Of a DNA stretch of 64,000 nucleotides, positions 1 through 64,000 are shown piece after piece (the stretch's first letter is position 1; every line of letters begins with the position of its first letter). Made by a program: the position numbers and the translations under genes. The notes below the pieces were generated by a model, which was not told where the DNA came from, ran no database searches, and was given only the letters and a program-made list of their open reading frames with translations. Where the stretch lies: assembly GCF_002844235.1 (NCBI RefSeq), contig NZ_PGTS01000007.1:1-64000 (forward strand), given 5' to 3'. The DNA comes from Thalassospira povalilytica (lineage in GTDB: Bacteria > Pseudomonadota > Alphaproteobacteria > Rhodospirillales > Thalassospiraceae).

Positions 1-9
1 CATTAAATA

Positions 10-37
10 AGCTCGCCCTATAAGGGCGGGCTTTTTT
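10..37 (+). terminator. Rho-independent terminator
   Basis: A 10-bp stem (10-19 with 23-32, one G-U pair) has a 3-base loop and is followed by a run of six T. It should end rightward transcription entering from outside the window. Because the next 700 bases carry initiator-tRNA 3'-end fragments, the upstream unit may be a stable-RNA operon. That unit is not visible here, so this is inference. Confidence 0.85.
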
Positions 38-152
38 AATGTTCGATTGTCGGGTGCATATGGATTGGAACATCGCAAACAGGCCAATGCCTGTTTGCAT
101 AAGGTTCTTTGCGGAGGCCATAGGCCGGAGCTGAGCGAACAAAGTGAGCGCT

Positions 153-171
153 AATCCTGCCCCCGCAACCA
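153..171 (+). other. Initiator tRNA 3'-end-like fragment, copy 1
   Basis: AATCCTGCCCCCGCAACCA matches the T-arm 3' strand, acceptor 3' strand, discriminator A and encoded CCA of bacterial tRNA-fMet (the E. coli gene ends in CCCCCGCAACCA). There is no T-loop or anticodon arm upstream, so this is not a whole tRNA. The TGCGGAG at 110-116 could pair with the acceptor strand with one mismatch, giving a 62-nt tRNA-like shape. That fold is speculative. Confidence 0.6.
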
Positions 172-180
172 ATAAAAAGA

Positions 181-209
181 CCCTGTCACCTTCGGTGGCA
201 GGGTTTTTT
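181..209 (+). terminator. Terminator in repeat copy 1
   Basis: CCCTGTCACC (181-190) pairs with GGTGGCAGGG (194-203) around a TTC loop, followed by six T. An A-rich stretch precedes it, so it could work in both directions. Confidence 0.85.
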
Positions 210-453
210 ATTGCCCGCAGAGACAGTCTTTAAACCTGTAACCTTCCTTGGTTATGAGCCTGTGCTCATAACTTGAAGGCTGAAGCTGTTAAGAAATCGC
301 TCCAGTGGAGCGATTTTAAGCTGAAGGTCGAGGACGGCGACTGCCGTGCGCAGACTGCGCTAGGGCCTCTTCCTCGAATCTTAGCTGCTGCCTGTTTGCA
401 CAAGGTTCTTTGCGAAGGCCAAAGGCCGCAGCTGAGCGAACGTAGTGAGCGCT

Positions 454-472
454 AATCCTGCCCCCGCAACCA
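454..472 (+). other. Initiator tRNA 3'-end-like fragment, copy 2
   Basis: This is the same 19-base CCA-ending fragment as at 153-171, exactly 301 bases downstream and in the same context. The upstream bases that could form the 5' acceptor strand (TGCGAAG) have more mismatches than in copy 1, so this copy looks more decayed as a tRNA-like fold. Confidence 0.6.
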
Positions 473-481
473 ATAAAAAAA

Positions 482-509
482 CCTGTCACCTTCGGTGGCA
501 GGGTTTTTT
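482..509 (+). terminator. Terminator in repeat copy 2
   Basis: CCTGTCACC (482-490) pairs with GGTGGCAGG (494-502), loop TTC, then a T run. It is the second copy of the hairpin at 181-209, with the outermost pair lost. Confidence 0.85.
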
Positions 510-764
510 ATTGCCCGCAGAGACAGTCTTTAAACCTGTAACCTTCCTTGGTTATGAGCCTGTGCTCATAACTTGAAGGCTGAAGCTGTTAAGAAATCGC
601 TCCAGTGGAGCGATTTTAAGCGGAAGGTCGAGCACGGCGACAGCCGCGCGCAGACTGCGCTTTCGCCCCTTCCTCAAATCTATCCGATACCTGTTTGCAG
701 GTTCTTTGCGAAGGCAAGAGACAAGAGCAGTCAGAACCAAATCCCGTTGCCATCGCCGCTATCC

Positions 765-2726
765 CTACTTGTCAGAGCGCGTCAAAAACATCGGCCCGCC
801 CTTATGTCTTGGGAAGCCATAGCCATTGACCATCACAACGTCGATGGCATCCGGGCTGTTGGCGATGCCTTCGCTCAGGATCTTGTCGCCTTCATTGCGC
901 ATGGCCGAGAGGATGGTGTCGATGATTTCATCATGGGAAAAGTTGCGGCGTGTGATGCCCTTCTTTTCTGACTCGGCAATGACCAGCGCGTCGACTTCCG
1001 GGTCCGGCTGGGCTTTGCCGTTTTCGTCATAGCGATACCATCCAAGGCCGTTCTTTTTGCCAAAACGCCCCATTTCGCACAGGTAATCGCCCAGTGCCAC
1101 ATACCGTTCTGCCGGATCACGGAAGGGGGCAAGGCGTTTGCGCGTGGCCCAGGAAATTTCGAGACCGGCCATATCCTGCATGGCAAACAGGCCCATCGGG
1201 AAGCCGAATTCGACCATGGCAGCATCGATCTGATGGGGAAGGGCGCCGTCTTCGAGCATATATTCGCAATGCTTGCGATAGGCCGACATGATGCGATTGC
1301 CAATAAAGCCGTCACAGACCCCGCAAGGCACGGCAATTTTGCCAAGAGCACGGCCAAAGGCAAAGGCGGTCGTAAGGCTTTTGGCGTCGGCCTGTCTGGT
1401 GCGGACGATTTCAAGTAGCTTCATGATATGGGCAGGCGAGAAGAAATGAAGCCCGATCACACGCCCCGGATTAACGCATTTTGCCGCGATCTCGTTGATA
1501 TCAAGATAGGACGTATTGGATGCCAGAACCGCATCTGGTTTGCAATGAAGGGACAGTTTACCAAACACGTCATGCTTGACCGCCATATCTTCAAAGACGG
1601 CTTCAACCACCAGATCGGCCGAAGCCAGGGCGGCATAGTCCGTACTGGTTGAAAGGGCCGCCATCAACTGATCAAAGCGATCCTGAGTGATCAATCCGCG
1701 CTTGAGGCTTCCTGAAAGATGCTTTTCGACCGTGTTGCAGCCATTCGCACAGGCATCTTCATTGCGTTCAATGATCGTGACCTTAAAGCCCGCAAGCAAG
1801 GATGCGGTTGCAATGCCCGCCCCCATGATGCCGCCGCCAATCACGCCGACATCGGTAATAGGTGCGGGATCCACATCGGAAAGCTCGGGCAATTTGCCAA
1901 CCGAACGTTCGGCAAAGAAGATGTGACGAAGCGCCTTTGACTGATCGCTGTCGCGCAGCTCAACAAAAGTTTGGCGCTCATAGGCAAGACCGTCTTTGGC
2001 CCCCTTTTCAAGGCCGGTACGCAGGACGTCGATGGCTGCAAGCGGTGCAATCTGGCCGCGGGATTTTTTGCGGGCAGATGCGACGATGTCGTCCCATGCG
2101 GCACTGTCGGGCACATCGACCGGCGCACGATCAACAAGGGCGACAGGCATATCGCGATCAAGGATCGTCTGGGCAAAGTCCTTGGCGGCATCAAGCAGCG
2201 CGCCGTGGCAAATCGCATCGATCAGGCCAATTTCGTTGGCCTTGGTGCTTGAAACCGGCTTGCCGGACGTGATGATGTTAATGGCCTCTGTCACTGGGAC
2301 CAGACGGGGCAGGCGAACCGTGCCACCCGCACCGGGGATCAGGCCAAGATTGACTTCCGGAAGGCCTAGTTTGGCCGATTTGTCTGCAATCCGGTAATGA
2401 CATCCCAGCGTGGCTTCGAGCCCGCCGCCAAGAGCATGACCGTGAATGGCCGCAATAACCGGTTTGGTTGCTGCTTCGAGCCGTTTGATCACATCGGGAA
2501 GGATCGGGTCTTTGGGCGGTTGGCCAAATTCCGTTACATCGGCCCCGGCGATAAAGGTTTTGCCGCCACAGATCATGATCGCGATCCTGATGGCCGGATC
2601 ATGATCGATTTGATCAAGGGCATCAACGATGCTGACCCGCACCGGATGGCTGGTGGCGTTGATCGGCGGATTGTCGACCGTGATGATGCCAATATGGTCT
2701 TCACGGGTCAGGGTGACGGTGGTCAT
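765..2726 (-). CDS. FadB-like enoyl-CoA hydratase / 3-hydroxyacyl-CoA dehydrogenase fusion
   Basis: Bifunctional beta-oxidation protein of about 653 residues. The N-terminal crotonase domain (about 1-190) shows the oxyanion-hole segment KTFIAGADVTEFG and the GHALGGGLE and LPEVNLGLIPGAGGT motifs. The C-terminal NAD-binding domain begins at about 290 with VGVIGGGIMGAGIA and carries the catalytic-histidine segment GLHFFSPAHIMKLLE and the substrate segment ASNTSYLDINEIA. I chose the second ATG, 9 bases after GGAGG; an earlier ATG at 2735 abuts the ribosome site. The gene starts 2 bases after the formamidase-like gene ends, so the two are co-transcribed. Context suggests it hydrates and oxidises the ring-derived CoA ester made from 2-aminobenzoyl-CoA, or opens the ring. 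The exact substrate is inferred, not shown. Confidence 0.88.
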   Translation of the reverse strand: MTTVTLTREDHIGIITVDNPPINATSHPVRVSIVDALDQIDHDPAIRIAIMICGGKTFIAGADVTEFGQPPKDPILPDVIKRLEAATKPVIAAIHGHALGGGLEATLGCHYRIADKSAKLGLPEVNLGLIPGAGGTVRLPRLVPVTEAINIITSGKPVSSTKANEIGLIDAICHGALLDAAKDFAQTILDRDMPVALVDRAPVDVPDSAAWDDIVASARKKSRGQIAPLAAIDVLRTGLEKGAKDGLAYERQTFVELRDSDQSKALRHIFFAERSVGKLPELSDVDPAPITDVGVIGGGIMGAGIATASLLAGFKVTIIERNEDACANGCNTVEKHLSGSLKRGLITQDRFDQLMAALSTSTDYAALASADLVVEAVFEDMAVKHDVFGKLSLHCKPDAVLASNTSYLDINEIAAKCVNPGRVIGLHFFSPAHIMKLLEIVRTRQADAKSLTTAFAFGRALGKIAVPCGVCDGFIGNRIMSAYRKHCEYMLEDGALPHQIDAAMVEFGFPMGLFAMQDMAGLEISWATRKRLAPFRDPAERYVALGDYLCEMGRFGKKNGLGWYRYDENGKAQPDPEVDALVIAESEKKGITRRNFSHDEIIDTILSAMRNEGDKILSEGIANSPDAIDVVMVNGYGFPRHKGGPMFLTRSDK

Positions 2727-2727
2727 A

Positions 2728-3564
2728 TCAGTCATCCTCCCCGCTGATCGGTGTCAAAAGGCAGGCGGTCAGATCAGACTCGGGATCGGCAAGATCGGCA
2801 ATGACATCGAAATGATGCTTGTCGGGGGCATGAACCGAACGGGTCGATGCGCCAAGCCCGGTCCAGATATTGGCAAGCAGATCATTCTGGCGGACAAATT
2901 CCGGACGTTCATCGGCACCGACCCAGCAGGTGAGTGAGCAGGGCAGGGTTGGTTTGAGAAGGGCTGCACTTTCGGTTGCCGCTTCTTCTTCATCAAGGCC
3001 CAGAACATCATTCATCGACGTGTACAAAAGCGGTCGCAAATCATGCAGTCCGGAAATTGACACCGTGTTTTCAACCCGTGCCAGAACACCGGGTGCCAAG
3101 GGCGAGGTGTTTGAAACCATCCGGCTGACAAGATGTCCGCCCGCCGAATGCCCGGTCAGGTGAATGGGACCGGATATGCGGCCCGCAACATGATTGATTG
3201 CCGCGGCAACCTGTCGGGTGATCCGGGACAGGCGGGCATCGGGTGCGAGCGTATAGCTTGGCAGGCAAACAGCCCAACCCCTTGCGACCGCGCCATTGGC
3301 AAGATGCGACCAGCTTGATTTATCAAAGGCCTTCCAATAGCCGCCATGAACGAGAACGACCAGGCCCTTTGGGGCGCCGACAGGCAGGAACAGATCGTAT
3401 TTTTCGCGATCAGCAGAACCATAGGGAACATCAAGTTCGGCCCGGCCATCGGTAATCAGGGCATCGCGGAACCGGGAGGATTGTTCAGCCCACATGCCCG
3501 GAAAGGATCCGGCATCGGCAATATGGTCGCCATTGGCATAAGCATCATCCCAGTCGGTAATCAT
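2728..3564 (-). CDS. Kynurenine formamidase-like alpha/beta hydrolase
   Basis: An alpha/beta hydrolase of about 278 residues. It has the HGGYW oxyanion motif (about residue 73) and the nucleophile elbow GHSAGGH, both typical of the arylformamidase family that hydrolyses N-formylkynurenine to kynurenine plus formate. A C-terminal HHFDV segment may supply the catalytic histidine. It is not the unrelated KynB cyclase-type metalloenzyme. The start at 3564 has GGAAG upstream at good spacing; a longer reading to 3615 lacks this. It is the first gene of a two-gene leftward operon, divergent from the monooxygenase. kynA and kynU lie in the same locus with no other formamidase visible, which supports the assignment. 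Formate released here could feed the Fds formate dehydrogenase 22 kb away. Confidence 0.82.
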   Translation of the reverse strand: MITDWDDAYANGDHIADAGSFPGMWAEQSSRFRDALITDGRAELDVPYGSADREKYDLFLPVGAPKGLVVLVHGGYWKAFDKSSWSHLANGAVARGWAVCLPSYTLAPDARLSRITRQVAAAINHVAGRISGPIHLTGHSAGGHLVSRMVSNTSPLAPGVLARVENTVSISGLHDLRPLLYTSMNDVLGLDEEEAATESAALLKPTLPCSLTCWVGADERPEFVRQNDLLANIWTGLGASTRSVHAPDKHHFDVIADLADPESDLTACLLTPISGEDD

Positions 3565-3667
3565 GTGACTTCTTCCCTGATATTCGATGTGGTGGCGGTT
3601 CGGTCCCGCGGTCAAAGGCGGGCTTGCGCATTCTGGTTATAGGACAAATTCTAGGCAACTTCATAGA

Positions 3668-3700
3668 TATTTCAAACTTAAAATATTTGTGCTTGAAATA
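3668..3700. promoter_or_regulatory. Inverted repeat, candidate MarR operator
   Basis: TATTTCAA (3668-3675) and TTGAAATA (3693-3700) form a perfect 8-bp inverted repeat, centres 25 bp apart, in AT-rich DNA between the divergent formamidase and monooxygenase genes. A second small palindrome, GTTTC-CC-GAAAC, lies at 3729-3740. The MarR protein encoded at 6826-7326 is the obvious candidate ligand. Binding is inferred only. Confidence 0.55.
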
Positions 3701-3769
3701 AAACAGAACGAGGCGTACCGTTTTATCAGTTTCCCGAAACAACCAAACAAATCAGGAAGGGAAAAGCTG

Positions 3770-6064
3770 GTGAGAGTAGCTTGTCTGGGTGGCGGTCCTG
3801 CGGGACTTTATTTTGCAATCTCGATGAAATTGCGCGATCCCGCCAATGAGGTGGTGGTGATTGAACGCAACAAGCCCGATGACACATTCGGCTGGGGCGT
3901 GGTGCTGTCTGACGAGACGCTGGATAATTTGGCCGAAAATGATGCCAAAAGTGCCGAGGCCATTCGTGCCAACTTTTCCTATTGGGATGATGTTGCGGTT
4001 CAGTATCGCGGCGAAAAGACTGTTTCGACCGGTCATGGCTTCTGCGGTATTGGCCGCAAAAAGCTTTTGATCCTGCTTCAGCAACGTGCGCGTGAACTTG
4101 GTGTTGAATTGCGGTTCGAGACCGAGGCCGAAAGTGCGGCAAGCTATGCCAGGGAATTTGATCTTGTGGTTGCCAGCGACGGGTTGAATTCCAAAACCCG
4201 CAGCGAATTTGCCGATCAGTTCCAGCCCGATATCGATACCCGCAAATGCAAATTTGTCTGGCTGGGCACGCATCAGAAGTTCGACGATGCCTTTACCTTC
4301 ATCTTCGAACAGACCGACAAGGGGTGGGTCTGGGCGCACGCCTATCAGTTTGATGATGAAACCGCGACCTTCATTGTTGAATGCTCGCAGGAAACCTGGG
4401 ACGCATATGGCTTTGGCGAGATGTCCAAGGAAGAGTCGATTGCAACCTGCGAGGCGATTTTCAAGGATCATCTTGGTGGTCATGCCCTGATCAGCAATGC
4501 CCATCATATTCGTGGTTCGGCCTGGCTGAGTTTCCCGCGCGTTCTGTGCAAAAGCTGGTCCCATGAAAATATCGTCCTGATGGGCGATGCGGCGGCGACC
4601 GCGCATTTTTCGATTGGATCGGGAACCAAGCTTGCGCTTGAAAGTGCGATTGCGCTGGCCAATTACCTGCATTCCGAGCCTGATCTGAAATCGGCCTTTG
4701 GCAAGTATGAGGACGAACGCCGTCTTGAGGTACTGCGCCTGCAGTCAGCTGCGCGCAACTCGATGGAATGGTTCGAAGAGATCGAGCGTTACTTTGATTT
4801 TGACCCGGTTCAGTTCACCTATTCGCTGCTGACCAGATCACAACGTATCAGCCACGAAAACCTGCGCATGCGCGATGCCAAATGGCTGGAAAGTGCGGAA
4901 AGCTGGTTCCAGCGCAAGGCAGGATTGCCGGCATCCGAACCGGTCCGTCACCCGATGTTTGTGCCGTTCAAACTGCGCGATATGGAACTGAAAAACCGGA
5001 TCGTTGTTTCCCCGATGGCGCAATACAAGGCCGTTGATGGTTGTCCGACCGACTGGCATCTGATCCATTACGCCGAACGTGCCAAGGGTGGTGCGGGTCT
5101 GGTTTATACCGAAATGACCTGTGTCTCGGCCGATGGCCGGATCACGCCGGGCTGCCCGGGTGTTTATGATGATGCCCATGAAGCGGCCTGGAAACGGATC
5201 ACCGATTTCGTGCATGACGAAACGGATGCAAAAATCTGCATGCAGATCGGTCATTCCGGACGCAAGGGGTCAACCCAGCTGGGTTGGGAAGAAATGGATG
5301 CGCCGTTAAAAGACGGCAACTGGCCGCTTTTGTCGGCATCCGCCATTGCTTGGTCTGATCGCAATGCCGTTCCCAAGGCCATGACACGCGAAGATATGGA
5401 TATGGTCCGTGACCAGTTCGTTGCCGGGGCCAAAATGGCCGACCGCGCAGGATTTGACATGATCGAAGTCCATGCCGCGCACGGCTATCTTCTGTCATCC
5501 TTCATCAGCCCGGTCAGCAATACGCGCGATGATGAATATGGCGGATCGCTTGAAAACCGGATGCGTTACCCGCTTGAAGTCATCAATGCCGTGCGTGCAG
5601 CCTGGCCTGCCAACAAGCCGATGTCGGTGCGTATTTCGGCCAATGACTGGGTCGGGGATGCCGGGGTCACACCCGAAGAAGCGGTTGAGATTGCCCGCAT
5701 TCTTCAGGCCAATGATGTTGATATCTGTGACGTTTCTGCAGGTCAGACGACAAAGGATGCGCGCCCGGTTTATGGCCGCATGTTCCAGACGCCGTTTTCT
5801 GATCGTATCCGCAACGAAGCCAAAATGGCGACCATGGCGGTTGGCAATATTTACGAACCCGATCACGTCAATTCGATCCTGATGGCGGGGCGTGCGGATC
5901 TTGTCTGTCTGGCTCGTCCGCATCTGGCCGATCCGTACTGGACGCTGCATCAGGCAGCCCAGCTTGGCAATCGCACCGAAAACTGGCCGGCCCCTTATTA
6001 TGCCGGGCGTGATCAGATGTGGCGTCTTTCTGAGCGGGCCGATGTCATGACCGGAAAGGTGTAA
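3770..6064 (+). CDS. 2-aminobenzoyl-CoA monooxygenase/reductase (salicylyl-CoA 5-hydroxylase-like fusion)
   Basis: A two-domain flavoprotein of 764 residues. The N-terminal half is an FAD aromatic monooxygenase, with the dinucleotide motif [10 protein letters not shown] near residue 7 and the FAD pyrophosphate motif [17 protein letters not shown] near 268. From about residue 395 an old-yellow-enzyme domain follows ([26 protein letters not shown] near 567; EYGGSLENR). This fusion is characteristic of Azoarcus evansii 2-aminobenzoyl-CoA monooxygenase/reductase and of salicylyl-CoA 5-hydroxylase. It hydroxylates and then reduces the ring, so no ring-cleaving dioxygenase is needed. Start: GTG at 3770, preceded by AGGAAGGG; the upstream open frame has no ribosome site and runs through the promoter region. 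The neighbouring CoA ligase, kynU and kynA favour 2-aminobenzoyl-CoA over salicylyl-CoA. Confidence 0.9.
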
Positions 6065-6070
6065 GTCGTG

Positions 6071-6829
6071 ATGGGTGATCTTGCCATTCAGTGTGCATTG
6101 ATAACCGGGGGCGGTTCAGGTGTCGGGGCGGTTATGGCCCGGATGCTGGCCGATGCCGGGGTCAAGGTTGCCGTTTCCGGCCGCCGGACCGATGTTCTGG
6201 CCGAGGTCGCCCAGCATGAAAACATCATGGCGATCGCAGCAGACGTTACCGATGAAACATCTGTGCGTGACATGTTCACCACCATGGTCGAAACCATGGG
6301 GGCGCCCGATCTGGTGATTGCCAATGCCGGTATGGCCGAAAGTGCCCCGGTCGGCAAAATGTCGGTCGATCTTTGGAAACGCACCATTGATGTCAATCTG
6401 ACCGGAACGTTTCTGACCTTCCGCGAAGGGCTTGCCGTGATGGACAAGGCCAAGCCGGGGCGACTGATTTCGATTGCCTCGACCGCGGGGCTTAAAGGTT
6501 ATGCCTATGTCACGGCCTATTGTGCGGCAAAGCATGGCGTTGTCGGCCTGATCAAGGGGATGGCCGTTGAGCTTGCCAGCAGCCCGATCACCGTCAATGC
6601 GGTTTGCCCGGGCTTTATGGAAACACCGATGCTTGAAAAGTCGGTGGCAAACATCGTTGCGAAAACCGGCATGACCCGTGATCAGGCTCGTGCAAGCCTT
6701 GCCAAAATCAATCCGCAGAACCGGTTCATTCAACCAGACGAGGTTGCTGAAACCGTGATGTGGCTGTGCAGCCCGAATGCGGGATCGATCACCGGCCAGA
6801 CGATTTCGGTGTCGGGAGGAGAAGCATGA
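6071..6829 (+). CDS. SDR-family oxidoreductase, aminobenzoyl-CoA locus
   Basis: Classical short-chain dehydrogenase of about 252 residues. It has the cofactor motif TGGGSGVG near residue 12, NAG in the VIANAGMAES segment, catalytic Ser in SIASTAG, and the Y-x3-K pair in YCAAKHG. The C-terminal SITGQTISVSGG is typical of FabG-like members. It begins 6 bases after the monooxygenase/reductase stop; an in-frame GTG at 6068 is an alternative start. By position it probably oxidises the hydroxyl left on the dearomatised ring (2-amino-5-hydroxycyclohexene-carboxyl-CoA type) or a later 3-hydroxyacyl-CoA. Substrate assignment is inference from context. Confidence 0.85.
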   Translation: MGDLAIQCALITGGGSGVGAVMARMLADAGVKVAVSGRRTDVLAEVAQHENIMAIAADVTDETSVRDMFTTMVETMGAPDLVIANAGMAESAPVGKMSVDLWKRTIDVNLTGTFLTFREGLAVMDKAKPGRLISIASTAGLKGYAYVTAYCAAKHGVVGLIKGMAVELASSPITVNAVCPGFMETPMLEKSVANIVAKTGMTRDQARASLAKINPQNRFIQPDEVAETVMWLCSPNAGSITGQTISVSGGEA

Positions 6830-7326
6830 ATATGAACAAATCCGAAAATGCCACCGGACCGGGCGGAAACGAAACGTCTGATATCTCCAAGGCGCGCCTG
6901 CGGGCCTGGCTGCAAATCCTGAAAGTGTCGCGCAAGATCGAAGGCGAACTGCGCGAAAAAATGCGGGTCGAGTTCGGATCGACCTTGCCCCGCTTTGATG
7001 TATTGGCCGCCCTTTATCGCGAACGCGATGGCATGCGCATGAGCGAACTTTCAAAATCGCTGATGGTTTCGAATGGCAATGTCACCGGCATCGTGGACCG
7101 GCTTGTGGCAGAGGGACTGGTGGTCCGCCTGCCGGTCGAAAATGACCGCCGGGCATCCATCGTGCGTTTGACCGAGGCAGGCGAAAAGGATTTCGCCGAA
7201 CGCGCACTGGTTCATGAAAGTTGGGTTTCCGATCTGTTTTCCGATCTGTCGTCATCGGATGCCGATGCCCTTATTCGTATTCTTCGCACCATCTCCCACC
7301 ATAACGAGGCGCCCCACCATGACTAG
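6826..7326 (+). CDS. MarR-family transcriptional regulator
   Basis: A winged-helix MarR protein of 166 residues. The recognition region [21 protein letters not shown] is followed by the wing segment [15 protein letters not shown], near residues 75-120. The start ATG overlaps the SDR stop (ATGA) and has GGGAGGA upstream. Family members in aromatic-CoA operons (BadR, CouR and similar) usually repress and respond to CoA thioesters. Its place inside the operon and the inverted repeat at 3668-3700 suggest autoregulation of the divergent promoter pair by an anthranilate-derived CoA ester. The effector is not visible from sequence. Confidence 0.9.
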
Positions 7327-8131
7327 GATGGCAAACATCACACCGACCCATTTCAATTGGCGCATGGAAGGCGACGTTGCCGTCATTTCACTGGACCGGC
7401 CGGATCGTAAAAACCCGCTGACCTTTGAAAGCTATGCCGAGCTTCGCGATACGTTCCGCGATCTGGTCTATGCCGATGACGTCAAGGCCGTGGTGTTCGG
7501 ATCAAACGGTGGCAATTTCTGCTCTGGCGGGGATGTGCATGACATTATCGGTCCGCTGATCAAAAAGGACATGAAGGGCCTTCTGGAATTCACCCGCATG
7601 ACCGGTGATCTGGTCAAGGCGATCATTGGCTGTGGCAAGCCGGTGATTGCGGCTGTGGATGGCGTTTGTGTGGGTGCGGGGGCAATCATTGCCATGGCAT
7701 CCGACCTGCGTCTGGCAACCGCAGCATCCAAAACCGCCTTCCTGTTTACCCGTGTCGGTCTTGCCGGATGCGATATGGGCGCATGTGCGATCCTGCCGCG
7801 CATCATCGGTCAGGGCCGTGCCGCCGAACTTCTTTATACAGGTCGTTCGATGTCGGCCGAGGAAGGCGAACGGTGGGGGTTCTATAACCGTCTGGTCGAG
7901 GCCGATGTTCTCGAAGCAGAAGCCATCGCCCTTGCCACCCGTATTTCCCAGGGTCCGAATTTCGGTCACATGATGACCAAGACCATGCTGGCCCAGGAAT
8001 GGAACATGTCGATTGAACAGGCCATCGAGGCCGAAGCACAGGCGCAGGCGATCTGCATGCAGACCGAAGATTTCAACCGCGCTTACAAGGCCTTTGTTGC
8101 CAAGGAAAAACCGGTGTTTGAGGGCAATTGA
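7319..8131 (+). CDS. Enoyl-CoA hydratase family protein
   Basis: A single-domain crotonase of 270 residues, read from ATG 7319, which overlaps the marR stop and has GAGG upstream. A second ATG at 7328 lacks proper spacing. The oxyanion segment [15 protein letters not shown] and the second loop [19 protein letters not shown] are clear. The usual hydratase glutamates are not obvious in the second active-site region ([19 protein letters not shown]), so it may be a hydrolase or a ring-opening member rather than a simple hydratase. It probably acts on the cyclic oxo-CoA intermediate, in partnership with the adjacent acyl-CoA dehydrogenase. Confidence 0.85.
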
Positions 8132-9285
8132 TGGCTGATACATCCTACCTTGACTGGCCGTTTTTCGAAGATCGCCACCGTGAACTGGCGACACGTCTTG
8201 ATGCATGGGCATCGGCCAACCTTGATGGCATTGATCATGGTGATGTCGATGCCGCGTGTCGGGATCTTGTGGGGCGTCTTGCCGGGGGCGAATGGCTTCG
8301 CCATGCCGCGATTGATGGTACTGATCCCAATTCGAAACTGGATGTCAGATCGCTGTGCCTGATCCGTGAGACACTGGCACGCTATGACGGTCTGGCCGAT
8401 TTCGCATTTGCAATGCAGGGCTTGGGGAGTGGCGCGATCTCCTTGTTTGGAACGGAAGCCCATCAGAGGGAGTGGCTTCCAAAAGTACGTTCCGGCAAGG
8501 GGATCGCTGCCTTTGCCCTGACCGAACCAAAGTCGGGATCTGACGTTGCCAATATCGCCCTGGATGCCCGGCGCGATGGCGATGACTTTGTTCTGAATGG
8601 CGAGAAAACCTGGATTTCCAATGGGGGCATTGCCGATTTCTATTGTGTCTTTGCGCGCACCGGCGAAGCACCCGGTGCAAAGGGGCTTTCAGCCTTTGTG
8701 ATCCCGGCCGGTATTCCCGGGTTTGAAATTGTCGAACGTCTGCACACCATTGCCCCGCATCCGCTTGCCCGACTGAAATTCACCGATTGCCGTATTCCGG
8801 CATCAAGCCTGATCGGCAAGGGCGGGGATGGCTTCAAGATCGCAATGTCGGTGCTTGATGTTTTCCGTTCGACCGTGGCGGCGGCGGCCCTTGGCTTTGC
8901 GCGCCGTGCCCTTGATGAAACCATCACGCGGGTTCAGGAACGCGAACTGTTTGGCGCACCGTTATTTGATCTTCAGATGGTGCAGGGACATGTCGCGGAC
9001 ATGGCACTTGATATCGATGCGTCGGCACTTCTGGTTTACCGGGCCGCGTGGCTGAAAGATAGTGGTGCCGCCCGGGTCAGCCGCGAAGCGGCGATGGCCA
9101 AACTTTATTCCACCGATCATGCACAAACCGTCATAGACAAGGCGGTGCAAATTCATGGCGGCGATGGTGTGCGCAGTGGCCACATCGTTGAATCGCTTTA
9201 CCGGGAAATTCGCGCCCTTCGCATTTATGAAGGCGCATCCGACGTCCAGAAAATAATCATCGCACGGCAAACGCTGGCGCAATAA
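8131..9285 (+). CDS. Acyl-CoA dehydrogenase
   Basis: An FAD-dependent acyl-CoA dehydrogenase of 384 residues. It has [17 protein letters not shown] (FAD/substrate), WISNGG, IHGGDGV, and the C-terminal [11 protein letters not shown], whose Glu matches the catalytic base of the medium-chain type. It starts in a TGATG overlap with the hydratase and has GAGGG 6 bases upstream. A shorter TTG reading at 8128 is unlikely. In this locus it should desaturate the alicyclic or ring-opened CoA ester formed from 2-aminobenzoyl-CoA. Electrons would pass to an ETF encoded elsewhere. Confidence 0.9.
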
Positions 9286-9307
9286 TGGCTGTATCAGGGA
9301 CTTCACA

Positions 9308-10933
9308 ATGCTCGGACCAACCGCACATACCGATAGCTTCACCCGGGACAAGCTCCCGCCGCTCAATGAATGGCCGGAAATCAATCTGGATGGGTTCGAC
9401 TATCCCGAATATCTGAATGCCGGTGTTGAGCTGACCGATAAAATGGTCGAACAGGGTTTTGGGGATAACACCGCCCTGATCGGCAATGGTCGCCAGCGTA
9501 CCTATAAGGAACTGGCTGACTGGACTAACCGCATTGCCCATGCGCTGGTCGAAGATTACGGCGTCAAGCCCGGCAACCGTATTCTGATCCGTTCGGCCAA
9601 TAACCCGGCAATGGTGGCGTGCTGGCTGGCGGCGACCAAGGCCGGCGCTGTCGTGGTCAATACCATGCCGATGCTGCGTGCCGGCGAATTGGGTCAGATT
9701 GTCGATAAGGCCGAAATTGAATTTGCGCTTTGCGATACGCGTCTGATGGATGAACTGGTGGCCTGCGCCAAGGACAGCAAGTTCCTGAAAAAGGTCATCG
9801 GGTTTGATGGCACGGCCAATCATGATGCCGAACTTGATCGCATTGCCCTGACCAAATCGGTCAAGTTCGAGGCGGTTAAAACCGGGCGTGATGATGTGGC
9901 ATTGCTTGGCTTTACATCGGGTACCACCGGCAGCCCCAAGGCCACCATGCATTTCCACCGTGATCTTCTGATCATTGCCGATGGCTATGCCAAGGAAGTG
10001 CTCAATGTGACGCCCGATGATGTGTTTGTCGGATCGCCGCCGCTTGCCTTTACCTTTGGTCTGGGCGGGCTTGCGATCTTCCCGCTGCGTTTCGGCGCAA
10101 CGGCGACACTGCTTGAAAAGGCATCCCCGCCCAATATGATCGAAATCATCGAAACCTATAAGGCGACGGTTTGCTTTACCGCCCCGACCGCCTATCGGGT
10201 GATGCTTTCGGCGATGGATGACGGGGCGGATCTTTCATCCTTGCGTGCGGCTGTTTCGGCTGGTGAAACGCTTCCGGCCCCGGTTTATGAGGCATGGATG
10301 GCCAAAACCGGAAAGCCGATGCTTGATGGCATTGGCGCGACCGAGATGCTCCATATCTTTATTTCCAACCGCTTTGGCGACAGCCACCCGGCCTGCACCG
10401 GGCGTCCGGTTTCCGGATATGAGGCCAAGATCGTCGATCATGACATGAACGAAGTGCCGGTCGGCACGGTCGGGCGTCTTGCCGTGCGTGGTCCGACGGG
10501 CTGTCGTTATCTGGATGATGTTCGTCAGGCCGTCTATGTCCGCGATGGTTGGAACCTGACCGGGGATGCGTTCTTTGTCGATGAAAAGGGCTATTACCAT
10601 TTCGCGGCGCGCAATGACGATATGATCGTTTCATCGGGCTATAACATTGCCGGTCCCGAAGTCGAAGCGGCGCTTCTGTCCCACGAGGCCGTGGCAGAAT
10701 GTGCAGTGATCGGTGCCCCCGATGAAGAACGCGGCACCATCGTTCAGGCCCATATCGTTCTGGCGGACGGTTTCCACCCGACACCCGAGATGGCCAAACT
10801 GCTTCAGGATCATGTAAAAGCGACGATCGCGCCGTTCAAATATCCGCGCTCCGTCGTCTTTATCGAGACACTGCCAAAAACCGCGACTGGAAAAATCCAG
10901 CGCTTCAGACTGAAACAGGAAATGTCTGCATGA
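9308..10933 (+). CDS. 2-aminobenzoate-CoA ligase (benzoate-CoA ligase family)
   Basis: An AMP-forming acyl-CoA synthetase of 541 residues. The P-loop LLGFTSGTTGSPKATMHFHR lies near residue 198, DGIGATEMLHIF forms the A5 region, and the C-terminal PKTATGKIQRFRLK contains the catalytic Lys. It resembles benzoate/2-aminobenzoate-CoA ligases. It would make 2-aminobenzoyl-CoA from anthranilate, ATP and CoA, supplying the substrate of the flavoenzyme at 3770-6064. It lies 22 bases after the dehydrogenase and overlaps kynU by four bases, so it is the link between the kynurenine half and the CoA half of the operon. Confidence 0.9.
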   Translation: MLGPTAHTDSFTRDKLPPLNEWPEINLDGFDYPEYLNAGVELTDKMVEQGFGDNTALIGNGRQRTYKELADWTNRIAHALVEDYGVKPGNRILIRSANNPAMVACWLAATKAGAVVVNTMPMLRAGELGQIVDKAEIEFALCDTRLMDELVACAKDSKFLKKVIGFDGTANHDAELDRIALTKSVKFEAVKTGRDDVALLGFTSGTTGSPKATMHFHRDLLIIADGYAKEVLNVTPDDVFVGSPPLAFTFGLGGLAIFPLRFGATATLLEKASPPNMIEIIETYKATVCFTAPTAYRVMLSAMDDGADLSSLRAAVSAGETLPAPVYEAWMAKTGKPMLDGIGATEMLHIFISNRFGDSHPACTGRPVSGYEAKIVDHDMNEVPVGTVGRLAVRGPTGCRYLDDVRQAVYVRDGWNLTGDAFFVDEKGYYHFAARNDDMIVSSGYNIAGPEVEAALLSHEAVAECAVIGAPDEERGTIVQAHIVLADGFHPTPEMAKLLQDHVKATIAPFKYPRSVVFIETLPKTATGKIQRFRLKQEMSA

Positions 10934-12123
10934 CCGACTTTGCCGCCACCAAATCCCTGTTCCATATTCCCAAAGGTGTGATTTACCTTGACGGGAACTC
11001 GCTTGGCGTGCTGCCGAAAACGGCCGCAAACCGCGCCAAGGCGATGATCGAGGATGAATGGGGGGAAATGCTTATCCGTGGCTGGAACGAAGCCAAATGG
11101 ATGGAGCAACCCGAACGTGTCGGCAATCTTGTCGCACGTTTGATCGGGGCGGCACCCGGTACGGTCGTGATGGGCGATACCCTGTCGATCAAGGTCTATC
11201 AGGCCTTGGCAAGTGCGCTTGAAATGCGCCCGGATCGCAAGGTTGTTGTTTCTGATAACGGCAACTTCCCGACCGATCTTTATATGGCTGATGGCCTGAT
11301 CAAAAGTCTGGATAAGGGGCATGTTCTTAAAACCCCAAATCCCGAAGATGTCGAAAGCCTGATCAACGAAGATCTGGCTGTGCTGATGCTGACCCAAGTG
11401 GATTATCGCACGGGCCGCATGCATGACATGAAACGCATCACCGAACTTGCGCATGCTGCGGGTGCCCTGGTGATCTGGGATCTTGCCCACTCGGCTGGTG
11501 CGGTGCCGGTTGATCTGACCGGGTGCAATGCCGATTTCGCAGTGGGATGTACTTATAAATATCTCAATGGCGGTCCCGGTGCGCCGGCCTTTATCTATGT
11601 GCGTCCCGATCATGCCAAGATTGCCCGTCCGGCATTGTCGGGCTGGCTTGGTCATGCCGCCCCCTTTGCCTTTGACCCGGATTACACCCCTGCACCCGAT
11701 GTGTCGCGCATGCGGGTTGGCACCCCGCCGGTGATCCAGATGACGGTTCTGGAAGAAGCAATGAAGGCATGGGACGGCGTTGAAATGGCCGATATCCGTG
11801 CACGCAGCATCGAACTTTGTGAACAATTCATCGCGGGGGTCGAGGCAAGCTGCCCGATGCTCGAACTTACAAGTCCGCGTGATGCCGCAAACCGTGGATC
11901 ACAGGTCTCGTTCAGGTTTGATCAGGGCTATGCGGTCATGCAGGCATTGATTGCACGTGGGGTGATCGGTGATTTCCGTGCCCCTGATGTGATCCGTTTT
12001 GGCTTTACCCCGCTTTATATCGACAATGCCGATGTTGATGGTGCAGTCAAAATCCTTGCTGAAATCATGGAAACCCGGGCTTGGGACAAGCCGGAATTTC
12101 ACAAACGCAATGCGGTGACCTGA
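10930..12123 (+). CDS. kynU: Kynureninase
   Basis: A PLP enzyme of 397 residues that splits kynurenine to anthranilate and L-alanine. The PLP Asp/His segment [14 protein letters not shown] and the Schiff-base lysine in [12 protein letters not shown] (Lys about 210) are the kynureninase signature. [12 protein letters not shown] occurs near the N-terminus, as expected. It starts in an ATGA overlap with the ligase, so translation is probably coupled and anthranilate is made next to the enzyme that activates it. Length is close to the bacterial norm (about 400-420). Confidence 0.95.
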
Positions 12124-12125
12124 TC

Positions 12126-12971
12126 ATGGCAAAACCGACCACCCCCTATGATCCCAGCACCGAAGGTGCCCGCACGGATTTCTCCGATCAGATGTCCTAT
12201 GGGGATTATCTGTCTCTTGATGCGATCCTGACCGCCCAGCACCCGCAATCGGATGCCCATGACGAATTGCTGTTCATCATTCAGCACCAGACATCCGAAC
12301 TTTGGATGAAACTGGCGATCCGCGAAATTGCGGCTGCGCGCAAGGCCATTCGGGGTGGGGATTTGCGCCCGGCCTTTAAAATGCTGGCCCGTGTGTCGCG
12401 GATTTTCGAACAGCTTAATAACGCATGGGACGTTTTGCGCACCATGACGCCAAGTGACTATACGACATTCCGTGATGCGCTTGGCCCGTCATCGGGGTTC
12501 CAGTCCTATCAGTATCGTCAGATCGAATTCATGCTGGGCAATCGCAATCACGCGATGTTGCGCCCCCATGCACATCGCGAAGACATCATGGAAATGCTCA
12601 AGGCCGAACTGGCAACGCCAAGCCTGTATGACGAGGCGCTTAATCTTGTCGCGGGCGAGGGGATCGATATTCCCGAACATATTCTGAACCGCGATGTTTC
12701 GGCCCCTTATACGCCAGATGATGCGGTGATTGCCGCCTGGCACAAGGTTTACAGCGATCCGGCAAAGCACTGGTCGCTTTATGAACTGGCTGAAAAGCTG
12801 GTCGATTTCGAAGATTACTTCCGTCGCTGGCGCTTTAACCATGTGACCACGGTCGAACGCGTTATTGGTTTCAAACGCGGGACCGGCGGAACCGGTGGTG
12901 TCAGTTATCTTAAGAAAATGCTGGAAGTAGAACTGTTTCCGGAACTCTGGCGGGTGCGAACCACGCTTTGA
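12126..12971 (+). CDS. kynA: Tryptophan 2,3-dioxygenase
   Basis: A heme dioxygenase of 281 residues that opens L-tryptophan to N-formylkynurenine. Signatures are [18 protein letters not shown] near residue 40, [14 protein letters not shown], the heme-ligand region [21 protein letters not shown], and the C-terminal [11 protein letters not shown]. The chosen ATG lies 3 bases after kynU; a longer reading to 12081 would overlap kynU by 43 bases and lacks family similarity. It is the first enzyme of the pathway although encoded late in the operon. Confidence 0.95.
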
Positions 12972-13108
12972 GGATGGACGGACCCGATGCAAATACTGCA
13001 AGATCAGGGGCAGGCATCAGGTTCACGAAAACCACGACGCAAAAAGACATAAATGTCGTGGGATCAACGTGTTGCTAAATGAAAAATCGTATTAACACGG
13101 AGGCTTTA

Positions 13109-14248
13109 ATGAAGGGTATCAAGACAACCATCGCAGCAGTTGCTGCTTTGCTTGCAGCGGGGTCGGCGCACGCTGATCCGGTCAAGGTCGGCATGATCAC
13201 GACGCTTTCGGGTGGCGGTGCCGGTCTGGGGATCGATGCACGTGACGGCTTTATGCTGGCTGTCAAACAGGCAAACAATCCGGACCTGCAGGTCGTGATC
13301 GAAGACGATCAGCGCAAACCGGACGTTGCGGTTCAGCTGGCTGACAAAATGATCCAGCAGGAAAAGGTTGATGTTCTGACCGGTATCATCTGGTCGAACC
13401 TGGCCATGGCGGTTGTACCGTCCGCAGTTGCACAGGACAAAATCTATCTGTCGGTCAACGCTGCCCCGTCGCAGCTTGCCGGCAAAGGCTGCAACAAAAA
13501 CTATTTCAGCGTTTCCTATCAGAACGACAACCTGCATGAAGCAGCCGGTGGCTATGCATCAAGTGCCGGTTACCAGAAGGCCTTCATTCTTGCGCCGAAC
13601 TATCCGGCCGGTAAGGACTCCCTGGCTGGTTTCAAACGCTTCTTCATGGGTGATATCGCCGAAGAAGTTTACACCAAGCTTGGCCAGACCGACTATGCCG
13701 CCGAAATCGCACAGATCCGTGCATCGGGTGCAGACAGCGTCTTCTTCTTCCTTCCGGGCGGCATGGGCATCGCGTTCATGAAACAGTACGCCCAGTCCGG
13801 TGTTGATATTCCGCTGATAGGTCCGGCATTCTCGATGGATCAGGGCATTCTCGGCGCTGTTGGTGACGCAGCACTTGGTGTGAAAAACACCTCGAACTGG
13901 TCAAAAGACATCGACAACCCGACGAATGCGGCATTCGTTGAAACCTTCCAGGCCGAATATGGTCGTCTGCCGTCGCTTTATGCATCCTATGGCTTTGACA
14001 CGGCAAACCTGCTGCTCTCAGCAATGGGCAAGGCAAGCATTTCCGATAAGGAAGCGTTCCGTGATGCCCTGCGTTCTGCCGATTTCAATTCGGTGCGTGG
14101 CAACTTCATCTTTGGCCCGAACCAGCACCCGATTCAGGACATCTATGTTCGTGAAGTCGTGAAGGAAGGTGACGTTCTGACCAACAAGATCGTTGGTGTC
14201 GCCCTTAAAGACCACTCTGACGCCTATGCGTCGGAATGCTCGATGTAA
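13109..14248 (+). CDS. Branched-chain-type ABC substrate-binding protein (tryptophan/kynurenine/anthranilate?)
   Basis: A periplasmic binding protein of the LivJ/type I fold, 379 residues. The signal peptide is about 23 residues and ends in SAHA; the mature start is DPVKVGMITTLSGGGAGLG. The start at 13109 has CGGAGG upstream; a reading from 13079 would put this ribosome site inside the gene. It heads a Liv-type cassette embedded in the tryptophan-catabolic operon, so an aromatic substrate (tryptophan, kynurenine or anthranilate) is likely. Members of this cluster often bind aromatic acids. A 7-bp inverted repeat at 13032-13061 precedes it, and a strong hairpin at 14269-14299 follows it. Confidence 0.85.
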   Translation: MKGIKTTIAAVAALLAAGSAHADPVKVGMITTLSGGGAGLGIDARDGFMLAVKQANNPDLQVVIEDDQRKPDVAVQLADKMIQQEKVDVLTGIIWSNLAMAVVPSAVAQDKIYLSVNAAPSQLAGKGCNKNYFSVSYQNDNLHEAAGGYASSAGYQKAFILAPNYPAGKDSLAGFKRFFMGDIAEEVYTKLGQTDYAAEIAQIRASGADSVFFFLPGGMGIAFMKQYAQSGVDIPLIGPAFSMDQGILGAVGDAALGVKNTSNWSKDIDNPTNAAFVETFQAEYGRLPSLYASYGFDTANLLLSAMGKASISDKEAFRDALRSADFNSVRGNFIFGPNQHPIQDIYVREVVKEGDVLTNKIVGVALKDHSDAYASECSM

Positions 14249-14268
14249 TGACGAGCTGACAAGACGGT

Positions 14269-14299
14269 GGGGGCCGGTCACGGTCAATGACCGGTCCCC
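14269..14299 (+). other. Strong hairpin 3' of the binding-protein gene
   Basis: A 12-bp GC-rich stem (14269-14280 with 14288-14299, one G-U pair) has a 7-base loop and no T run. It lies between the binding-protein gene and the first permease gene. Such hairpins commonly protect the upstream mRNA and raise binding-protein output relative to membrane subunits. A comparable element follows the binding-protein gene in two other operons in this window. Confidence 0.75.
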
Positions 14300-14326
14300 G
14301 ACCACCTTGTGACGGAGTTTCCAATA

Positions 14327-15244
14327 ATGTTCTCTCTTTTTCTGGAGCAGCTGTTAAACAGCCTTCAGTCCGGTCTGATGCTGTTTTTGATGGCATCGGG
14401 GCTGACGCTGGTTTTCGGTGTGATGGGGCTGATTAACCTTGCCCACGGCTCGCTCTATATGGTTGGTGCGTTTGCCTGTGCTGCTGTTGCGGCCTGGACC
14501 GGCTCATTCTGGCTTGGTCTTGTTGCAAGTGTGATGGCCGCTGCACTTGCCGGTGTTCTGGTTGAAATGCTGATTATTCGCCGCTTGTATAACCGTGATC
14601 ATCTTGATCAGGTGTTGGCGACTTTTGCCCTTATTTTGGTCTTTTCCGAAGGGACCCGCTGGCTTTTCGGTTCCTTCCCGCTTTTCCTGAGCGTCCCCGA
14701 TATCCTGACCGGTACGGTCGTTCTGCCCGGCGCGCTTGAATATCCGATTTTCCGTCTGGCGATCATTATTGCCGGGCTTCTGGTTGCGGTCGGTCTGTTC
14801 CTTTTGATTGGCAAGACTCGTCTTGGGGTGCGCATCCGCGCGGGTGAGGCAGATCGTGGCATGATCGCTGCCCTCGGGGTCAATATCGACCGCCTTTATA
14901 CGGTTGTCTTTGCGCTTGGCGCGGCGTTGGCCGGGCTTGCCGGTGCCTTTGTCGGCACGACCCAGTCGGTTCAGGTCGGCATGGGTGAACCCGTGCTTAT
15001 TCTGGCCTTTGTCGTGATTGTTATTGGCGGCATCGGCTCGATCAAGGGCGCGCTGGTTGGATCGCTTCTGGTCGGGTTTACCGACACGATGGGGCGTTTC
15101 CTGTTGCCGCATGCCTTTGCCACCTTCCTTGATCCGTCAAGTGCGACGGCAATCGGGTCGGCACTTGCATCCATGTTGATTTATATCGTGATGGCGCTGG
15201 TTCTGTTCCTGCGTCCAAGCGGTTTGTTCGGGACGGAAGCCTGA
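14327..15244 (+). CDS. Branched-chain-type ABC permease, LivH-like
   Basis: An inner-membrane permease of 305 residues with about eight hydrophobic segments. It starts MFSLFLEQLLNSLQSGLMLF, and the family motif GLTLVFGVMGLINLAHGSLYMVGA is recognisable near residue 27. GVRIRAGEADRGMIAALGVN is the cytoplasmic EAA-like loop that contacts the ATPase. ATG 14327 has CGGAG upstream; a GTG at 14309 is an in-frame alternative. It is followed after 1 base by the LivM-like gene. Confidence 0.9.
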   Translation: MFSLFLEQLLNSLQSGLMLFLMASGLTLVFGVMGLINLAHGSLYMVGAFACAAVAAWTGSFWLGLVASVMAAALAGVLVEMLIIRRLYNRDHLDQVLATFALILVFSEGTRWLFGSFPLFLSVPDILTGTVVLPGALEYPIFRLAIIIAGLLVAVGLFLLIGKTRLGVRIRAGEADRGMIAALGVNIDRLYTVVFALGAALAGLAGAFVGTTQSVQVGMGEPVLILAFVVIVIGGIGSIKGALVGSLLVGFTDTMGRFLLPHAFATFLDPSSATAIGSALASMLIYIVMALVLFLRPSGLFGTEA

Positions 15245-15245
15245 T

Positions 15246-16232
15246 ATGACCATGAACCGCGAAACACTTATCAATTCCATTCTGGCCATTGCACTTGTGG
15301 CTGTGCCGCTGATTGCGATGGGGATGGATGAACCCTTTATCATTACCCTTGCAACCAAGGTGGCGATCTTTGCCATGGCCGGGGTCGGACTTAACCTTGT
15401 TCTTGGTTTTGGCGGCCTTGTGTCATTCGGTCATGCGGCGTTCTTTGGCATTGGCGGCTATGCCGCGGGCATTCTTGCCAGCCATGCGCTCAATTATGAA
15501 CCGATCATGGAAAGCCCGTTCCTGATCGAAGGCACCACCCAGATGATCGTGATCTGGATTGTGGCCCTTGTGGTATCGGCATTTGTTGCACTGGCGATCG
15601 GGGCGATCACGCTTCGGACCAGTGGCGTCTATTTCATCATGATCACCCTGGCCTTTGCCCAGATGATCTATTACTTCGCCATTTCCTGGCCGGCCTATGG
15701 CGGCGAAGACGGATTGTCGATCTATGTGCGCAATGGCTTCCCGGGGCTCAATACCCTGGATCCGATCAGCTTCTTTGCCCTTTGCGCGGTGATGCTGGGG
15801 ATTGTCATGCTGTTCTCGGCAGTCCTGATCCGGTCACGCTTTGGTCTTGCCCTTCAGGGCGCGCGCCAGAATGCGCAACGCATGACGGCGGTGGGCATTG
15901 CGCCATTCCGTATCCGTCTGGTTGCCTTTGTGATTTCGGCAATGATTACCGCCCTTGCCGGGGCGCTGTATGCCGATCTTAACCGCTTTGTCAGTCCGAC
16001 CATGCTGTCCTGGCATATGTCGGGCGAAATCATGATCTTTGTCATTCTGGGCGGGGTTGGACGTCTGTTTGGTCCGCTGGCCGGTGCGGCACTTTATATC
16101 ATTCTCGAACATCTGCTTGGCGGTGTGTGGGAATTCTGGCAATTGCCGCTCGGTGTGTTGTTGCTGATTGTCGTGCTGTTTGCCCGCGGTGGTTTGGTCG
16201 GTGTTCTGGCCGGGGAGCGTAAACATGCCTGA
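15246..16232 (+). CDS. Branched-chain-type ABC permease, LivM-like
   Basis: The second permease subunit, 328 residues. AMAGVGLNLVLGFGGLVSFGHAAFFGIGGY is the LivM hallmark near residue 40, and GLALQGARQNAQRMTAVGI is the ATPase-contact loop. It has about eight to ten membrane segments. Its end overlaps the LivG-like start by eight bases. It forms the heterodimeric channel with the LivH-like subunit. Confidence 0.9.
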   Translation: MTMNRETLINSILAIALVAVPLIAMGMDEPFIITLATKVAIFAMAGVGLNLVLGFGGLVSFGHAAFFGIGGYAAGILASHALNYEPIMESPFLIEGTTQMIVIWIVALVVSAFVALAIGAITLRTSGVYFIMITLAFAQMIYYFAISWPAYGGEDGLSIYVRNGFPGLNTLDPISFFALCAVMLGIVMLFSAVLIRSRFGLALQGARQNAQRMTAVGIAPFRIRLVAFVISAMITALAGALYADLNRFVSPTMLSWHMSGEIMIFVILGGVGRLFGPLAGAALYIILEHLLGGVWEFWQLPLGVLLLIVVLFARGGLVGVLAGERKHA

Positions 16233-16974
16233 TGCCATTCTTTCGCTTTCAAACATCACCAAACAGTTCGGATCGTTACTTGCCAGTGATGATGTGACCC
16301 TTGATCTGCGTCCCGGTGAAATTCATGCCCTGATCGGTCCGAACGGGGCGGGTAAATCGACCCTGATCAAACAGATCGCGGGCGAAATCCAATCTGACAG
16401 TGGTAACATTCATTTCGATGGTCAGCTGATCAACGAATTTGATGCGGTTGCCCGCTCGCGCATGGGCCTTGCCCGAACGTTTCAGGTGTCATCCCTGATG
16501 CCGGAATTCTCGGTTTTGCAAAATGTGATGCTGGCGCGCCAGTCGGTCAGTGGAAAGGTATTTCGCTTTTTCCGCCCGGTTCTCGGTGACAAATCACTTG
16601 TCGAACCGGCCATGGCACAGCTTGAACGGGTCGGCTTGGCCGATCGTGCACAGATGCGTGCAGCCGATATTTCGCATGGCGAACGCCGTCAGCTTGAAAT
16701 GGCTGTGGCCCTTGCCCTTGAACCCAAGGCGTTCCTTCTTGATGAGCCGATGGCCGGTATGGGGCCGGAAGGTTCCAAACGCCTGACCGGGTTCCTCGAT
16801 GGTTTGCGGGCGCAGGCCCCGATCCTTCTGGTCGAACATGACATGGATGCGGTCTTTGCGCTCGCCGACCGGATTTCGGTTCTGGTCTATGGCCGGATTA
16901 TCGCGACCGGCACGGTCGATGAAATCCGCGGCAACGAAGATGTCAAACGTGCCTATCTCGGGGAGGAAGCCTGA
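16225..16974 (+). CDS. ABC transporter ATPase, LivG-like
   Basis: An ABC ATPase of 249 residues. Walker A is GPNGAGKST (about residue 37), the signature is DISHGERRQLEMA, Walker B is AFLLDEPMAGM, and the switch histidine is in LLVEHDMDAVF. ATG 16225 follows CGGGGAG; the longer upstream reading lies inside livM. It energises the aromatic or amino-acid importer together with the LivF-like ATPase. Confidence 0.92.
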   Translation: MPDAILSLSNITKQFGSLLASDDVTLDLRPGEIHALIGPNGAGKSTLIKQIAGEIQSDSGNIHFDGQLINEFDAVARSRMGLARTFQVSSLMPEFSVLQNVMLARQSVSGKVFRFFRPVLGDKSLVEPAMAQLERVGLADRAQMRAADISHGERRQLEMAVALALEPKAFLLDEPMAGMGPEGSKRLTGFLDGLRAQAPILLVEHDMDAVFALADRISVLVYGRIIATGTVDEIRGNEDVKRAYLGEEA

Positions 16975-16975
16975 C

Positions 16976-17665
16976 ATGACTGCACTTCTCGAACTTAGTG
17001 GCGTGACCGCCTTTTACGGTGCATCGCAGGCGCTTTTTGGTATTGATTTGACGCTTAATGAGGGCGAGGCCGTTGCCCTTATGGGCCGTAACGGCATGGG
17101 CAAGACCACCACGATCAAAACCATCTGTCGCATGATGGAACATCGTGATGGTTCGATCCGTTTTGCCGGTCACGACCTTGCAAAGATGCCATCGCACAAG
17201 GCCGCCCGTCTGGGGCTTGGTCTGGTGCCCGAAGGGCGCCGGTGCTTTGCCCGCCTCAGTGTGACTGAAAACCTGATTGCCGCTGCCCGTCCCGGGGAAT
17301 GGGATTTTGACAAGGTCGCCGAACTTTTCCCGCGCCTTGCCGAACGGCGCGATCAAAAGGCCATGACCCTTTCGGGTGGTGAACAGCAGATGCTGGCCAT
17401 CGGACGCGCATTGATGACCAATCCGCGCTTGCTGATCCTGGATGAAGCAACCGAGGGGCTGGCCCCCGTAGTACGTCAGGAAATCTGGGCGGCGATCAAT
17501 CAGCTCAAACAATCGGGTCTGACCATCCTTGTGGTCGATAAGTCGCTCAAGGAACTTTCAGGGGTCGCTGATCGCTATGTCGTCGTTGAAAAGGGCGTTA
17601 CCGCCTGGACCGGTGCGGTGAACGAACTGACCGACGATCTGGCCGACCGGTATCTGGGGGTCTGA
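16976..17665 (+). CDS. ABC transporter ATPase, LivF-like
   Basis: An ABC ATPase of 229 residues. Walker A is GRNGMGKTT, the signature is TLSGGEQQMLAIGRALM, and Walker B is LLILDEATEGLAP. The H-loop position in LTILVVDKSLKEL has Asp-Lys where most ABC ATPases have a histidine (the LivG-like partner has VEHDMD). LivF relatives sometimes show VEQN here with the His elsewhere, so this may not matter. It starts 1 base after the livG-like stop. Confidence 0.9.
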   Translation: MTALLELSGVTAFYGASQALFGIDLTLNEGEAVALMGRNGMGKTTTIKTICRMMEHRDGSIRFAGHDLAKMPSHKAARLGLGLVPEGRRCFARLSVTENLIAAARPGEWDFDKVAELFPRLAERRDQKAMTLSGGEQQMLAIGRALMTNPRLLILDEATEGLAPVVRQEIWAAINQLKQSGLTILVVDKSLKELSGVADRYVVVEKGVTAWTGAVNELTDDLADRYLGV

Positions 17666-17666
17666 C

Positions 17667-18098
17667 ATGGCTGTTTTCACCTATCGGCAGAAAGTCCTGT
17701 TTCAACATTGCGATCCGGCGGGGATTGTCTTTTATCCGCGCTATTTCGAAATGGTGAACGCGACGGTCGAAGAATGGTTTGACGCGGTCATCGGATGCGG
17801 GTTTCCGACCATGCATGGCCCGATGCAGGCCGCCGTTCCGACGGCGGGGCTGACCATCGCCTTTACCGCGCCAAGCATGTTGGGTGATCAGCTGGAATTT
17901 CGTCTGGAACCGATCCGGATCGGACGATCAAGTCTTGAGCTGGAAATCGCAGCTTTCGCAGGTGACGAGCAACGCCTGAAAACAACGGTAACACTGGTCT
18001 TTACCAAAAAAGGGGCCGGAAAGTCAGTGGCATGGCCAGATGATTTGCGTGCCAAAATCGAAAAAGAAATCAATCAAGTGGTAGAAAACAATGCATAA
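17667..18098 (+). CDS. 4-hydroxybenzoyl-CoA-type hot-dog thioesterase
   Basis: An acyl-CoA thioesterase of 143 residues. The family signature HCDPAGIVFYPRYFEM contains the catalytic Asp (about residue 16), and ATVEEWFD follows. It starts 1 base after the last transporter gene. By context it may release CoA from dead-end or end-product thioesters of the 2-aminobenzoyl-CoA route, or act as a CoA-rescue enzyme. The substrate cannot be read from the sequence. Confidence 0.88.
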   Translation: MAVFTYRQKVLFQHCDPAGIVFYPRYFEMVNATVEEWFDAVIGCGFPTMHGPMQAAVPTAGLTIAFTAPSMLGDQLEFRLEPIRIGRSSLELEIAAFAGDEQRLKTTVTLVFTKKGAGKSVAWPDDLRAKIEKEINQVVENNA

Positions 18099-18486
18099 AA
18101 TCGTTCAGCCAGACGGATGGAAAGAGCCCAAGGGATATGCAAACGGTGTCCTTGCACAAGGTGCCACCCTGTATATCGGCGGACAAATTGGCTGGAACGA
18201 AGATCAGGTCTTCGTTGCCAAGGACTTTGTCGGACAGATGGAACAGGCGCTTAAAAACATTGCCGCTGTTCTTGATGCGGCGGGCGGCAAGCCCGAACAT
18301 CTGACCCGCCTGACCTGGTATGTCACCGACAAACAGGAATATCTCGCCAAGCAGCGCGAAGTTGGCCGTGCGTATCGCGATGTTCTTGGCAAGAATTTCC
18401 CGGCCATGACCATGGTCGTGGTCAGCGCCCTTGTCGAAGACGAAGCCCTGCTTGAAATCGAAGCCACGGCGGTTATTCCGAACTAG
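18091..18486 (+). CDS. RidA/YjgF-family protein lacking the canonical arginine
   Basis: A YjgF/Rid-family protein of 131 residues overlapping the thioesterase gene by eight bases. LYIGGQIGWN and the C-terminal LLEIEATAVIP identify the fold. In archetypal RidA, an Arg (about 105) in the segment ARSCV binds the carboxylate of the enamine. Here the matching segment reads AMTMVVVSALV, so the Arg is replaced by Met. It therefore falls outside archetypal RidA. In a pathway that creates a cyclic 2-amino-ene (enamine) CoA ester, an imine/enamine hydrolase would fit well, but the missing Arg means the chemistry or ligand must differ. It is the last gene before the terminator at 18519. Confidence 0.85.
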   Translation: MHKIVQPDGWKEPKGYANGVLAQGATLYIGGQIGWNEDQVFVAKDFVGQMEQALKNIAAVLDAAGGKPEHLTRLTWYVTDKQEYLAKQREVGRAYRDVLGKNFPAMTMVVVSALVEDEALLEIEATAVIPN

Positions 18487-18518
18487 TTAACCCGGGTAAT
18501 TCAACCAGGTGATGATGC

Positions 18519-18545
18519 AAAAGGCGGCTTTAAGGCCGCCTTTTG
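18519..18545 (+). terminator. Terminator of the anthranilate/kynurenine operon
   Basis: AAAAGGCGGC (18519-18528) pairs with GCCGCCTTTT (18535-18544) around a 6-base loop. It is T-rich on the plus strand and lies 33 bases after the RidA stop. The 170 bases between it and the next gene are AT-rich near 18650-18700 and probably carry the promoter of the two-component operon; no convincing boxes were picked. Confidence 0.9.
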
Positions 18546-18715
18546 TGATTTCTGGAAACATTTGCAAATATCGCAAAGCCTTGCGAACCGGCGGGGTTCG
18601 GGGGCAGGGGGCGACGTTTTGCATTTCATGTATAGCTGCACTAAGCTTTTGCGAACTGTACTCGACTGAGTAAGACCTATAATAAAAACAATAATAAGTT
18701 TCTGCGGAGGACGTC

Positions 18716-20167
18716 ATGAGATCGACCGTTATGGGCGCATCGGACGGGACGGCGCCAACTGTTGGCAATGACACGGCTTTTAACGCGCCGGGACCGGAAT
18801 TCGGTCCCTGGCTTGAAAAGGCATCAATTCTGATCGTCGATGACGAACCGGGCATGCGCAACTTTCTGGTCCGCACATTGGGCCCGCGCGCCAAACGGGT
18901 CGAAGAAGCCGCCGATTGCGAACAGGCAACTGCCTTGCTCGATCAGCACCATTTTGATGTCGTGATCCTTGATAACATCATGCCGGGCAAAAGCGGTGTC
19001 GAATGGCTGACCGAACAACGCGAAATCGGGTTCTTTTCCGACGCCATCCTGATGACGGCCTATGCCGATCTTGATACCGCGATCAAGGCCCTGCGTGCCG
19101 GGGCGGTTGATTTTGTTCTCAAACCTTTCCGGTCCAACCAGATTTTGAACGCGGTCGCCCGTTGCCTGGACCGGATGCGCCTGCGGCGGGAAAACCATGT
19201 GTTGCGCCATGAATTGCGCGCAACATCCGATCACGTGTTGCTGCGTGACAAACTGATCGGCTATTCCCCGCAAATTCAGGAAATCCGCGAAACCATTGCC
19301 CGCGTGGCACCGCTTCCGACATCGATCCTGATTTCGGGACAAAGCGGAACGGGCAAGGAAGTCACCGCCCGTTCGCTGCATGCCCTGTCGGATCGCGCGC
19401 AAAAGCCGTTTGTGCCGATCAACTGTGCCGCCATTCCGTCCGAAATGATCGAGGCGGAGCTGTTTGGTCATGTCAAAGGTGCTTTTACCGGTGCACAGAC
19501 CGCACGCGACGGTCTTTTCATGCATGCGCAGGGCGGCACCCTGTTTCTTGATGAAGTCGGCGAATTGTCACTGGCCACCCAAAGCAAGCTTTTGCGTGCA
19601 ATCGAAAGTCGCCGTATCCGTCCGGTCGGGTCCGAACGCGAAGCGCCGGTCGATCTGCGCTTTATCTTTGCGACCAATGCCGATCTTGAGGCCGAAGTCG
19701 AAGCCGGGCGTTTCCGTGCCGATCTGTTTTACCGCATCAATGTCATGCATATCGAAATGCCGCCTTTGCGCGAACGCGGCGATGACGTGCTTGAACTGGC
19801 TGAATTGTTCATGGCCAAATTGTCCAAACAGCTTGGCGTGCGCCAGGTCGCGATGGACAGTGCCGTGCGTGCCGGTTTGACGCGCTATGACTGGCCGGGC
19901 AATGTACGTGAATTGCGCAACCTGATTGAACGGACATTGATCCTTGGCCGGTTCCCCAACGAATTCCGCGACGAGACTGCCGATCACGGGGACCATGGCG
20001 ATCAGGATACAGCGGTCGAAAGCGACGAAACCCTTGATGAAATGGAACGCCGTCACATTCTGGCGATGTTGCACAAAACCGGTGGCAACCGGAATGAAGC
20101 GGCCCGGCGGCTTGGCGTTTCGCGCAAGACGATCGACCGCAAATGCGCCAGCTGGGAACAGGAATGA
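18716..20167 (+). CDS. NtrC-family sigma-54-dependent response regulator
   Basis: A regulator of 483 residues with receiver, AAA+ and Fis-type HTH domains. The phospho-acceptor is Asp 86 in VVILDNIMPGK. Walker A is GQSGTGKE (about 208-215), and GAFTGA near 255 is the sigma-54 contact loop. The C-terminal HTH is NRNEAARRLGVSRKTIDRK. ATG 18716 has GCGGAGG upstream. The kinase gene overlaps its stop (ATGA). It should activate sigma-54 promoters. One clear candidate is at 22976-22990 with paired palindromes upstream, so the OFA transporter gene is the likely target. Confidence 0.93.
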   Translation: MRSTVMGASDGTAPTVGNDTAFNAPGPEFGPWLEKASILIVDDEPGMRNFLVRTLGPRAKRVEEAADCEQATALLDQHHFDVVILDNIMPGKSGVEWLTEQREIGFFSDAILMTAYADLDTAIKALRAGAVDFVLKPFRSNQILNAVARCLDRMRLRRENHVLRHELRATSDHVLLRDKLIGYSPQIQEIRETIARVAPLPTSILISGQSGTGKEVTARSLHALSDRAQKPFVPINCAAIPSEMIEAELFGHVKGAFTGAQTARDGLFMHAQGGTLFLDEVGELSLATQSKLLRAIESRRIRPVGSEREAPVDLRFIFATNADLEAEVEAGRFRADLFYRINVMHIEMPPLRERGDDVLELAELFMAKLSKQLGVRQVAMDSAVRAGLTRYDWPGNVRELRNLIERTLILGRFPNEFRDETADHGDHGDQDTAVESDETLDEMERRHILAMLHKTGGNRNEAARRLGVSRKTIDRKCASWEQE

Positions 20168-22161
20168 TACTGTTTTCCGGATCATCTGTTGATCGGCCAA
20201 AACGCACACGTTCTGTGCGTTTCAAGCTTTTGGCGATTGCACTTTTGCCAACGCTTGTCATTTTGCCATTGTTGCTTGGCGTGATGATGGTGCGCTGGAA
20301 CTCCAAGTTTGATGCGCTGCTGACCTCGAAAGTCAGTGGCGATTTGACGATTGCCCATCAATATTTCACCCACATTCTTGATAATACCGGCGAACAGATC
20401 GCAGCCCTTGGACAATCTGTCGCCTTTCGCAATGTCCTGACTGCGGATGATCCCGAGGCGCTGGCATCGCTTCTGTCACAACGCAAACAGGCGCTTGGTC
20501 TTGATTTTCTTTATCTTGCTGATGGCGGAACATCGGGACAAACGACCGGTGACTGGCCGGTCATTGCCAGCGCCTTTGCCGGGCGGTCATCAACCAGCAT
20601 CGATATTTTCAGCAATACCGACCTGATGGGGTTTTCACCCGACCTTGCGGCACGGGCGCGCGTTGATCTGATTGATACGCCCAATGCGGTTCCGACCACG
20701 CGCAATGCCGAAACCCGCGGCATGGTGGTCCATTCGGCAAGTCCGGTTGAATTGCCATCGGGCAAACGGGCGGCCCTGGTCGGCGGGATATTGCTGAACC
20801 AGAATTTGGGCTTCATCGATACGATCAATGATCTTGTCTATCGTCAAAGCAGCCTGCCCGAAGGCAGTCAGGGGACCGCAACCCTGTTTCTTGATGATGT
20901 GCGCATCAGCACCAATGTCCGGCTGTTTGCCGACCGTCGTGCGCTGGGCACCCGTGTTTCAAGTGTCGTGCGCAAAACTGTTCTTGAAGATGGCCGGGTC
21001 TGGCTTGATCGCGCCTTTGTGGTCAATGACTGGTATATTTCGGCCTATGAACCGATCAAGGACAGTTTCGGCAAACGGGTCGGGATGCTGTATGTCGGTT
21101 TCCTTGAGGCCCCGTTTGCCCAGACCAAATATGAAAGCCTTTTGATCCTGATCGGGGCATTTTTGTTTGTAGCGGCAATGTCGGTGCCGATCTTCCTGCG
21201 CTGGGCGCGCGGCATCTTCAAACCGCTTGAACGCATGGCCAACACCATTGGCCGGGTGGAAAGCGGTGATTTGTCGGCGCGAACCAACCTTGATCAGGTG
21301 CAGGACGAAATCACCCTGGTTGCCGATCATCTTGATGATCTGCTTGATCAGGTTCAGGAACGCGACAAACGTCTTCGTGCCTGGAATGATCAGCTCAATG
21401 CCCGGGTCGATGCGCGCACCCGCGAATTGCGCGATGCCAATCGGGCGCTTGAAACCACCACCAAACAACTGATCATGTCCGAAAAGCTAGCCGCGATCGG
21501 CGAAATTACCGCCGGTGTGGCCCATGAAATCAACAATCCGGTCGCCGTTCTTCAGGGCAATCTTGATGTGGTGCGTGATCTGCTTGGCGATCATGCAAAG
21601 ATCGCCAATACGGAATTCCGCCTGATTGATGAACAGGTCAACCGGATCAATCTGATCGTGACCAAGCTTCTGCAATTTGCCAAACCCGAAGAATATGCAG
21701 GCTTTGTCGAACGCCACAGTGTCGCACAGGTCATTGATGACTGCATGCCACTGGTTGCCCATTTGCTCAGCCGTGCCGATATCGAGGTCGTGCGCGAACA
21801 TCAGTCAACCCGACTGGTTCTGATGAACCGGACCGAATTGCAACAGGTGCTGGTCAATCTGATGGTCAATGCCCTGCACGCAATGCCGGACCGCGGCACA
21901 TTGACGCTGATTGACGAAGACGCCGATCACGATGGCCGTCCGGGGATACGCATCACCGTGCGCGATACCGGCATTGGCATGAGCGAAGATGTCCTGAACC
22001 GGATTTTCGATCCGTTCTATACAACCAAGCGACAGCAGGGAACGGGTCTTGGTCTGTCGATCACCAAGACCCTGATTGATCGCCAGGGCGGCCGACTTGA
22101 TGTTCAAAGCACATCGCAAAAGGGCACAACCTTTACCATCTGGCTGCCCGAAGCAGGCTAG
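20164..22161 (+). CDS. Membrane sensor histidine kinase (DctB/NtrB-like)
   Basis: A kinase of 665 residues. TM1 lies at about 21-45, then a periplasmic Cache-like sensor of about 280 residues, TM2 near 325-345, a HAMP domain, a coiled-coil linker, HisKA with the phospho-His 454 in GVAHEINNPVAVLQ, and an HATPase domain with N (NLMVNALHAMP), G1 (DTGIGM) and G2 (GTGLGLSI) boxes. It starts inside the regulator stop. The sensor suggests a small periplasmic ligand such as an organic acid, plausibly the substrate of the transporter downstream. The ligand is inferred. Confidence 0.92.
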   Translation: MILFSGSSVDRPKRTRSVRFKLLAIALLPTLVILPLLLGVMMVRWNSKFDALLTSKVSGDLTIAHQYFTHILDNTGEQIAALGQSVAFRNVLTADDPEALASLLSQRKQALGLDFLYLADGGTSGQTTGDWPVIASAFAGRSSTSIDIFSNTDLMGFSPDLAARARVDLIDTPNAVPTTRNAETRGMVVHSASPVELPSGKRAALVGGILLNQNLGFIDTINDLVYRQSSLPEGSQGTATLFLDDVRISTNVRLFADRRALGTRVSSVVRKTVLEDGRVWLDRAFVVNDWYISAYEPIKDSFGKRVGMLYVGFLEAPFAQTKYESLLILIGAFLFVAAMSVPIFLRWARGIFKPLERMANTIGRVESGDLSARTNLDQVQDEITLVADHLDDLLDQVQERDKRLRAWNDQLNARVDARTRELRDANRALETTTKQLIMSEKLAAIGEITAGVAHEINNPVAVLQGNLDVVRDLLGDHAKIANTEFRLIDEQVNRINLIVTKLLQFAKPEEYAGFVERHSVAQVIDDCMPLVAHLLSRADIEVVREHQSTRLVLMNRTELQQVLVNLMVNALHAMPDRGTLTLIDEDADHDGRPGIRITVRDTGIGMSEDVLNRIFDPFYTTKRQQGTGLGLSITKTLIDRQGGRLDVQSTSQKGTTFTIWLPEAG

Positions 22162-22203
22162 GGCAAAGACACGGCCACCGGTTTGCGGGCGTAACAGATA
22201 CCC

Positions 22204-22626
22204 TCATACGCCAAAACGGACATGTCCGTTGGCATCAATGGCCCAGGCCGGGTTCCATGCGATTTCCCATGCATGTCCGTCCGGGTCGGCAACATAGCCC
22301 CGCAATCCGCCATAGGGTGGTGCATCGGCCGGGCGCAACATTTTGCCACCCGCCGCGATCAGCCGGTCCATCAGTTCACCGACCTGATGGCCATCTGCGA
22401 CATTATGGGCAAGTGAAAAGGCCGATGGACCATCCCCTTCGGGGCGTTGCATATCATCAAGCAACGCGTCCTTTAACCAGGTCCCCAGAACAAACCCGTT
22501 CATCTGGTAAAAACTGATATCGGCATTTTCAAACACCGGGACCCAGCCAAAGCCGCGCTGATAAAAGCGCCGCGACCGGTCAAGATCGCTAATTCCAAGC
22601 GTAATGACAGAGATTTGCTGTTGCAT
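22204..22626 (-). CDS. VOC-family (glyoxalase/bleomycin resistance) protein
   Basis: A vicinal-oxygen-chelate domain protein of 140 residues. It has VITLGISDLDRSRRFYQRGFGW at the start and YVADPDGHAWEIAWNP at the end. The start ATG at 22626 has AAAGGA at good spacing; an ATG two codons earlier sits on the ribosome site. It lies convergent to the kinase gene, so it is probably an independent unit. The substrate is unknown. Metal-ligand residues are partly present, but enzymatic activity cannot be asserted. Confidence 0.8.
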   Translation of the reverse strand: MQQQISVITLGISDLDRSRRFYQRGFGWVPVFENADISFYQMNGFVLGTWLKDALLDDMQRPEGDGPSAFSLAHNVADGHQVGELMDRLIAAGGKMLRPADAPPYGGLRGYVADPDGHAWEIAWNPAWAIDANGHVRFGV

Positions 22627-22852
22627 GGCCATTCCTTTCTGTTGGCGTGCGCACATTGCACGCATCCTGAAAGTCATGGGCCGTTACAGCGCAACGGAAG
22701 GACCCGCATCTGCGGGGGCCGGGCCAACCGCACCGACCTAACCTGTTTTTGACCCTTTATGGCTACCAGATCGGCGTGAAAAAGCAAGGTCCGTATCACC
22801 GAAATTCCTGCTGCCCGGGCAGTGATGCGCTGTGAAATGTTGCATTTGCGAG

Positions 22853-22867
22853 TGGACATTTTGTCTT
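22853..22867. promoter_or_regulatory. Upstream activator site 1 (imperfect)
   Basis: TGGACA-TTT-TGTCTT is an imperfect copy of the perfect palindrome at 22895-22909. Its centre lies 42 bp (four helical turns) from that of site 2 and about 142 bp upstream of the predicted transcription start. The rest of 22627-23091 holds these sites, the promoter and the leader of the transporter gene. Confidence 0.75.
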
Positions 22868-22894
22868 GATACCACCTTGGCGTGTGGAAAAAGT

Positions 22895-22909
22895 TGGACA
22901 TTTTGTCCA
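22895..22909. promoter_or_regulatory. Upstream activator site 2 (perfect palindrome)
   Basis: TGGACA-TTT-TGTCCA is a perfect inverted repeat centred about 100 bp before the predicted start. This is the normal distance for an NtrC-type enhancer. The likely ligand is the regulator encoded at 18716-20167. Confidence 0.8.
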
Positions 22910-22975
22910 TGCGCGTGCGGTGCAATATGGGGCAATTTAAGGGCGAAGTGGCGGAAATCATGGCATTTTTTCGGA

Positions 22976-22990
22976 TGGCACAGCGATTGC
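22976..22990 (+). promoter_or_regulatory. Sigma-54 (-24/-12) promoter
   Basis: TGGCACAGCGATTGC has TGGCAC, five bases, then TTGC, which is the sigma-54 consensus with exact GG-to-GC spacing. Transcription would start near 23002, giving a leader of about 90 bases to the transporter ATG at 23092. Confidence 0.88.
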
Positions 22991-23091
22991 GATAAAGAGG
23001 GTTCGGGGTTCTACCGTGGTTGCCCTGCACAATGCCTTCAACCGGGGGTGGGCAAGGCAAGAAGATCAAAATGCCGGGAGGTAACAACGAC

Positions 23092-24825
23092 ATGTTTGAT
23101 AAGCTTAAAAAAGAACATATCGTCGCCAGCGACGATTTTAACCGCTGGAAGGTGCCGCCAGCGTCTATTGCAATTCATCTATGTATTGGCTCTGTGTATG
23201 CATGGAGCATTTTTAACCCGCCACTGATCAAGGAATTCGGCGTGGTTGCAGCAAGTTCCGGTGACTGGGGCCTGCAATCCGTTGTCTGGATTTTCTCTGT
23301 TGCGATCGTCAGCCTGGGTCTTGCTGCTGCATTTGGCGGCAAGTGGCTTGAAGAAGTCGGCCCGCGTATGGTCGGCGTTGTCGCAGCTTTCTGCTGGGGC
23401 GGTGGTTTCATTATTGGCGGTCTTGGTATTGCCAGCCATCAATTGTGGCTTGTCTATCTTGGCTATGGCGTGATTGGCGGGGCCGGGCTTGGCCTTGGCT
23501 ATGTGTCGCCGGTCTCGACCCTGATCCGCTGGTTCCCGGACCGGCGCGGGATGGCAACGGGCATGGCCATCATGGGCTTTGGCGGTGGTGCGATGATCGC
23601 AACCCCGATCAAGGAAGGCCTGCTTTCGGTTTTCTACAAGGTTCCTGAATATCTTGGCCCGGAAAGTGCGGTTAACCTTGTTACCGAAGGTGGCAAGCGT
23701 ATGGCCGAAGTCGGTGGCCAGATGGTCGAAGTCGTTGTGGCAGGTGCAGCACAGGTTGCTGCCGCACCGGTTCCGATCGAAGAAGGCGTCTATGTTGCCG
23801 GCACGGGTAATACCGGTGCTGCCAGCACCTTCTTCACGCTCGGGATTGCCTATTTCATCGTCATGATCATCGCATCCTTCTCGTATCGTGTGCCGCGTGA
23901 TGGCTGGCTGCCCAAAGGCTGGACCCCGCCGACCGCAGACACCGCATCCAAGCGCATGATCACGCAGAAAAACGTCCATATCGACCAGGCACTGAAAACC
24001 CCGCAATTCTATCTGCTGTGGATTGTTCTGTGCTTCAACGTGACGGCGGGCATCGGGGTGATTGGCGTTGCCAAAACCATGATGTCGGAAATCTTTGGCA
24101 CGACCTTGCCGCTGGTGGTCAATTCGGCTTTTGCGGCGACCTATGTGTTCATGATTTCGGTCTTTAACATGTGTGGCCGCTTCTTCTGGGCGTCCATGTC
24201 GGACTATATCGGTCGCAAGAACACCTATTACTGCTTCTTCATTCTGGGAATCGCACTTTATCTGTCGATCCCGTTTGCCGCAGAACAGGTCAGTATCAAC
24301 CCGGCTGTCACCTGGCTTGTAATGTTCTATGCCGCAACCATGATCATCTTCACGATGTATGGCGGTGGTTTTGCAACCATTCCGGCCTATCTGGCGGACG
24401 TGTTCGGCACCAAATATGTCGGCGGTATCCATGGTCGTCTTCTGACCGCATGGAGCACGGCTGGCGTTCTTGGCCCGCTGGCAATCACCCAGCTGCGTCA
24501 GACCTCGGTCACCAATTCGATCAAGGATCTGGCAAGCAAGGTCGATCCGGCGGCATTCCAGGCCAAATTCGGTGCCGGTATCGAACAGCTTGATCAGCTG
24601 GTTGCGGCCAAAACCGTAACCATCGGTCGTCTGATGGAAATCGCACCGGCCGGTACGGTCGATCCGACGTCGAGCCTCTATAACACCACCATGTATGCGA
24701 TGGCGGCACTTCTGGCGATTGCGCTTGTTGCCAACAAGCTGGTCCGTCCGATTGACGACAAGCACTACATGGAAACGCAGGACGGTGGTGCAACCACCGG
24801 ACAGGAAGCAACTTCCAAAGCGTAA
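23092..24825 (+). CDS. OFA-family MFS transporter (oxalate/formate antiporter type)
   Basis: A transporter of 577 residues with 12 predicted membrane helices. CIGSVYAWSIFNPPL in TM1, WFPDRRGMATGMAIMGFG in TM4-5, and SDYIGRKNTYYCFF in TM8-9 match OxlT-like proteins. It is longer than the usual 400-430: an extra, Val/Ala/Glu-rich insert (about residues 185-250) separates TM6 from the preceding part, and the C-terminus before the last helix is also extended (KVDPAAFQAKFGAGIEQL). ATG 23092 has GGGAGG upstream. The sigma-54 promoter and paired UAS, plus the nearby formate dehydrogenase, point to a small carboxylate such as formate, oxalate or lactate. The substrate is unproven. Confidence 0.88.
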   Translation: MFDKLKKEHIVASDDFNRWKVPPASIAIHLCIGSVYAWSIFNPPLIKEFGVVAASSGDWGLQSVVWIFSVAIVSLGLAAAFGGKWLEEVGPRMVGVVAAFCWGGGFIIGGLGIASHQLWLVYLGYGVIGGAGLGLGYVSPVSTLIRWFPDRRGMATGMAIMGFGGGAMIATPIKEGLLSVFYKVPEYLGPESAVNLVTEGGKRMAEVGGQMVEVVVAGAAQVAAAPVPIEEGVYVAGTGNTGAASTFFTLGIAYFIVMIIASFSYRVPRDGWLPKGWTPPTADTASKRMITQKNVHIDQALKTPQFYLLWIVLCFNVTAGIGVIGVAKTMMSEIFGTTLPLVVNSAFAATYVFMISVFNMCGRFFWASMSDYIGRKNTYYCFFILGIALYLSIPFAAEQVSINPAVTWLVMFYAATMIIFTMYGGGFATIPAYLADVFGTKYVGGIHGRLLTAWSTAGVLGPLAITQLRQTSVTNSIKDLASKVDPAAFQAKFGAGIEQLDQLVAAKTVTIGRLMEIAPAGTVDPTSSLYNTTMYAMAALLAIALVANKLVRPIDDKHYMETQDGGATTGQEATSKA

Positions 24826-24832
24826 CGGCCTT

Positions 24833-24870
24833 GGGCGTCGATTGCCGCACCCTGTGATCGACGCCCGTTT
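24833..24870 (+). terminator. Terminator after the OFA transporter
   Basis: GGGCGTCGAT (24833-24842) pairs perfectly with ATCGACGCCC (24857-24866), followed by GTTT. A weaker second hairpin, GACTGAC/GTCAGTC, follows at 24871-24894. Confidence 0.7.
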
Positions 24871-24894
24871 GACTGACGCACCAATTTGTCAGTC

Positions 24895-25127
24895 ATTTTG
24901 GGGGCATGATTGGCACAGTCATGTCTTGGGTCCGGGTTCCGTTCATCCAGCCCGGACCTGCGTTCTGTTGCAGGAATAACCTTTTTGCCCGTCGGGGTAA
25001 TCGGTTATCCTGCAACCAGAACACACAAGCGTCACAACGCATGTTTTCCAATCTCGCTTCGGCCCGACAATTGGCCGACTTCAACGCCCGATAAAAGCAT
25101 GCCGCGAAACCGGTTGCCGGAAGTGAT
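24895..25127. other. Intergenic region before lysR
   Basis: This stretch holds no gene I can support. It contains an imperfect inverted repeat, AGGAATAACC (about 24970) with GGTTATCCT (about 25013), that could bind the LysR protein. The GGAAG at 25119 is the ribosome site for lysR. Confidence 0.4.
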
Positions 25128-26021
25128 ATGATCGACAAACTCGAAATGTTTATGGTGCTCGCCCGTGAGCAGCATTTTGGACATGCCGCCGAAGAATGCG
25201 GCGTGACCCAGCCGACTTTGTCCAGCGCACTCCGTCAGCTTGAAGACCATCTTGGTGTGGTCCTGGTCAAACGCGGTTCACGCTATCAGGGTCTGACACC
25301 CGAAGGCGAACGTGTTCTGGAATGGGCACGCCATATTGTTGGCAGTACCCGATCCATGCGTGATGAAATGCGCGCCATGCGATCCGGTCTGACCGGGCAG
25401 GTGCAAATTGCCGTGATCCCGACGGCACTTGCCATGGTTCATGAACTGACCACGCCATTTCGTGAAAAACATCCCGATGTCAGTTTCGCCATCCTGTCGC
25501 GCACCTCGACCGAAATTCAGGCCCTGCTTGACAATCTTCAGATCGATGCAGGCATTACCTATCTTGATAACGAACCGCTTGGTCGTGTGACGTCGATCCC
25601 GCTTTATCGCGAACGCTATCAACTGGTGACATCAAATCTTGATGATCTCGGGGATCGCAAAAATATCACCTGGCACGAAGCAGCCCAGTTGCCCCTGTGT
25701 CTGCTGACGCCTGACATGCAGAACCGCCGGATCATCGATCAGCACCTTAATGCCGCCGGGGCCAAGGTCAGTGCGACACTGGAAAGTGATTCCATGATCG
25801 CATTGTTTACCCATGTTCAGACCGGCAACTGGGCCAGCATCATGCCCGAAAAAATGGTCGAAAGTTTCGGGATGCGCGATCGCGTCAAATCCATTCCGAT
25901 CACCGATCCCGACGCCAGCCATACCGTCGGACTGATCACCGCAAAACGCGAACCGGCAACACCGGTGGTCTCTGCCCTGCTGAAAGAGGCAAAGCTGATT
26001 TCGGAACTCGAAACCGCCTGA
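25128..26021 (+). CDS. LysR-family regulator of the formate dehydrogenase operon
   Basis: A LysR-type regulator of 297 residues. The winged HTH FGHAAEECGVTQPTLSSALRQLE lies at residues 17-39, and a type-2 periplasmic-binding fold senses the effector. It lies in the same direction as, and 122 bases before, fdsG. In Cupriavidus the fds operon carries a LysR-type gene (fdsR), so this position is consistent with local control. A GATAG-N7-CTATC site at 26031-26047 lies just before the operon. The effector (formate?) is inferred. Confidence 0.88.
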   Translation: MIDKLEMFMVLAREQHFGHAAEECGVTQPTLSSALRQLEDHLGVVLVKRGSRYQGLTPEGERVLEWARHIVGSTRSMRDEMRAMRSGLTGQVQIAVIPTALAMVHELTTPFREKHPDVSFAILSRTSTEIQALLDNLQIDAGITYLDNEPLGRVTSIPLYRERYQLVTSNLDDLGDRKNITWHEAAQLPLCLLTPDMQNRRIIDQHLNAAGAKVSATLESDSMIALFTHVQTGNWASIMPEKMVESFGMRDRVKSIPITDPDASHTVGLITAKREPATPVVSALLKEAKLISELETA

Positions 26022-26030
26022 TTGCGCCTT

Positions 26031-26047
26031 GATAGGTTTTCGCTATC
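26031..26047. promoter_or_regulatory. LysR-type box before fdsG
   Basis: GATAG-N7-CTATC is a perfect dyad with the T-N11-A core of LysR regulators, 97 bases before the fdsG start. The neighbouring LysR protein is the likely ligand. Confidence 0.6.
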
Positions 26048-26143
26048 GCGTAACGGGATGGCTTTATTGAACGGGCACCACAGATGCCCGACACTATTAA
26101 AAACAATAAATATAACTGTAACATGCTTGAGAGAGAGGCTTGC

Positions 26144-26617
26144 ATGTCGGAAACGACCGAGGACCAGAATGTCCGCGTCGAGGCCATTTGTGATCAGATG
26201 ATCACGATGGAAGGCCCGCTCCTTCCCATTTTGCACGAAGTGCAGGAAGAGTTCGGCCATATCCCCGAAGGCGCACTTCAAACAATCGCCAAGAAACTGA
26301 ACCTCAGCCGGGCCGAAGTCCACGGGGTTGCAAGTTTCTATCACGACTTCCGCGAAGAAAAGGCCGGCAAACATATCATCAAGATTTGCCGTGCCGAGGC
26401 CTGCCAGGCAATGGGGGCCGACGCGCTCGCCGATCAGGTGCGCCGTCATCTTCGGGTGGATTGGTCGCAAACCACAGCGGATCGCAAGATCACGCTGGAA
26501 CCAGTTTTCTGTCTTGGCCTGTGTGCCTGTGCACCTGCGGCCATGGTCGATGGCAAGGTGGTCGGGCGCGTGACCAGTGATCGTATGAACCGCATTCTCG
26601 ATGAGGTGGGCGCATGA
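26144..26617 (+). CDS. fdsG: NAD-dependent formate dehydrogenase gamma subunit
   Basis: A [2Fe-2S] thioredoxin-fold protein of 157 residues, related to NuoE. Ligand cysteines are in CRAEACQAMG and CLGLCACAP. It transfers electrons between the diaphorase subunit and the alpha subunit. ATG 26144 (MSETTEDQ) has AGAGAGG upstream. An in-frame ATG at 26123 lacks a ribosome site. It is the first gene of fdsGBA-D-fdhD and overlaps fdsB by four bases. Confidence 0.93.
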   Translation: MSETTEDQNVRVEAICDQMITMEGPLLPILHEVQEEFGHIPEGALQTIAKKLNLSRAEVHGVASFYHDFREEKAGKHIIKICRAEACQAMGADALADQVRRHLRVDWSQTTADRKITLEPVFCLGLCACAPAAMVDGKVVGRVTSDRMNRILDEVGA

Positions 26618-28170
26618 CGATCAAGGTTTATGTCCCGCTTGATTCCGGTGCGGTGGCCCTTGGGGCCGATGATGTCGCAACCGCGATTGCCGCCAAGGCC
26701 GCAAAGTCCGGTGCCGATATCAAAATCGTGCGCAACGGATCGTTTGGCATGTATTGGCTTGAACCGATGGTCGAGGTGGAAACACCGCGCGGTCGCGTTG
26801 CCTATGGCCCGGTCAGCACCGATGACATCGATACCCTGTTTGATGCAGATTTTCTGACCGGCGGCGATCACAAGCTTTATCTTGGTCGGACCAGCGATAT
26901 TCCGTTCCTGAAAAGCCAGTCGCGTCTGACCTTCCAGCGTTGCGGCATCATTGATCCGCTTTCGCTTGATGATTACCGTGCCCATGACGGTCTGTCCGGT
27001 CTTGAGAACGCGTTGAAAATGTCGGCAGCCGACATCGTCAAGGCGGTAACTGACAGCGGCCTTCGCGGACGCGGGGGTGCCGGTTTCCCGACCGGGATCA
27101 AATGGAACACGGTGCGCGAAGCCGAAGGTGATCAGAAATACATCGTCTGTAACGCCGACGAAGGCGACAGCGGCACCTTTGCCGATCGCATGATCATGGA
27201 AGGCGAACCCTTTGTCCTGATCGAAGGCATGATCATTGCCGGTCTCGCGACCGGGGCGACCAAGGGATATGTCTATACCCGTTCGGAATATCCCGATGCT
27301 ATCCGCATCATGACCGAGGCCATAAAAGTTGCCCGTTCTGCCGGGGTGTTGGGCACCAATATCCTCGGATCGGGCAAGACCTTTGATATGGAAGTCCGTA
27401 TGGGGGCAGGGGCCTATGTCTGTGGCGAGGAAACCTCGCTTCTTAACAGCATGGAAGGCAAGCGTGGTGTCGTTCGTGCCAAGCCGCCGCTTCCCGCCCT
27501 GAAAGGTTTCCTTGGCCGTCCGACGGTTGTCAATAACGTGATTTCTCTGTGCTCGGTGCCGGTCATTCTTGAAAAGGGGCCGGAATATTACCGTGATTTC
27601 GGCATGGGCCGGTCACGCGGCACCATCCCGATCCAGATTGCCGGCAATGTCAAACATGGCGGGCTTTATGAAATCGGCTTTGGCATGACGCTGGGTGAAA
27701 TCGTCGAACAGATCGGCGGTGGCACCGCATCGGGACGCCCGATCAAGGCGGTTCAGGTTGGCGGTCCTTTGGGGGCCTATTTCCCCCGCGAATTGTTTGA
27801 CACGCCCTTTGATTATGAAGAATTCGCCAAGCGTGATGGTCTGATCGGTCATGCCGGTGTGGTCGTTTTTGACGACACGGTCGACATGATGAAACAGGCC
27901 CGTTTCGCCATGGAATTCTGTGCCATTGAATCATGCGGTAAATGCACACCGTGCCGGATCGGATCGATCCGTGGCACCGAAGTGGTCGACAAACTTGAAC
28001 GTGGCGAAGATCCGGAATTGCAGATCGATCTTCTGCGCGATCTTTGTGAAACCATGAAGTTCGGATCGTTGTGCGCGCTCGGCGGATTTACGCCCTATCC
28101 GGTGATGAGCGCGATTACCCATTTCCCTGATGATTTCAAGCCGCGTGCGCTTGATATAGCTGCGGAGTAA
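26614..28170 (+). CDS. fdsB: NAD-dependent formate dehydrogenase beta subunit
   Basis: A diaphorase subunit of 518 residues, related to NuoF with an N-terminal NuoE-like part. The NADH/FMN region has RGRGGAGFPTGIKWN and NADEGDSGTFADRM. The [4Fe-4S] ligands are in ESCGKCTPCRIGS near residue 440. It reduces NAD+ with electrons from formate through FMN. It is translated from an ATGA overlap with fdsG. Confidence 0.95.
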   Translation: MTIKVYVPLDSGAVALGADDVATAIAAKAAKSGADIKIVRNGSFGMYWLEPMVEVETPRGRVAYGPVSTDDIDTLFDADFLTGGDHKLYLGRTSDIPFLKSQSRLTFQRCGIIDPLSLDDYRAHDGLSGLENALKMSAADIVKAVTDSGLRGRGGAGFPTGIKWNTVREAEGDQKYIVCNADEGDSGTFADRMIMEGEPFVLIEGMIIAGLATGATKGYVYTRSEYPDAIRIMTEAIKVARSAGVLGTNILGSGKTFDMEVRMGAGAYVCGEETSLLNSMEGKRGVVRAKPPLPALKGFLGRPTVVNNVISLCSVPVILEKGPEYYRDFGMGRSRGTIPIQIAGNVKHGGLYEIGFGMTLGEIVEQIGGGTASGRPIKAVQVGGPLGAYFPRELFDTPFDYEEFAKRDGLIGHAGVVVFDDTVDMMKQARFAMEFCAIESCGKCTPCRIGSIRGTEVVDKLERGEDPELQIDLLRDLCETMKFGSLCALGGFTPYPVMSAITHFPDDFKPRALDIAAE

Positions 28171-28174
28171 TACG

Positions 28175-31054
28175 ATGTCCTTGATCAAAGAAGTCGACTA
28201 CGGAACTCCTGCCGCCAAATCCGAAAAAACCGTCACGCTGACCATTGATGGCAAGAACGTGACCGTGCCCGAAGGCACATCGGTTATGCGGGCCTCGATG
28301 GAAGCAGGCATTCAGGTGCCCAAACTCTGTGCGACCGACATGGTCGATGCATTCGGTTCCTGCCGTTTGTGTCTGGTCGAAGTCGAAGGCCGCAACGGAA
28401 CCCCGGCATCCTGTACCACACCGGCGGCAGACGGCATGGTGGTCCACACCCAGACCGAGCGGCTTAAAAAAATCCGCAAAGGGGTGATGGAACTTTATAT
28501 CTCCGACCATCCGCTTGATTGCCTGACCTGCGCGGCCAATGGTGATTGCGAACTTCAGGACATGGCAGGCGCGGTTGGCCTGCGCGATGTGCGCTATGGC
28601 TATGACGGCGGCAACCATGTCGAGGTCCGCCAGAATGGTGAAGAAAATCCGCGCTATATGGCAAAGGATGAAACCAACCCGTATTTCACCTATGACCCGT
28701 CGAAATGCATTGTCTGTTCGCGCTGCGTGCGGGCCTGCGAAGAAGTGCAGGGCACCTTTGCCCTGACCATCGAAGGTCGCGGTTTTGAATCCCGCGTGTC
28801 ACCGGGCATGCACGAAGATTTCCTTGATTCCGAATGCGTATCCTGTGGTGCCTGTGTTCAGGCCTGCCCGACCGCAACGCTTCAGGAAAAATCGGTCATT
28901 GAAATCGGTCAACCCGAACATTCGGTCGTTACCACCTGTGCCTATTGCGGGGTTGGCTGTTCGTTCAAGGCCGAAATGCGTGGCGAGGAACTGGTGCGCA
29001 TGGTCCCCTATAAGGATGGCCGGGCCAACCGGGGGCATTCCTGTGTGAAGGGGCGCTTTGCCTATGGCTATGCCAATCACAAGGACCGCATCCTCAACCC
29101 GATGATCCGCGAAAATGTCAATGACCCCTGGCAGGAAGTCAGTTGGGAAGAGGCCCTTCGCTTTACTGCTGACAAGTTCAAGGGCATCCAGGCCAAATAC
29201 GGCAAGGGTGCCTTGGGCGGGATCACGTCATCGCGGTGCACGAACGAGGAAACCTTCCTGGTTCAGAAACTGATCCGTGCCGGGTTCGGTAATAACAATG
29301 TCGATACCTGTGCGCGTGTCTGTCATTCGCCAACCGGGTATGGCCTGAAAACCACGTTTGGGACATCGGCCGGGACGCAGGATTTTGATTCTGTCGAACA
29401 TACCGATGTGGTCATCCTGATCGGGGCCAACCCGACTGACGGGCATCCTGTTTTTGCCTCGCGTTTGAAAAAACGCCTGCGTCAGGGGGCGAAACTGATC
29501 GTGATTGATCCGCGTCGGATTGACCTGGTCCGTTCCCCGCATATCGAAGCTGTCGCGCATCTGGCGCTGCGTCCGGGCACCAATGTCGCGGTACTGACGT
29601 CACTTTCCCATGTGATTGTGACCGAAGGCCTGTTTGACGAAACGTTTGTCCGTGAACGCTGTGACTGGGATGAATTCCAGGATTGGGCAACATTTGTTTC
29701 CGATCCGCGCCACAGCCCCGAAGCCATTGCGGGTGTCACCGGTGTTGATGCCCAGACCATGCGCGAAGCCGCACGGGCCTTTGCCACGGGTGGCAATGGT
29801 GCGATCTATTACGGGCTTGGCGTGACCGAACACAGTCAGGGGTCAACCACCGTGATGGCGATTGCCAACCTTGCCATGGCGACCGGCAATATCGGCCGTC
29901 CGGGCGTTGGCGTGAACCCGCTGCGTGGTCAGAACAATGTGCAGGGTTCCTGTGACATGGGATCGTTCCCGCACGAATTGCCGGGCTATCGCCATATTCA
30001 GGACAGTGCCACCCGCGATATCTTTGAAGATATCTGGGGGGTTAAACTTGATGACGAACCGGGGCTTCGGATCCCCAACATGCTTGATGCCGCTGTCGAA
30101 GGCACGTTCAAGGGCATCTATATTCAGGGCGAGGATATCCTGCAATCCGATCCCGATACCAAACATGTGGCCGCCGGTCTTGCGGCGATGGAATGTGTTG
30201 TCGTCCACGACCTGTTCCTGAACGAAACCGCGAACTATGCCCATGTGTTCCTGCCCGGTTCGACCTTCCTTGAAAAGGATGGCACGTTTACCAACGCCGA
30301 ACGCCGCATCAACCGCGTGCGCAAGGTGATGACGCCAAAGAACGGCTTTGCCGATTGGGAAGTGACCCAGAACCTTGCCCGTGCGATGGGCCAGAACTGG
30401 AATTACACCCATCCGTCACAGGTCATGGCCGAAATTGCGGCAACCACGCCAAGCTTTGCCAATGTGACCTATGACCTTTTGGAACGCGAAGGTTCGGTAC
30501 AATGGCCATGCAATGACAAGGCCCCGCTGGGGACACCGGTCATGCATATGGATGGTTTCGTACGCGGCAAGGGCAAGTTTGTGGTGACCGAATATGTCGC
30601 CACCGATGAACGTACCGGGCCGCGTTTCCCGCTGCTTCTGACGACCGGCCGTATCCTGAGCCAGTACAATGTGGGCGCACAGACCCGCCGTACCGAAAAT
30701 ACCGCCTGGCACAAGGAAGACCTTCTGGAAATCCATCCCCATGATGCCGAACAGCGCGGCATTCGCGAAGGCGACTGGATCCGTCTTGCATCGCGATCGG
30801 GCGAAACATCCCTTCGCGCCACCATTACCGATCGTGTGGCACCGGGCGTGGTTTACACCACATTCCACCATCCGGGGACACAGGCCAACGTGATCACCAC
30901 CGACTTTACCGACTGGGCAACCAACTGTCCGGAATACAAAGTCACCGCCGTTCAGGTTTCCGCATCAAACGGACCATCTGAATGGCAGGTGGAATATGAT
31001 CGTCAGGCCGAACAGGCGCGCCGGATCAAACCGCGTGTCGATGCCGCCGAATAG
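28175..31054 (+). CDS. fdsA: NAD-dependent formate dehydrogenase alpha (molybdenum) subunit
   Basis: Catalytic subunit of 959 residues. N-terminally there is a [2Fe-2S] domain (CATDM, CRLC), a His-Cys [4Fe-4S] region (HPLDCLTCAANGDC) and two ferredoxin-type clusters (CIVCSRCVRAC; CVSCGACVQAC). The FDH cluster motif is CAYCGVGCSF, and then comes the Mo-bis-MGD domain. The metal ligand is Cys (about 383) in ARVCHSPTG, not selenocysteine, and no in-frame TGA is used. It oxidises formate to CO2 in the cytoplasm with FdsB/G. ATG 28175 has GGAG upstream and lies 4 bases after fdsB. Confidence 0.96.
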   Translation: MSLIKEVDYGTPAAKSEKTVTLTIDGKNVTVPEGTSVMRASMEAGIQVPKLCATDMVDAFGSCRLCLVEVEGRNGTPASCTTPAADGMVVHTQTERLKKIRKGVMELYISDHPLDCLTCAANGDCELQDMAGAVGLRDVRYGYDGGNHVEVRQNGEENPRYMAKDETNPYFTYDPSKCIVCSRCVRACEEVQGTFALTIEGRGFESRVSPGMHEDFLDSECVSCGACVQACPTATLQEKSVIEIGQPEHSVVTTCAYCGVGCSFKAEMRGEELVRMVPYKDGRANRGHSCVKGRFAYGYANHKDRILNPMIRENVNDPWQEVSWEEALRFTADKFKGIQAKYGKGALGGITSSRCTNEETFLVQKLIRAGFGNNNVDTCARVCHSPTGYGLKTTFGTSAGTQDFDSVEHTDVVILIGANPTDGHPVFASRLKKRLRQGAKLIVIDPRRIDLVRSPHIEAVAHLALRPGTNVAVLTSLSHVIVTEGLFDETFVRERCDWDEFQDWATFVSDPRHSPEAIAGVTGVDAQTMREAARAFATGGNGAIYYGLGVTEHSQGSTTVMAIANLAMATGNIGRPGVGVNPLRGQNNVQGSCDMGSFPHELPGYRHIQDSATRDIFEDIWGVKLDDEPGLRIPNMLDAAVEGTFKGIYIQGEDILQSDPDTKHVAAGLAAMECVVVHDLFLNETANYAHVFLPGSTFLEKDGTFTNAERRINRVRKVMTPKNGFADWEVTQNLARAMGQNWNYTHPSQVMAEIAATTPSFANVTYDLLEREGSVQWPCNDKAPLGTPVMHMDGFVRGKGKFVVTEYVATDERTGPRFPLLLTTGRILSQYNVGAQTRRTENTAWHKEDLLEIHPHDAEQRGIREGDWIRLASRSGETSLRATITDRVAPGVVYTTFHHPGTQANVITTDFTDWATNCPEYKVTAVQVSASNGPSEWQVEYDRQAEQARRIKPRVDAAE

Positions 31055-31061
31055 GATGCCC

Positions 31062-31104
31062 TGCCAGATATTGTGCTATACTCCCTTGCGCACAGTATCT
31101 GGCA
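31062..31104 (+). other. Hairpin between fdsA and fdsD
   Basis: TGCCAGATA (31062-31070) pairs with TATCTGGCA (31096-31104), and inner TGTGC (31072-31076) pairs with GCACA (31090-31094), giving a long stem with one internal mismatch and a 13-base loop. It has no T run. It may protect the fdsGBA mRNA or lower expression of fdsD/fdhD. Confidence 0.7.
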
Positions 31105-31149
31105 AATCCTGTATCCGTTAAAAAGACCATAGCCAAAGAGTAATGAACA

Positions 31150-31374
31150 ATGGCACCTGACAAGCTTGTCTATATGGCCAATCAGATCGCGACATTTTTC
31201 AAATCCAAACCCCACGAAGAAGGGGTGGCCGGTGTTGCCGGTCATATCAGCGATTTCTGGGAACCGCGTATGCGCAAACAATTGTTTGCCCTGATTGCCG
31301 ACGGGTATGACGGGATTGACCCGCTTGTGCTTGAAGCTGCCCCGATGATCCGCAAGGTCAAGGAACCTGCATGA
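31150..31374 (+). CDS. fdsD: Formate dehydrogenase delta subunit
   Basis: A small protein of 74 residues recognised as FdsD by MANQIATFFKSKPHEEGVAGVAGHISDFWEPRMRKQL. It has been reported as a small subunit or assembly partner of Fds-type enzymes. It lies between fdsA and fdhD and overlaps fdhD by four bases. Confidence 0.92.
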   Translation: MAPDKLVYMANQIATFFKSKPHEEGVAGVAGHISDFWEPRMRKQLFALIADGYDGIDPLVLEAAPMIRKVKEPA

Positions 31375-32180
31375 CGCCCAAGCCTTCCGAGAACCGCATC
31401 CTTGACGGGCGCGATGTTGATCTTGCCCGTGCCATTTCGCGTGATGATGCCAATGACGATGCCCCGATGATGTTGCAGCCGGAAGTTCCGGCTGCATTGA
31501 CTTTCAATGGCAAATCCCATGCGGTGATGATGGTGTCGCCCCATGATCTCGAAGATTTCATGATCGGCTTTGCCCTGTCCGAAGGCATCGTTGATGACAT
31601 TTCCCAGATCACACTGCGCGAAGTGCGCAAAACCCTTCAGGGCTATGTGATCGAAGCCGACCTGCATGAAGATGTGTTTGACCGTCTTGATGAACGTCAA
31701 CGCACCCTTGAAGGCCGGTCGGGATGTGGTCTGTGCGGGGTGCAATCACTTGAAGCCGTCGCGATGGACAAGATCGGCAAGGTCACGCCGGGCAATATGG
31801 CACAGGATGTCGTGTTACAGGCCATCGACGCCTTGCCCGATCATCAGACCCGCAACCGCGAAGGCGGCGGGCTTTTGCATGCCAGCGCCTTTGTCGATGT
31901 TAGCGGTAACATCAAGCTGGTCCGCGAAGATATCGGACGTCATAACGCCCTTGATAAGGTGCTCGGTGCGGTTGCCCGTCAGGGCATTGATACTGCCGGT
32001 GGCTTTGTGCTGATGACCAGTCGCTGTTCCTATGAAATCGTCACCAAAACCGTGCAATGCGGGGTGGGTGGGCTTGTGACCCTGTCGGGGCCGACCCTGA
32101 CGGCGGTGAACCTTGCACGGCAGGCGGGGCTTACCCTGATTTGTCGTGAACGGCGCGGGCTGTTTCGCCGTTTTGCCTGA
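31371..32180 (+). CDS. fdhD: Formate dehydrogenase accessory sulfurtransferase
   Basis: An FdhD/FdsC family protein of 269 residues. It inserts sulfur into the Mo-bis-MGD cofactor before delivery to the alpha subunit. The CxxC pair is in SGCGLCGVQS near residue 119, and the C-terminal GGVGGLVTLSGPT and RRGLFRRF are typical. ATG in an ATGA overlap with fdsD. It is the last gene of the fds operon. Confidence 0.93.
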   Translation: MTPKPSENRILDGRDVDLARAISRDDANDDAPMMLQPEVPAALTFNGKSHAVMMVSPHDLEDFMIGFALSEGIVDDISQITLREVRKTLQGYVIEADLHEDVFDRLDERQRTLEGRSGCGLCGVQSLEAVAMDKIGKVTPGNMAQDVVLQAIDALPDHQTRNREGGGLLHASAFVDVSGNIKLVREDIGRHNALDKVLGAVARQGIDTAGGFVLMTSRCSYEIVTKTVQCGVGGLVTLSGPTLTAVNLARQAGLTLICRERRGLFRRFA

Positions 32181-32196
32181 TCCGGTCGCGATCAGG
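32176..32196. terminator. Hairpin between convergent fdhD and lacI genes
   Basis: CCTGATC (32176-32182) pairs with GATCAGG (32190-32196) around a 7-base loop. A direct repeat of GCGATCAGGTT follows. There is no clear T run, so a terminator role is only possible. Confidence 0.4.
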
Positions 32197-32202
32197 TTGC
32201 GA

Positions 32203-33207
32203 TCAGGTTGATGCGCGTTCGATGATTTCAAATCCGACATCGATTGATTTGGTCGGCAGCGGTTCGTTTTCGATCCGTGCCACCAGCGCCTCGGCGGCGC
32301 GTCGGCCAAGATTGGCGCGATTGACTTCGACCGTGGTCAGGGCCGGCAGGGTAAAGGGCGAAAAGTCCTGATTGCCAAAACCGAGAACCGCCATGTCTTG
32401 TGGTACGCGCAAGCCGCGTGCCTGCGCCTCGATCAGGATGCCATGGGCCAAAAGATCCGAACTGCACATGATGATGCCGTTGCGAAAACCTTTTTCCAGA
32501 CCGGTGCTCAGGCCATTGCGACCGCGTTCGATGGTCGCACCTGCTTCATAAAGCACTTCAATCGGCGGGTTGCCGGTCATTTGTTTGAACTGACTGGCAA
32601 AGGAATCCTTGCGGCGCAGGGCGCGTTCATCACCGGCGGATACGATCAGTGCCTGCTGATAACCTTTGCCCGCCGCATAGCGCGCCATTTCCTCGCCGGC
32701 CTTGATGTGTGAAAAGCCGATACAGACATCAAGCGGGTTTTCCGTCGTATCCCACACTTCGATCACCGGAATACCAGCCCCAAGCAACATGCGTTTGCAA
32801 CCGGCCGAATGGTGGATGCCGGTCAACAGGATGCCGTCGGGGCGACGGCTGAGCATCGTGGAGACAACCGCCTGTTCCTCGTCCTGGGAAAAGCCGGTTT
32901 CGGCCATCAGAACGTGATAGCCCGATCCGCGAATGACATTGATGAAATTCTGCATCAGATCGGCATAGATGACGTTGGTGATCGATGGCACAAGGGCCGC
33001 AATCAGTTTGCTGCGCCGTGACGCCAGTGCACCGGCGACCATATTGGGCACATAGCCGGTCAGCTCGATCGCATCCTGGATGCGTTGCAGGGTCTTGGCG
33101 GAAACCTTTTTCGGGTCATTAAGTGCGCGCGATACCGTGACCTGCGAAACACCTGCTATCCGTCCGACGGTTTCCATCGTGACGGTGCCGCTTTTGATTT
33201 CGGCCAT
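32203..33207 (-). CDS. LacI-family transcriptional repressor
   Basis: A LacI-family regulator of 334 residues with N-terminal HTH METVGRIAGVSQVTVSRALND (residues about 11-31), hinge-type segment YVPNMVAGALASRRS, and a periplasmic-binding-fold effector domain (LVPSITNVIYADLMQNF). ATG 33207 is preferred; a TTG reading from 33243 adds 12 residues outside the domain. It lies just downstream of tctA. The two TGTATGCGCATACA operators at 36792-36809 and 36917-36930 are likely its targets. The effector is probably a sugar acid or 2-keto-3-deoxy intermediate (inference). Confidence 0.9.
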   Translation of the reverse strand: MAEIKSGTVTMETVGRIAGVSQVTVSRALNDPKKVSAKTLQRIQDAIELTGYVPNMVAGALASRRSKLIAALVPSITNVIYADLMQNFINVIRGSGYHVLMAETGFSQDEEQAVVSTMLSRRPDGILLTGIHHSAGCKRMLLGAGIPVIEVWDTTENPLDVCIGFSHIKAGEEMARYAAGKGYQQALIVSAGDERALRRKDSFASQFKQMTGNPPIEVLYEAGATIERGRNGLSTGLEKGFRNGIIMCSSDLLAHGILIEAQARGLRVPQDMAVLGFGNQDFSPFTLPALTTVEVNRANLGRRAAEALVARIENEPLPTKSIDVGFEIIERAST

Positions 33208-33354
33208 GGTGGTCTGGTCAGTATTTTTCGGCGCGAGTGACAAAGGGTTACGGTCTCTTGATCTGATGCCCGAACCGGGAATGGTCGGGCTTTGGTTTTG
33301 GTCCGACGTCAGCCAATCTGTTCTGCTTCGGACATTACATCAGCACAAAAAGGT

Positions 33355-33421
33355 GGGCAAGAAGCGCGGTCTGGCTGAGAACCACTATACAGCACAGGGA
33401 GGGAGCTGTTGCTTCTTGCCC
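33355..33421 (-). other. Long-range 11-bp inverted repeat in the lacI leader
   Basis: GGGCAAGAAGC (33355-33365) is perfectly repeated inverted as GCTTCTTGCCC (33411-33421), with a 45-base interval that contains a smaller ACAGC/GCTGT hairpin. It lies in the 274-base gap between tctA and the lacI gene. As RNA it would form a two-tier structure. The role is unknown: a leader structure, a small RNA or a processing site. Confidence 0.6.
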
Positions 33422-33438
33422 GATGGTGTCGTTGGGCG

Positions 33439-33462
33439 GCCGGGCTGCCGTGACAGCCCGGC
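33439..33462 (-). terminator. GC-rich hairpin after tctA
   Basis: GCCGGGCTG (33439-33447) pairs perfectly with CAGCCCGGC (33454-33462), loop six bases, 20 bases after the tctA stop on the minus strand. It has no T run, so it may be a pause or mRNA-end signal rather than a classical terminator. Confidence 0.5.
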
Positions 33463-33481
33463 TGCGGGCACGTATTCTGGT

Positions 33482-34972
33482 TTAGTCGGTCATGCGCTTT
33501 TTCTTGCGCGCGACAGAAATCGAAAACGCAATCGACAGGGCAATCAGGATCCACAGCAACACCGCGATCCAGCTTTTGGTAAAGAAGATCGAAAACGTGC
33601 CAAAGGATTCCAGGCTTTTGACGAAATAGATTTCCGCCGATGGTCCCAGAATAAACCCGATGATAAAGGGCGCTATTTCAAGCCGGATCTTGTGGGCGAG
33701 ATAACCAAACAGGCCAAAGATCAAAAGCGTCCAGACATCAAACATCACCCCGTAATTGATGGTATAGGCGCCGACCACACACATCATCAGAATGATCGGG
33801 AACAGGATGTTTTTTGGAACCGTCACAACCTTGGCCAGATGGCGAATGGCAAAGACCATCACCAGGAACATGATGATATTGGCAGCCAGCATGGCAATGA
33901 TCATCGCATCCCACGTCACCGGATTGTTGCCGATAAACAGCGGGCCGACCTGAATGCCCTGAAGGGTAAAGGCACCGATCAGAATGGCGGTGGTGGAATC
34001 CCCGGGAATGCCAAGTGACAGCAACGGCACCAGTGCGCCGCCCGTCAGGCCGTTATTGGCACTTTCCGATGCAATCACCCCGGCCGGTGCACCTTTGCCG
34101 AATTTTTCCGGTGTCTTGGAAAAGTTCTTTTCCTGGCTATAGGCAAGAATTGATGCCGCACTGCCGCCAACGCCGGGCAGAATGCCGACAAAGGTACCAA
34201 TCGATGACGACCGGATTAGGTTGACGATCTGGCCTTTGAAGACAGAAATCTTGAACGGCTTGCCGCCGATCTTCACCCCCGAAAGACCTTTTCCTTCCTT
34301 CATGCCTTCTTCGGCTTCGATCAGGATGGTGGCAAGGCCGAACAAACCGATCAGAACCGGCAAAAGCGAAAAGCCGCTTTCAAGGTAATATTCAAGGAAT
34401 TCCGGCACCAGACGCAATTCGCCATTGCCGCCGCGCGAAATGTCATAGGCCCCGATCAGGCTGATGAAAATGCCCAGAAATCCGCTGAAAATGCCGACCA
34501 GCAAGCTGTTGGAAAGGGCCGCCATCACGGTCAGGGCAAAGAAGATGATCAGGAATTTCTCGATATAGGAAAACTTGATCGCAAAATCGGCCAGTGCCGG
34601 GGCAAACAGATAAAGCGCGGCAAGACTGATCAGTCCGCCAACCAGCGACGATGTGATCCCGATCTTGAGTGCGCGTTCGCCTTCGCCATTCTGGGTCATC
34701 GGGTACCCGTCAAGGGTGGTGGTGATCGATGACGGCGTTCCCGGGATGTTCAGAAGAATGGCCGGGACCAGGCCGCCGGAAATACCCCCGACATAAAGGC
34801 CCAGCAAAAGTGCCAGACCGTTTTCAAGACCCAGCGAATAGGTCAGTGGCAAACAGACAGCAACCGCCATGGTCGCCGTCATGCCGGGGATTGCACCGAA
34901 GATGATGCCGATCACGGTGCCCGCGGCAACCAGCGCAAAGAACATCGGTGTCAGAATGGATAGGAGTTCCAT
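33482..34972 (-). CDS. tctA: Tripartite tricarboxylate transporter, large permease TctA
   Basis: The large membrane subunit of 496 residues with about 11-12 helices. Family motifs are GAIPGMTATM, VPAILLNIPGTPSSITTTLDGYPM, GILPGVGGSAAS and LSLGIPGDSTTAIL. It forms the channel with TctB for a carboxylate bound by TctC. It is the third gene of the leftward tctCBA operon, 58 bases after tctB. Confidence 0.95.
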   Translation of the reverse strand: MELLSILTPMFFALVAAGTVIGIIFGAIPGMTATMAVAVCLPLTYSLGLENGLALLLGLYVGGISGGLVPAILLNIPGTPSSITTTLDGYPMTQNGEGERALKIGITSSLVGGLISLAALYLFAPALADFAIKFSYIEKFLIIFFALTVMAALSNSLLVGIFSGFLGIFISLIGAYDISRGGNGELRLVPEFLEYYLESGFSLLPVLIGLFGLATILIEAEEGMKEGKGLSGVKIGGKPFKISVFKGQIVNLIRSSSIGTFVGILPGVGGSAASILAYSQEKNFSKTPEKFGKGAPAGVIASESANNGLTGGALVPLLSLGIPGDSTTAILIGAFTLQGIQVGPLFIGNNPVTWDAMIIAMLAANIIMFLVMVFAIRHLAKVVTVPKNILFPIILMMCVVGAYTINYGVMFDVWTLLIFGLFGYLAHKIRLEIAPFIIGFILGPSAEIYFVKSLESFGTFSIFFTKSWIAVLLWILIALSIAFSISVARKKKRMTD

Positions 34973-35030
34973 GGTAAATCTCTTGGATCATACCGCGCCA
35001 AACAGGGACCAGAACCGGGTTCCGGTCGCC

Positions 35031-35456
35031 TTATGGCAGCGAAATATTGAAAAGTTCGGACAGGATGTACCAGACCAGGCTTGGCGCAATCAGCGCATTG
35101 GCGCCTGCGATCATCAATGTTCGACGGCTGCGCTCGTGAAGGTAAAGCGTGCTAAGCGCGAACAGATACGGGATCGAGCAAAGGTAAAATCCAAGTCCGG
35201 TATTGGGGAAAATGTCCCCGACTGCCGGCATGGCCATGAAATAGATCACGGTCAGGGCAATCGTACCAAAAAAACGCTTGTGGTCGATGCCGGCAGGCCA
35301 CCAGTTGCCATTGCTAACCGTGGCGAGAATGGTGCTGCCGCGTGTGATCAGAATTGAAACGAAAAGAATTCCCAGGATCACGGCGATAATCGTCGGGAAA
35401 ATCATATGCGACGTGTTGAAATCAATCGTCACATGAAAGGGGGAGTCAAACGACAT
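35031..35456 (-). CDS. tctB: Tripartite tricarboxylate transporter, small permease TctB
   Basis: The small permease subunit of 141 residues with about four hydrophobic helices (IIAVILGILFVSILI, IALTVIYFMAMPAVG, YLCSIPYLFALST). ATG 35456 has GGAGG five bases upstream; a longer reading to 35504 would include this site in the gene. It has low family conservation but is recognised by its order between tctC and tctA. Confidence 0.85.
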   Translation of the reverse strand: MSFDSPFHVTIDFNTSHMIFPTIIAVILGILFVSILITRGSTILATVSNGNWWPAGIDHKRFFGTIALTVIYFMAMPAVGDIFPNTGLGFYLCSIPYLFALSTLYLHERSRRTLMIAGANALIAPSLVWYILSELFNISLP

Positions 35457-35582
35457 GGGACGCCTCCGGATGTGCCTGTTTTTCCCCATGGTACTGATTT
35501 CCAACCAGAATGGAAATCATGTCGGGGTGTTATGGCGGGACGTGCGGGTGGAAGAATATCCATCCACCTGATCAGGCAAAAG

Positions 35583-35608
35583 TGGCCCGGCATTGATATG
35601 CCGGGCCA
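35583..35608 (-). other. Hairpin between tctC and tctB
   Basis: TGGCCCGGCAT (35583-35593) and ATGCCGGGCCA (35598-35608) form a perfect 11-bp stem with a four-base loop, ten bases after the tctC stop. On the minus strand the tail is CTTTTGCC, so partial termination plus protection of the tctC mRNA is likely. Confidence 0.8.
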
Positions 35609-35617
35609 ACCGGGAAG

Positions 35618-36664
35618 TTAGTTGGTTGCAATCGCGTCGATGACCTGGCGGTACTGGTCGCGTTTCGCCTTAAGGTAAGCTGCGGCTTCTGCCTGCGGCT
35701 TGTAGTTCGGAATGAAGAAGGATGCCTTCTGCGTTTTCTGGATCTCGCCTTCGGCATAGATTTCCTTCAGCGCATTGTCGATCGTGGCGATCTGTTCTGC
35801 ATCCATGTCCTTGTTGAACAGGAAGAAGAATTCCTTGTCGAAGGTAAAGTCTTTCGACCCGTCAAACGTGACGCTGACATTCGGAGTGGTAAATGCCAGA
35901 AGTTCGTCACGGGTGGTGTCGCCCATGCCTTCCGGATTTGCCTGTTCAATGGTTTCTTCACGTGCGGTCAGCCAGATAAAGCGCATGGCTTTCTGGTCGT
36001 CATTGGCAAGCTGGGTGAACTGTTCGTTGGCCTGAACAGATCCGTTGATCACATCAGCCTGACCATCAAACATCAGCTGGTTTTTATCTGCCTGCGAACC
36101 GGTATTGACCGGAACGATGTTTGCTTCCGATCCCGGATGCATGACCTTGGCCGCATTTTTCATCGCCGAGAAACCGATCTCGGAAACGCCACCGGCCTGA
36201 ATGGCAACGCGAACGCGCTGACCGGCAGCAGCTGCTGCAAACACGTCTTCCATCGACTGCATCGGCGAATTCTTGGCAACCAGATACGCATTGCCCGGAT
36301 TGATCGCGACCGTCGGTCCGACAACGTAGTTTTCAAAGATATCGTCATAACCGCGAACGCCATACAGGTTCGCAAGATAGGACTGATCATGGAAAATCAT
36401 GATCGTGGTGCCGCGCGAATCGCGCTGCAATGCCTTGAATGCCTCGCCCGCGCCAACTGCATCAACCTTCACATTGATGTCGAGTTTCTTGGCAAGCGCT
36501 TCTGCAACAATGGCACTGTTCTGATAGGTGTCACCACCGGTCGATTTCGACCCGATGACAAGGCGAACGTTGCTTGGCAGGTCAGCAGCAGACGCCAGAA
36601 CAGGCGTTGCAACCATGGCGGCAAAGCCGGCAGCGGCGGCGATGGATTTAAAAAGTCCGGTCAT
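35618..36664 (-). CDS. tctC: Tripartite tricarboxylate transporter, binding protein TctC-like
   Basis: A periplasmic binding protein of 348 residues with a signal peptide ending near LASAAD and mature start LPSNVRLVIGSKSTGGDTY. Features of Bug/TctC receptors include the segments PSNVRLVIGS and YVVGPTVAINPGNAY. ATG 36664 has GGGAGGA upstream; the longer reading runs through the promoter. It is the first gene of tctCBA, driven by the promoter at 36812-36840. Ligand: probably the sugar acid processed by the divergent dehydratase operon (inference). Confidence 0.85.
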   Translation of the reverse strand: MTGLFKSIAAAAGFAAMVATPVLASAADLPSNVRLVIGSKSTGGDTYQNSAIVAEALAKKLDINVKVDAVGAGEAFKALQRDSRGTTIMIFHDQSYLANLYGVRGYDDIFENYVVGPTVAINPGNAYLVAKNSPMQSMEDVFAAAAAGQRVRVAIQAGGVSEIGFSAMKNAAKVMHPGSEANIVPVNTGSQADKNQLMFDGQADVINGSVQANEQFTQLANDDQKAMRFIWLTAREETIEQANPEGMGDTTRDELLAFTTPNVSVTFDGSKDFTFDKEFFFLFNKDMDAEQIATIDNALKEIYAEGEIQKTQKASFFIPNYKPQAEAAAYLKAKRDQYRQVIDAIATN

Positions 36665-36791
36665 AAGATTCCTCCCGAATGACGCATTCCTGAATGGTGG
36701 GGATGTCCCCGTGATGCCTTTTGGTGTGGTTCCCATAAGGCGTTGGTGTTGCTTGTTCTTGTTGTTAGTCAGCTTGTAAACTTTCAAGCTT

Positions 36792-36809
36792 TATGTATGC
36801 GCATACATA
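36792..36809. promoter_or_regulatory. Palindromic operator 1 (tctC side)
   Basis: TATGTATGCGCATACATA is a perfect 18-bp palindrome starting 3 bases beyond the -10 box of the leftward tctC promoter, so it covers the predicted transcription start. Its core equals operator 2. The likely ligand is the LacI-family protein at 32203-33207. Confidence 0.8.
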
Positions 36810-36811
36810 TT

Positions 36812-36840
36812 TTGATACATCTTGTTGCAAAGCCTGTCAA
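36812..36840 (-). promoter_or_regulatory. Sigma-70-type promoter of tctCBA
   Basis: On the minus strand, TTGACA (36840-36835) and TATCAA (36817-36812) are separated by 17 bp. The -35 is perfect; the -10 matches four of six. The operator 1 palindrome lies immediately downstream. The leader to the tctC ATG is about 140 bases. Confidence 0.65.
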
Positions 36841-36901
36841 TTGCTGAATCTCTCGGCGGTTTTGCGTAGGATAAATCTACCTTTTTGACATGTAAGTTTG
36901 C

Positions 36902-36931
36902 TTGACATCTTGTTAGTGTATGCGCATACAT
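36902..36931 (+). promoter_or_regulatory. Promoter of the dehydratase operon
   Basis: A perfect TTGACA at 36902-36907 is followed after 17-18 bases by an AT-rich -10-like hexamer (CATACA/ATACAT) that lies inside operator 2. Repressor binding would block the -10. Another TTGACA occurs at 36885-36890 without a good -10. The rest of 36665-37014 contains nothing else I can name. Confidence 0.55.
36917..36930. promoter_or_regulatory. Palindromic operator 2 (dehydratase side)
   Basis: TGTATGCGCATACA is a perfect 14-bp palindrome, identical in core to operator 1 and centred 123 bp from it. It overlaps the spacer and -10 region of the rightward promoter. Two operators at this distance could support DNA looping by a tetrameric LacI-type repressor. 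Confidence 0.8.
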
Positions 36932-37014
36932 AAAGCATCAATCAAAAGTGCAGGTCGTCCTGGTCAAGCCGCTGGCGTTAAGATCAGGGACGATCGCGAG
37001 ACGGGAGGAACGCC

Positions 37015-38760
37015 ATGTCCGACAAAATCAAAAAATCCGCAGAAGATCTTAGAAGTGCGCGCTGGTTTGCGCCCGATGATCTTCGTTCGTTCGGGCATCG
37101 CTCACGCCTGATGCAGATGGGCCTTGATCCCGAAGACTGGACCGGTCGCCCGGTGATCGGCATCCTCAATACCTGGTCTGAAATCAACCCGTGCCATCTG
37201 CATTTCCGTGAACGTGCCGCCGACGTCAAAAAGGGCGTTCATCAGGCCGGTGGTTTCCCGGTTGAGCTGCCGACCATTTCGGTCGACGAATCCTTTACCA
37301 AGCCGACCTCGATGCTCTATCGCAACCTGCTTGCGATGGAGACCGAGGAAATGATTCGCTCCCACCCGCTTGATGGCGTGGTGCTGATGGGCGGCTGCGA
37401 CAAAACCACGCCGGGTCTGGTGATGGGTGCGCTTTCGGCCGGTGTTCCGATGATCTATCTTCCGGCCGGTCCGATGTTGCGTGGCAACTATGCCGGTAAA
37501 ATCCTGGGGTCGGGCTCGGATGCCTGGAAATACTGGGATGAACGCCGTGCCGGTAACATCAGCGACGAAGAATGGGTTGGCGTCGAAGGCGGGATTGCCC
37601 GTTCCTATGGTCATTGCATGACCATGGGCACGGCATCGACCATGACCGCAATTGCCGAGGCCATGGGCCTTTGCCTTCCGGGGGCATCGTCGATACCGGC
37701 ACCGGATGCCGGTCATATCCGTATGTCGACCCAGTGTGGCCGTCGCATCGTTGATATGGTGTGGGAAGATCTGACCCCGAACAAGGTCGTCACCCCGGCA
37801 TCTGTGCGCAACTCGGCCGTGGTTGCGATGGCAACCGGCTGTTCGACCAATGCTGTTGTGCATTTGCTGGCCATGGCGCGTCGCGCCGGAATTAAAATCA
37901 CCCTTGATGATCTTGATGAACTTGGTCGCACAACACCGCTGATCGCCAATATCCGCCCGTCGGGCAAGGGCGACTATCTGATGGAAGATTTCTTCTATGC
38001 CGGTGGTCTGCGCGCCCTGATGGCGCAGCTTGGTGACAAGCTCGATACATCGGTCACCACGGTCACGGGCAAAACCCTTGCCCAGACCCTCGAAGGTGCG
38101 ACGGTTTATAATGATGATGTCATCCGCCCGCTTTCAAATCCGGTCTATCATGAAGGATCGCTTGCGGTTCTGCGCGGCAATCTCTGCCCGGACGGGGCGG
38201 TGATCAAGCCTGCAGCCTGTGATGAACGGTTCCGCAATCATCAGGGTCCGGCACTTGTCTTTGACAGCTATCCGGAAATGAAAAAGGCGGTGGATGACGA
38301 AAATCTCGATATCACGCCCGATCATGTGATGGTGCTGCGCAATGCCGGTCCGCTCGGTGGTCCGGGCTTCCCGGAATGGGGCATGCTTCCGATCCCCAAA
38401 GCCCTGATCAAACAGGGCCACCGTGACATGTTGCGTATTTCGGATGCCCGTATGTCGGGAACCTCGTATGGCGCTTGTGTGCTTCATGTCGCACCGGAAT
38501 CCTATATCGGGGGTCCGCTTGCCCTTCTGAAAACCGGCGATATCGTCAAGCTTGATCTTGATAACCGTCGCCTCGACATGCTGGTCGACGAGGAAGAGCT
38601 TGAACGTCGCCGTGCAGCCTGGCAGACGCCCGAGCCGCGCTATCAGCGTGGATATGGCTGGATGTTTGGCAAACATGTCACCCAGGCCAACGAAGGGTGC
38701 GACTTTGACTTCCTGTCGCCGGAATTTGGCGAAACAGCGGGCGAGCCGGATATTTTCTAG
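37015..38760 (+). CDS. IlvD/Edd-family sugar-acid dehydratase (L-arabonate dehydratase-like)
   Basis: A dehydratase of 581 residues of the iron-sulfur IlvD/Edd family. MGGCDKTTPG (about residue 123) and STMTAIAEAMGLCLPGAS are family motifs; the cluster cysteines are likely in WSEINPCHL, GGCDK and YGHCMT. It resembles L-arabonate dehydratase-type proteins, which are also about 580 residues. It would convert an aldonate to a 2-keto-3-deoxy acid, which the next gene products process to 2-oxoglutarate semialdehyde and 2-oxoglutarate. The exact sugar acid (L-arabonate, D-xylonate, D-fuconate) is uncertain. It is divergent from tctC. Confidence 0.85.
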   Translation: MSDKIKKSAEDLRSARWFAPDDLRSFGHRSRLMQMGLDPEDWTGRPVIGILNTWSEINPCHLHFRERAADVKKGVHQAGGFPVELPTISVDESFTKPTSMLYRNLLAMETEEMIRSHPLDGVVLMGGCDKTTPGLVMGALSAGVPMIYLPAGPMLRGNYAGKILGSGSDAWKYWDERRAGNISDEEWVGVEGGIARSYGHCMTMGTASTMTAIAEAMGLCLPGASSIPAPDAGHIRMSTQCGRRIVDMVWEDLTPNKVVTPASVRNSAVVAMATGCSTNAVVHLLAMARRAGIKITLDDLDELGRTTPLIANIRPSGKGDYLMEDFFYAGGLRALMAQLGDKLDTSVTTVTGKTLAQTLEGATVYNDDVIRPLSNPVYHEGSLAVLRGNLCPDGAVIKPAACDERFRNHQGPALVFDSYPEMKKAVDDENLDITPDHVMVLRNAGPLGGPGFPEWGMLPIPKALIKQGHRDMLRISDARMSGTSYGACVLHVAPESYIGGPLALLKTGDIVKLDLDNRRLDMLVDEEELERRRAAWQTPEPRYQRGYGWMFGKHVTQANEGCDFDFLSPEFGETAGEPDIF

Positions 38761-38852
38761 GCTTGCCGCAAACCATCATCAGAAACAGCAACGGGGCGTG
38801 ATTTGCGCCCTGTTGCAATGACACGAACCAAATCAATCAGGGATATTGACCC

Positions 38853-39764
38853 ATGGCACTTTCCAAAGCCGATCTGCGTGGCGTGCTGTCAGGTATTTCC
38901 GGCATTCTAGTCACCCCTTATGACGAGAATGGCGACATTGCACCGGCCAAGCTGAAACCGATTATCGACCGCGCGCTTGCGGCGGGTGTTCATTTTCCGG
39001 TGGTGAATGGCAATACCGGCGAATTTTACGCGCTGACCACGGCTGAGGCCATCACTATGGCCAAATCGGTCGCCGAAATGCTTGACGGTCGTGCGCCGAT
39101 GCTGGCCGGTATCGGTCGTGGCGTACAGGATGCCTGCGCACTTGCCAAGGCATCCGCCGAAGCCGGGGCCGAAGCATTGATGATCCATCAGCCGCCAGAT
39201 CCCTTTGTCGCCCCGCGTGGTGTTGTTGAATATATCAAACGCATTGCCGATGCATCGGGCGGGCTTCCGATGATGCTGTATCTGCGCAATGATGCGATTG
39301 GCACCAAGGCGATTGCCGATCTTTGTGCCATCGAAGGTGTGGCTGGTGTAAAATGGGCAACCCCGAACCCGATGAAGCTGTCCGAGGCGATCAATGCCTG
39401 TGATCCGGATATTGTCTGGGTCGGTGGTTTGGCTGAAACCTGGGCACCGGCATTCTATGCGGTTGGGGCGCGTGGCTTTACATCGGGGCTGATCAATGTC
39501 TGGCCGGAACGGTCCATGGCAATCCATGCCGCCCTTGAGGCCGGTGACTATGCCAAGGCCCGCGATCTGATCCGCGATATGAGCGCCTTTGAAGAAGTCC
39601 GCGCCGAAGAAATGAACGGTACGAACGTGACCGGTGTCAAAGCGGCCCTTAAGCTTCTTGGCGATGATTGCGGTGCGACCCGCCCGCCGTCGGCCTGGCC
39701 GTTGACCGATAAGCAGCATGACAAGCTGGTTGGCTTCATGCGTCAAAACAATCTTGTGAAATAA
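38853..39764 (+). CDS. DapA-family dehydratase/aldolase (2-keto-3-deoxy acid)
   Basis: A dihydrodipicolinate-synthase-superfamily TIM-barrel of 303 residues. The Schiff-base lysine is in GVAGVKWATPNP (about residue 167), the loop VVNGNTGEFYAL equals the GxTGE motif, and the Tyr of MMLYLRND corresponds to the catalytic tyrosine. In this order it should be the 2-keto-3-deoxy-pentonate (or 5-dehydro-4-deoxyglucarate-type) dehydratase giving 2-oxoglutarate semialdehyde. An aldolase role cannot be excluded. It lies 92 bases after the IlvD-type gene. Confidence 0.8.
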   Translation: MALSKADLRGVLSGISGILVTPYDENGDIAPAKLKPIIDRALAAGVHFPVVNGNTGEFYALTTAEAITMAKSVAEMLDGRAPMLAGIGRGVQDACALAKASAEAGAEALMIHQPPDPFVAPRGVVEYIKRIADASGGLPMMLYLRNDAIGTKAIADLCAIEGVAGVKWATPNPMKLSEAINACDPDIVWVGGLAETWAPAFYAVGARGFTSGLINVWPERSMAIHAALEAGDYAKARDLIRDMSAFEEVRAEEMNGTNVTGVKAALKLLGDDCGATRPPSAWPLTDKQHDKLVGFMRQNNLVK

Positions 39765-39792
39765 GCGGCCCCGCCGCACAGAGGAGACATCC

Positions 39793-41307
39793 ATGTCCTA
39801 TACCCTGACAGGAAAACATCTGATCGCGGGCGACTGGGTCGCCGGAACCGCAACCTTCCAGTCCGAACCGGCCCACGGCCCGGCCAATACTTTCCCGGTC
39901 GGCACCCCCGATCTGGTTGATCAGGCCGCCAAGGCCGCTGAAGAAGCCTTCTGGACGTTTGGCTATTCCACCCGCGAAGACCGCGCCAGGTTCCTCAATA
40001 CCATTGCCGATGAAATTGATGCCCGCGGTGATGAAATCACCGAAATCGGCACCCAGGAAACCGGCCTGCCCGAAGCCCGTCTTCAGGGCGAACGCGGTCG
40101 TACGGTTGGTCAGCTTCGCCTGTTTGCCAGCCACATTCTTGATGGTGCCTATCTGGATCGTCGCTATGACGAAGCATTGCCTGATCGTGCACCGCTGCCG
40201 CGTCCCGACCTGCGTTTGATGCAGCGTCCGATTGGTCCGGTTGCCGTGTTTGGCGCATCGAACTTCCCGCTGGCATTTTCGGTTGCCGGTGGTGATACCG
40301 CATCGGCACTGGCTGCTGGTTGCCCGGTCGTGGTCAAGGGCCATTCAGCCCATCCGGGTACCGGTGAAATCGTTGCCCAGGCCATTGATGCCGCGATCAA
40401 GAAATGCGGTGTCCATCCGGGCGTCTTCAGCCTTATTCAGGGTGGCAAACGTGATGTCGGTCAGTCGCTTGTGCAGCATCCGCTGATCAAGGCGGTCGGC
40501 TTTACCGGATCGCTTGGCGGTGGTCGTGCGCTGTTTGATCTGTGCGCATCGCGCCTGGAACCGATCCCGTTCTTTGGCGAACTGGGTTCGGTCAACCCGA
40601 TGTTCCTGCTGCCCAAGGCTGTTGCCGCACGTGGCGCAGAACTCGGCAAAGGCTGGGCAGGGTCGCTGACCATGGGGGCGGGGCAGTTCTGCACCAATCC
40701 GGGGATTGCGGTTGTAATTGATGGTTCGGATGCCGATGCCTTTGTGAGCGCTGCCAAGGAAGCTCTTTCAGGTGTTGCAGCCCAGACCATGCTGACCGAT
40801 GGGATGGCGGAAACCTATCGTGCCGGGGCAAAGCGCGTTGCCGCAACTGCGGGCGTGAAAGAAGTTCTGACCACGTCATGCGATCTGCGCAATGCGACGC
40901 CGTATCTGTTTGAAACCACCGGTGAAAACTGGCTTTCGAACCATGAACTGGGCGAAGAAGTCTTTGGTCCGCTTGGTCTGGTCGTTCGGGTCAAGGATGT
41001 TGCGGAAATGCGCACCATCGCCAAGGCGCTTGAAGGTCAGCTGACCTGCACGCTGCATCTTGATGCGGGCGATGCTGCCGATGCGCGTTCGCTTCTGCCG
41101 ATCCTTGAACACAAGGCGGGCCGTGTTCTTGCCAACGGGTTCCCGACCGGTGTGGAGGTATCCGATACCATGGTCCATGGCGGGCCATATCCGGCATCGA
41201 CCAACTTTGGCGCGACTTCGGTCGGGACCATGGCGATCCGCCGCTTCCTGCGCCCGGTTTGCTATCAGAACATCCCGACCGACGTGCTGCCGGCTGATAT
41301 CGCGTAA
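39793..41307 (+). CDS. 2-oxoglutarate semialdehyde dehydrogenase-like ALDH
   Basis: An aldehyde dehydrogenase of 504 residues. Cofactor motif is VFGASNFPLAFSVAGGDTAS, active-site Cys is in GAGQFCTNPG (about 299) and the Glu in FFGELGSVNP. The ALDH subtype with GAGQFCTNPG is that of alpha-ketoglutarate semialdehyde dehydrogenases of the oxidative arabinose/xylose/glucarate routes. The final step is NAD(P)+-dependent oxidation to 2-oxoglutarate. It is the only gene of this kind in the window and may serve both the arabonate-type and the xylose loci. Confidence 0.87.
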   Translation: MSYTLTGKHLIAGDWVAGTATFQSEPAHGPANTFPVGTPDLVDQAAKAAEEAFWTFGYSTREDRARFLNTIADEIDARGDEITEIGTQETGLPEARLQGERGRTVGQLRLFASHILDGAYLDRRYDEALPDRAPLPRPDLRLMQRPIGPVAVFGASNFPLAFSVAGGDTASALAAGCPVVVKGHSAHPGTGEIVAQAIDAAIKKCGVHPGVFSLIQGGKRDVGQSLVQHPLIKAVGFTGSLGGGRALFDLCASRLEPIPFFGELGSVNPMFLLPKAVAARGAELGKGWAGSLTMGAGQFCTNPGIAVVIDGSDADAFVSAAKEALSGVAAQTMLTDGMAETYRAGAKRVAATAGVKEVLTTSCDLRNATPYLFETTGENWLSNHELGEEVFGPLGLVVRVKDVAEMRTIAKALEGQLTCTLHLDAGDAADARSLLPILEHKAGRVLANGFPTGVEVSDTMVHGGPYPASTNFGATSVGTMAIRRFLRPVCYQNIPTDVLPADIA

Positions 41308-41371
41308 CCAACTGCTTTTTCCAAGATACCGCCCGGCGCAAAGCCGCCGGACAAACCCACGGAGACAAATA

Positions 41372-42097
41372 ATGAGTGACTATGTCCTGAGCAGTGCGAC
41401 ACGCGACAAGCTCAAGAAAATCAGTACCGCTTCGCTGTGCACGGCACTTTTCAAACGCAACCTGCGCAACCAGTTCATCCAGAATGTTCATCAGGTTGCC
41501 CCCAAAGATGAAAACATGGTCGGGCAGGCCTATACGCTGCGCTATATCCCGGCCCGCGAAGATCGCAACCCGATCGAAGTGTTCCGTGATCCCAAACATC
41601 CGCAGCGCGTGGCTGTCGAAGAATGCCCGCCCGGTCATGTTCTGGTGATGGATAGCCGCAAGGATGCCCGTGCGGCCTCTGCCGGCTCGATCCTTGTGAC
41701 CCGCCTGATGAAGCGCGGTGTCGAAGGCATCGTGACCGATGGCGGTTTCCGTGATGCCGAAGGCATTGGCAAGCTTTCCATTCATTCCTATCACTCGCGC
41801 CCGTCCGCACCGACCAACCTGACCCTGCACGAGGCCTATGACCTTAATGTGCCGATCGGATGTGGTGATGCGCCGGTCTTCCCGGGGGATGTTCTGGTCG
41901 GGGACAAGGATGGCGTTGTTGTCATTCCGGCCCATCTGGCCGATGAACTGGCCGAAGAATGCGCAGGCATGGAAAGCTTCGAGGACTTCGTTCTTGAAGA
42001 AGTCCTTTCGGGCAAGCCGATCATTGGTCTTTATCCGGCAACCAAGGATGAAACCAAGGCCAATTACGAAGAATGGCGCAAGAAGAACGGGCGTTGA
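41372..42097 (+). CDS. RraA-like protein
   Basis: A member of the RraA/HMG aldolase fold of 241 residues. GDAPVFPGDVLVGDKDGVVVIP is the family signature near residue 162, and GIVTDGGFRDAEGI contributes to the metal/substrate site. ATG 41372 has GGAG upstream; the long upstream reading lies in the ALDH gene. Although named after the RNase E inhibitor, RraA homologues in catabolic operons are often 4-hydroxy-4-methyl-2-oxoglutarate-type aldolases or decarboxylases. Here it may act on a keto acid branch. Function not proven. Confidence 0.75.
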   Translation: MSDYVLSSATRDKLKKISTASLCTALFKRNLRNQFIQNVHQVAPKDENMVGQAYTLRYIPAREDRNPIEVFRDPKHPQRVAVEECPPGHVLVMDSRKDARAASAGSILVTRLMKRGVEGIVTDGGFRDAEGIGKLSIHSYHSRPSAPTNLTLHEAYDLNVPIGCGDAPVFPGDVLVGDKDGVVVIPAHLADELAEECAGMESFEDFVLEEVLSGKPIIGLYPATKDETKANYEEWRKKNGR

Positions 42098-42137
42098 TTT
42101 CCGCCCGCTGCGTCACAGACAATGCGTCACAAACGAC

Positions 42138-42165
42138 AAAAGCCGCTCCGATGGGGCGGCTTTTT
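42138..42165. terminator. Bidirectional terminator between RraA and ROK genes
   Basis: GCCGCTCC (42142-42149) pairs with GGGGCGGC (42153-42160), flanked by A-rich and T-rich runs on both sides. It can end both the rightward sugar-acid operon and the leftward ROK gene. Confidence 0.9.
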
Positions 42166-42196
42166 CATTGGTGGCCGGCTTTGCAAGCGGGTGTTG

Positions 42197-43450
42197 CTAG
42201 TTGGCGGTGGTTGCCTGAAACATGTTTTCATCATGACGCAACAGGCTTTGGCCAATCGCCCCTTGAAGGGCAAGGTCCTTGTCCCAGGCCAGATGGGTGA
42301 TTTCGGGGCCACGGCGCAGTTCGGGAACCTGTGCCTGTTCAAGGCCGCGCATCAATTCCGGTTCCATCATGTCATAGGCGCGTGCGCCCGATCCGGTGAT
42401 GAAAATCTGTTTGGGGCCCAAAAGCGCGATTAGATTGGCAATGCCATATCCCAAAACCTTGCCCGCATGGTGGAACAGATCAGCCAGGTCCTGATCCCCG
42501 GCGCGGGCGCGCGCCACCAGATCCATCATCTGTTCTTCGCTTGGATGCAGGCTGTTGGTATCGGGCAGGTCAATCAGGCCGCGGGCATCGCGCAATATGG
42601 CGTAATCCCCGATATAGGCTTCAAGACAGCCGCGCCTGCCACAGTTGCACAGCGGCCCGTCGGGTTGATATTTGGTGTGGCCGAATTCGGCTGCTGTACC
42701 GAAATCGCCATTGTAAACCGACCCGTTCAGAACCAGCCCCATGCCGATGCCATAGCCCAGCATGATCACGGCAAAATCGCCGCCGCGATGCAGATTGGTG
42801 TTCTGGGAAATGGCGGTGGCAATGCAGTTGGCATCGTTTGACATCTGCACAATCCCGCCAAACCGTTCACCCAATGCCTTGGCAAGTGCGATGTTGCGAT
42901 GACGCAGGGCCGGGGACCAGATGATTTCGCCGCTATTACTGTCGCACACCCCCTGAACCGCAAGGCTGATGCCAACCGGTGGTCGGGCTGAAAAATCCTT
43001 ATGCCGGGTGATGAATTCCTCGATCAGCCCGATCAGGGTCGTGACCAGACCATTTTCATCAAGATCGCGGGTATTGATGCTATGTTCCGAACTGCATTCA
43101 ATTTCACCCTTGAAGTTGCCCAGGGCAATTTCGATCAGATTGATGGTGATCTTGACGCCAATCACACAGGCCGCATTGGGCACAAGATCAAGCAACACCT
43201 TGGGGCGGCCGCGTGTTGATCCGCCATTTCCGCCGCCATTGCCGGTCGCGTTTCCGTTCGCCGTTCCCTGACTTTCCTGCACCAGCCCCTGTGCCATCAG
43301 ATCGGCGGTCAGGGATGTTACCGTTGCCGGGCTTAACCCGGTTGCGGTGCCGATATCAATGCGCGCAGCAGGGCCGTGAATGCGCAAATAGCGCAGAATG
43401 GCAATCTGTGACGGCTGGCGTGGGGTTTCGGCTTCTTTACGGCGGCTCAT
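42197..43450 (-). CDS. ROK-family transcriptional regulator (XylR/NagC type)
   Basis: A ROK repressor of about 417 residues. The N-terminal winged helix QPSQIAILRYLRIHG to IDIGTATGLSPATVTSLTADL binds DNA. The C-terminal sugar-kinase-like half carries the zinc motif CNCGRRGCLE and ROK signature residues. The start is uncertain between ATG 43450 and ATG 43465; neither has an ideal ribosome site. The longer 490-residue reading extends through an unconserved stretch. It is the last gene of the leftward xylose-type operon and may control the divergent xylF/SDR promoters at 48102-48344. Confidence 0.85.
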   Translation of the reverse strand: MSRRKEAETPRQPSQIAILRYLRIHGPAARIDIGTATGLSPATVTSLTADLMAQGLVQESQGTANGNATGNGGGNGGSTRGRPKVLLDLVPNAACVIGVKITINLIEIALGNFKGEIECSSEHSINTRDLDENGLVTTLIGLIEEFITRHKDFSARPPVGISLAVQGVCDSNSGEIIWSPALRHRNIALAKALGERFGGIVQMSNDANCIATAISQNTNLHRGGDFAVIMLGYGIGMGLVLNGSVYNGDFGTAAEFGHTKYQPDGPLCNCGRRGCLEAYIGDYAILRDARGLIDLPDTNSLHPSEEQMMDLVARARAGDQDLADLFHHAGKVLGYGIANLIALLGPKQIFITGSGARAYDMMEPELMRGLEQAQVPELRRGPEITHLAWDKDLALQGAIGQSLLRHDENMFQATTAN

Positions 43451-43611
43451 GAAGCGGATCTGCATCCTTTGAAATCGCGGGGCGGGCTTTGTGCGCGCCG
43501 CAGGATCGGGACGGATCAGTGCCCGGTGGCATATCAATACGTCCTGATCCTTGATATGGGCATTTTTTATCCCGTTTTGGCAAGGGGATAGAACGCCCGG
43601 GCGTCTGTTTG

Positions 43612-44793
43612 TTACAGAAGCCCGCGGGCGGCAAGGTTGGTCATCAGGGCGGTAATGCCGAATTGCCACGGATTGATGGCATCGGACCGGTCAACCTGAT
43701 TGATCAGTTTGCCAAGGCTTGGCGTCGAGATGGTCACAAGATCCCCCATCTCGTGGGTGAAGCCCTTGCCAGCACCGCCGCGGTCATCGGTGGGGGCAAA
43801 CATGGTGCCCAAAAACAGCATGAAGCCATCCGGGTACTGGTGATGTTTGCCAATTGCCTGACCGACAAGGCTTTCGGGTGTGCGGCTGATCTGGCTCATC
43901 GAACTGACCGCATCAAGGTGATAGCCATCCGTGCCATCAACCGCCATGGCAAGATCGGCACCCTTGACGGTTTCAAGGGTAAAGTGGTCATCAAACAGGC
44001 GGATGAACGGCCCGATGGCGCAGGACCCGTTATTGTCCTTGGCCTTGCCCAGAAGCAACGCGGACCGGCCTTCGACATCACGCAGATTGACGTCATTGCC
44101 AAGTGTCGCGCCAACGATCTTGCCCTTGGATGTCACGGTCAGAACCACTTCGGGTTCCGGGTTGTTCCAGTTTGAAATCGGATGCAGGCCAACATGGGCC
44201 CCATGGCCCACAGCCGACATCACCGGGGATTTGGTAAAGATTTCCGCATCCGGGCCGATCCCGACTTCAAGATATTGCGACCAGGCACCTTTTTCGATCA
44301 GGACCCGCTTGATCTCGGCGGCCTTGTCTGATCCCGGTTCGATCTGTGACAGGTCATCGCCAATGATGCCGGTGATTTCGGTGCGGATCTGATCGGCCTT
44401 GCTGGCATCCCCGCGTGCCTGTTCCTCGATCACGCGTTCAAGCAGGCTGGCAACAAAGGTCACGCCACTTGCCTTGATCGCCTGAAGATCATTGGGGCTC
44501 AGAAGATGGGCGGTCTTGCCATCGGCACCCGGTCTTGACTGTTCGATGATGTCGCCAAGCGATGCGGCGGTTGGGAAACTTGCCGGGTTTGACAGCCGGG
44601 CCAGAACATCGTCGCGTTCAAGCAACTGGCTGATGGTCGGCGCAAGGCTGCTGATATCACGCAGATTTTCACCATCGACCAGAACCGGGGTCGGGCCGGA
44701 AACCCGCGGGTCCCAGATGCGTCCGATCAGAATGGCACGATTGGCGTCATCGGGCAGGATATCGGTATGGTTTGCCGGAAAGCCTTGGGTCAT
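43612..44793 (-). CDS. FAH-family 2-keto-3-deoxy-pentonate dehydratase-like protein
   Basis: A fumarylacetoacetate-hydrolase-family protein of 393 residues, longer than the hydrolases and close in size to the XylX/KdxD-type dehydratases of the oxidative xylose pathway. The metal-binding region includes [14 protein letters not shown] and [17 protein letters not shown], and [11 protein letters not shown] follows. Its gene overlaps the ATPase gene by four bases, so it is in the importer operon. It would dehydrate 2-keto-3-deoxyxylonate to 2-oxoglutarate semialdehyde. This is well supported by context but not proven. Confidence 0.82.
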
Positions 44794-45692
44794 CGGGGCG
44801 TCTCGCTTGTTTCGTTCGGGGTCAAAGGGGCGGGGTGTGGTTGGTCGGTGCCAGTTTTATCCGGTGTCGTGATGTCCGATGCTTTGGATGTGACCGGACG
44901 GTTGGTTGCACCCGGACCAGCCAGATGCAAAAGATGTTCGGGCATCTTGCCCAGAATGATCATGCCAAGAACATCATCATGTGTGACATCCTTGGTTCTG
45001 ACGCTGCCGACCAGCTTGCCGTTTTTCATCACATGCAGCCGGTCGGAAAGATCAAACACATCATGAAGATCGTGACTGATCAACAATATACCGAGCCCGT
45101 CACGTTTCAACTGATCAATCAGTTCACCGACCATTTTGGTTTCATGCACGCCAAGCGCGGCGCATGGTTCATCCATGATAAGCACGCGGGCTTCGAACAA
45201 AAGGGCACGCGCAATCGCAACCGATTGCCGCTGCCCGCCCGACAGGGCCGAAACAGGTGATGTAAATTTCTTGAAATTCGGGTTGAGGCGATGAAGGACC
45301 TCGCGTGCCTTGTGTTCCATCGCCGCATCATCAAGGAACCCAAGCTTGTCGATGATTTCGCGCCCCAAAAACAGGTTTTGGGCTGCATCAAGGTTATCGG
45401 CAAGCGCAAGGTTCTGATAGATCGTCTCGATATTGTTGTCGCGCGCATCACGGGCATTTTCGATTTTGGCTTCCTTGCCATCGACAATGATCTGGCCGCT
45501 ATCGGCCTGATACGCACCCGACAGGATCTTGATCAGGGTCGATTTGCCAGCGCCATTGTGGCCCAGCACCCCGACCACTTCGCCGGGATAAAGATCAATC
45601 GAAACCCCGTCGACGGCCTTGACCCCGCCAAAGCTGATATGGATGTCGCGCATTTCGACAAGCGGATCGGTATTTGTGGTCATGTCGGTCAT
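44790..45692 (-). CDS. Sugar ABC transporter ATPase (XylG/FrcA-like)
   Basis: A single-domain ABC ATPase of 300 residues, half the length of classical XylG, which has two ATPase domains. Walker A is GHNGAGKST, the signature is [17 protein letters not shown], Walker B is [11 protein letters not shown], and the switch His is in [11 protein letters not shown]. The C-terminal 50 residues are rich in Thr/Pro and look unstructured. AAGGAGA precedes ATG 45692. It works with the permease and XylF-like protein; the single domain should form a homodimer. Confidence 0.9.
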
Positions 45693-45703
45693 ATCCGGTC
45701 TCC

Positions 45704-46969
45704 TTACGCGGTCGGGTCGCTGTAACGACGGTGGAAATACTTGTCGCTAAAGACAGCCAGAACAAGAACCAGCCCGATGACAATGCTTTGAAGCGATGTA
45801 TCGACCCCCAAAAGCGCCATGCCGCTTTGAAGGCTTTGCATCACAAGCGCACCGATCAGCGCGCCATAAATCGTGCCAACCCCGCCCGCAAGCGACGTTC
45901 CGCCAATCACCACGGCGGCAATGACGCGCAATTCATCAAGGGTGCCAAGATCATTGCCCGCCGATTGCAGGCGTGCTGACGAAATCGCCGCACTGATCGC
46001 GCACAAAACCCCCATCAGGGCAAAGACCGCAACCGTCATGCGTTTGACATTGATGCCTGCAAGCTCGGCGGCCTGCGGATTGCCACCAATCGCAAAGACA
46101 TAGCGCCCGAACCGGGTCCGCTTGACCACAATGGTCAGGATGATCGCCACAAGGGCGACAATCAGAAGCGGGATCGGAATACCGTGCGAGATTTCAAGAT
46201 TTTCCGGGGTGACCGGAATGCCCTTGTTCTCAAGCAGGCGTTCGGCGGCGCGCGTCGGCAGGTGATAGGCATTGAGGGTCGCAATCGCGGCCAGAACCAG
46301 CCCGCCCTTGATGATGGTATTGGTATATTCGGCCCAGACCGGCTTGACCGGAAATTCGAATGAAAGACGGCGGCGGCGCTCCATGATCGCGGCATAGATG
46401 ATCGCAAGAATGGCGATCAGGGCGACGATCCAGCTCCATGTCGCGCCAATCGTGCCTTCGATCCCGCCGCCCAGCAAAATGAAATTGTGATCAAGCGGGG
46501 CAACCGTTCGGCCCTGTGTCACCCACCAGGCCGAACCGCGCCATACCAGAAGACCGCCAAGCGTTACGATAAAGGCCGGAACACCGAGATACCCGACGGC
46601 AAGCCCCTGAAGCCCGCCAATAGCCGCGCCAAGGACAATGCCGACCAGAAGGGTCAGGATCCAGGTCAGCGGATGATTGTAATCCAGAAACTGTGGCAGG
46701 ACATCGGTCTGAACCACCCCCATGATCATGGCCAGAACGCCCAGTATGGCGCCGACCGAAAGATCGATATGGCGGGTAACGATAATAAGAACCATGCCGC
46801 AGGCCATCACGGCAACCGATGCGGTCTGGACCGACAGGTTAAAGATATTGCGCGGGGTGATAAATCGCCCGCCCGATGCGATATCAAAGCCGACCCAGAT
46901 GATCAGCAAAACAACGGCAAGGCCAACCAACCGGCGGTCGACTTCCATTTTCGTAAGCAGTCGTGACAT
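45704..46969 (-). CDS. xylH: Sugar ABC permease (XylH-like)
   Basis: A permease of 421 residues, with about ten hydrophobic segments. [25 protein letters not shown] is the sugar permease signature near residue 50, and [19 protein letters not shown] is the ATPase-contact loop. The length and the extra loop (about 200-260, [14 protein letters not shown]) match XylH rather than RbsC. It lies 11 bases before the ATPase gene. Confidence 0.9.
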
Positions 46970-46989
46970 GAAAACGCTCGTAAGGCAGC

Positions 46990-47035
46990 GGGGCCGGCAT
47001 GCTGTGTTCTGCGCACGCGAACAGCAGCCGACCCC
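46990..47035 (-). other. Hairpin between xylF and xylH
   Basis: GGGGCCGGC (46990-46998) pairs with GCCGACCCC (47027-47035, one G-U pair), and the interior adds imperfect pairing (GCTG/CAGC, GTTC/GAAC). It lies in the 100-base gap after the binding-protein gene. It probably stabilises the xylF mRNA. Confidence 0.75.
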
Positions 47036-47069
47036 GGGTTAAGCAAGGCAGGAGGAAATAAAGACTGCC

Positions 47070-48101
47070 CTAGTTACAGGCAGATACCTTGCCGCTCGGA
47101 ACGCCTTTGCATACGACGTCTTTGGAAACCCATCCGGCATCAATCACCAGATCAAGCTTGTTCTGGGTGATGGCAACCGGATCAAGGAAGAAGGATTTCA
47201 TGGTCACGCCATTCGGGCTTTGCCAGTCTTCGGTGCCCGAAACGTCGGCAAGCTTGGTGCCCTTGGCAAGATCGACTGCGATTTCAGCGGCCCGTTTGCC
47301 AAGAAGACGCGCATCCTTCCAGACCGAAACCGTCTGGGTGCCAAGTGCAACACGGTTCAGAGCCGCATGATCGCCATCCTGACCCGAAACCGGGATACCC
47401 TGCATGCCCTGTGCGGAAAGGGCGGCAACCACACCGCCAGCCGTACCGTCGTTGGAGGCAACAACAGCATCAACCTTGTTATCCGCAGCCGTCAGGAACT
47501 GCTCCATATTGCGCTGGGCGATCGCCGGCTGCCAGCTGTCGGTATAGGCTTCGCCGACAACCTTGATGTCACCGGAATCGATGGCCGCCTGAAGAATTTC
47601 AAGCTGGCCTTCATGCAGGATATTGGCATTCGGATCGGTCGGCGCGCCCTTGATAAAGACGTAATTGCCTTTGGGCTGGGCGCCAAACACGGCCTCGGCC
47701 TGAAGGCGGCCGACTTCCTTGTTGTTGAATGTAATGTAATAGGCGTTCGGGTCTTCGATCAGGCGGTCATAACCGACCACCGGGATTCCTTCATTGGTTG
47801 CCATTTCCACCGCCGGACCGATCGAGGCGGAGTCTTGCGCCAGAACGATCAGTGCATCCGCGCCGCGCGCAATCAGGCTTTCAATATCGGAAAGCTGCTT
47901 GGACGGATTGCTTTGGGCGTCCGCACTGATGTATTCCGCGCCGGCTGCTTCAAGGGCGGCCTTGATCGCGGCTTCATCGGTTTTCCAGCGTTCTTCCTGG
48001 AAATTCGACCAGCTGACGCCAACCGTAAGATCGGCCGCAAAGGCATTTGCAGACAGCAATACGCTACCGGCCAGCATGGCCGTGGAGAGGAGTTTTTTCA
48101 T
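47070..48101 (-). CDS. xylF: D-xylose-type ABC binding protein (XylF-like)
   Basis: A periplasmic sugar-binding protein of 343 residues. The signal peptide ends NAFA and the mature start is [21 protein letters not shown], very like XylF. Ligand-contact stretches are [18 protein letters not shown] and [16 protein letters not shown] 48101 follows AGGGAAGA; the longer reading to 48188 runs into the promoter region. It is the first gene of the leftward operon xylF-xylH-ATPase-FAH-ROK. D-xylose is the likely substrate. Confidence 0.9.
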
Positions 48102-48193
48102 TGGTTTCTTCCCTGAATGAATGTGTCTTGTTGCGACATTTATTTTTGTTGTCGAAAAAATGTTGACGTGAAGAAGCCGTCCTGTCAAATTTT

Positions 48194-48212
48194 TTTTAGT
48201 GATTAAATTAAA
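48194..48212. promoter_or_regulatory. AT-rich operator candidate A (xylF side)
   Basis: TTTTAGTGATTAAATTAAA on the plus strand reads TTTAATTTAATCACTAAAA on the other strand, which resembles candidate B at 48298-48317 in opposite orientation. The two flank the divergent promoter region. This is a possible pair of ROK-type operators. Confidence 0.4.
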
Positions 48213-48280
48213 AACAGCTCTTTAGGCGATCAATTTGTCCCGTAAATCCGCATTTTTGGTTGATTTATGGGGTGATTTTC

Positions 48281-48299
48281 AATGATGCACTGCATCATT
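48281..48299. promoter_or_regulatory. Perfect palindrome in the xylF/SDR divergent region
   Basis: AATGATGCACTGCATCATT is a perfect inverted repeat with 9-base arms and one central base. It overlaps candidate B and lies 46 bases before the SDR start, in a typical repressor position. Which regulator binds is unknown; the ROK protein or an off-window GntR-type protein are candidates. Confidence 0.65.
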
Positions 48300-48317
48300 T
48301 AATTTGGTTGTCTAAAA
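48298..48317. promoter_or_regulatory. AT-rich operator candidate B (SDR side)
   Basis: TTTAATTTGGTTGTCTAAAA is similar to the reverse complement of candidate A and partly overlaps the palindrome at 48281-48299. Both are in the 243-base gap between xylF and the SDR gene. Confidence 0.4.
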
Positions 48318-48344
48318 TAAAACAAAGATATGACAGGGAACGTT

Positions 48345-49106
48345 ATGACAGCGAGTTATCACGACATTGACGGGAAATCCGTGCTTGTGACCGGCGGTGC
48401 GTCGGGGATCGGGGCATCAATTGTGCGTGCCTTCTGTGCCCAGGGGGCGCATGTCGGTTTCTTTGATATTGATGATGGTGCCGCACAAAAGCTGATTGAC
48501 GAGATCCGCGATGAAACCGGTCGGGCCCCGGTCTACAAATCCTTTGATCTTCGCCAGCAATCGCTGATTGCGGGTGCGGTGCGCGAAATGTCGGCGGCAA
48601 TCGGGCCGATGGATGTTCTGGTCAATAATGCCGCCCGTGATGACCGGCATCGCCCCGAAGAAATCGGACCGGAACAATGGCGCGATGGTCTGGATGTCAA
48701 CCTTGCGCATCACTTCTTTTGTGCTCAGGCCGTGGCCCCGGACATGAAGAAAAAGGGTGCTGGCAGCATCATTAATTTCAGTTCCGTAAGTTATATGATG
48801 GGGCTTCCTGATCTGGTGGCTTATGAAACGGCCAAGGCCGGGGTGATTGGCCTGACGCGTGCGTTGGCGCGTGACTGGGGGGCTGATGGCATTCGTGTGA
48901 ATGCGCTAACGCCGGGCTGCATCATGACCCAGCGACAGCTTGATCTGTGGATTTCCCCCGCCGACGAGGAACGCATTCAGCAACAGCAATGCGTCAAACG
49001 CCGGCTGGTCGGTGATGATGTCGCGCAGATGGTGCTGTTTCTGGCATCCGATGTGTCTTCGGCCTGCTCGTCACAGAACTTCATTGTTGATGGCGGCATC
49101 GTCTGA
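48345..49106 (+). CDS. SDR-family sugar (xylose) dehydrogenase-like
   Basis: A classical SDR of 253 residues. Cofactor motif VTGGASGIGASIV lies at about 15, NNAARDDR contains the NNA motif, catalytic Ser is in NFSSVSY, and the Y-x3-K pair is in YETAKAG. ATG 48345 has AGGGAA upstream; an earlier in-frame ATG at 48330 overlaps that site. Placed first in the rightward unit before the dehydratase and opposite xylF, it should oxidise D-xylose to xylonolactone. The sugar is inferred from context. Confidence 0.82.
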   Translation: MTASYHDIDGKSVLVTGGASGIGASIVRAFCAQGAHVGFFDIDDGAAQKLIDEIRDETGRAPVYKSFDLRQQSLIAGAVREMSAAIGPMDVLVNNAARDDRHRPEEIGPEQWRDGLDVNLAHHFFCAQAVAPDMKKKGAGSIINFSSVSYMMGLPDLVAYETAKAGVIGLTRALARDWGADGIRVNALTPGCIMTQRQLDLWISPADEERIQQQQCVKRRLVGDDVAQMVLFLASDVSSACSSQNFIVDGGIV

Positions 49107-49195
49107 TCCGTCACGCACCGGCCTAAATCCAATCATCGGGTTTGCCGGTTCGTAAATGCCTTGTCCCGCAGTCGCCCCAATCGAGAACACACATC

Positions 49196-51358
49196 ATGTC
49201 GCCCACCAATCTTCCCGCATCCCCGATCATCATTGATGAAAAAGCAAACCCTTACCGCGATTGCATTCAGGGGCTGGCCAATCAGCCGATCACGGTTGTC
49301 AAATTGCTGCGCGATGCGGTGAATGAAAACCCGGTCGTTGCCCGGGGCCGTGATTTCAGCGTCCCGGAAATCAGGGATGTGGTCGGGCGTCTGGTGGAAA
49401 ACCGGCCACGCATTGCGATCATTGGCGGCGCGCCGGATCATCCGGCCCATCTTCTTGATCGGCCACAGGCCCTGATGGCGGCAATCCGCATCTGGGAAAT
49501 GGGCGGGGTGCCGTTCCTGTTTCATGTGCCGGTAATCTGTGATGGCACCGCGCAAAACAATATCGGGCAAAGCTATTCCCTGGCGTCGCGCAATCACACG
49601 GCTGCTGCGGTCAATATCACGTTCGAAGGGCACAGCTATCACGCGGCCTATGTCATTGCCGGCTGTGACAAATCACCGGCTGCTGTGGTTGCCGGTCTGG
49701 CGGCTGCCGATCATGCCCGTGCCTATCGCGGCGATCAGGCCCCGGTCTGGGCGGTTTTTGCCCCGTCCCATGTTCTCAAGGGCGGTGAAATCCCCGAAGG
49801 CACACGGCGGTTGCTTGATGATATCGCAGCCAGTGCGGACGCGGCCGGGCATGATGATCTGGGATCGGATATTCGTGAAAACATGCGCTATATCCTGCAA
49901 TGCACCTCGGACGAGGCCTTTGCCGGGTTGCTGGAACGCGCCCGGTTGCTGGGGCTGATTGATGGCGCACTTGAACGCCGCGTGCTCGATCAGCTTGCCA
50001 CTGCGACCTGTGATTCAAAGGGTGGCATTTGTGCCTTTAACGGCACGGGAAATTCATCGCGCACCATGCTGGCGGCCTTTGGCCTGACACCCCCTGAACT
50101 GGAACTTCTGACCGATGTTCCGCCCTTTAGTGCGGTGGCGGCCGGGGTGGATGCCTTGTTTGATGTCTTCAACAAACCGCAATATGCGATCGGCAATCTG
50201 CTAAAAGCCAATTTCGCCAATTTCGTGCGCATTCATAATGCGACCGGATCAAGCAGCAACATGCTTTTGCATCTGCCTTTCATGATGCGTTATGCCGGGT
50301 TTGATGTGTCGATTGATGATTATCAGGATGTGCGCACCAAAACCCCGGTGCCTGAAATCTTTGCCCACAGCCTGACCGAAAATCGCGATACCTTTGTACT
50401 GGCCCAACAAATGGCCGAAGGCAAAAATCGCGGCATGGAAAGCATTTATCGCATTCTTGCCGATTTGGGGGTGGCGATGGATCTTGATGCGCCGACGGTC
50501 CTTGGCAAAACCTGGGCCGAACGGATTGCCGGTCTTGAAAATCCGGTTGACCTGTCGCTTGGTGATGCATCGGTCATTCGCGCCACCCCGGTGCGCAAAC
50601 GATCGGGTGTCGATGTTCTTACCGGCAGTTTCTTTGAAAATTGCGCGGTCAAAACATCGGGTATGAGCGACCATTTGCTGTCGCATTTCGACGATCATGT
50701 TTTCATCGTCCGCTATTACGAAAACGAACATGTCTGTAACGGGGATTTCGCATCCCCCGATCTGGTGACACGTTTGATTGAAACCGATGGCGTGGACGAA
50801 GAACTGATTGCCGCAGTGGTTCGGCGCAATGGCGGGAACAGTGTTGATATGAACGCGCCCAAGGACATGCTGGCACAGGGGCATTTGTCCTTTGCCTTTG
50901 TCATTGGCGGGCAGGGGCCCGAAGCCTATGGCATGCCGGAAATGTTTTCACCGTCCCAGAACCTGCGTCATCACCGCATTCTTGAAGCATCCTCGATGCT
51001 GATTACGGACGGGCGCTATTCCGGGGTGACAAAGGGCGCGTGCATTGGTCACATGGTGCCCGAAGCATTCACGGGCGGCGGGATCGGTTATCTGCGTGAC
51101 GGGGATGTGCTGCGTCTGAACCTGACGACGCTGAAACTTGACTGGCTTGATCCGGTGGCGTTTCTGGACGGGGTGGAATTACCCGCCGATCCACGGGGGA
51201 TCAAAGAACGGGTCGAACTCTTCGAAGGGCGGCTTGGGCGGATGGAAGCCCGGCAATGTGATATCGCTGCGAGCAATGTCCTCGATGCGATTGGAAATGC
51301 GGCGTGCGGCATCGTCCCACGGGCAGTTGACCGCCGTGCAATCAAGTCCTGGCGATAG
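49196..51358 (+). CDS. IlvD/Edd-family dehydratase, YjhG/YagF-like (xylonate dehydratase)
   Basis: An iron-sulfur dehydratase of 720 residues, longer than IlvD (about 560-620) and the YjhG/YagF xylonate dehydratases (about 655). AGCDKSPAAVVAGL holds a cluster Cys, ATCDSKGGICAFNGTGNSSR is the second cysteine region, and TDGRYSGVTKGACIGH matches the C-terminal DGRFSG-type family motif. It would convert D-xylonate to 2-keto-3-deoxyxylonate, which the FAH protein processes. Start ATG 49196; a reading from 49142 adds 18 residues. The ribosome site is weak for both. Confidence 0.82.
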   Translation: MSPTNLPASPIIIDEKANPYRDCIQGLANQPITVVKLLRDAVNENPVVARGRDFSVPEIRDVVGRLVENRPRIAIIGGAPDHPAHLLDRPQALMAAIRIWEMGGVPFLFHVPVICDGTAQNNIGQSYSLASRNHTAAAVNITFEGHSYHAAYVIAGCDKSPAAVVAGLAAADHARAYRGDQAPVWAVFAPSHVLKGGEIPEGTRRLLDDIAASADAAGHDDLGSDIRENMRYILQCTSDEAFAGLLERARLLGLIDGALERRVLDQLATATCDSKGGICAFNGTGNSSRTMLAAFGLTPPELELLTDVPPFSAVAAGVDALFDVFNKPQYAIGNLLKANFANFVRIHNATGSSSNMLLHLPFMMRYAGFDVSIDDYQDVRTKTPVPEIFAHSLTENRDTFVLAQQMAEGKNRGMESIYRILADLGVAMDLDAPTVLGKTWAERIAGLENPVDLSLGDASVIRATPVRKRSGVDVLTGSFFENCAVKTSGMSDHLLSHFDDHVFIVRYYENEHVCNGDFASPDLVTRLIETDGVDEELIAAVVRRNGGNSVDMNAPKDMLAQGHLSFAFVIGGQGPEAYGMPEMFSPSQNLRHHRILEASSMLITDGRYSGVTKGACIGHMVPEAFTGGGIGYLRDGDVLRLNLTTLKLDWLDPVAFLDGVELPADPRGIKERVELFEGRLGRMEARQCDIAASNVLDAIGNAACGIVPRAVDRRAIKSWR

Positions 51359-51514
51359 GCGTTGCGCGCTGTCGCGTTCAAATATGATTTCACCGCGCGT
51401 CACGCTGTTGGATTCCCGAACCGTCAAAACAAGTGCCGCAAAGCACAGCCCGCCACCGACAAGCATCATAAGCCGTCCAAGCATTGGTGCTTTTTCACGA
51501 TGAAATCGGGGCAT
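51179..51514 (-). CDS. Possible small membrane protein, overlapping (doubtful)
   Basis: An open frame of 111 residues with one hydrophobic helix (MLVGGGLCFAALVLTV) after a basic N-terminus. Its ATG has AAAGGTCAGGA upstream. It overlaps the end of the dehydratase antisense by 180 bases, and the overlapped portion shows no family features. Only the first 50 residues or so lie in otherwise free DNA (51359-51557). I do not recognise it, and it may be chance. Confidence 0.25.
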   Translation of the reverse strand: MPRFHREKAPMLGRLMMLVGGGLCFAALVLTVRESNSVTRGEIIFERDSAQRLSPGLDCTAVNCPWDDAARRISNRIEDIARSDITLPGFHPPKPPFEEFDPFFDPPWIGG

Positions 51515-51557
51515 GTCCTGACCTTTCAAATATTGCCAATATCCGCGCGCGCCGTGA

Positions 51558-53057
51558 TCAGGTCGGGCTGACCTGATCGGTTGCCGCACCGGACTGCGAT
51601 GCGTCTGGTGTCGCATCCCCGCCCAGCGCCTGATAAAGCGTGATCAGGTTGGTGATGCGATCAAGCTGGTTTTCAAGGACGGTTTCCTCGGTGGTGCGCC
51701 GGTCTTCCTGCGCATCAAGCCAATCCTGCATCGCGACCGCCCCCGACCGGAACCGGGTTTCATAGATCGCCTCTGCGTTAAGTGACGCTGCAAGTGCTGC
51801 TTCAAGTCTTTCAGCCCGGCGATCATAATTGGTCCGCGCAGACAGGGCATTTTCGACATCCGCCATTGCTTGGTACGTGGTCTGGCGGAACTCGGCGATG
51901 GCCTGTTCATATTCGGCTTCGGATACCTTGATATTCAACTGCCCTTCATTCCAGTTCAGGAATGGTAACGCCAGGCTGGCGCCAAGTGTTCCAACCGGAT
52001 TGGACAAAAGATTGCGCAACTGATCACTGCTTGATCCAAGCGTCCCGGTCAGGCTGATGGTTGGCAACAAACTGGTCTTTACGGAATTGAGTTCCTCGAC
52101 ACTTTCGCGCAGGCGCAATTCAGCAGCCCGGACATCGGGACGCCGTTCCAGAAGACCCGATGGCAACCCTTCGGGAATGGCGGGCAACATACCGGCGGGC
52201 AGTGTCTTGCGCGTGATTTCAATATCTGATGGCGGTTGGTTGAACAGAATGGATAACGCATTCTTGGTTTCGATCAGGCTTTGTTCAATCTGGGTATAGG
52301 CCGCGCGCTGGTTTTCAAGGTTGCTGCGCGCTTCATTGACTTCAAGCGATGATGTCGAACCCGATGCATATTGCACATCCACCAGATCAAGGGTTTGCTG
52401 TGCGTAATCAATGCTGGCCTGCGCGATATCAAGACGCTGCTGATAATAGACCGCCTGCCAGTAAAGGGTCGCCGTGGTCCCGATCAGCGAAAGCGCAGTG
52501 CTTTCGCGATCTTCAAGGGTGGCAAGGGCTTCCCACTTGGCGGCATCATAATCGTGGCCAAGCTTGCCCCACAGATCAAGTTCGTAACTGATCCCGGCAT
52601 CAACGCCATAGCTGCGCGTAATGTCACCATTGCTGCGACCATCTTCGCTGTCAAACTGGCGCGATGTCGAAATATCGCTGCCCGCTGAAAGATCGGGATA
52701 AAGCGCATCTTCGGCAAGTCCCGCAGTCAACTGTGCCTGGCGGACCTTGATGGTGGCTGCGGCCAGATCGTTGTTGGTTTCAAGCGCGCGCGCAATCAAC
52801 CGGTTCAGCTGCGGGTCGTCAAAATTCTTCCACCATCCGGTCTGTGCAAGAATTTCAGCCCGGGTTGCGGTATCATCCGTGCCAATGTCGTTTCCAATGT
52901 CGTTTCCGGTGTCGTTTCTGGTGGCTATATCTGTTGACTGGCCCCACGATGCCGGCATGGTCATGTCGGGCCGGTCATAGCTGACTTCCGACAGGCTCGA
53001 ACATCCGGCAAGCATCAGCATCGACAGGATCGTTCCGGTTTTCAGAATGTTTTTCAT
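51558..53057 (-). CDS. Outer-membrane efflux factor (NodT/TolC-type lipoprotein)
   Basis: An outer-membrane factor of 499 residues. The lipobox LAGC (about 16-19) marks it as lipid-anchored. Two long coiled-coil repeats follow the TolC/OprM pattern, with signature segments AERLEAALAASLNAEA and ERRPDVRAAELRL. It starts 14 bases after macB. It would complete the MacAB pump across the outer membrane. A 12-bp tandem repeat (52884-52919) encodes the NDIG/NDTG stretch soon after the lipobox, and this stretch looks unstructured. Confidence 0.9.
   Translation of the reverse strand: MKNILKTGTILSMLMLAGCSSLSEVSYDRPDMTMPASWGQSTDIATRNDTGNDIGNDIGTDDTATRAEILAQTGWWKNFDDPQLNRLIARALETNNDLAAATIKVRQAQLTAGLAEDALYPDLSAGSDISTSRQFDSEDGRSNGDITRSYGVDAGISYELDLWGKLGHDYDAAKWEALATLEDRESTALSLIGTTATLYWQAVYYQQRLDIAQASIDYAQQTLDLVDVQYASGSTSSLEVNEARSNLENQRAAYTQIEQSLIETKNALSILFNQPPSDIEITRKTLPAGMLPAIPEGLPSGLLERRPDVRAAELRLRESVEELNSVKTSLLPTISLTGTLGSSSDQLRNLLSNPVGTLGASLALPFLNWNEGQLNIKVSEAEYEQAIAEFRQTTYQAMADVENALSARTNYDRRAERLEAALAASLNAEAIYETRFRSGAVAMQDWLDAQEDRRTTEETVLENQLDRITNLITLYQALGGDATPDASQSGAATDQVSPT
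52884..52919. repeat. 12-bp in-frame tandem repeat inside the efflux lipoprotein
   Basis: Three copies of AATGTCGTTTCC, the third as GGTGTCGTTTCT, keep the reading frame. They encode an NDIG/NDTG repeat near residues 46-58 in the linker after the lipobox. Copy-number change would alter linker length by four residues per unit without a frameshift. Confidence 0.75.
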
Positions 53058-53071
53058 GATCTTTTTCTTTC

Positions 53072-55057
53072 CTAGTCGCGTGACAGGGCATCGACCGGAT
53101 CCAGTCGTGCCGCATTGCGGGCGGGCAAAAAGCCGAATGTGATGCCGATCATGGTCGCGCAGGCAAAGGCACCGATGATTGATGTCGGGGAATAGACCAT
53201 CGAAAAACTGCTGCCGATAAGATCAAACAGCTCGCCGATGGCAAGGGCGCCAAGAACGCCAAGTCCCCCGCCCAGAATGCACACCAGGACCGCTTCGATC
53301 AGGAACTGGCGCAAAATGTCGCTTTGACGGGCGCCAACGGCCATGCGGACCCCGATTTCACCGGTGCGTTCGGTGACCGAAACCAGCATGATATTCATCA
53401 CCCCGATCCCGCCGACGACCAATGAAATCACCGCAATCGATGAAATCAGAAGCGTCATGGTGCTGGTGGTTTTCTCGACCGTCTGGCGGATGCTGTCACT
53501 ATTGACGGTAAAGAAATCCTTGGTGCCATGGCGCTGGGTCAAAAGATCGGTAATCTGGCTTTCGGCAAGCGCGGGGGCGACATTGTCGGCCACCCGTACC
53601 GTGATGCTGCTCAGATAGGTCTGACCAAGAATACGGGTCAAAGCCGTGCTGTGCGGCACCCAGATATTCAGACTGTCCTGATTGCCAAACGTGCTGGTTT
53701 TCGGCGCGGTTACCCCGATGATCTGTACCGGCACCGATCCAAGAAGGATCACTTCGCCAACCGCACGTTCCCCGTCCGGGAAAAGCTTCTGCACGGTATT
53801 GTCGTCAATGATGGCAACCTGGGCACGTTTCCCGATTGCCGTCTGGTCAAACCAGATGCCGTCGGCAATTTCATAGCCGCGGACACGGTAATAATCGGTG
53901 CCAACACCGGTGACATTGGCATTGACCTCGATATTGCGATATCGCAGTGCGACGGTGCTTGAAACCCGGGGCGTGACGCTGTCGACATAATACTGGCTGG
54001 CCAGAACGTCGGCATCACCGGCGGTCAATGTGCGGATCTGATCGGCATCCCGGTCTCCGAAATCCTTGCCGCGATTGATGTCGATCGTGCTGGTGCCGAT
54101 GCTGCTGATATCGGAAAGGATGCGTTCCTGTGACCCGGTGCCAAGGGCCACGACCGAAACCACCGACGCAATGCCGATAATGATGCCCAGCATGGTCAGG
54201 AAAGTGCGCAGGCGATGCGCATTCATCGCAATCAGCGCCATTTTGAACGCTTCGCCAAACCGGCCAAGTTGCGACAGATAGCTGCTTTGATCGCTGCTGA
54301 TGGTGTTGATCGCAACGGTCGATGCGTCCTCATCGGATTTTGGTGTGATGCGTTCATCGCGGATGATTTCGCCGTCGCGGATTTCGATGATGCGTTCGGC
54401 ATGGGCCGCCACATCATGATCATGGGTCACCAGAATGACGGTATGTCCGTCCCGATGCAGATCGCGCAACAGATCAAGCGTCTGCTTGCCGCTTTGCGTA
54501 TCAAGTGCGCCGGTCGGCTCATCGGCCAGAATGACATCCCCGCCATTCATAAGCGCACGGGCAATACTGACACGTTGCTGCTGTCCGCCCGAAAGCTGGC
54601 TCGGTCTGTGATGGATGCGGTCACCCAATCCGACACGGGTCAGGATTTCGGTTGCGCGTCTGGTTCGTTCGCCGGCATCGGTTCCGGCATAGATCGCCGG
54701 AACTTCAACATTGCCAAGCGCACTAAGATCCGACAACAGGTGATATCGCTGAAAGATGAACCCGAAATATTCGCGGCGCAGGGCGGCAAGTTCATCAGGT
54801 TCAAGATCACCGGTCAGGCGACCATTGACGCGATATTCCCCCTCGGTCGGGCGATCCAGACAGCCAAGGATATTCATCAATGTCGATTTGCCCGATCCCG
54901 ACGCCCCGATGATGGCGACCATTTCGCCACGCTCGATCGTCAGATCAACGCCCTTAAGCACGGCGATCTGTTCTTCACCGGCCGGGTAATGACGCCACAG
55001 ATTGCGAATTTCGATCAGCGGGGCAGTGGTGCTGCTTGACATGGTTTCATCGCGCAT
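53072..55057 (-). CDS. macB: MacB-type ABC exporter (ATPase-permease fusion)
   Basis: A protein of 661 residues. The N-terminal ATPase (about 1-235) has Walker [14 protein letters not shown], the signature [15 protein letters not shown] and Walker [13 protein letters not shown] MacB-type permease follows with TM1 near 285, a large periplasmic region, and three C-terminal TMs ([22 protein letters not shown] region). It probably exports macrolides, peptides or siderophore-like compounds together with the adjacent adaptor. ATG 55057 overlaps the end of macA; a TTG two codons earlier is an alternative. Confidence 0.93.
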
Positions 55058-55059
55058 GA

Positions 55060-56253
55060 TCAAAACATCCCACCCGGAGGACCCCGGCGTCCCGATTGTG
55101 TGCTTGTCGGTAATTCGGCCCCGCTGGCCATGCCAATGACGATCTCGTCATCCGCACTCAGGCCGCTGGTGATTTCGGCATTGATATTGGTATTCAGCCC
55201 GACGGTGACGGCACGCGGTTCCGGGTGGCCATCGTCGGTCATGACATCAAGAAAATAACCGCCATCTTCGGTCGGGCCTTTCAGGGCCGAGGATGGAACA
55301 ATCAGGGCATTTTCCGACTGATCAAGAATGATGGTGACTTCGGCTGTCATCCACAGACGCAAAAGATGGTCGGGATTTTCAACATCAAACAGCGCGTTGT
55401 AATAGACCGCTTCGTCATCGGTGTTTTCATCATCGTCCTCGATCCCGGTCGGGGCCGGTTCAATGGCGCGAAGGGTGCTTTTGTAAACGGTGCTGGAATC
55501 CCCCAGAACCGTGAATTTCACAGGCAGGCCTTCCTTGATACGGATGATATCGGCTTCGGAGACCTCGGCCTTGACGGTTACGGTATCAAGTTTGGCCAGC
55601 TTGATGATGGTCGGGGTGGATTGTGATGCGTTGACGGTCTGGCCTTCCTTGACCGGAAGGGCGACGACCGTGCCATCCATCGGTGCTGTGATCTTGGTAT
55701 AGCCAAGGTCGATCCGCGCGGTATCCACCGCAATTTCGGCCTGGGTGATCTGGGCATTCAACGCATCGACATCGGCCTTGGCAATCGCAAGGGCGGCTTC
55801 GGCCGCGTCATAATCTTCCTGCGGGGATGCATCAAGTGCGCGCATCTTCTTCTGGCGGGCAAAATCAAGTTCCGCCTGTTTGAGTGTCGCCTTCTGGGCG
55901 GCAAGCTGGGCCTTGATATTGGCAAGGGATGCCTCGGCCTCCTGCAGATCGTTTTCCTGGGTTGACGGATCGATCTCGGCAATCAGGTCGCCTTCGCGGA
56001 TCCGGTCGCCAAGTTCCACATGCAGGGCCATGATCTGACCGGAAACCTGCGCGCCGACACTGACCAGCTTCGAAGCACTGACCGCCCCGGTGGCAAGCAC
56101 GGTATCTTCGATTGTGCCCATGCGCGGCTTGGCCGTGATAAAGGCGGTATCGGCACGGCTGGGGAACAGATAGGCCTGCAACCCCCACGCGGCCCCGGCC
56201 AGGGCGACAATCAAAATGACGGCGTTGCGGACACGTTTTCCGGATCTACTCAT
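55060..56253 (-). CDS. macA: MacA-type periplasmic adaptor
   Basis: A membrane-fusion protein of 397 residues with an N-terminal membrane anchor ([22 protein letters not shown]). Signature segments are VSAQVSGQI-like [20 protein letters not shown] and [18 protein letters not shown], with a coiled coil between. It bridges MacB and the outer-membrane factor. Start ATG 56253 follows an AGGA that is somewhat far away. Together macA-macB-OMF form one leftward operon, divergent from the two-component system. Confidence 0.9.
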
Positions 56254-56409
56254 CGGGCATTCATTCCTGACATTGCTCAGTGGCGCGACATGCGCATTCC
56301 TGATGAGCAACAGATAACAAGCCAGCCCGGGCTTGAGGGTGAGGGGGGCGAAAATGATCTGTAAGGAATGTGTAAAGATGGCCTTCGGGCTCTTTTAACG
56401 GGCGCAACG

Positions 56410-57201
56410 ATGGGTAGAATGGCATCATCCAGACCGCAAAAACAAACCGGCCCGTTATACCGTGCCGACGCCAAGGAAAGACGCAAACAATTGACCCGCA
56501 TATTGCTTGTAGATGACGACGCCGAACTGGGGGCGATGCTTGCCGAATATCTTGATGGCGAGGGCTTTGACGTTTCCCAGGCCTATAACGGCAAGGAAGG
56601 GCTGGCGCGCGCGCTTCAGGGGGAATATGCCGTCATCCTGCTTGATATCATGATGCCCGGCATGGGCGGCATTGACGTTCTGCGCGAATTGCGTGTCAAA
56701 AGCCGCGTACCCGTGATCATGCTGACCGCCAAGGGTGATGACGTTGATCGGGTCATCGGGCTTGAACTGGGGGCAGATGATTACATCCCCAAACCCTATT
56801 ATCCGCGGGAACTGGTGGCCCGTATCCGTGCGGTCTTGCGCCGTGCCGAACCGGTCGTCCCCAGTGATCCGGACGGGGCGGGGGACAATCCGTCAGATGA
56901 ACTTGTTCATGGCAAACTCAAACTCAAACCGGCCAGCCGCGTCGCAAGTTTTGATGGTGTGGCGTTTGATTTGACCGTGTCGGAATTCAATCTGCTCGAA
57001 GTGCTGATGCGTGCGGGCGAACGTGCCCTTTCCAAGGACGAATTGTCGCGCAAGGTGCTGGGCCGCCCGCGCGAGGTTTATGACCGTTCGATTGATGTGC
57101 ATATGAGCAACCTGCGACAGAAACTGCAAACCATCAGCGGCGATGCCGGCATGATCGAAACCGTGCGCGGCTTTGGCTATCGTTTAAGGCAGGACACATG
57201 A
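56410..57201 (+). CDS. OmpR/CpxR-family response regulator
   Basis: A response regulator of about 263 residues from this start. Receiver: ILLVDDDAELG with phospho-Asp in VILLDIMMPGMGG, Thr in IMLTAKG, Lys in DYIPKPYYPREL. The C-terminal winged helix has VSEFNLLEVLMRAGERALS and the DVHMSNLRQKL segment. The start is uncertain: ATG 56368, ATG 56410, ATG 56419 and TTG 56491 (with AAGGA upstream, starting right at the receiver) are all possible. It is divergent from macA and overlaps the kinase gene by four bases, so it probably controls the pump. Confidence 0.88.
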   Translation: MGRMASSRPQKQTGPLYRADAKERRKQLTRILLVDDDAELGAMLAEYLDGEGFDVSQAYNGKEGLARALQGEYAVILLDIMMPGMGGIDVLRELRVKSRVPVIMLTAKGDDVDRVIGLELGADDYIPKPYYPRELVARIRAVLRRAEPVVPSDPDGAGDNPSDELVHGKLKLKPASRVASFDGVAFDLTVSEFNLLEVLMRAGERALSKDELSRKVLGRPREVYDRSIDVHMSNLRQKLQTISGDAGMIETVRGFGYRLRQDT

Positions 57202-58598
57202 AAAGACGTCTGTTCTGGAAAATCCTGATCGGGTTTATCATAACCTTTACCGGTATCTCGGTCGGGGTGTGGTCGCTGCTGATGTTGTATGGCGGGCCGC
57301 CCGAACCGTTCCATATCGGCTATCTCAAACGCACCGCTCCGGGATATCTGCAAACCGCGGCCGAAGTCGCCCGCCATGGCGGTGTTGACGAACTCGAAGC
57401 CACCATTGCCCATTGGCCAAAATCCGAACGCAGCCGCCTGATCATTGATCTGGGCTCCCCCGGTTCGGGCGGTACTGTCGATGGCGCCAATAGTGCCGAT
57501 ATGGTTGCGCGCGTCTTGCCGGATAACGGTTCCCCCGAATGGCTGGATGCGCTCAAAGAATACCCCGCCTTTGAACAGGTCGTGACCGGACCTGGCGGTG
57601 AAAAGATCCGCCTGATCTATGATGTCAGTGATGTGATTGCCGAAATCCCGCAACGGTCACGCTGGAAAGTCCCCAATCCCCTGATCATTCTCGGATCGAT
57701 TGGCGGCCTTGTTTTTAGTGGTGTACTCGCCTGGTATCTGACGCGCCCGATCCTGAAAATCAGTGACGGGTTCGACGAATTGTCGCGCGGCAATCTGGAT
57801 TACCGTCTGGGCAAAACCATCGGCCGGCGTCGCGATGAAATTGCCGATCTGGCCCGTGATTTCGATGTCATGGCTGACCGGTTGCAACGGCTTGTCGCGG
57901 CGCGTGACCGGTTGCTTAATGACGTCTCGCACGAATTGCGCTCTCCGCTTGCCCGGATGCAGCTTGCCGTCGGGCTGGCGCGCCAGTCACCGGACAAAAG
58001 TGCCACTTCGCTTGATCGCATCGAAAAGGAAGCCGTCCGGCTTGATGAGCTGGTGGGTGAACTTCTGACCCTGTCGCGGGCCGAAAGCGGTGCGGCACGC
58101 CATCAATCATGGATCGATCTTGATCATCTGCTGGGCCGTGTGGTCAGCGATGCCCGGTTCGAAGCCGATGCCACCGGTGTGATTGTCGATGCCGATTTCG
58201 GGGCGCGACCGTCCGGTGATCACAATGTACCGGTATTGATGGGCAGTCCCGAACTGTTGCGCCGGGCTTTTGAAAATGTCGTGCGCAATGCCCTGCGCCA
58301 TTCGGGCGAAGGCCAGATCGTCAAAATCACGGCCACGGATGATGTCGATCACCAGCAGTTCCGCATCGACATCAGTGACGAAGGCCCGGGCATTGATGGC
58401 GACAAACTCGATGATCTGTTTGAGCCCTTCGTGCGCGGGCAATCAAATGCCTGGGGCGGTGGGTTCGGCCTTGGCCTGTCGATTGCCCAGCGTGCCATTC
58501 GCGCCCATGGCGGGGATATCAAAATCCGCAACCGCGATCAGGGCGGGCTTCTTGTTACAATCCTTCTGCCCTATGAATTGCGTCAGGCCGAGGTCTGA
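57198..58598 (+). CDS. CpxA-like sensor histidine kinase
   Basis: A kinase of 466 residues. TM1 lies at about 9-30, a periplasmic sensor of about 125 residues follows, and TM2 lies near 160-180, followed by HAMP. HisKA has the phospho-His (about 245) in DVSHELRSPLARMQ, and HATPase has ENVVRNALRHSG, SDEGPGID and WGGGFGLGLSI. It starts in an ATGA overlap with the regulator. A small envelope-stress or drug sensor is a reasonable guess from the CpxA likeness. Confidence 0.92.
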   Translation: MKRRLFWKILIGFIITFTGISVGVWSLLMLYGGPPEPFHIGYLKRTAPGYLQTAAEVARHGGVDELEATIAHWPKSERSRLIIDLGSPGSGGTVDGANSADMVARVLPDNGSPEWLDALKEYPAFEQVVTGPGGEKIRLIYDVSDVIAEIPQRSRWKVPNPLIILGSIGGLVFSGVLAWYLTRPILKISDGFDELSRGNLDYRLGKTIGRRRDEIADLARDFDVMADRLQRLVAARDRLLNDVSHELRSPLARMQLAVGLARQSPDKSATSLDRIEKEAVRLDELVGELLTLSRAESGAARHQSWIDLDHLLGRVVSDARFEADATGVIVDADFGARPSGDHNVPVLMGSPELLRRAFENVVRNALRHSGEGQIVKITATDDVDHQQFRIDISDEGPGIDGDKLDDLFEPFVRGQSNAWGGGFGLGLSIAQRAIRAHGGDIKIRNRDQGGLLVTILLPYELRQAEV

Positions 58599-58635
58599 TC
58601 ATCGCGACGGGCAAGAAAGACACCCATAAAAAAAC

Positions 58636-58672
58636 AAACGCCCCGGCCTGTGCAAAGCCGGGGCGTTTCGGT
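58636..58672. terminator. Bidirectional terminator between kinase and purU
   Basis: AAACGCCCCGGC (58636-58647) pairs with GCCGGGGCGTTT (58657-58668) with a nine-base loop, flanked by A-rich and T-rich runs. It serves the convergent kinase and purU transcripts. Confidence 0.92.
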
Positions 58673-58688
58673 TTTCGGACCGGGATGA

Positions 58689-59573
58689 TTATCCCATGCG
58701 TTCGGACGCGTAGCTTCCCGGGCTTGGCGGGAAGACAATGGTACGATTGCCGTTGATAAAGGACCGGTGGTGAATGTGGGCGTGGACCGCACGTGCCAGA
58801 ACCTGACTTTCAACGTCACGCCCGATCGATACATAATCGGCCGAGTTCTGGGCGTGGGTGATGCGCGCGATATCCTGTTCAATGATCGGACCTTCATCAA
58901 GATCGGCCGTCACATAATGGGCCGTCGCCCCGATCAGTTTCACACCGCGTTCATAGGCCTGCCGATACGGGTTGGCGCCCTTGAAACTTGGCAGGAATGA
59001 ATGGTGGATATTGATGATCTTGCCGCTCATTTTCTTGCACAGGCTGTCAGACAGAACCTGCATGTAGCGCGCCAGTACAATGAGCTCGACCTCGCTGCTG
59101 GCAACGATATCAAGAAGCTTTTTCTCGGCTTCGGGCTTGTTGTCCTTGGTCACCGGGATGTGGTGGAACGGGATATCGTGATTGACCACGACCTTTTGAT
59201 AGTCGAAATGGTTTGAAACCACACCGACGATATCAATCGGCAAGGCCCCGATTTTCCAGCGATACAAAAGATCGTTCAAACAATGGCCAAACCGCGACAC
59301 CATCAGAAGAACCTTCATCTTCTCCGCGCTGTCATGGAACTGATAATTCATGCCAAATTGCGTTGCCGGACCATCAAAGCCACGCGACAGGGTTTCCTGA
59401 TCGACACCTTCTTCGCTGACAAAGGCCACCCGCATAAAGAACAGGCCGGTTTCCATATCATCAAACTGGGAACTGTCGGTAATGTTGCAACCATGTTCGG
59501 CCAGATAGGCTGAAATGGCGGCAACAACCCCGCGCTGGGAGTCACAGGTGACTGTCAGAACGTAGCTTTTCAT
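58689..59573 (-). CDS. purU: Formyltetrahydrofolate deformylase
   Basis: A protein of 294 residues: an N-terminal ACT domain (MKSYVLTVTCDSQRGVVAAIS) and a formyl-transferase fold with NIHHSFLPSFKGANPY and the catalytic His/Asp region (LIGATAHYVTADLDEGPII). It hydrolyses 10-formyl-THF to formate and THF. It lies downstream of the glutamine-synthetase-like and glx/mgs-like genes. In other bacteria purU is often linked to demethylation of amines, where methyl groups enter THF. Formate produced could be oxidised by the Fds enzyme encoded at 26144-32180. Confidence 0.94.
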   Translation of the reverse strand: MKSYVLTVTCDSQRGVVAAISAYLAEHGCNITDSSQFDDMETGLFFMRVAFVSEEGVDQETLSRGFDGPATQFGMNYQFHDSAEKMKVLLMVSRFGHCLNDLLYRWKIGALPIDIVGVVSNHFDYQKVVVNHDIPFHHIPVTKDNKPEAEKKLLDIVASSEVELIVLARYMQVLSDSLCKKMSGKIINIHHSFLPSFKGANPYRQAYERGVKLIGATAHYVTADLDEGPIIEQDIARITHAQNSADYVSIGRDVESQVLARAVHAHIHHRSFINGNRTIVFPPSPGSYASERMG

Positions 59574-59655
59574 CTCGTCTGGCTTTCAAAATAACAGTGA
59601 ATGAAAATGACCCGGCCCCGTCCATCGGGGAATGTTTTGGGGCCGGGCAGAAGCA

Positions 59656-60960
59656 TCAGATATCAAGCGTGTTTTCGCGTTCCCAGCTTGAGAAATGCGA
59701 AACATATGAATTCCATTCTTTTTGCTTGAGCTTGAGGAACGCCTTGGAAAACGCCATGCCAAGTTCGGCCTGAAGCGCCTCGTTGCGGCCCAGTTCGCGT
59801 AATGCATCAAGAAGGTTCAGCGGCAGGCGCGGCGCATCCTTGACCAGATGGCCTTCTTCATACATGTCGATGTCATAATGCGGGCCGGGATCGGCGGCAT
59901 TTGCCATGCCGTCAAGTCCGGCCGCAATGATCACCGCCTGAAGCAGATAGGGGTTGGTCGCCCCGTCGGGCAGGCGCAATTCAAACCGGCCCGGCCCCGG
60001 AACACGCACCATGTGGGTGCGGTTATTGCCAGTCCAGGTCACCGAATTGGGGGCCCAGGTCGCGCCCGAGGTGGTGCGCGGTGCATTGATGCGTTTATAT
60101 GAATTGACCGTCGGGTTGGTGATCGCGGCCATGGCCGATGCATGGTTCATGATCCCGCCCAGGAAATGCTTGCCCTTTGATGACAGGCCAAACGGGGCCG
60201 CGTCATCGGCAAAGGCATTCTGACCGGCCTCGTTCCACACCGATACATGGCAATGGCACCCGTTGCCCGTCAGGCCGGCAAACGGTTTGGGCATGAATGT
60301 CGCGCGAAGGCCGTGTTTCTCGGCAATCGATTTGACCATGAATTTGAAAAAGGAATGCTTGTCCGCGGTTTTAAGCGCATCATCAAATTCCCAGTTCATT
60401 TCAAACTGGCCATTGGCGTCTTCATGATCGTTCTGATAGGCGCCCCAACCCAGTTCCAGCATGTAATCGCAGATTTCCGCAATCACGTCATAGCGGCGCA
60501 TGACTGCTTGCTGGTCGTAACACGGCTTTTCGGCGGTATCGGCGGCATCCGAGATTGCCGTACCATCCTCGGTAATCAGGAAAAATTCCGCCTCGACCCC
60601 GGTTTTGACATTCAGGCCAAGCTTGGCAGCCTTGGCGATCTGGGCCTTAAGGACATTGCGCGGGGCCTGTTCGACCGGCTGGTCTTCCATGATGCAATCG
60701 GCCGCGACCCAGGCAACATCGGGTTTCCACGGCAACTGGATCACAGAATCCGGATCAGGAACTGCAAACATGTCCGGATGGGCGGGGCTCAGATCAAGCC
60801 AGGTCGCAAACCCGGCAAATCCCGCACCTTCTTCCTGCATGTCAGCAATCGCCTGGGTGGGAACAAGTTTGGCGCGCTGTCCGCCAAACAGGTCGGTAAA
60901 GCTGATCATGAAATACTTTATGCCGCGTTCCCGGGCAAAGGCTGATAGATCCTTGGTCAT
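59656..60960 (-). CDS. Type III glutamine synthetase-like (GlnT or gamma-glutamylmethylamide synthetase)
   Basis: A glutamine-synthetase-fold enzyme of 434 residues. VEAEFFLI contains the metal-binding glutamates, GNGCHCHVSVWN replaces the GxGxHxHxS loop and RFELRLPDGATNPYL is the ammonia/glutamate site region. This subgroup covers S. meliloti GlnT and GmaS (gamma-glutamylmethylamide synthetase). The adjacent GltB-like subunits and purU favour a methylamine role (GmaS with MgsABC), but the GlnT-GlxBCD arrangement of rhizobia is equally compatible. ATG 60960 has AGGGGA upstream. Confidence 0.87.
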   Translation of the reverse strand: MTKDLSAFARERGIKYFMISFTDLFGGQRAKLVPTQAIADMQEEGAGFAGFATWLDLSPAHPDMFAVPDPDSVIQLPWKPDVAWVAADCIMEDQPVEQAPRNVLKAQIAKAAKLGLNVKTGVEAEFFLITEDGTAISDAADTAEKPCYDQQAVMRRYDVIAEICDYMLELGWGAYQNDHEDANGQFEMNWEFDDALKTADKHSFFKFMVKSIAEKHGLRATFMPKPFAGLTGNGCHCHVSVWNEAGQNAFADDAAPFGLSSKGKHFLGGIMNHASAMAAITNPTVNSYKRINAPRTTSGATWAPNSVTWTGNNRTHMVRVPGPGRFELRLPDGATNPYLLQAVIIAAGLDGMANAADPGPHYDIDMYEEGHLVKDAPRLPLNLLDALRELGRNEALQAELGMAFSKAFLKLKQKEWNSYVSHFSSWERENTLDI

Positions 60961-61046
60961 TGAAGTCCCCTGACGAATTTTATGCAGTGCCAACGGTTAT
61001 CCCGGCGTGCCAAAAGGCACACCGGTTCCGGTGGTGCGTTAATGTT

Positions 61047-62375
61047 CTAGAATCCTCCCTGACCGGGAATCCAACTGGTCCCGGCAAGCGGTACACCGGC
61101 CATGGCCGCCGCTTCGATATTCAGTGCGCACAGATCCTCGGGTTCGAGGTTGTGCACATGATTTTTGCCGCAGGCGCGCGCAATTGTTTGCGCTTCAAGT
61201 GTCATGACCTTCAGGTAGTTGGCCAGACGCCGGCCAGCGGCAATCGGGTCAACCCGTTTCATCAGGTCGGCATCCTGGGTCGTGATGCCTGCGGGATCAC
61301 GGCCTTCATGCCAATCGTCATACGCCCCGGCGGTCGTGCCAAGCGCGTTATAGTCTTCTTCCCATTTGGGATCGTTATCGCCAATCGCGACCAGGGCAGC
61401 CGTCCCGATGGAAACCGCGTCCGCGCCAAGGGCCAATGCCTTTGCCACGTCCGCGCCATTGCGAATGCCGCCAGATACGATCAATTGTACTTTGCGATGC
61501 ATTCCCATGTCTTGCAACGCTTTTACCGCCGGGCGGATACAGGCAAGGGTCGGCTGACCGACATGTTCAATGAACACTTCCTGGGTTGCGGCCGTACCGC
61601 CCTGCATGCCGTCAAGCACGATGACATCGGCACCGGCCTTGACCGCAAGGGCCACGTCATAATAGGGGCGGGCACCGCCAACCTTGATAAAGATCGGCTT
61701 TTGCCAGTCGGTGATTTCGCGCAATTCCTGAATTTTGATCTCAAGATCATCCGGGCCGGTCCAGTCGGGATGACGACATGCCGAACGCTGATCGATCCCC
61801 TTGGGCAGGTTGCGCATATGGGCCACACGGTCCGAAATTTTCTGACCCAGCAACATGCCGCCGCCGCCCGGTTTCGCGCCCTGACCAATGACGATTTCAA
61901 TCGCATCGGCGCGTTTCAGATCGCGCGGGTTCATGCCGTATCGTGACGGAAGATATTGATACACAAGAGTTTCGGAATGACCGCGTTCTTCCTCGGTCAT
62001 GCCGCCATCGCCGGTGGTGGTCGATGTGCCCGCAAGGGTCGCCCCACGGCCAAGCGCCTCTTTGGCCGGACCGGAAAGGGACCCGAAACTCATGCCCGCG
62101 ATGGTGATCGGGATTTTAAGTTCAATCGGCTTTTTGGCAAAACGGGTGCCCAGCGTGACCGCGGTTTCGCATTTCTCGCGATATCCCTCAAGCGGGTAGC
62201 GTGACATGGATGCGCCAAGGAACAGCAAATCATCAAAATGCGGGACCTTGCGTTTGGCGCCACTGCCGCGAATGTCATAGATGCCGGTGGCCGCTGCACG
62301 GCGGATTTCCGATAAGGTATAATCATCAAAGGTTGCCGATTTGCGCGGCGTGGTAACGGGATGTTTGTGGCTCAT
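61047..62375 (-). CDS. Glutamate-synthase-like FMN domain protein (GlxD/MgsC)
   Basis: A protein of 442 residues equal to the FMN-binding TIM-barrel part of glutamate synthase. Segments SFGSLSGPAKEALGRGA, GQGAKPGGGGMLLGQKIS and VIVLDGMQGGTAATQEVF mark the flavin site. It would form a complex with the GXGXG and amidotransferase-like subunits at 62423-64000. ATG 62375 has AGGA at about seven bases; the longer reading has no such site. The function could be N-methylglutamate synthase (MgsC) or an unknown GlxD role. Confidence 0.85.
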   Translation of the reverse strand: MSHKHPVTTPRKSATFDDYTLSEIRRAAATGIYDIRGSGAKRKVPHFDDLLFLGASMSRYPLEGYREKCETAVTLGTRFAKKPIELKIPITIAGMSFGSLSGPAKEALGRGATLAGTSTTTGDGGMTEEERGHSETLVYQYLPSRYGMNPRDLKRADAIEIVIGQGAKPGGGGMLLGQKISDRVAHMRNLPKGIDQRSACRHPDWTGPDDLEIKIQELREITDWQKPIFIKVGGARPYYDVALAVKAGADVIVLDGMQGGTAATQEVFIEHVGQPTLACIRPAVKALQDMGMHRKVQLIVSGGIRNGADVAKALALGADAVSIGTAALVAIGDNDPKWEEDYNALGTTAGAYDDWHEGRDPAGITTQDADLMKRVDPIAAGRRLANYLKVMTLEAQTIARACGKNHVHNLEPEDLCALNIEAAAMAGVPLAGTSWIPGQGGF

Positions 62376-62422
62376 GGTCTGATCCTGTTTCTGGGCTGAA
62401 AGCATGGTTTCAGCGCTGCGCA

Positions 62423-63109
62423 TCAATAAGCGTCGGCATTGTCGATGTTGAAATTGTAAAGCTGGCGGGCAGAGCCATATCGCGTGAATTCTTCGGGCTT
62501 CACATCCGTGATCCCCGCATCCGACAGAAGCTTGGCCAGAATTTCGATATGTTCGGGGCGCATGTCCTTTTTGATGCAATCCGCACCAAGCGATTTGACC
62601 GTGCCGCGTACGAAAAGCCGTGCCTCATAAAGCGAATCACCAAGCGCGTCCCCGGCATCGCCCAGCACAACAAGATTGCCCGATTGCGCCATAAAGGCCG
62701 ACATATGGCCGATATTGCCTTTGACGACGATGTCGATGCCCTTCATCGAAATGCCGCATCGTGACGATGCATTGCCTTCGATCACCAGCAATCCGCCATG
62801 GGCGGTGGCCCCGGCATACTGGCTGGCATCGCCCTTGATCACGACCTTGCCCGACATCATGTTTTCGGCCACACCCGGACCGGCATTGCCATGCACCGTG
62901 ATGTTGGCGGTCTCATTCATACCGGCACAGTAATAGCCGACACTGCCCTTGATCTGGACATCGACCGGGGCATCAATCCCGACGGCAACCGCATGGGCAC
63001 CGCGCGGATTGGTGACTTCGAATTCCTCGTTCCCACCGTCTTTATCAAGTGCATGAAGCGACGCATTCAGATCGCGCAGTTCGGTGGTTGCAAGATCAAA
63101 CACTGGCAT
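62423..63109 (-). CDS. Glutamate-synthase GXGXG-domain subunit (GlxC/MgsB)
   Basis: A protein of 228 residues built of GXGXG beta-helix repeats (VHGNAGPGVAENMMSGKVVIKGDAS; VKGNIGHMSAFM), as in the C-terminal domain of GltB. It begins with GGAAGGAAC upstream. Free-standing copies occur as GlxC in rhizobia and as MgsB in methylamine users. It lies 47 bases before the FMN subunit gene. Confidence 0.88.
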   Translation of the reverse strand: MPVFDLATTELRDLNASLHALDKDGGNEEFEVTNPRGAHAVAVGIDAPVDVQIKGSVGYYCAGMNETANITVHGNAGPGVAENMMSGKVVIKGDASQYAGATAHGGLLVIEGNASSRCGISMKGIDIVVKGNIGHMSAFMAQSGNLVVLGDAGDALGDSLYEARLFVRGTVKSLGADCIKKDMRPEHIEILAKLLSDAGITDVKPEEFTRYGSARQLYNFNIDNADAY

Positions 63110-63193
63110 ATGTGTTCCTTCCTTATATGGCCGCCTGTCTGGAGCGGCCGGGGCGGGGCGCGATATCGCTGCACCCGACAGGGTTCTTGAAAA

Positions 63194-64000
63194 TCAGTGT
63201 TCCCAGAAATAAACCGTGGCCGGTTCCGGTTCCCAAACCCGCGCATCTTCAATGCCCGGCAGGTTCACAAGCGCGCGATATTCCGACCCGAATGCGACAT
63301 AGGCGTCGGTTTCGGCCATGACGGCGGGTTTACACGCAATCGGATCGCGTACCACGCCAAAGCCCGACTTGGTGCCAACGACGAATGTGAAAAACCCGTC
63401 AAGGTCATCAAGCGCGCTGGTCAATGCTTCGCCAAGGTTCTTGCCCTTGGCCATTTCCCCGGTCAGATAGGCGGCGGCGACTTCGGAATCATTTTCGGTT
63501 TCCATGCGAATGCCCTGATGGGACAGTTCACGGCGCAGATTGTTGTGATTGGAAAGTGAGCCGTTATGGACAAGGCACTGGTCCGATCCGGTCGAAAACG
63601 GATGGGCACCAAGGGTCGTGACCGCACTTTCGGTCGCCATGCGCGTATGGCCAATGCCGTGTGTGCCCGACATGTCGGTAATCTTGAACCGTTCGACCAC
63701 ATCCTTGGGCAGGCCGACTTCCTTATAGATTTCCATGACATTGCCGGTGCCCATCACCCGGATATTGGGGCGAAGTTCGGCAAGGGCGGTACGGGTGGCA
63801 TCGATCTGATCGGCGCCAACCGTGATCACGGCATGTGTGCTTTTGGGCAGGATCGATGCATTGGCAATGCCCGCAGCACGCAATGCATCGGTCAGGCCGG
63901 CAAAATCGGTTTCCGGTTCCGGGGACTGAATGGTGAGTTTGGCCAGATTGTTCTGATCTGCGCCATAAATGGCGATCCCCGCACTATCAGGGCCGCGATC
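63194..64000 (-). CDS. Class II glutamine amidotransferase-like subunit (GlxB/MgsA), 5' end outside window
   Basis: The frame stays open to the window edge (at least 268 residues visible). The edge begins in DRGPDSAGIAIYG, a class II amidotransferase motif, and GTHGIGHTRMATESAV and LVHNGSLSNHNNL follow. The N-terminal catalytic Cys lies beyond the window, so activity cannot be judged. It is the amidotransferase-like partner of the two subunits downstream. The apparent TTG at 63883 is internal. Confidence 0.9.
   Translation of the reverse strand, partial: DRGPDSAGIAIYGADQNNLAKLTIQSPEPETDFAGLTDALRAAGIANASILPKSTHAVITVGADQIDATRTALAELRPNIRVMGTGNVMEIYKEVGLPKDVVERFKITDMSGTHGIGHTRMATESAVTTLGAHPFSTGSDQCLVHNGSLSNHNNLRRELSHQGIRMETENDSEVAAAYLTGEMAKGKNLGEALTSALDDLDGFFTFVVGTKSGFGVVRDPIACKPAVMAETDAYVAFGSEYRALVNLPGIEDARVWEPEPATVYFWEH

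Follow-up and report, generated by a model that had tools for sequence, protein, structure and literature searches.

Repeats linked to tRNA genes (tRNA-linked repeats, TLRs) have been known since 1978, and a general account of their function and origin is still lacking. In Escherichia coli, 22 TLRs are found at ten loci (PMC8144298, citing Egan and Landy 1978 and Rudd 1999). Their hallmark is a segment of 18–19 bp that repeats, base for base, the 3΄ end of the stable-RNA gene immediately before it, and one to five units are present per locus within tRNA or rRNA operons (PMC8144298). Transcription and processing have been demonstrated for some members only. The units rrA, rrB and rrF are located between two rRNA-operon terminators, arise by read-through transcription and bind the proteins Hfq and CsrA, and their relatives are known only in Enterobacteriales (PMC8144298). 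This E. coli study was the only research article on TLRs that we found, and the literature on tyrT repeats, tRNA-fMet islands and Thalassospira islands yielded no alphaproteobacterial units.

Here we analyzed an array at the start of a 64 000-nucleotide stretch of Thalassospira povalilytica DNA (the window), and the best reading is an alphaproteobacterial form of TLRs, a class so far described from E. coli. We consider it probable that the array consists of TLRs on the tRNA-fMet gene closing an rRNA operon; this label rests on the published hallmark and not on descent, and the likeness to the E. coli units appears to be one of plan. The copied segment is 19 nt long and is present as two copies and a decayed one, with the tRNA-fMet gene seen upstream in four loci of relatives (L041, L042, L112 and L122); in the genome under study this gene lies outside the assembled contigs, and its position is taken from the relatives. 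The number of whole units per rRNA locus is 0–2 in the relatives, compared with two and a decayed one here, which agrees with the location and number of known TLRs.

Layout of the array and its genomic setting

The original prediction had described a 300-bp tandem array of two units and a decayed third, together with T-tailed hairpins, palindromes and a CCA-ending match to the tRNA-fMet 3΄ end, and all of these were recovered. TRF reported a 300-bp repeat at positions 83–715 (2.1 copies, score 1082). The array comprises two units, 300/301 bp in length (D1, 207 nt at 95%; D2, 95 nt at 93%), and from about position 681 a third, decayed one. The 19-mer AATCCTGCCCCCGCAACCA occurs exactly at 153–171 and 454–472 and equals the terminal 19 nt of tRNA-fMet in closed relatives. 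The T-tailed hairpins lie at 9–33 and 482–502, and the palindromes at 75–98, 294–316 and 594–616. The features are as follows:

1–40, forward strand: intrinsic terminator of type T2, following the tRNA-fMet gene (terminator scan; T-tailed hairpin)
41–152, forward strand: module b of unit 1 (alignment A2 of 28 copies; covariation)
about 47–70: weak antisense T-arm in module b, unit 1
75–98: palindrome GCAAACAGGC...GCCTGTTTGC in module b, unit 1
102–107: AGGTTC in module b, unit 1
108–152: hairpin insert replacing the T-loop in module b, unit 1
153–171, forward strand: 19-nt tRNA-fMet 3΄ end with CCA, copy 1 (exact match)
172–213, forward strand: intrinsic terminator of type T3, copy 1 (the equivalent at 473–513 was found by the terminator scan)
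217–262, reverse strand: antisense copy of tRNA-fMet positions 72 to 29, copy 1 (alignment score versus shuffles)
264–279, forward strand: sense anticodon-arm remnant in module a
294–316, forward strand: covarying palindrome AAATCGCTCCAGTGGAGCGATTT in module a
317–333, forward strand: sense TAAGCTGAAGGTCG-AGG in module a
334–453, forward strand: remaining module a (small covarying hairpin) and shortened module b΄
403–408: AGGTTC in module b΄
409–453: T-loop hairpin insert in module b΄
454–472, forward strand: 19-nt tRNA-fMet 3΄ end, copy 2 (exact match)
473–513, forward strand: intrinsic terminator of type T3, copy 2 (terminator scan)
517–562, reverse strand: antisense copy of tRNA-fMet positions 72 to 29, copy 2
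564–680, forward strand: remaining module a, copy 2, with its palindrome at 594–616
681–740, forward strand: decayed module b΄΄, its 19-nt end lost (nhmmer E 5e-11), bordering the convergent gene
765–2735, reverse strand: convergent gene resembling 3-hydroxyacyl-CoA dehydrogenase/enoyl-CoA hydratase (read from the translation)

A tRNA-like shape of 62 nt had also been proposed at 110–171. ARAGORN found 0 genes in the window, and this segment corresponds to the 3΄ strand of a T-arm behind short hairpins.

Base 1 of the window is the first base of contig C7 in a draft genome of 20 contigs, and a second locus with an array unit is located at the end of contig C6. Contig C7 begins with CATTAAATAAG, where a relative has CAACCAACATTAAATAAG, and C6 begins with TAAAAAGACC, where the window has CAACCAATAAAAAGACC; both contigs break directly past the tRNA end. 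Such breaks would be the expected outcome of a collapsed rRNA operon ending in tRNA-fMet, and judging from these contig ends the window appears to adjoin, on its upstream side, an rRNA operon with tRNA-fMet that remained unassembled. The assembled contigs of this genome contain no 5S or tRNA-fMet gene, and no further copy of the 19 nt within one mismatch was found in them because the rRNA operons are absent from the contigs.

The position downstream of an rRNA operon ending in tRNA-fMet, raised in the original prediction, was seen directly in closed or better assembled relatives, in which the order is rRNA (masked), 5S, tRNA-fMet, terminator and array (L041, L042, L112, L122). The T2 terminator also directly follows the tRNA-fMet CCA in L112, L031, L122 and L042. 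DNA matches to the array, whose occurrence in other genomes had likewise been anticipated, were present in 27 of the 28 other Thalassospira genomes, and the convergent fad-type gene marks the orthologous locus in five of the relatives (G003, G004, G012, G013 and G016). None of the outcomes that had been named as speaking against the original prediction (no tRNA-fMet or operon, no other genomes with the unit, no match to an initiator tRNA) came true.

Anatomy and possible origin of the unit

The unit can be read as a terminator, an antisense tRNA 3΄ half, palindromic hairpins, a sense T-arm with T-loop hairpins and the last 19 nt of the tRNA, in this order. Module a opens with the antisense copy of tRNA-fMet positions 72 to 29 (217–262 and 517–562), with an alignment score of 42.5 compared with maxima of 37 in 300 shuffles and 35 in 81 blocks of the window. 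A profile seeded with the window module a, with no tRNA given, matched real tRNA-fMet genes of many genomes on their antisense strand (E about 1e-6); later rounds of this profile may include tRNA rows, and the clean figure for the antisense part is the score of 42.5, not the profile E value. The T-arm of module b in unit 1 gave an antisense score of 23.5, which is by itself not above chance. After its antisense part, module a continues with a sense piece from position 32, a perfect palindrome that exhibits three paired states across the genus, and a second small hairpin. Module b consists of a palindrome, AGGTTC, two short hairpins at the site where the T-loop would continue, and then AATCC...CCA. 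A further module type, c, is present in four relatives (G009, G013, G014 and G016).

Covariation across the aligned copies was scored for both modules. Module a contained 11 pairs with two-sided change and scored 0.243, compared with 0.128 for shuffled and ≤0.045 for slid alignments, and module b scored 0.083 compared with 0.032. The hairpins of the unit are accordingly maintained through paired changes. Covarying perfect palindromes can also come from hairpin-templated DNA repair, for which no RNA function is needed. The palindrome CGCTCCAGTGGAGCG, searched for as a genome-wide repeat, was confined to the array loci.

These structures bear on a purely mutational origin, in which template switching during replication or repair, at tRNA hairpins beside a highly transcribed operon, would produce antisense-sense palindromes that were later tandemly duplicated and have no function. 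Module a indeed has the look of a snap-back, with antisense 72 to 29 turning over a few nt into sense from 32; the unit in L087 runs from antisense 69–30 through sense 32–47 and a hairpin to sense 9–77, and the mixed-arm palindromes of two relatives (G009C8, G004C5) resemble repair intermediates. However, the modules persist in the 27 of 28 relatives, one palindrome occurs in the three paired states and a comparable plan is seen again in other lineages, and although the idea deserves attention, we lean against it as a complete account. It concerns origin, and in that respect it can be compatible with the reading as TLRs.

An intrinsic terminator follows every 19-nt end in the window, and terminators of types T1 to T4, defined by sequence, combine freely with modules a, b and c. 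Together with the convergent gene at 765, these observations could mean that units are kept since each adds an intrinsic terminator insulating the rRNA operon from that gene. We think this unlikely as the whole explanation; it leaves the 19-nt ends, the antisense parts and the T-loop inserts unaccounted for, and some loci have no unit. A mutational origin followed by a terminator or RNA role would be self-consistent; the alternatives weighed here can hold together, and our degrees of confidence in them are not meant to sum to one.

For the array as TLRs, recombination through the 19-nt direct repeats would be able to add, remove and rearrange units, including across rRNA operons, and RNA could be made by read-through, as for E. 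coli rrA, rrB and rrF between their two terminators. An RNA function of the units is proposed. A terminator precedes every unit, and transcription is therefore doubtful. The original prediction had proposed a recombination product or small structured RNAs; both ideas were sensible, but they missed the antisense part, the exact borders at the tRNA end and the TLR pattern.

Pairing of the 19-nt end with the 5΄ strand of its own unit exceeded that of shuffles in 5 of 29 units of this order, and strict pairing was accordingly rejected as a general rule. One unit (L087 2384–2643, in G014 C1) carries a near-complete sense tRNA-fMet (9–77) behind an antisense copy and a palindrome. The T-stem variants AGAGG/CCTCT and GCAGG or GTAGG of Thalassospira tRNA-fMet coexist within single genomes, and displaced 19-nt ends sometimes retain a variant unlike that of the adjacent tRNA (L097, L089, L099).

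Comparison with E. coli units and distribution beyond the genus

We compared the array with the E. coli tyrT 178-bp repeats and their RtT (RttR) RNA (RF00391). Both are tandem units with a 19-nt copy that starts from the same T-loop position, and both contain an antisense T-arm and, in order, AGGTTC, a hairpin insert and AATCC. In contrast, the array is situated on the rRNA-linked tRNA-fMet and the tyrT repeats on tRNA-Tyr, for which no strong intrinsic terminator was seen after each copy. The RtT covariance model gave zero matches in window positions 1–800 at E 10 and recovered four E. coli units; at a low threshold, Rfam gave matches only far below family cut-offs, many of them on terminators.

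Similarly to the array, rrA, rrB and rrF, which are located after 5S in rrnA, rrnB and rrnD (PMC8144298), close an rRNA operon, are flanked by terminators on both sides and carry at their 3΄ end a copy of the operon's last stable RNA. They differ in that they copy 5S and not a tRNA, with one copy per operon, and in that their expression has been shown.

When the Tyr, Arg and Lys units of E. coli K-12 were read directly, the tRNA copy started at the same T-loop position, after short hairpins. The Lys and Arg TLRs (lysT to lysQ, argQZYV, lysV) share with the array an end of 18–19 nt, hairpins just before (A/C)ATCC and a 5΄ strand fitting their own tRNA; in a matrix comparison, the 5΄ strand of E. 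coli units fitted its own tRNA no worse than any other tRNA. They differ in unit length (98–156 bp), in being mostly located between tRNA genes and in having no antisense anticodon arm. The inner hairpins of the Lys units displayed a weak likeness to the window copies (p about 0.01–0.06, over several comparisons), and for these inner hairpins, homology of Thalassospira with E. coli is suggestive only.

Among 385 alphaproteobacterial genomes, exact matches to the module-b junction pattern were restricted to Thalassospira, with near-misses elsewhere. The same pattern gave ten matches in GTDB contigs: five in Thalassospira, two in acetic acid bacteria, two in other alphaproteobacteria and one in a Patescibacterium. 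For the five matches outside Thalassospira, a tRNA gene and the whole plan were found alongside only in the Patescibacterium; the other four were rejected as TLRs, having no tRNA in the fetched stretch and looking like island ends. No viral contig matched the pattern. A comparable unit was seen behind tRNA-fMet in a different Rhodospirillales family (G036, L159). In the Patescibacterium (Ca. Uhrbacteria; L175 4774–5040), a TLR-like unit after tRNA-fMet consists of a terminator, the antisense T-arm-like GGGATTTGAAGACCG, hairpins and then GGCTAATCCCGCCCCCGCAACCA.

A far-reaching possibility is that TLRs are a class of minute, widely distributed mobile hairpins, which enter at the 3΄ ends of tRNAs together with a 19-nt copy of the target, one element type being shared by Alphaproteobacteria, enterobacteria and the Patescibacterium and retargeted by swapping its tRNA-matching ends; we regard this as improbable. 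A genus with several rRNA loci per genome, with whole and missing units and clean empty sites, would offer comparative material on the origin of TLRs, and the Thalassospira loci let one ask if the hairpins are maintained because of an RNA or for reasons at the DNA level.

Orthologous loci in relatives and the island hotspot

Orthologous loci were paired by their downstream genes and contained 0–2 whole units, plus remnants. L026 (G015) has the tRNA, a T3 terminator and the flank with no unit, and the orthologous L016 (G028) has one unit in view; in L041 (G005), also orthologous to the empty L026, two units lie between the tRNA end and a like terminator and flank. At the window locus itself, we found one unit in L114 (G004), two in L112 (G003), one and a remnant in L126 (G013) and two and a remnant in L097 (G016), compared with two and the decayed third in the genome under study. 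The borders were the 19 nt in all compared cases. Units occupy the precise interval from the tRNA 3΄ end to the native flank, and their number varies among orthologous loci. Distal copies with no terminator behind them exhibited a tendency to CCA decay (CAACTC, CAACTT, CAATT). In G019, a full tRNA-fMet with the usual upstream spacer (L090 10058–10133, on C1) is located about 10 kb from a second tRNA-fMet end of that contig.

The original prediction had also pointed to integration of elements, and the site is indeed an island hotspot in relatives, although integration is not the best account of the units. According to this explanation, the array would represent footprints of islands that entered at the tRNA-fMet 3΄ end by means of a tyrosine integrase or a large serine recombinase; each would have left behind a new 3΄ end and terminator, with subsequent loss of its cargo. 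In G057, 3΄ ends occur at 329, 10186, 20062 and 38359 and integrases adjoin two distal copies; G012 has a 34-kb island with an integrase. The islands of both genomes at the tRNA-fMet end are of the tyrosine integrase kind. Large serine recombinases were found at the array loci of G004, G009, G010, G012, G014, G016 and G021; 8 of 13 PF07508 matches in nine relatives fall inside or beside array loci, and in L039 such a gene (PF00239, PF07508, PF13408) abuts the right end. Island copies also carry their own terminators.

However, the right ends of islands (..AGGTATGCCCCCGCAACCA, ..GGGCCCCCGCAACCA, or the anticodon loop to CCA) are unlike modules b and c before the 19 nt, and the islands whose ends were read are located between the tRNA and the first unit, never inside units. 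The genus-wide conservation of modules a, b and c is unlike that of chance deletion scars, and antisense tRNA sequence is unexpected from att sites. In this genus and order, islands that integrate into tRNA genes likewise have their att sites on the tRNA-fMet 3΄ end; in contrast to the units, their copies extend from the anticodon loop to CCA or comprise only the last 12–16 nt, and their ends have no module a, b or c. The assembled contigs of the genome under study, with rRNA stretches outside the assembly, encode zero PF07508 proteins and two PF00589 proteins, both on contig C4 and XerC/D-like by length and by presence in all genomes listed. Island ends in G004, G009, G010, G012, G014, G016, G021, G027 and G057 had only the tRNA end in common with the units. 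Since the island ends read here match units in the tRNA end only and no such enzyme was seen there in the genome under study, we take the hotspot to be real but most likely distinct from the units, and find it hard to credit the array to integration footprints. TLR arrays at an island hotspot can pass for integration scars, which is a warning for other loci.

A 10-kb stretch between unit copies on G014 C3 was considered as an integrase island and rejected; it appears to be an ordinary peptide-transport gene cluster common to relatives. At the island border in L039, the last codons of the large serine recombinase gene (6169–7818; ..SGPRNQH, stop) run into the tRNA-fMet end, and this island also carries a type IIG restriction-methylation gene. 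At the C6 end of the genome under study, beside the other unit copy, a defence reverse transcriptase of the UG9-small type (PADLOC E 1e-213), together with its PolA-like partner (E 1e-39), is encoded at L003 692–2344 and 1–699 (both on the reverse strand).

Follow-up and report, generated by a model that had tools for sequence, protein, structure and literature searches.

Genes and sites at the transporter locus

The window analyzed here, a stretch of 64,000 nt (64 kb) from Thalassospira povalilytica, carries genes for an NtrC-type response regulator, a membrane histidine kinase, a long OFA/monocarboxylate transporter and an NAD-linked formate dehydrogenase (Table 1). A glyoxalase-like gene on the minus strand (22204–22677), absent from the preliminary description, lies between the kinase gene and two palindromes that precede the transporter gene.

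Table 1. Features of the transporter locus and the evidence for each
Feature	Position	Strand	Basis
NtrC-type response regulator, 483 aa	18716..20167	+	Pfam Response_reg, Sigma54_activat and HTH_8 over cut-off
Membrane sensor histidine kinase, 672 aa	20143..22161	+	Pfam; structure model; structural matches
Distal palindrome, TGGACATTTTGTCTT	22853-22867	+	Read from sequence; 2 mismatches
Proximal palindrome, TGGACATTTTGTCCA, predicted regulator site	22895-22909	+	Read from sequence; perfect
Sigma-54 (-24/-12) promoter, TGGCACAGCGATTGC	22976-22990	+	Read from sequence; 28/28 congeners; rpoN in genome
Transcription start, predicted	23002	+	Inferred from position of -12 element
Ribosome binding site, GGGAGG	23076-23081	+	Sequence; CCGGGAGG block kept in congeners
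Long OFA/monocarboxylate MFS transporter, 577 aa	23092..24825	+	MFS_1; NF049980 over cut-off
FdsG, NAD-linked formate dehydrogenase gamma	26084..26617	+	NF004638 238.5 bits, cut-off 198
FdsB, NuoF-like subunit	26614..28170	+	Below NuoF cut-offs; name inferred from operon position
FdsA, molybdenum formate dehydrogenase alpha	28175..31054	+	TIGR01591 949 bits, cut-off 666
FdhD, formate dehydrogenase accessory protein	31371..32180	+	TIGR00129 over cut-off

The centers of the two palindromes are 42 bp apart. Given the predicted start, they fall 100 and 142 bp upstream of it, and the transporter ATG (position 23092) lies downstream of the GGGAGG element. Read directly, these coordinates bear out the preliminary description, which had placed one perfect and one imperfect copy at these distances, ahead of a consensus -24/-12 promoter. 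The promoter is the sole exact TGGCAC-N5-TTGC in the window, and the whole genome contains one rpoN gene. Neither motif is singly rare at low stringency: the palindrome with up to two mismatches has 4 matches in the window versus 2.7 expected, and the promoter motif with up to one mismatch has 9 versus 8.5. What stands above chance is the combination of palindromes with promoter, and its conservation.

The preliminary description had suggested a genome search for the palindrome as a means of defining the regulon. We ran this search, and the perfect 15-mer occurs a single time in the 4.4-Mb genome. Its 13-bp core is found at two further places, one a terminator-like hairpin adjoining an RpoH-type sigma gene and the other within an aldehyde dehydrogenase gene. 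None of the nine other 15-mers with one mismatch in the genome is accompanied by a convincing -24/-12 element. The regulon here thus looks like the OFA promoter alone, and the transporter is likely the only target in T. povalilytica, to judge from these motif matches. Downstream of the transporter gene, between it and a LysR gene, we noted an inverted repeat (GTTGCAGGAATAACC ... GGTTATCCTGCAAC, 24967–25016) that is a conserved block in congeners and is perhaps a LysR operator or an RNA element.

Conservation of the palindromes and promoter

To set the locus among its relatives, we compared 29 genomes, all Thalassospira. Transporter and kinase are present in the same 28 genomes, and one (G016) has neither. 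In all 28, the transporter gene is preceded by a -24/-12 element and, upstream of it, by two palindromes with centers separated by 42 or 43 bp. The arrangement, described earlier as a textbook enhancer with a sigma-54 promoter, is ordinary sigma-54 architecture, though highly conserved; its absence from relatives had been named as evidence that would count against it, and the sites occur in every congener that has the gene. The degenerate distal palindrome of this strain is the exception, with most congeners having a better copy. Across the 28 congeners, mean information is 1.98 bits for palindrome columns versus 0.75 for the flanks, which argues against chance motifs or an unremarkable inherited spacer. 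The near-chance rate of single motifs at low stringency is what speaks for that alternative, which is strongly disfavored and almost certainly wrong, given also the movement of the module with OFA and the results of scans described below.

Beyond the genus, a sample of 385 alphaproteobacterial genomes had the sensor part of the kinase in 9, and a larger collection had it at no fewer than 591 places; the relatives listed there are for the most part Alphaproteobacteria, including rhizobia and marine strains. Eighty loci were fetched. An OFA gene lies beside the kinase gene, on its downstream side, in 71 of these, spanning ∼32 genera or groups. With up to one mismatch allowed, GGACA-N3-TGTCC occurs between the two genes at least once in 70 of the 71 loci and at least twice in 68; in the remaining locus (Stappia), the palindrome copies have diverged and a -24/-12 element is present. 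Center spacing is 42–43 bp in Thalassospira, Stappia, Roseibium and Pacificispira, 20–24 bp in most Hyphomicrobiales, and 32 bp in one gammaproteobacterium. These values approximate four, two and three helical turns, so the helical phasing originally proposed for this one locus holds widely; only two spacings, one of 13 and one of 19 bp, are off whole turns. A fixed distance from palindrome to promoter, on the other hand, was rejected: it is ∼66 bp in most genera, versus 81 (22 genomes), 91 (5 genomes) or 68 (1 genome) in Thalassospira.

The OFA proteins beside the kinase form two clades only ∼40 percent identical to each other, so the switch has been kept although the transporter differs. In two congeners (L113 and L114), the OFA gene is ∼10 kb from the kinase gene, and the palindrome/promoter module stays with OFA. 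The same is seen in Methylorubrum extorquens CM4, where OFA precedes the regulator gene. When the 385 alphaproteobacterial genomes were scanned blind for the palindrome together with the promoter, 6 matched. In five, the match is an OFA promoter and the kinase is present (hypergeometric P ∼1e-8, a value that overstates independence because the loci are phylogenetically clustered, with many from Bradyrhizobium). The sixth match (G123) has only one palindrome, precedes a receiver-domain gene and comes from a genome that lacks such a kinase; it was set aside as chance. The control scan with the reversed pattern gave zero matches in the 385 genomes. Elsewhere in the 1.6 Mb of fetched loci, only two further modules were found (L152:1714 and L194:2645). 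Both loci are GAFTGA-positive with no OFA gene near the kinase gene; in each, the module stands ahead of an ABC transporter operon of the branched-chain-amino-acid type, which directly precedes the regulator gene.

Other features vary among the relatives. In the other OFA clade (L121–L184), 39 of 52 promoters have an IHF-like match (up to one mismatch), located between the enhancer and the -24/-12 element, compared with 3 percent of shuffles; in Thalassospira, such a match is seen in only 7 of 28 genomes and at varying positions, so we make no claim for it. Close relatives of the long OFA protein, 66–76 percent identical, occur in small alphaproteobacterial genomes (0.8–2.5 Mb) that lack the kinase (L079–L093), and one genome (G260) has three tandem copies, two with TAA inside the match. 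In a distant homologue (L108:6838–7242), the recognition helix of the regulator differs (DRKTLTRKL) and the OFA promoter has GGGGCA-TTT-TGCCCC-like repeats, a possible co-variation of protein and site.

The regulator and its predicted dependence on sigma-54

The preliminary description had also reported a GAFTGA-bearing NtrC-type regulator and its membrane kinase upstream, and domain searches with Pfam agree. The regulator combines in one chain a receiver (Asp86), a sigma-54 AAA+ domain with GAFTGA at aa 255–260, and a Fis-type HTH (aa 457–476); conserved palindromes upstream of a -24/-12 element also fit the NtrC type. Like NtrC/AtoC/DctD-type systems, this one pairs such a regulator with a membrane kinase, and paired upstream palindromes with the -24/-12 promoter of an uptake gene. 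It differs from them in its operator, GGACA-N3-TGTCC, in its predicted ligand, formate, and in scoring below the curated cut-offs for AtoC (391.7 versus 714), NtrC (367.6 versus 558.6) and AtoS (192.8 versus 646). No description of such a system was found in the open-access literature searched.

Three OFA loci, from Acidimangrovimonas, Allgaiera and Rhodobium (GAFPGA), have a lost or altered GAFTGA, and none of the three has a -24/-12 element. All have palindrome arrays with 42-bp steps: Acidimangrovimonas and Allgaiera have three copies each, and Rhodobium has two and a third, weaker one. By eye only, each array is followed by a -35-like box of the TTGAC type. Among GAFTGA-positive OFA loci, -24/-12 was scored in 64 of 68, and one of the four negatives (Dongia, L132) is a false negative. 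Loss of GAFTGA is thus associated with loss of -24/-12 (64/4 versus 0/3; Fisher P = 6e-4, with three loci on one side and the same overstatement of independence from clustering). OFA is missing altogether with 6 of 9 GAFTGA-negative regulators versus 3 of 71. It is conceivable, at a little under an even chance in our estimate, that in this predicted formate-sensing family a few lineages have left sigma-54, the enhancer-binding protein having been rewired to housekeeping polymerase.

These patterns also bear on whether the palindromes belong to another regulator, with the neighboring two-component pair acting elsewhere. The glyoxalase gene between kinase gene and promoter in the window would fit such an arrangement, yet the palindromes track the kinase–OFA pair across all those genera, and the type of promoter tracks the GAFTGA state of the regulator. 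We regard it as very unlikely. Control of the OFA promoter by the adjacent two-component pair is, by contrast with that alternative, strongly indicated.

Formate as the predicted signal and cargo

The kinase has a two-module Cache sensor with an sCache_3_3 domain (99.0 bits, cut-off 28.8), then HAMP, HisKA (H461) and HATPase domains. A structure model of the sensor (mean pLDDT 89) was best matched by 8PY1 (Z 15.3, rmsd 2.3 over 136 residues) and 8PY0 (Z 14.7, rmsd 2.2 over 151), both solved with formate; on structural re-alignment, further Cache domains come next at Z 13–14. Formate binding by PacF is influenced by its residues R142, T145 and T158, as cited in PMC12501870, and R254, T257 and T270 of the kinase have the same spacing (R-x2-T-x12-T). 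Among sCache_3_3 proteins with these residues, a gut chemoreceptor binds formate (PMC12415202). The three are kept in 80 of 80 kinases. As a discriminating marker, however, they were discarded: every sCache_3_3 domain examined carries them, including that of an MCP of the same genome, and their presence in Thalassospira chemoreceptors means that they mark the domain family and are no proof of ligand. One such chemoreceptor gene of this genome (L213, C3:512151–512465) encodes a single sCache_3_3 domain with the R/T/T residues and is likely a formate chemoreceptor.

The kinase and PacF, 8PY0 and 8PY1 (sCache_3_3 and Cache_3-Cache_2 formate chemoreceptors) thus share the Cache fold and the R/T/T formate positions. 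The differences are that here the domain controls a histidine kinase and that another module, CitA/DcuS-like, comes before it. Moreover, R/T/T lies in the C-terminal module of the kinase, whereas PacF binds formate in its distal module. Gene context points the same way as the structural matches. Formate dehydrogenase genes lie within ∼10 kb in 44 of 68 long loci (24 show none nearby), those of the window being FdsGBA and FdhD, and three kinds of the enzyme neighbor the kinase gene across loci. Where OFA is absent, the kinase gene sits within a formate dehydrogenase cluster (Sagittula), and in one OFA-less locus (L190) an operon with a formate-dehydrogenase-like large subunit has a pair of palindromes, spaced 41 bp, ahead of it. 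From the modeled fold, the R/T/T residues and these neighbors, the signal sensed by the kinase is most likely formate.

The transporter scores marginally above cut-off with NF049980, a model of SfMCT-like L-lactate MFS transporters (323.4 versus 320 bits). In alignments to OxlT and SfMCT, R363 corresponds to OxlT R272 and is kept in 71 of 71 OFA proteins, and W454 replaces OxlT K355 (Trp in 70/70, with one gap); of the Arg272 and Lys355 equivalents looked for in an OxlT-type antiporter, the first is therefore retained and the second is Trp. In OxlT, R272 binds a carboxylate, K355 binds the second carboxylate of oxalate, and K355 mutants are non-functional (PMC10070484). Retention of the arginine with loss of the lysine makes a monocarboxylate likelier than oxalate. 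An oxalate switch, with oxalate both sensed and carried on the model of the OxlT oxalate:formate antiporter, would suit the name of the OFA superfamily, and formate dehydrogenase would also serve oxalate breakdown. The Trp at the lysine position and a TIGR04259 score of 124.5 against a cut-off of 335 render it highly improbable.

The preliminary description had called the transporter much longer than usual OFA proteins. At 577 aa it does exceed the PDB chains of OxlT (427) and SfMCT (420), but its length is normal among its relatives, the other OFA clade being ∼600 aa. With both proteins it shares the MFS fold and the carboxylate-binding arginine; unlike them, it is ∼150 residues longer, lacks the OxlT lysine, and is coupled to a formate-type sensor. 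Could the same switch respond to and serve L-lactate or pyruvate? SfMCT is the closest solved relative, its L-lactate model is passed (if narrowly), and monocarboxylates are common OFA cargo. Set against this, the sensor is best matched by formate-bound domains and its gene is neighbored by those three kinds of formate dehydrogenase, so we consider these acids unlikely. The earlier guess that the acid carried by the transporter is also the one sensed can be narrowed to formate: we infer, with moderate confidence, that formate is both signal and cargo, the cargo being picked from the sensor and the context.

Taken together, the locus probably encodes a dedicated formate uptake switch. The kinase would sense formate outside the cytoplasmic membrane through the Cache module with the R/T/T pocket, and would phosphorylate the regulator. 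Regulator dimers would bind the two phased palindromes, as conservation and linkage suggest, and the GAFTGA loop would activate sigma-54 polymerase at -24/-12, as the motifs and their shared loss suggest. The OFA transporter would then take up formate, supplying the NAD-linked formate dehydrogenase whose genes follow just downstream. FhlA, the formate-responsive sigma-54 activator of E. coli, itself binds formate in the cytoplasm. The predicted switch would likewise tie formate-responsive sigma-54 activation to formate dehydrogenase; unlike FhlA, it would rely on a membrane kinase predicted to sense formate outside.

This analysis predicts which signal, operator, target and cargo belong to a two-component system present in hundreds of genomes (the at least 591 relatives), whose members have so far been labeled in databases only as 'cache domain-containing protein' and 'sigma-54 dependent regulator'. 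In soil, roots and sea water, the exchange of formate is of importance. Through the lineages that lack GAFTGA, one could examine how the way in which a sigma-54 activator works can change; if the proposed rewiring is true, they would represent a natural experiment.
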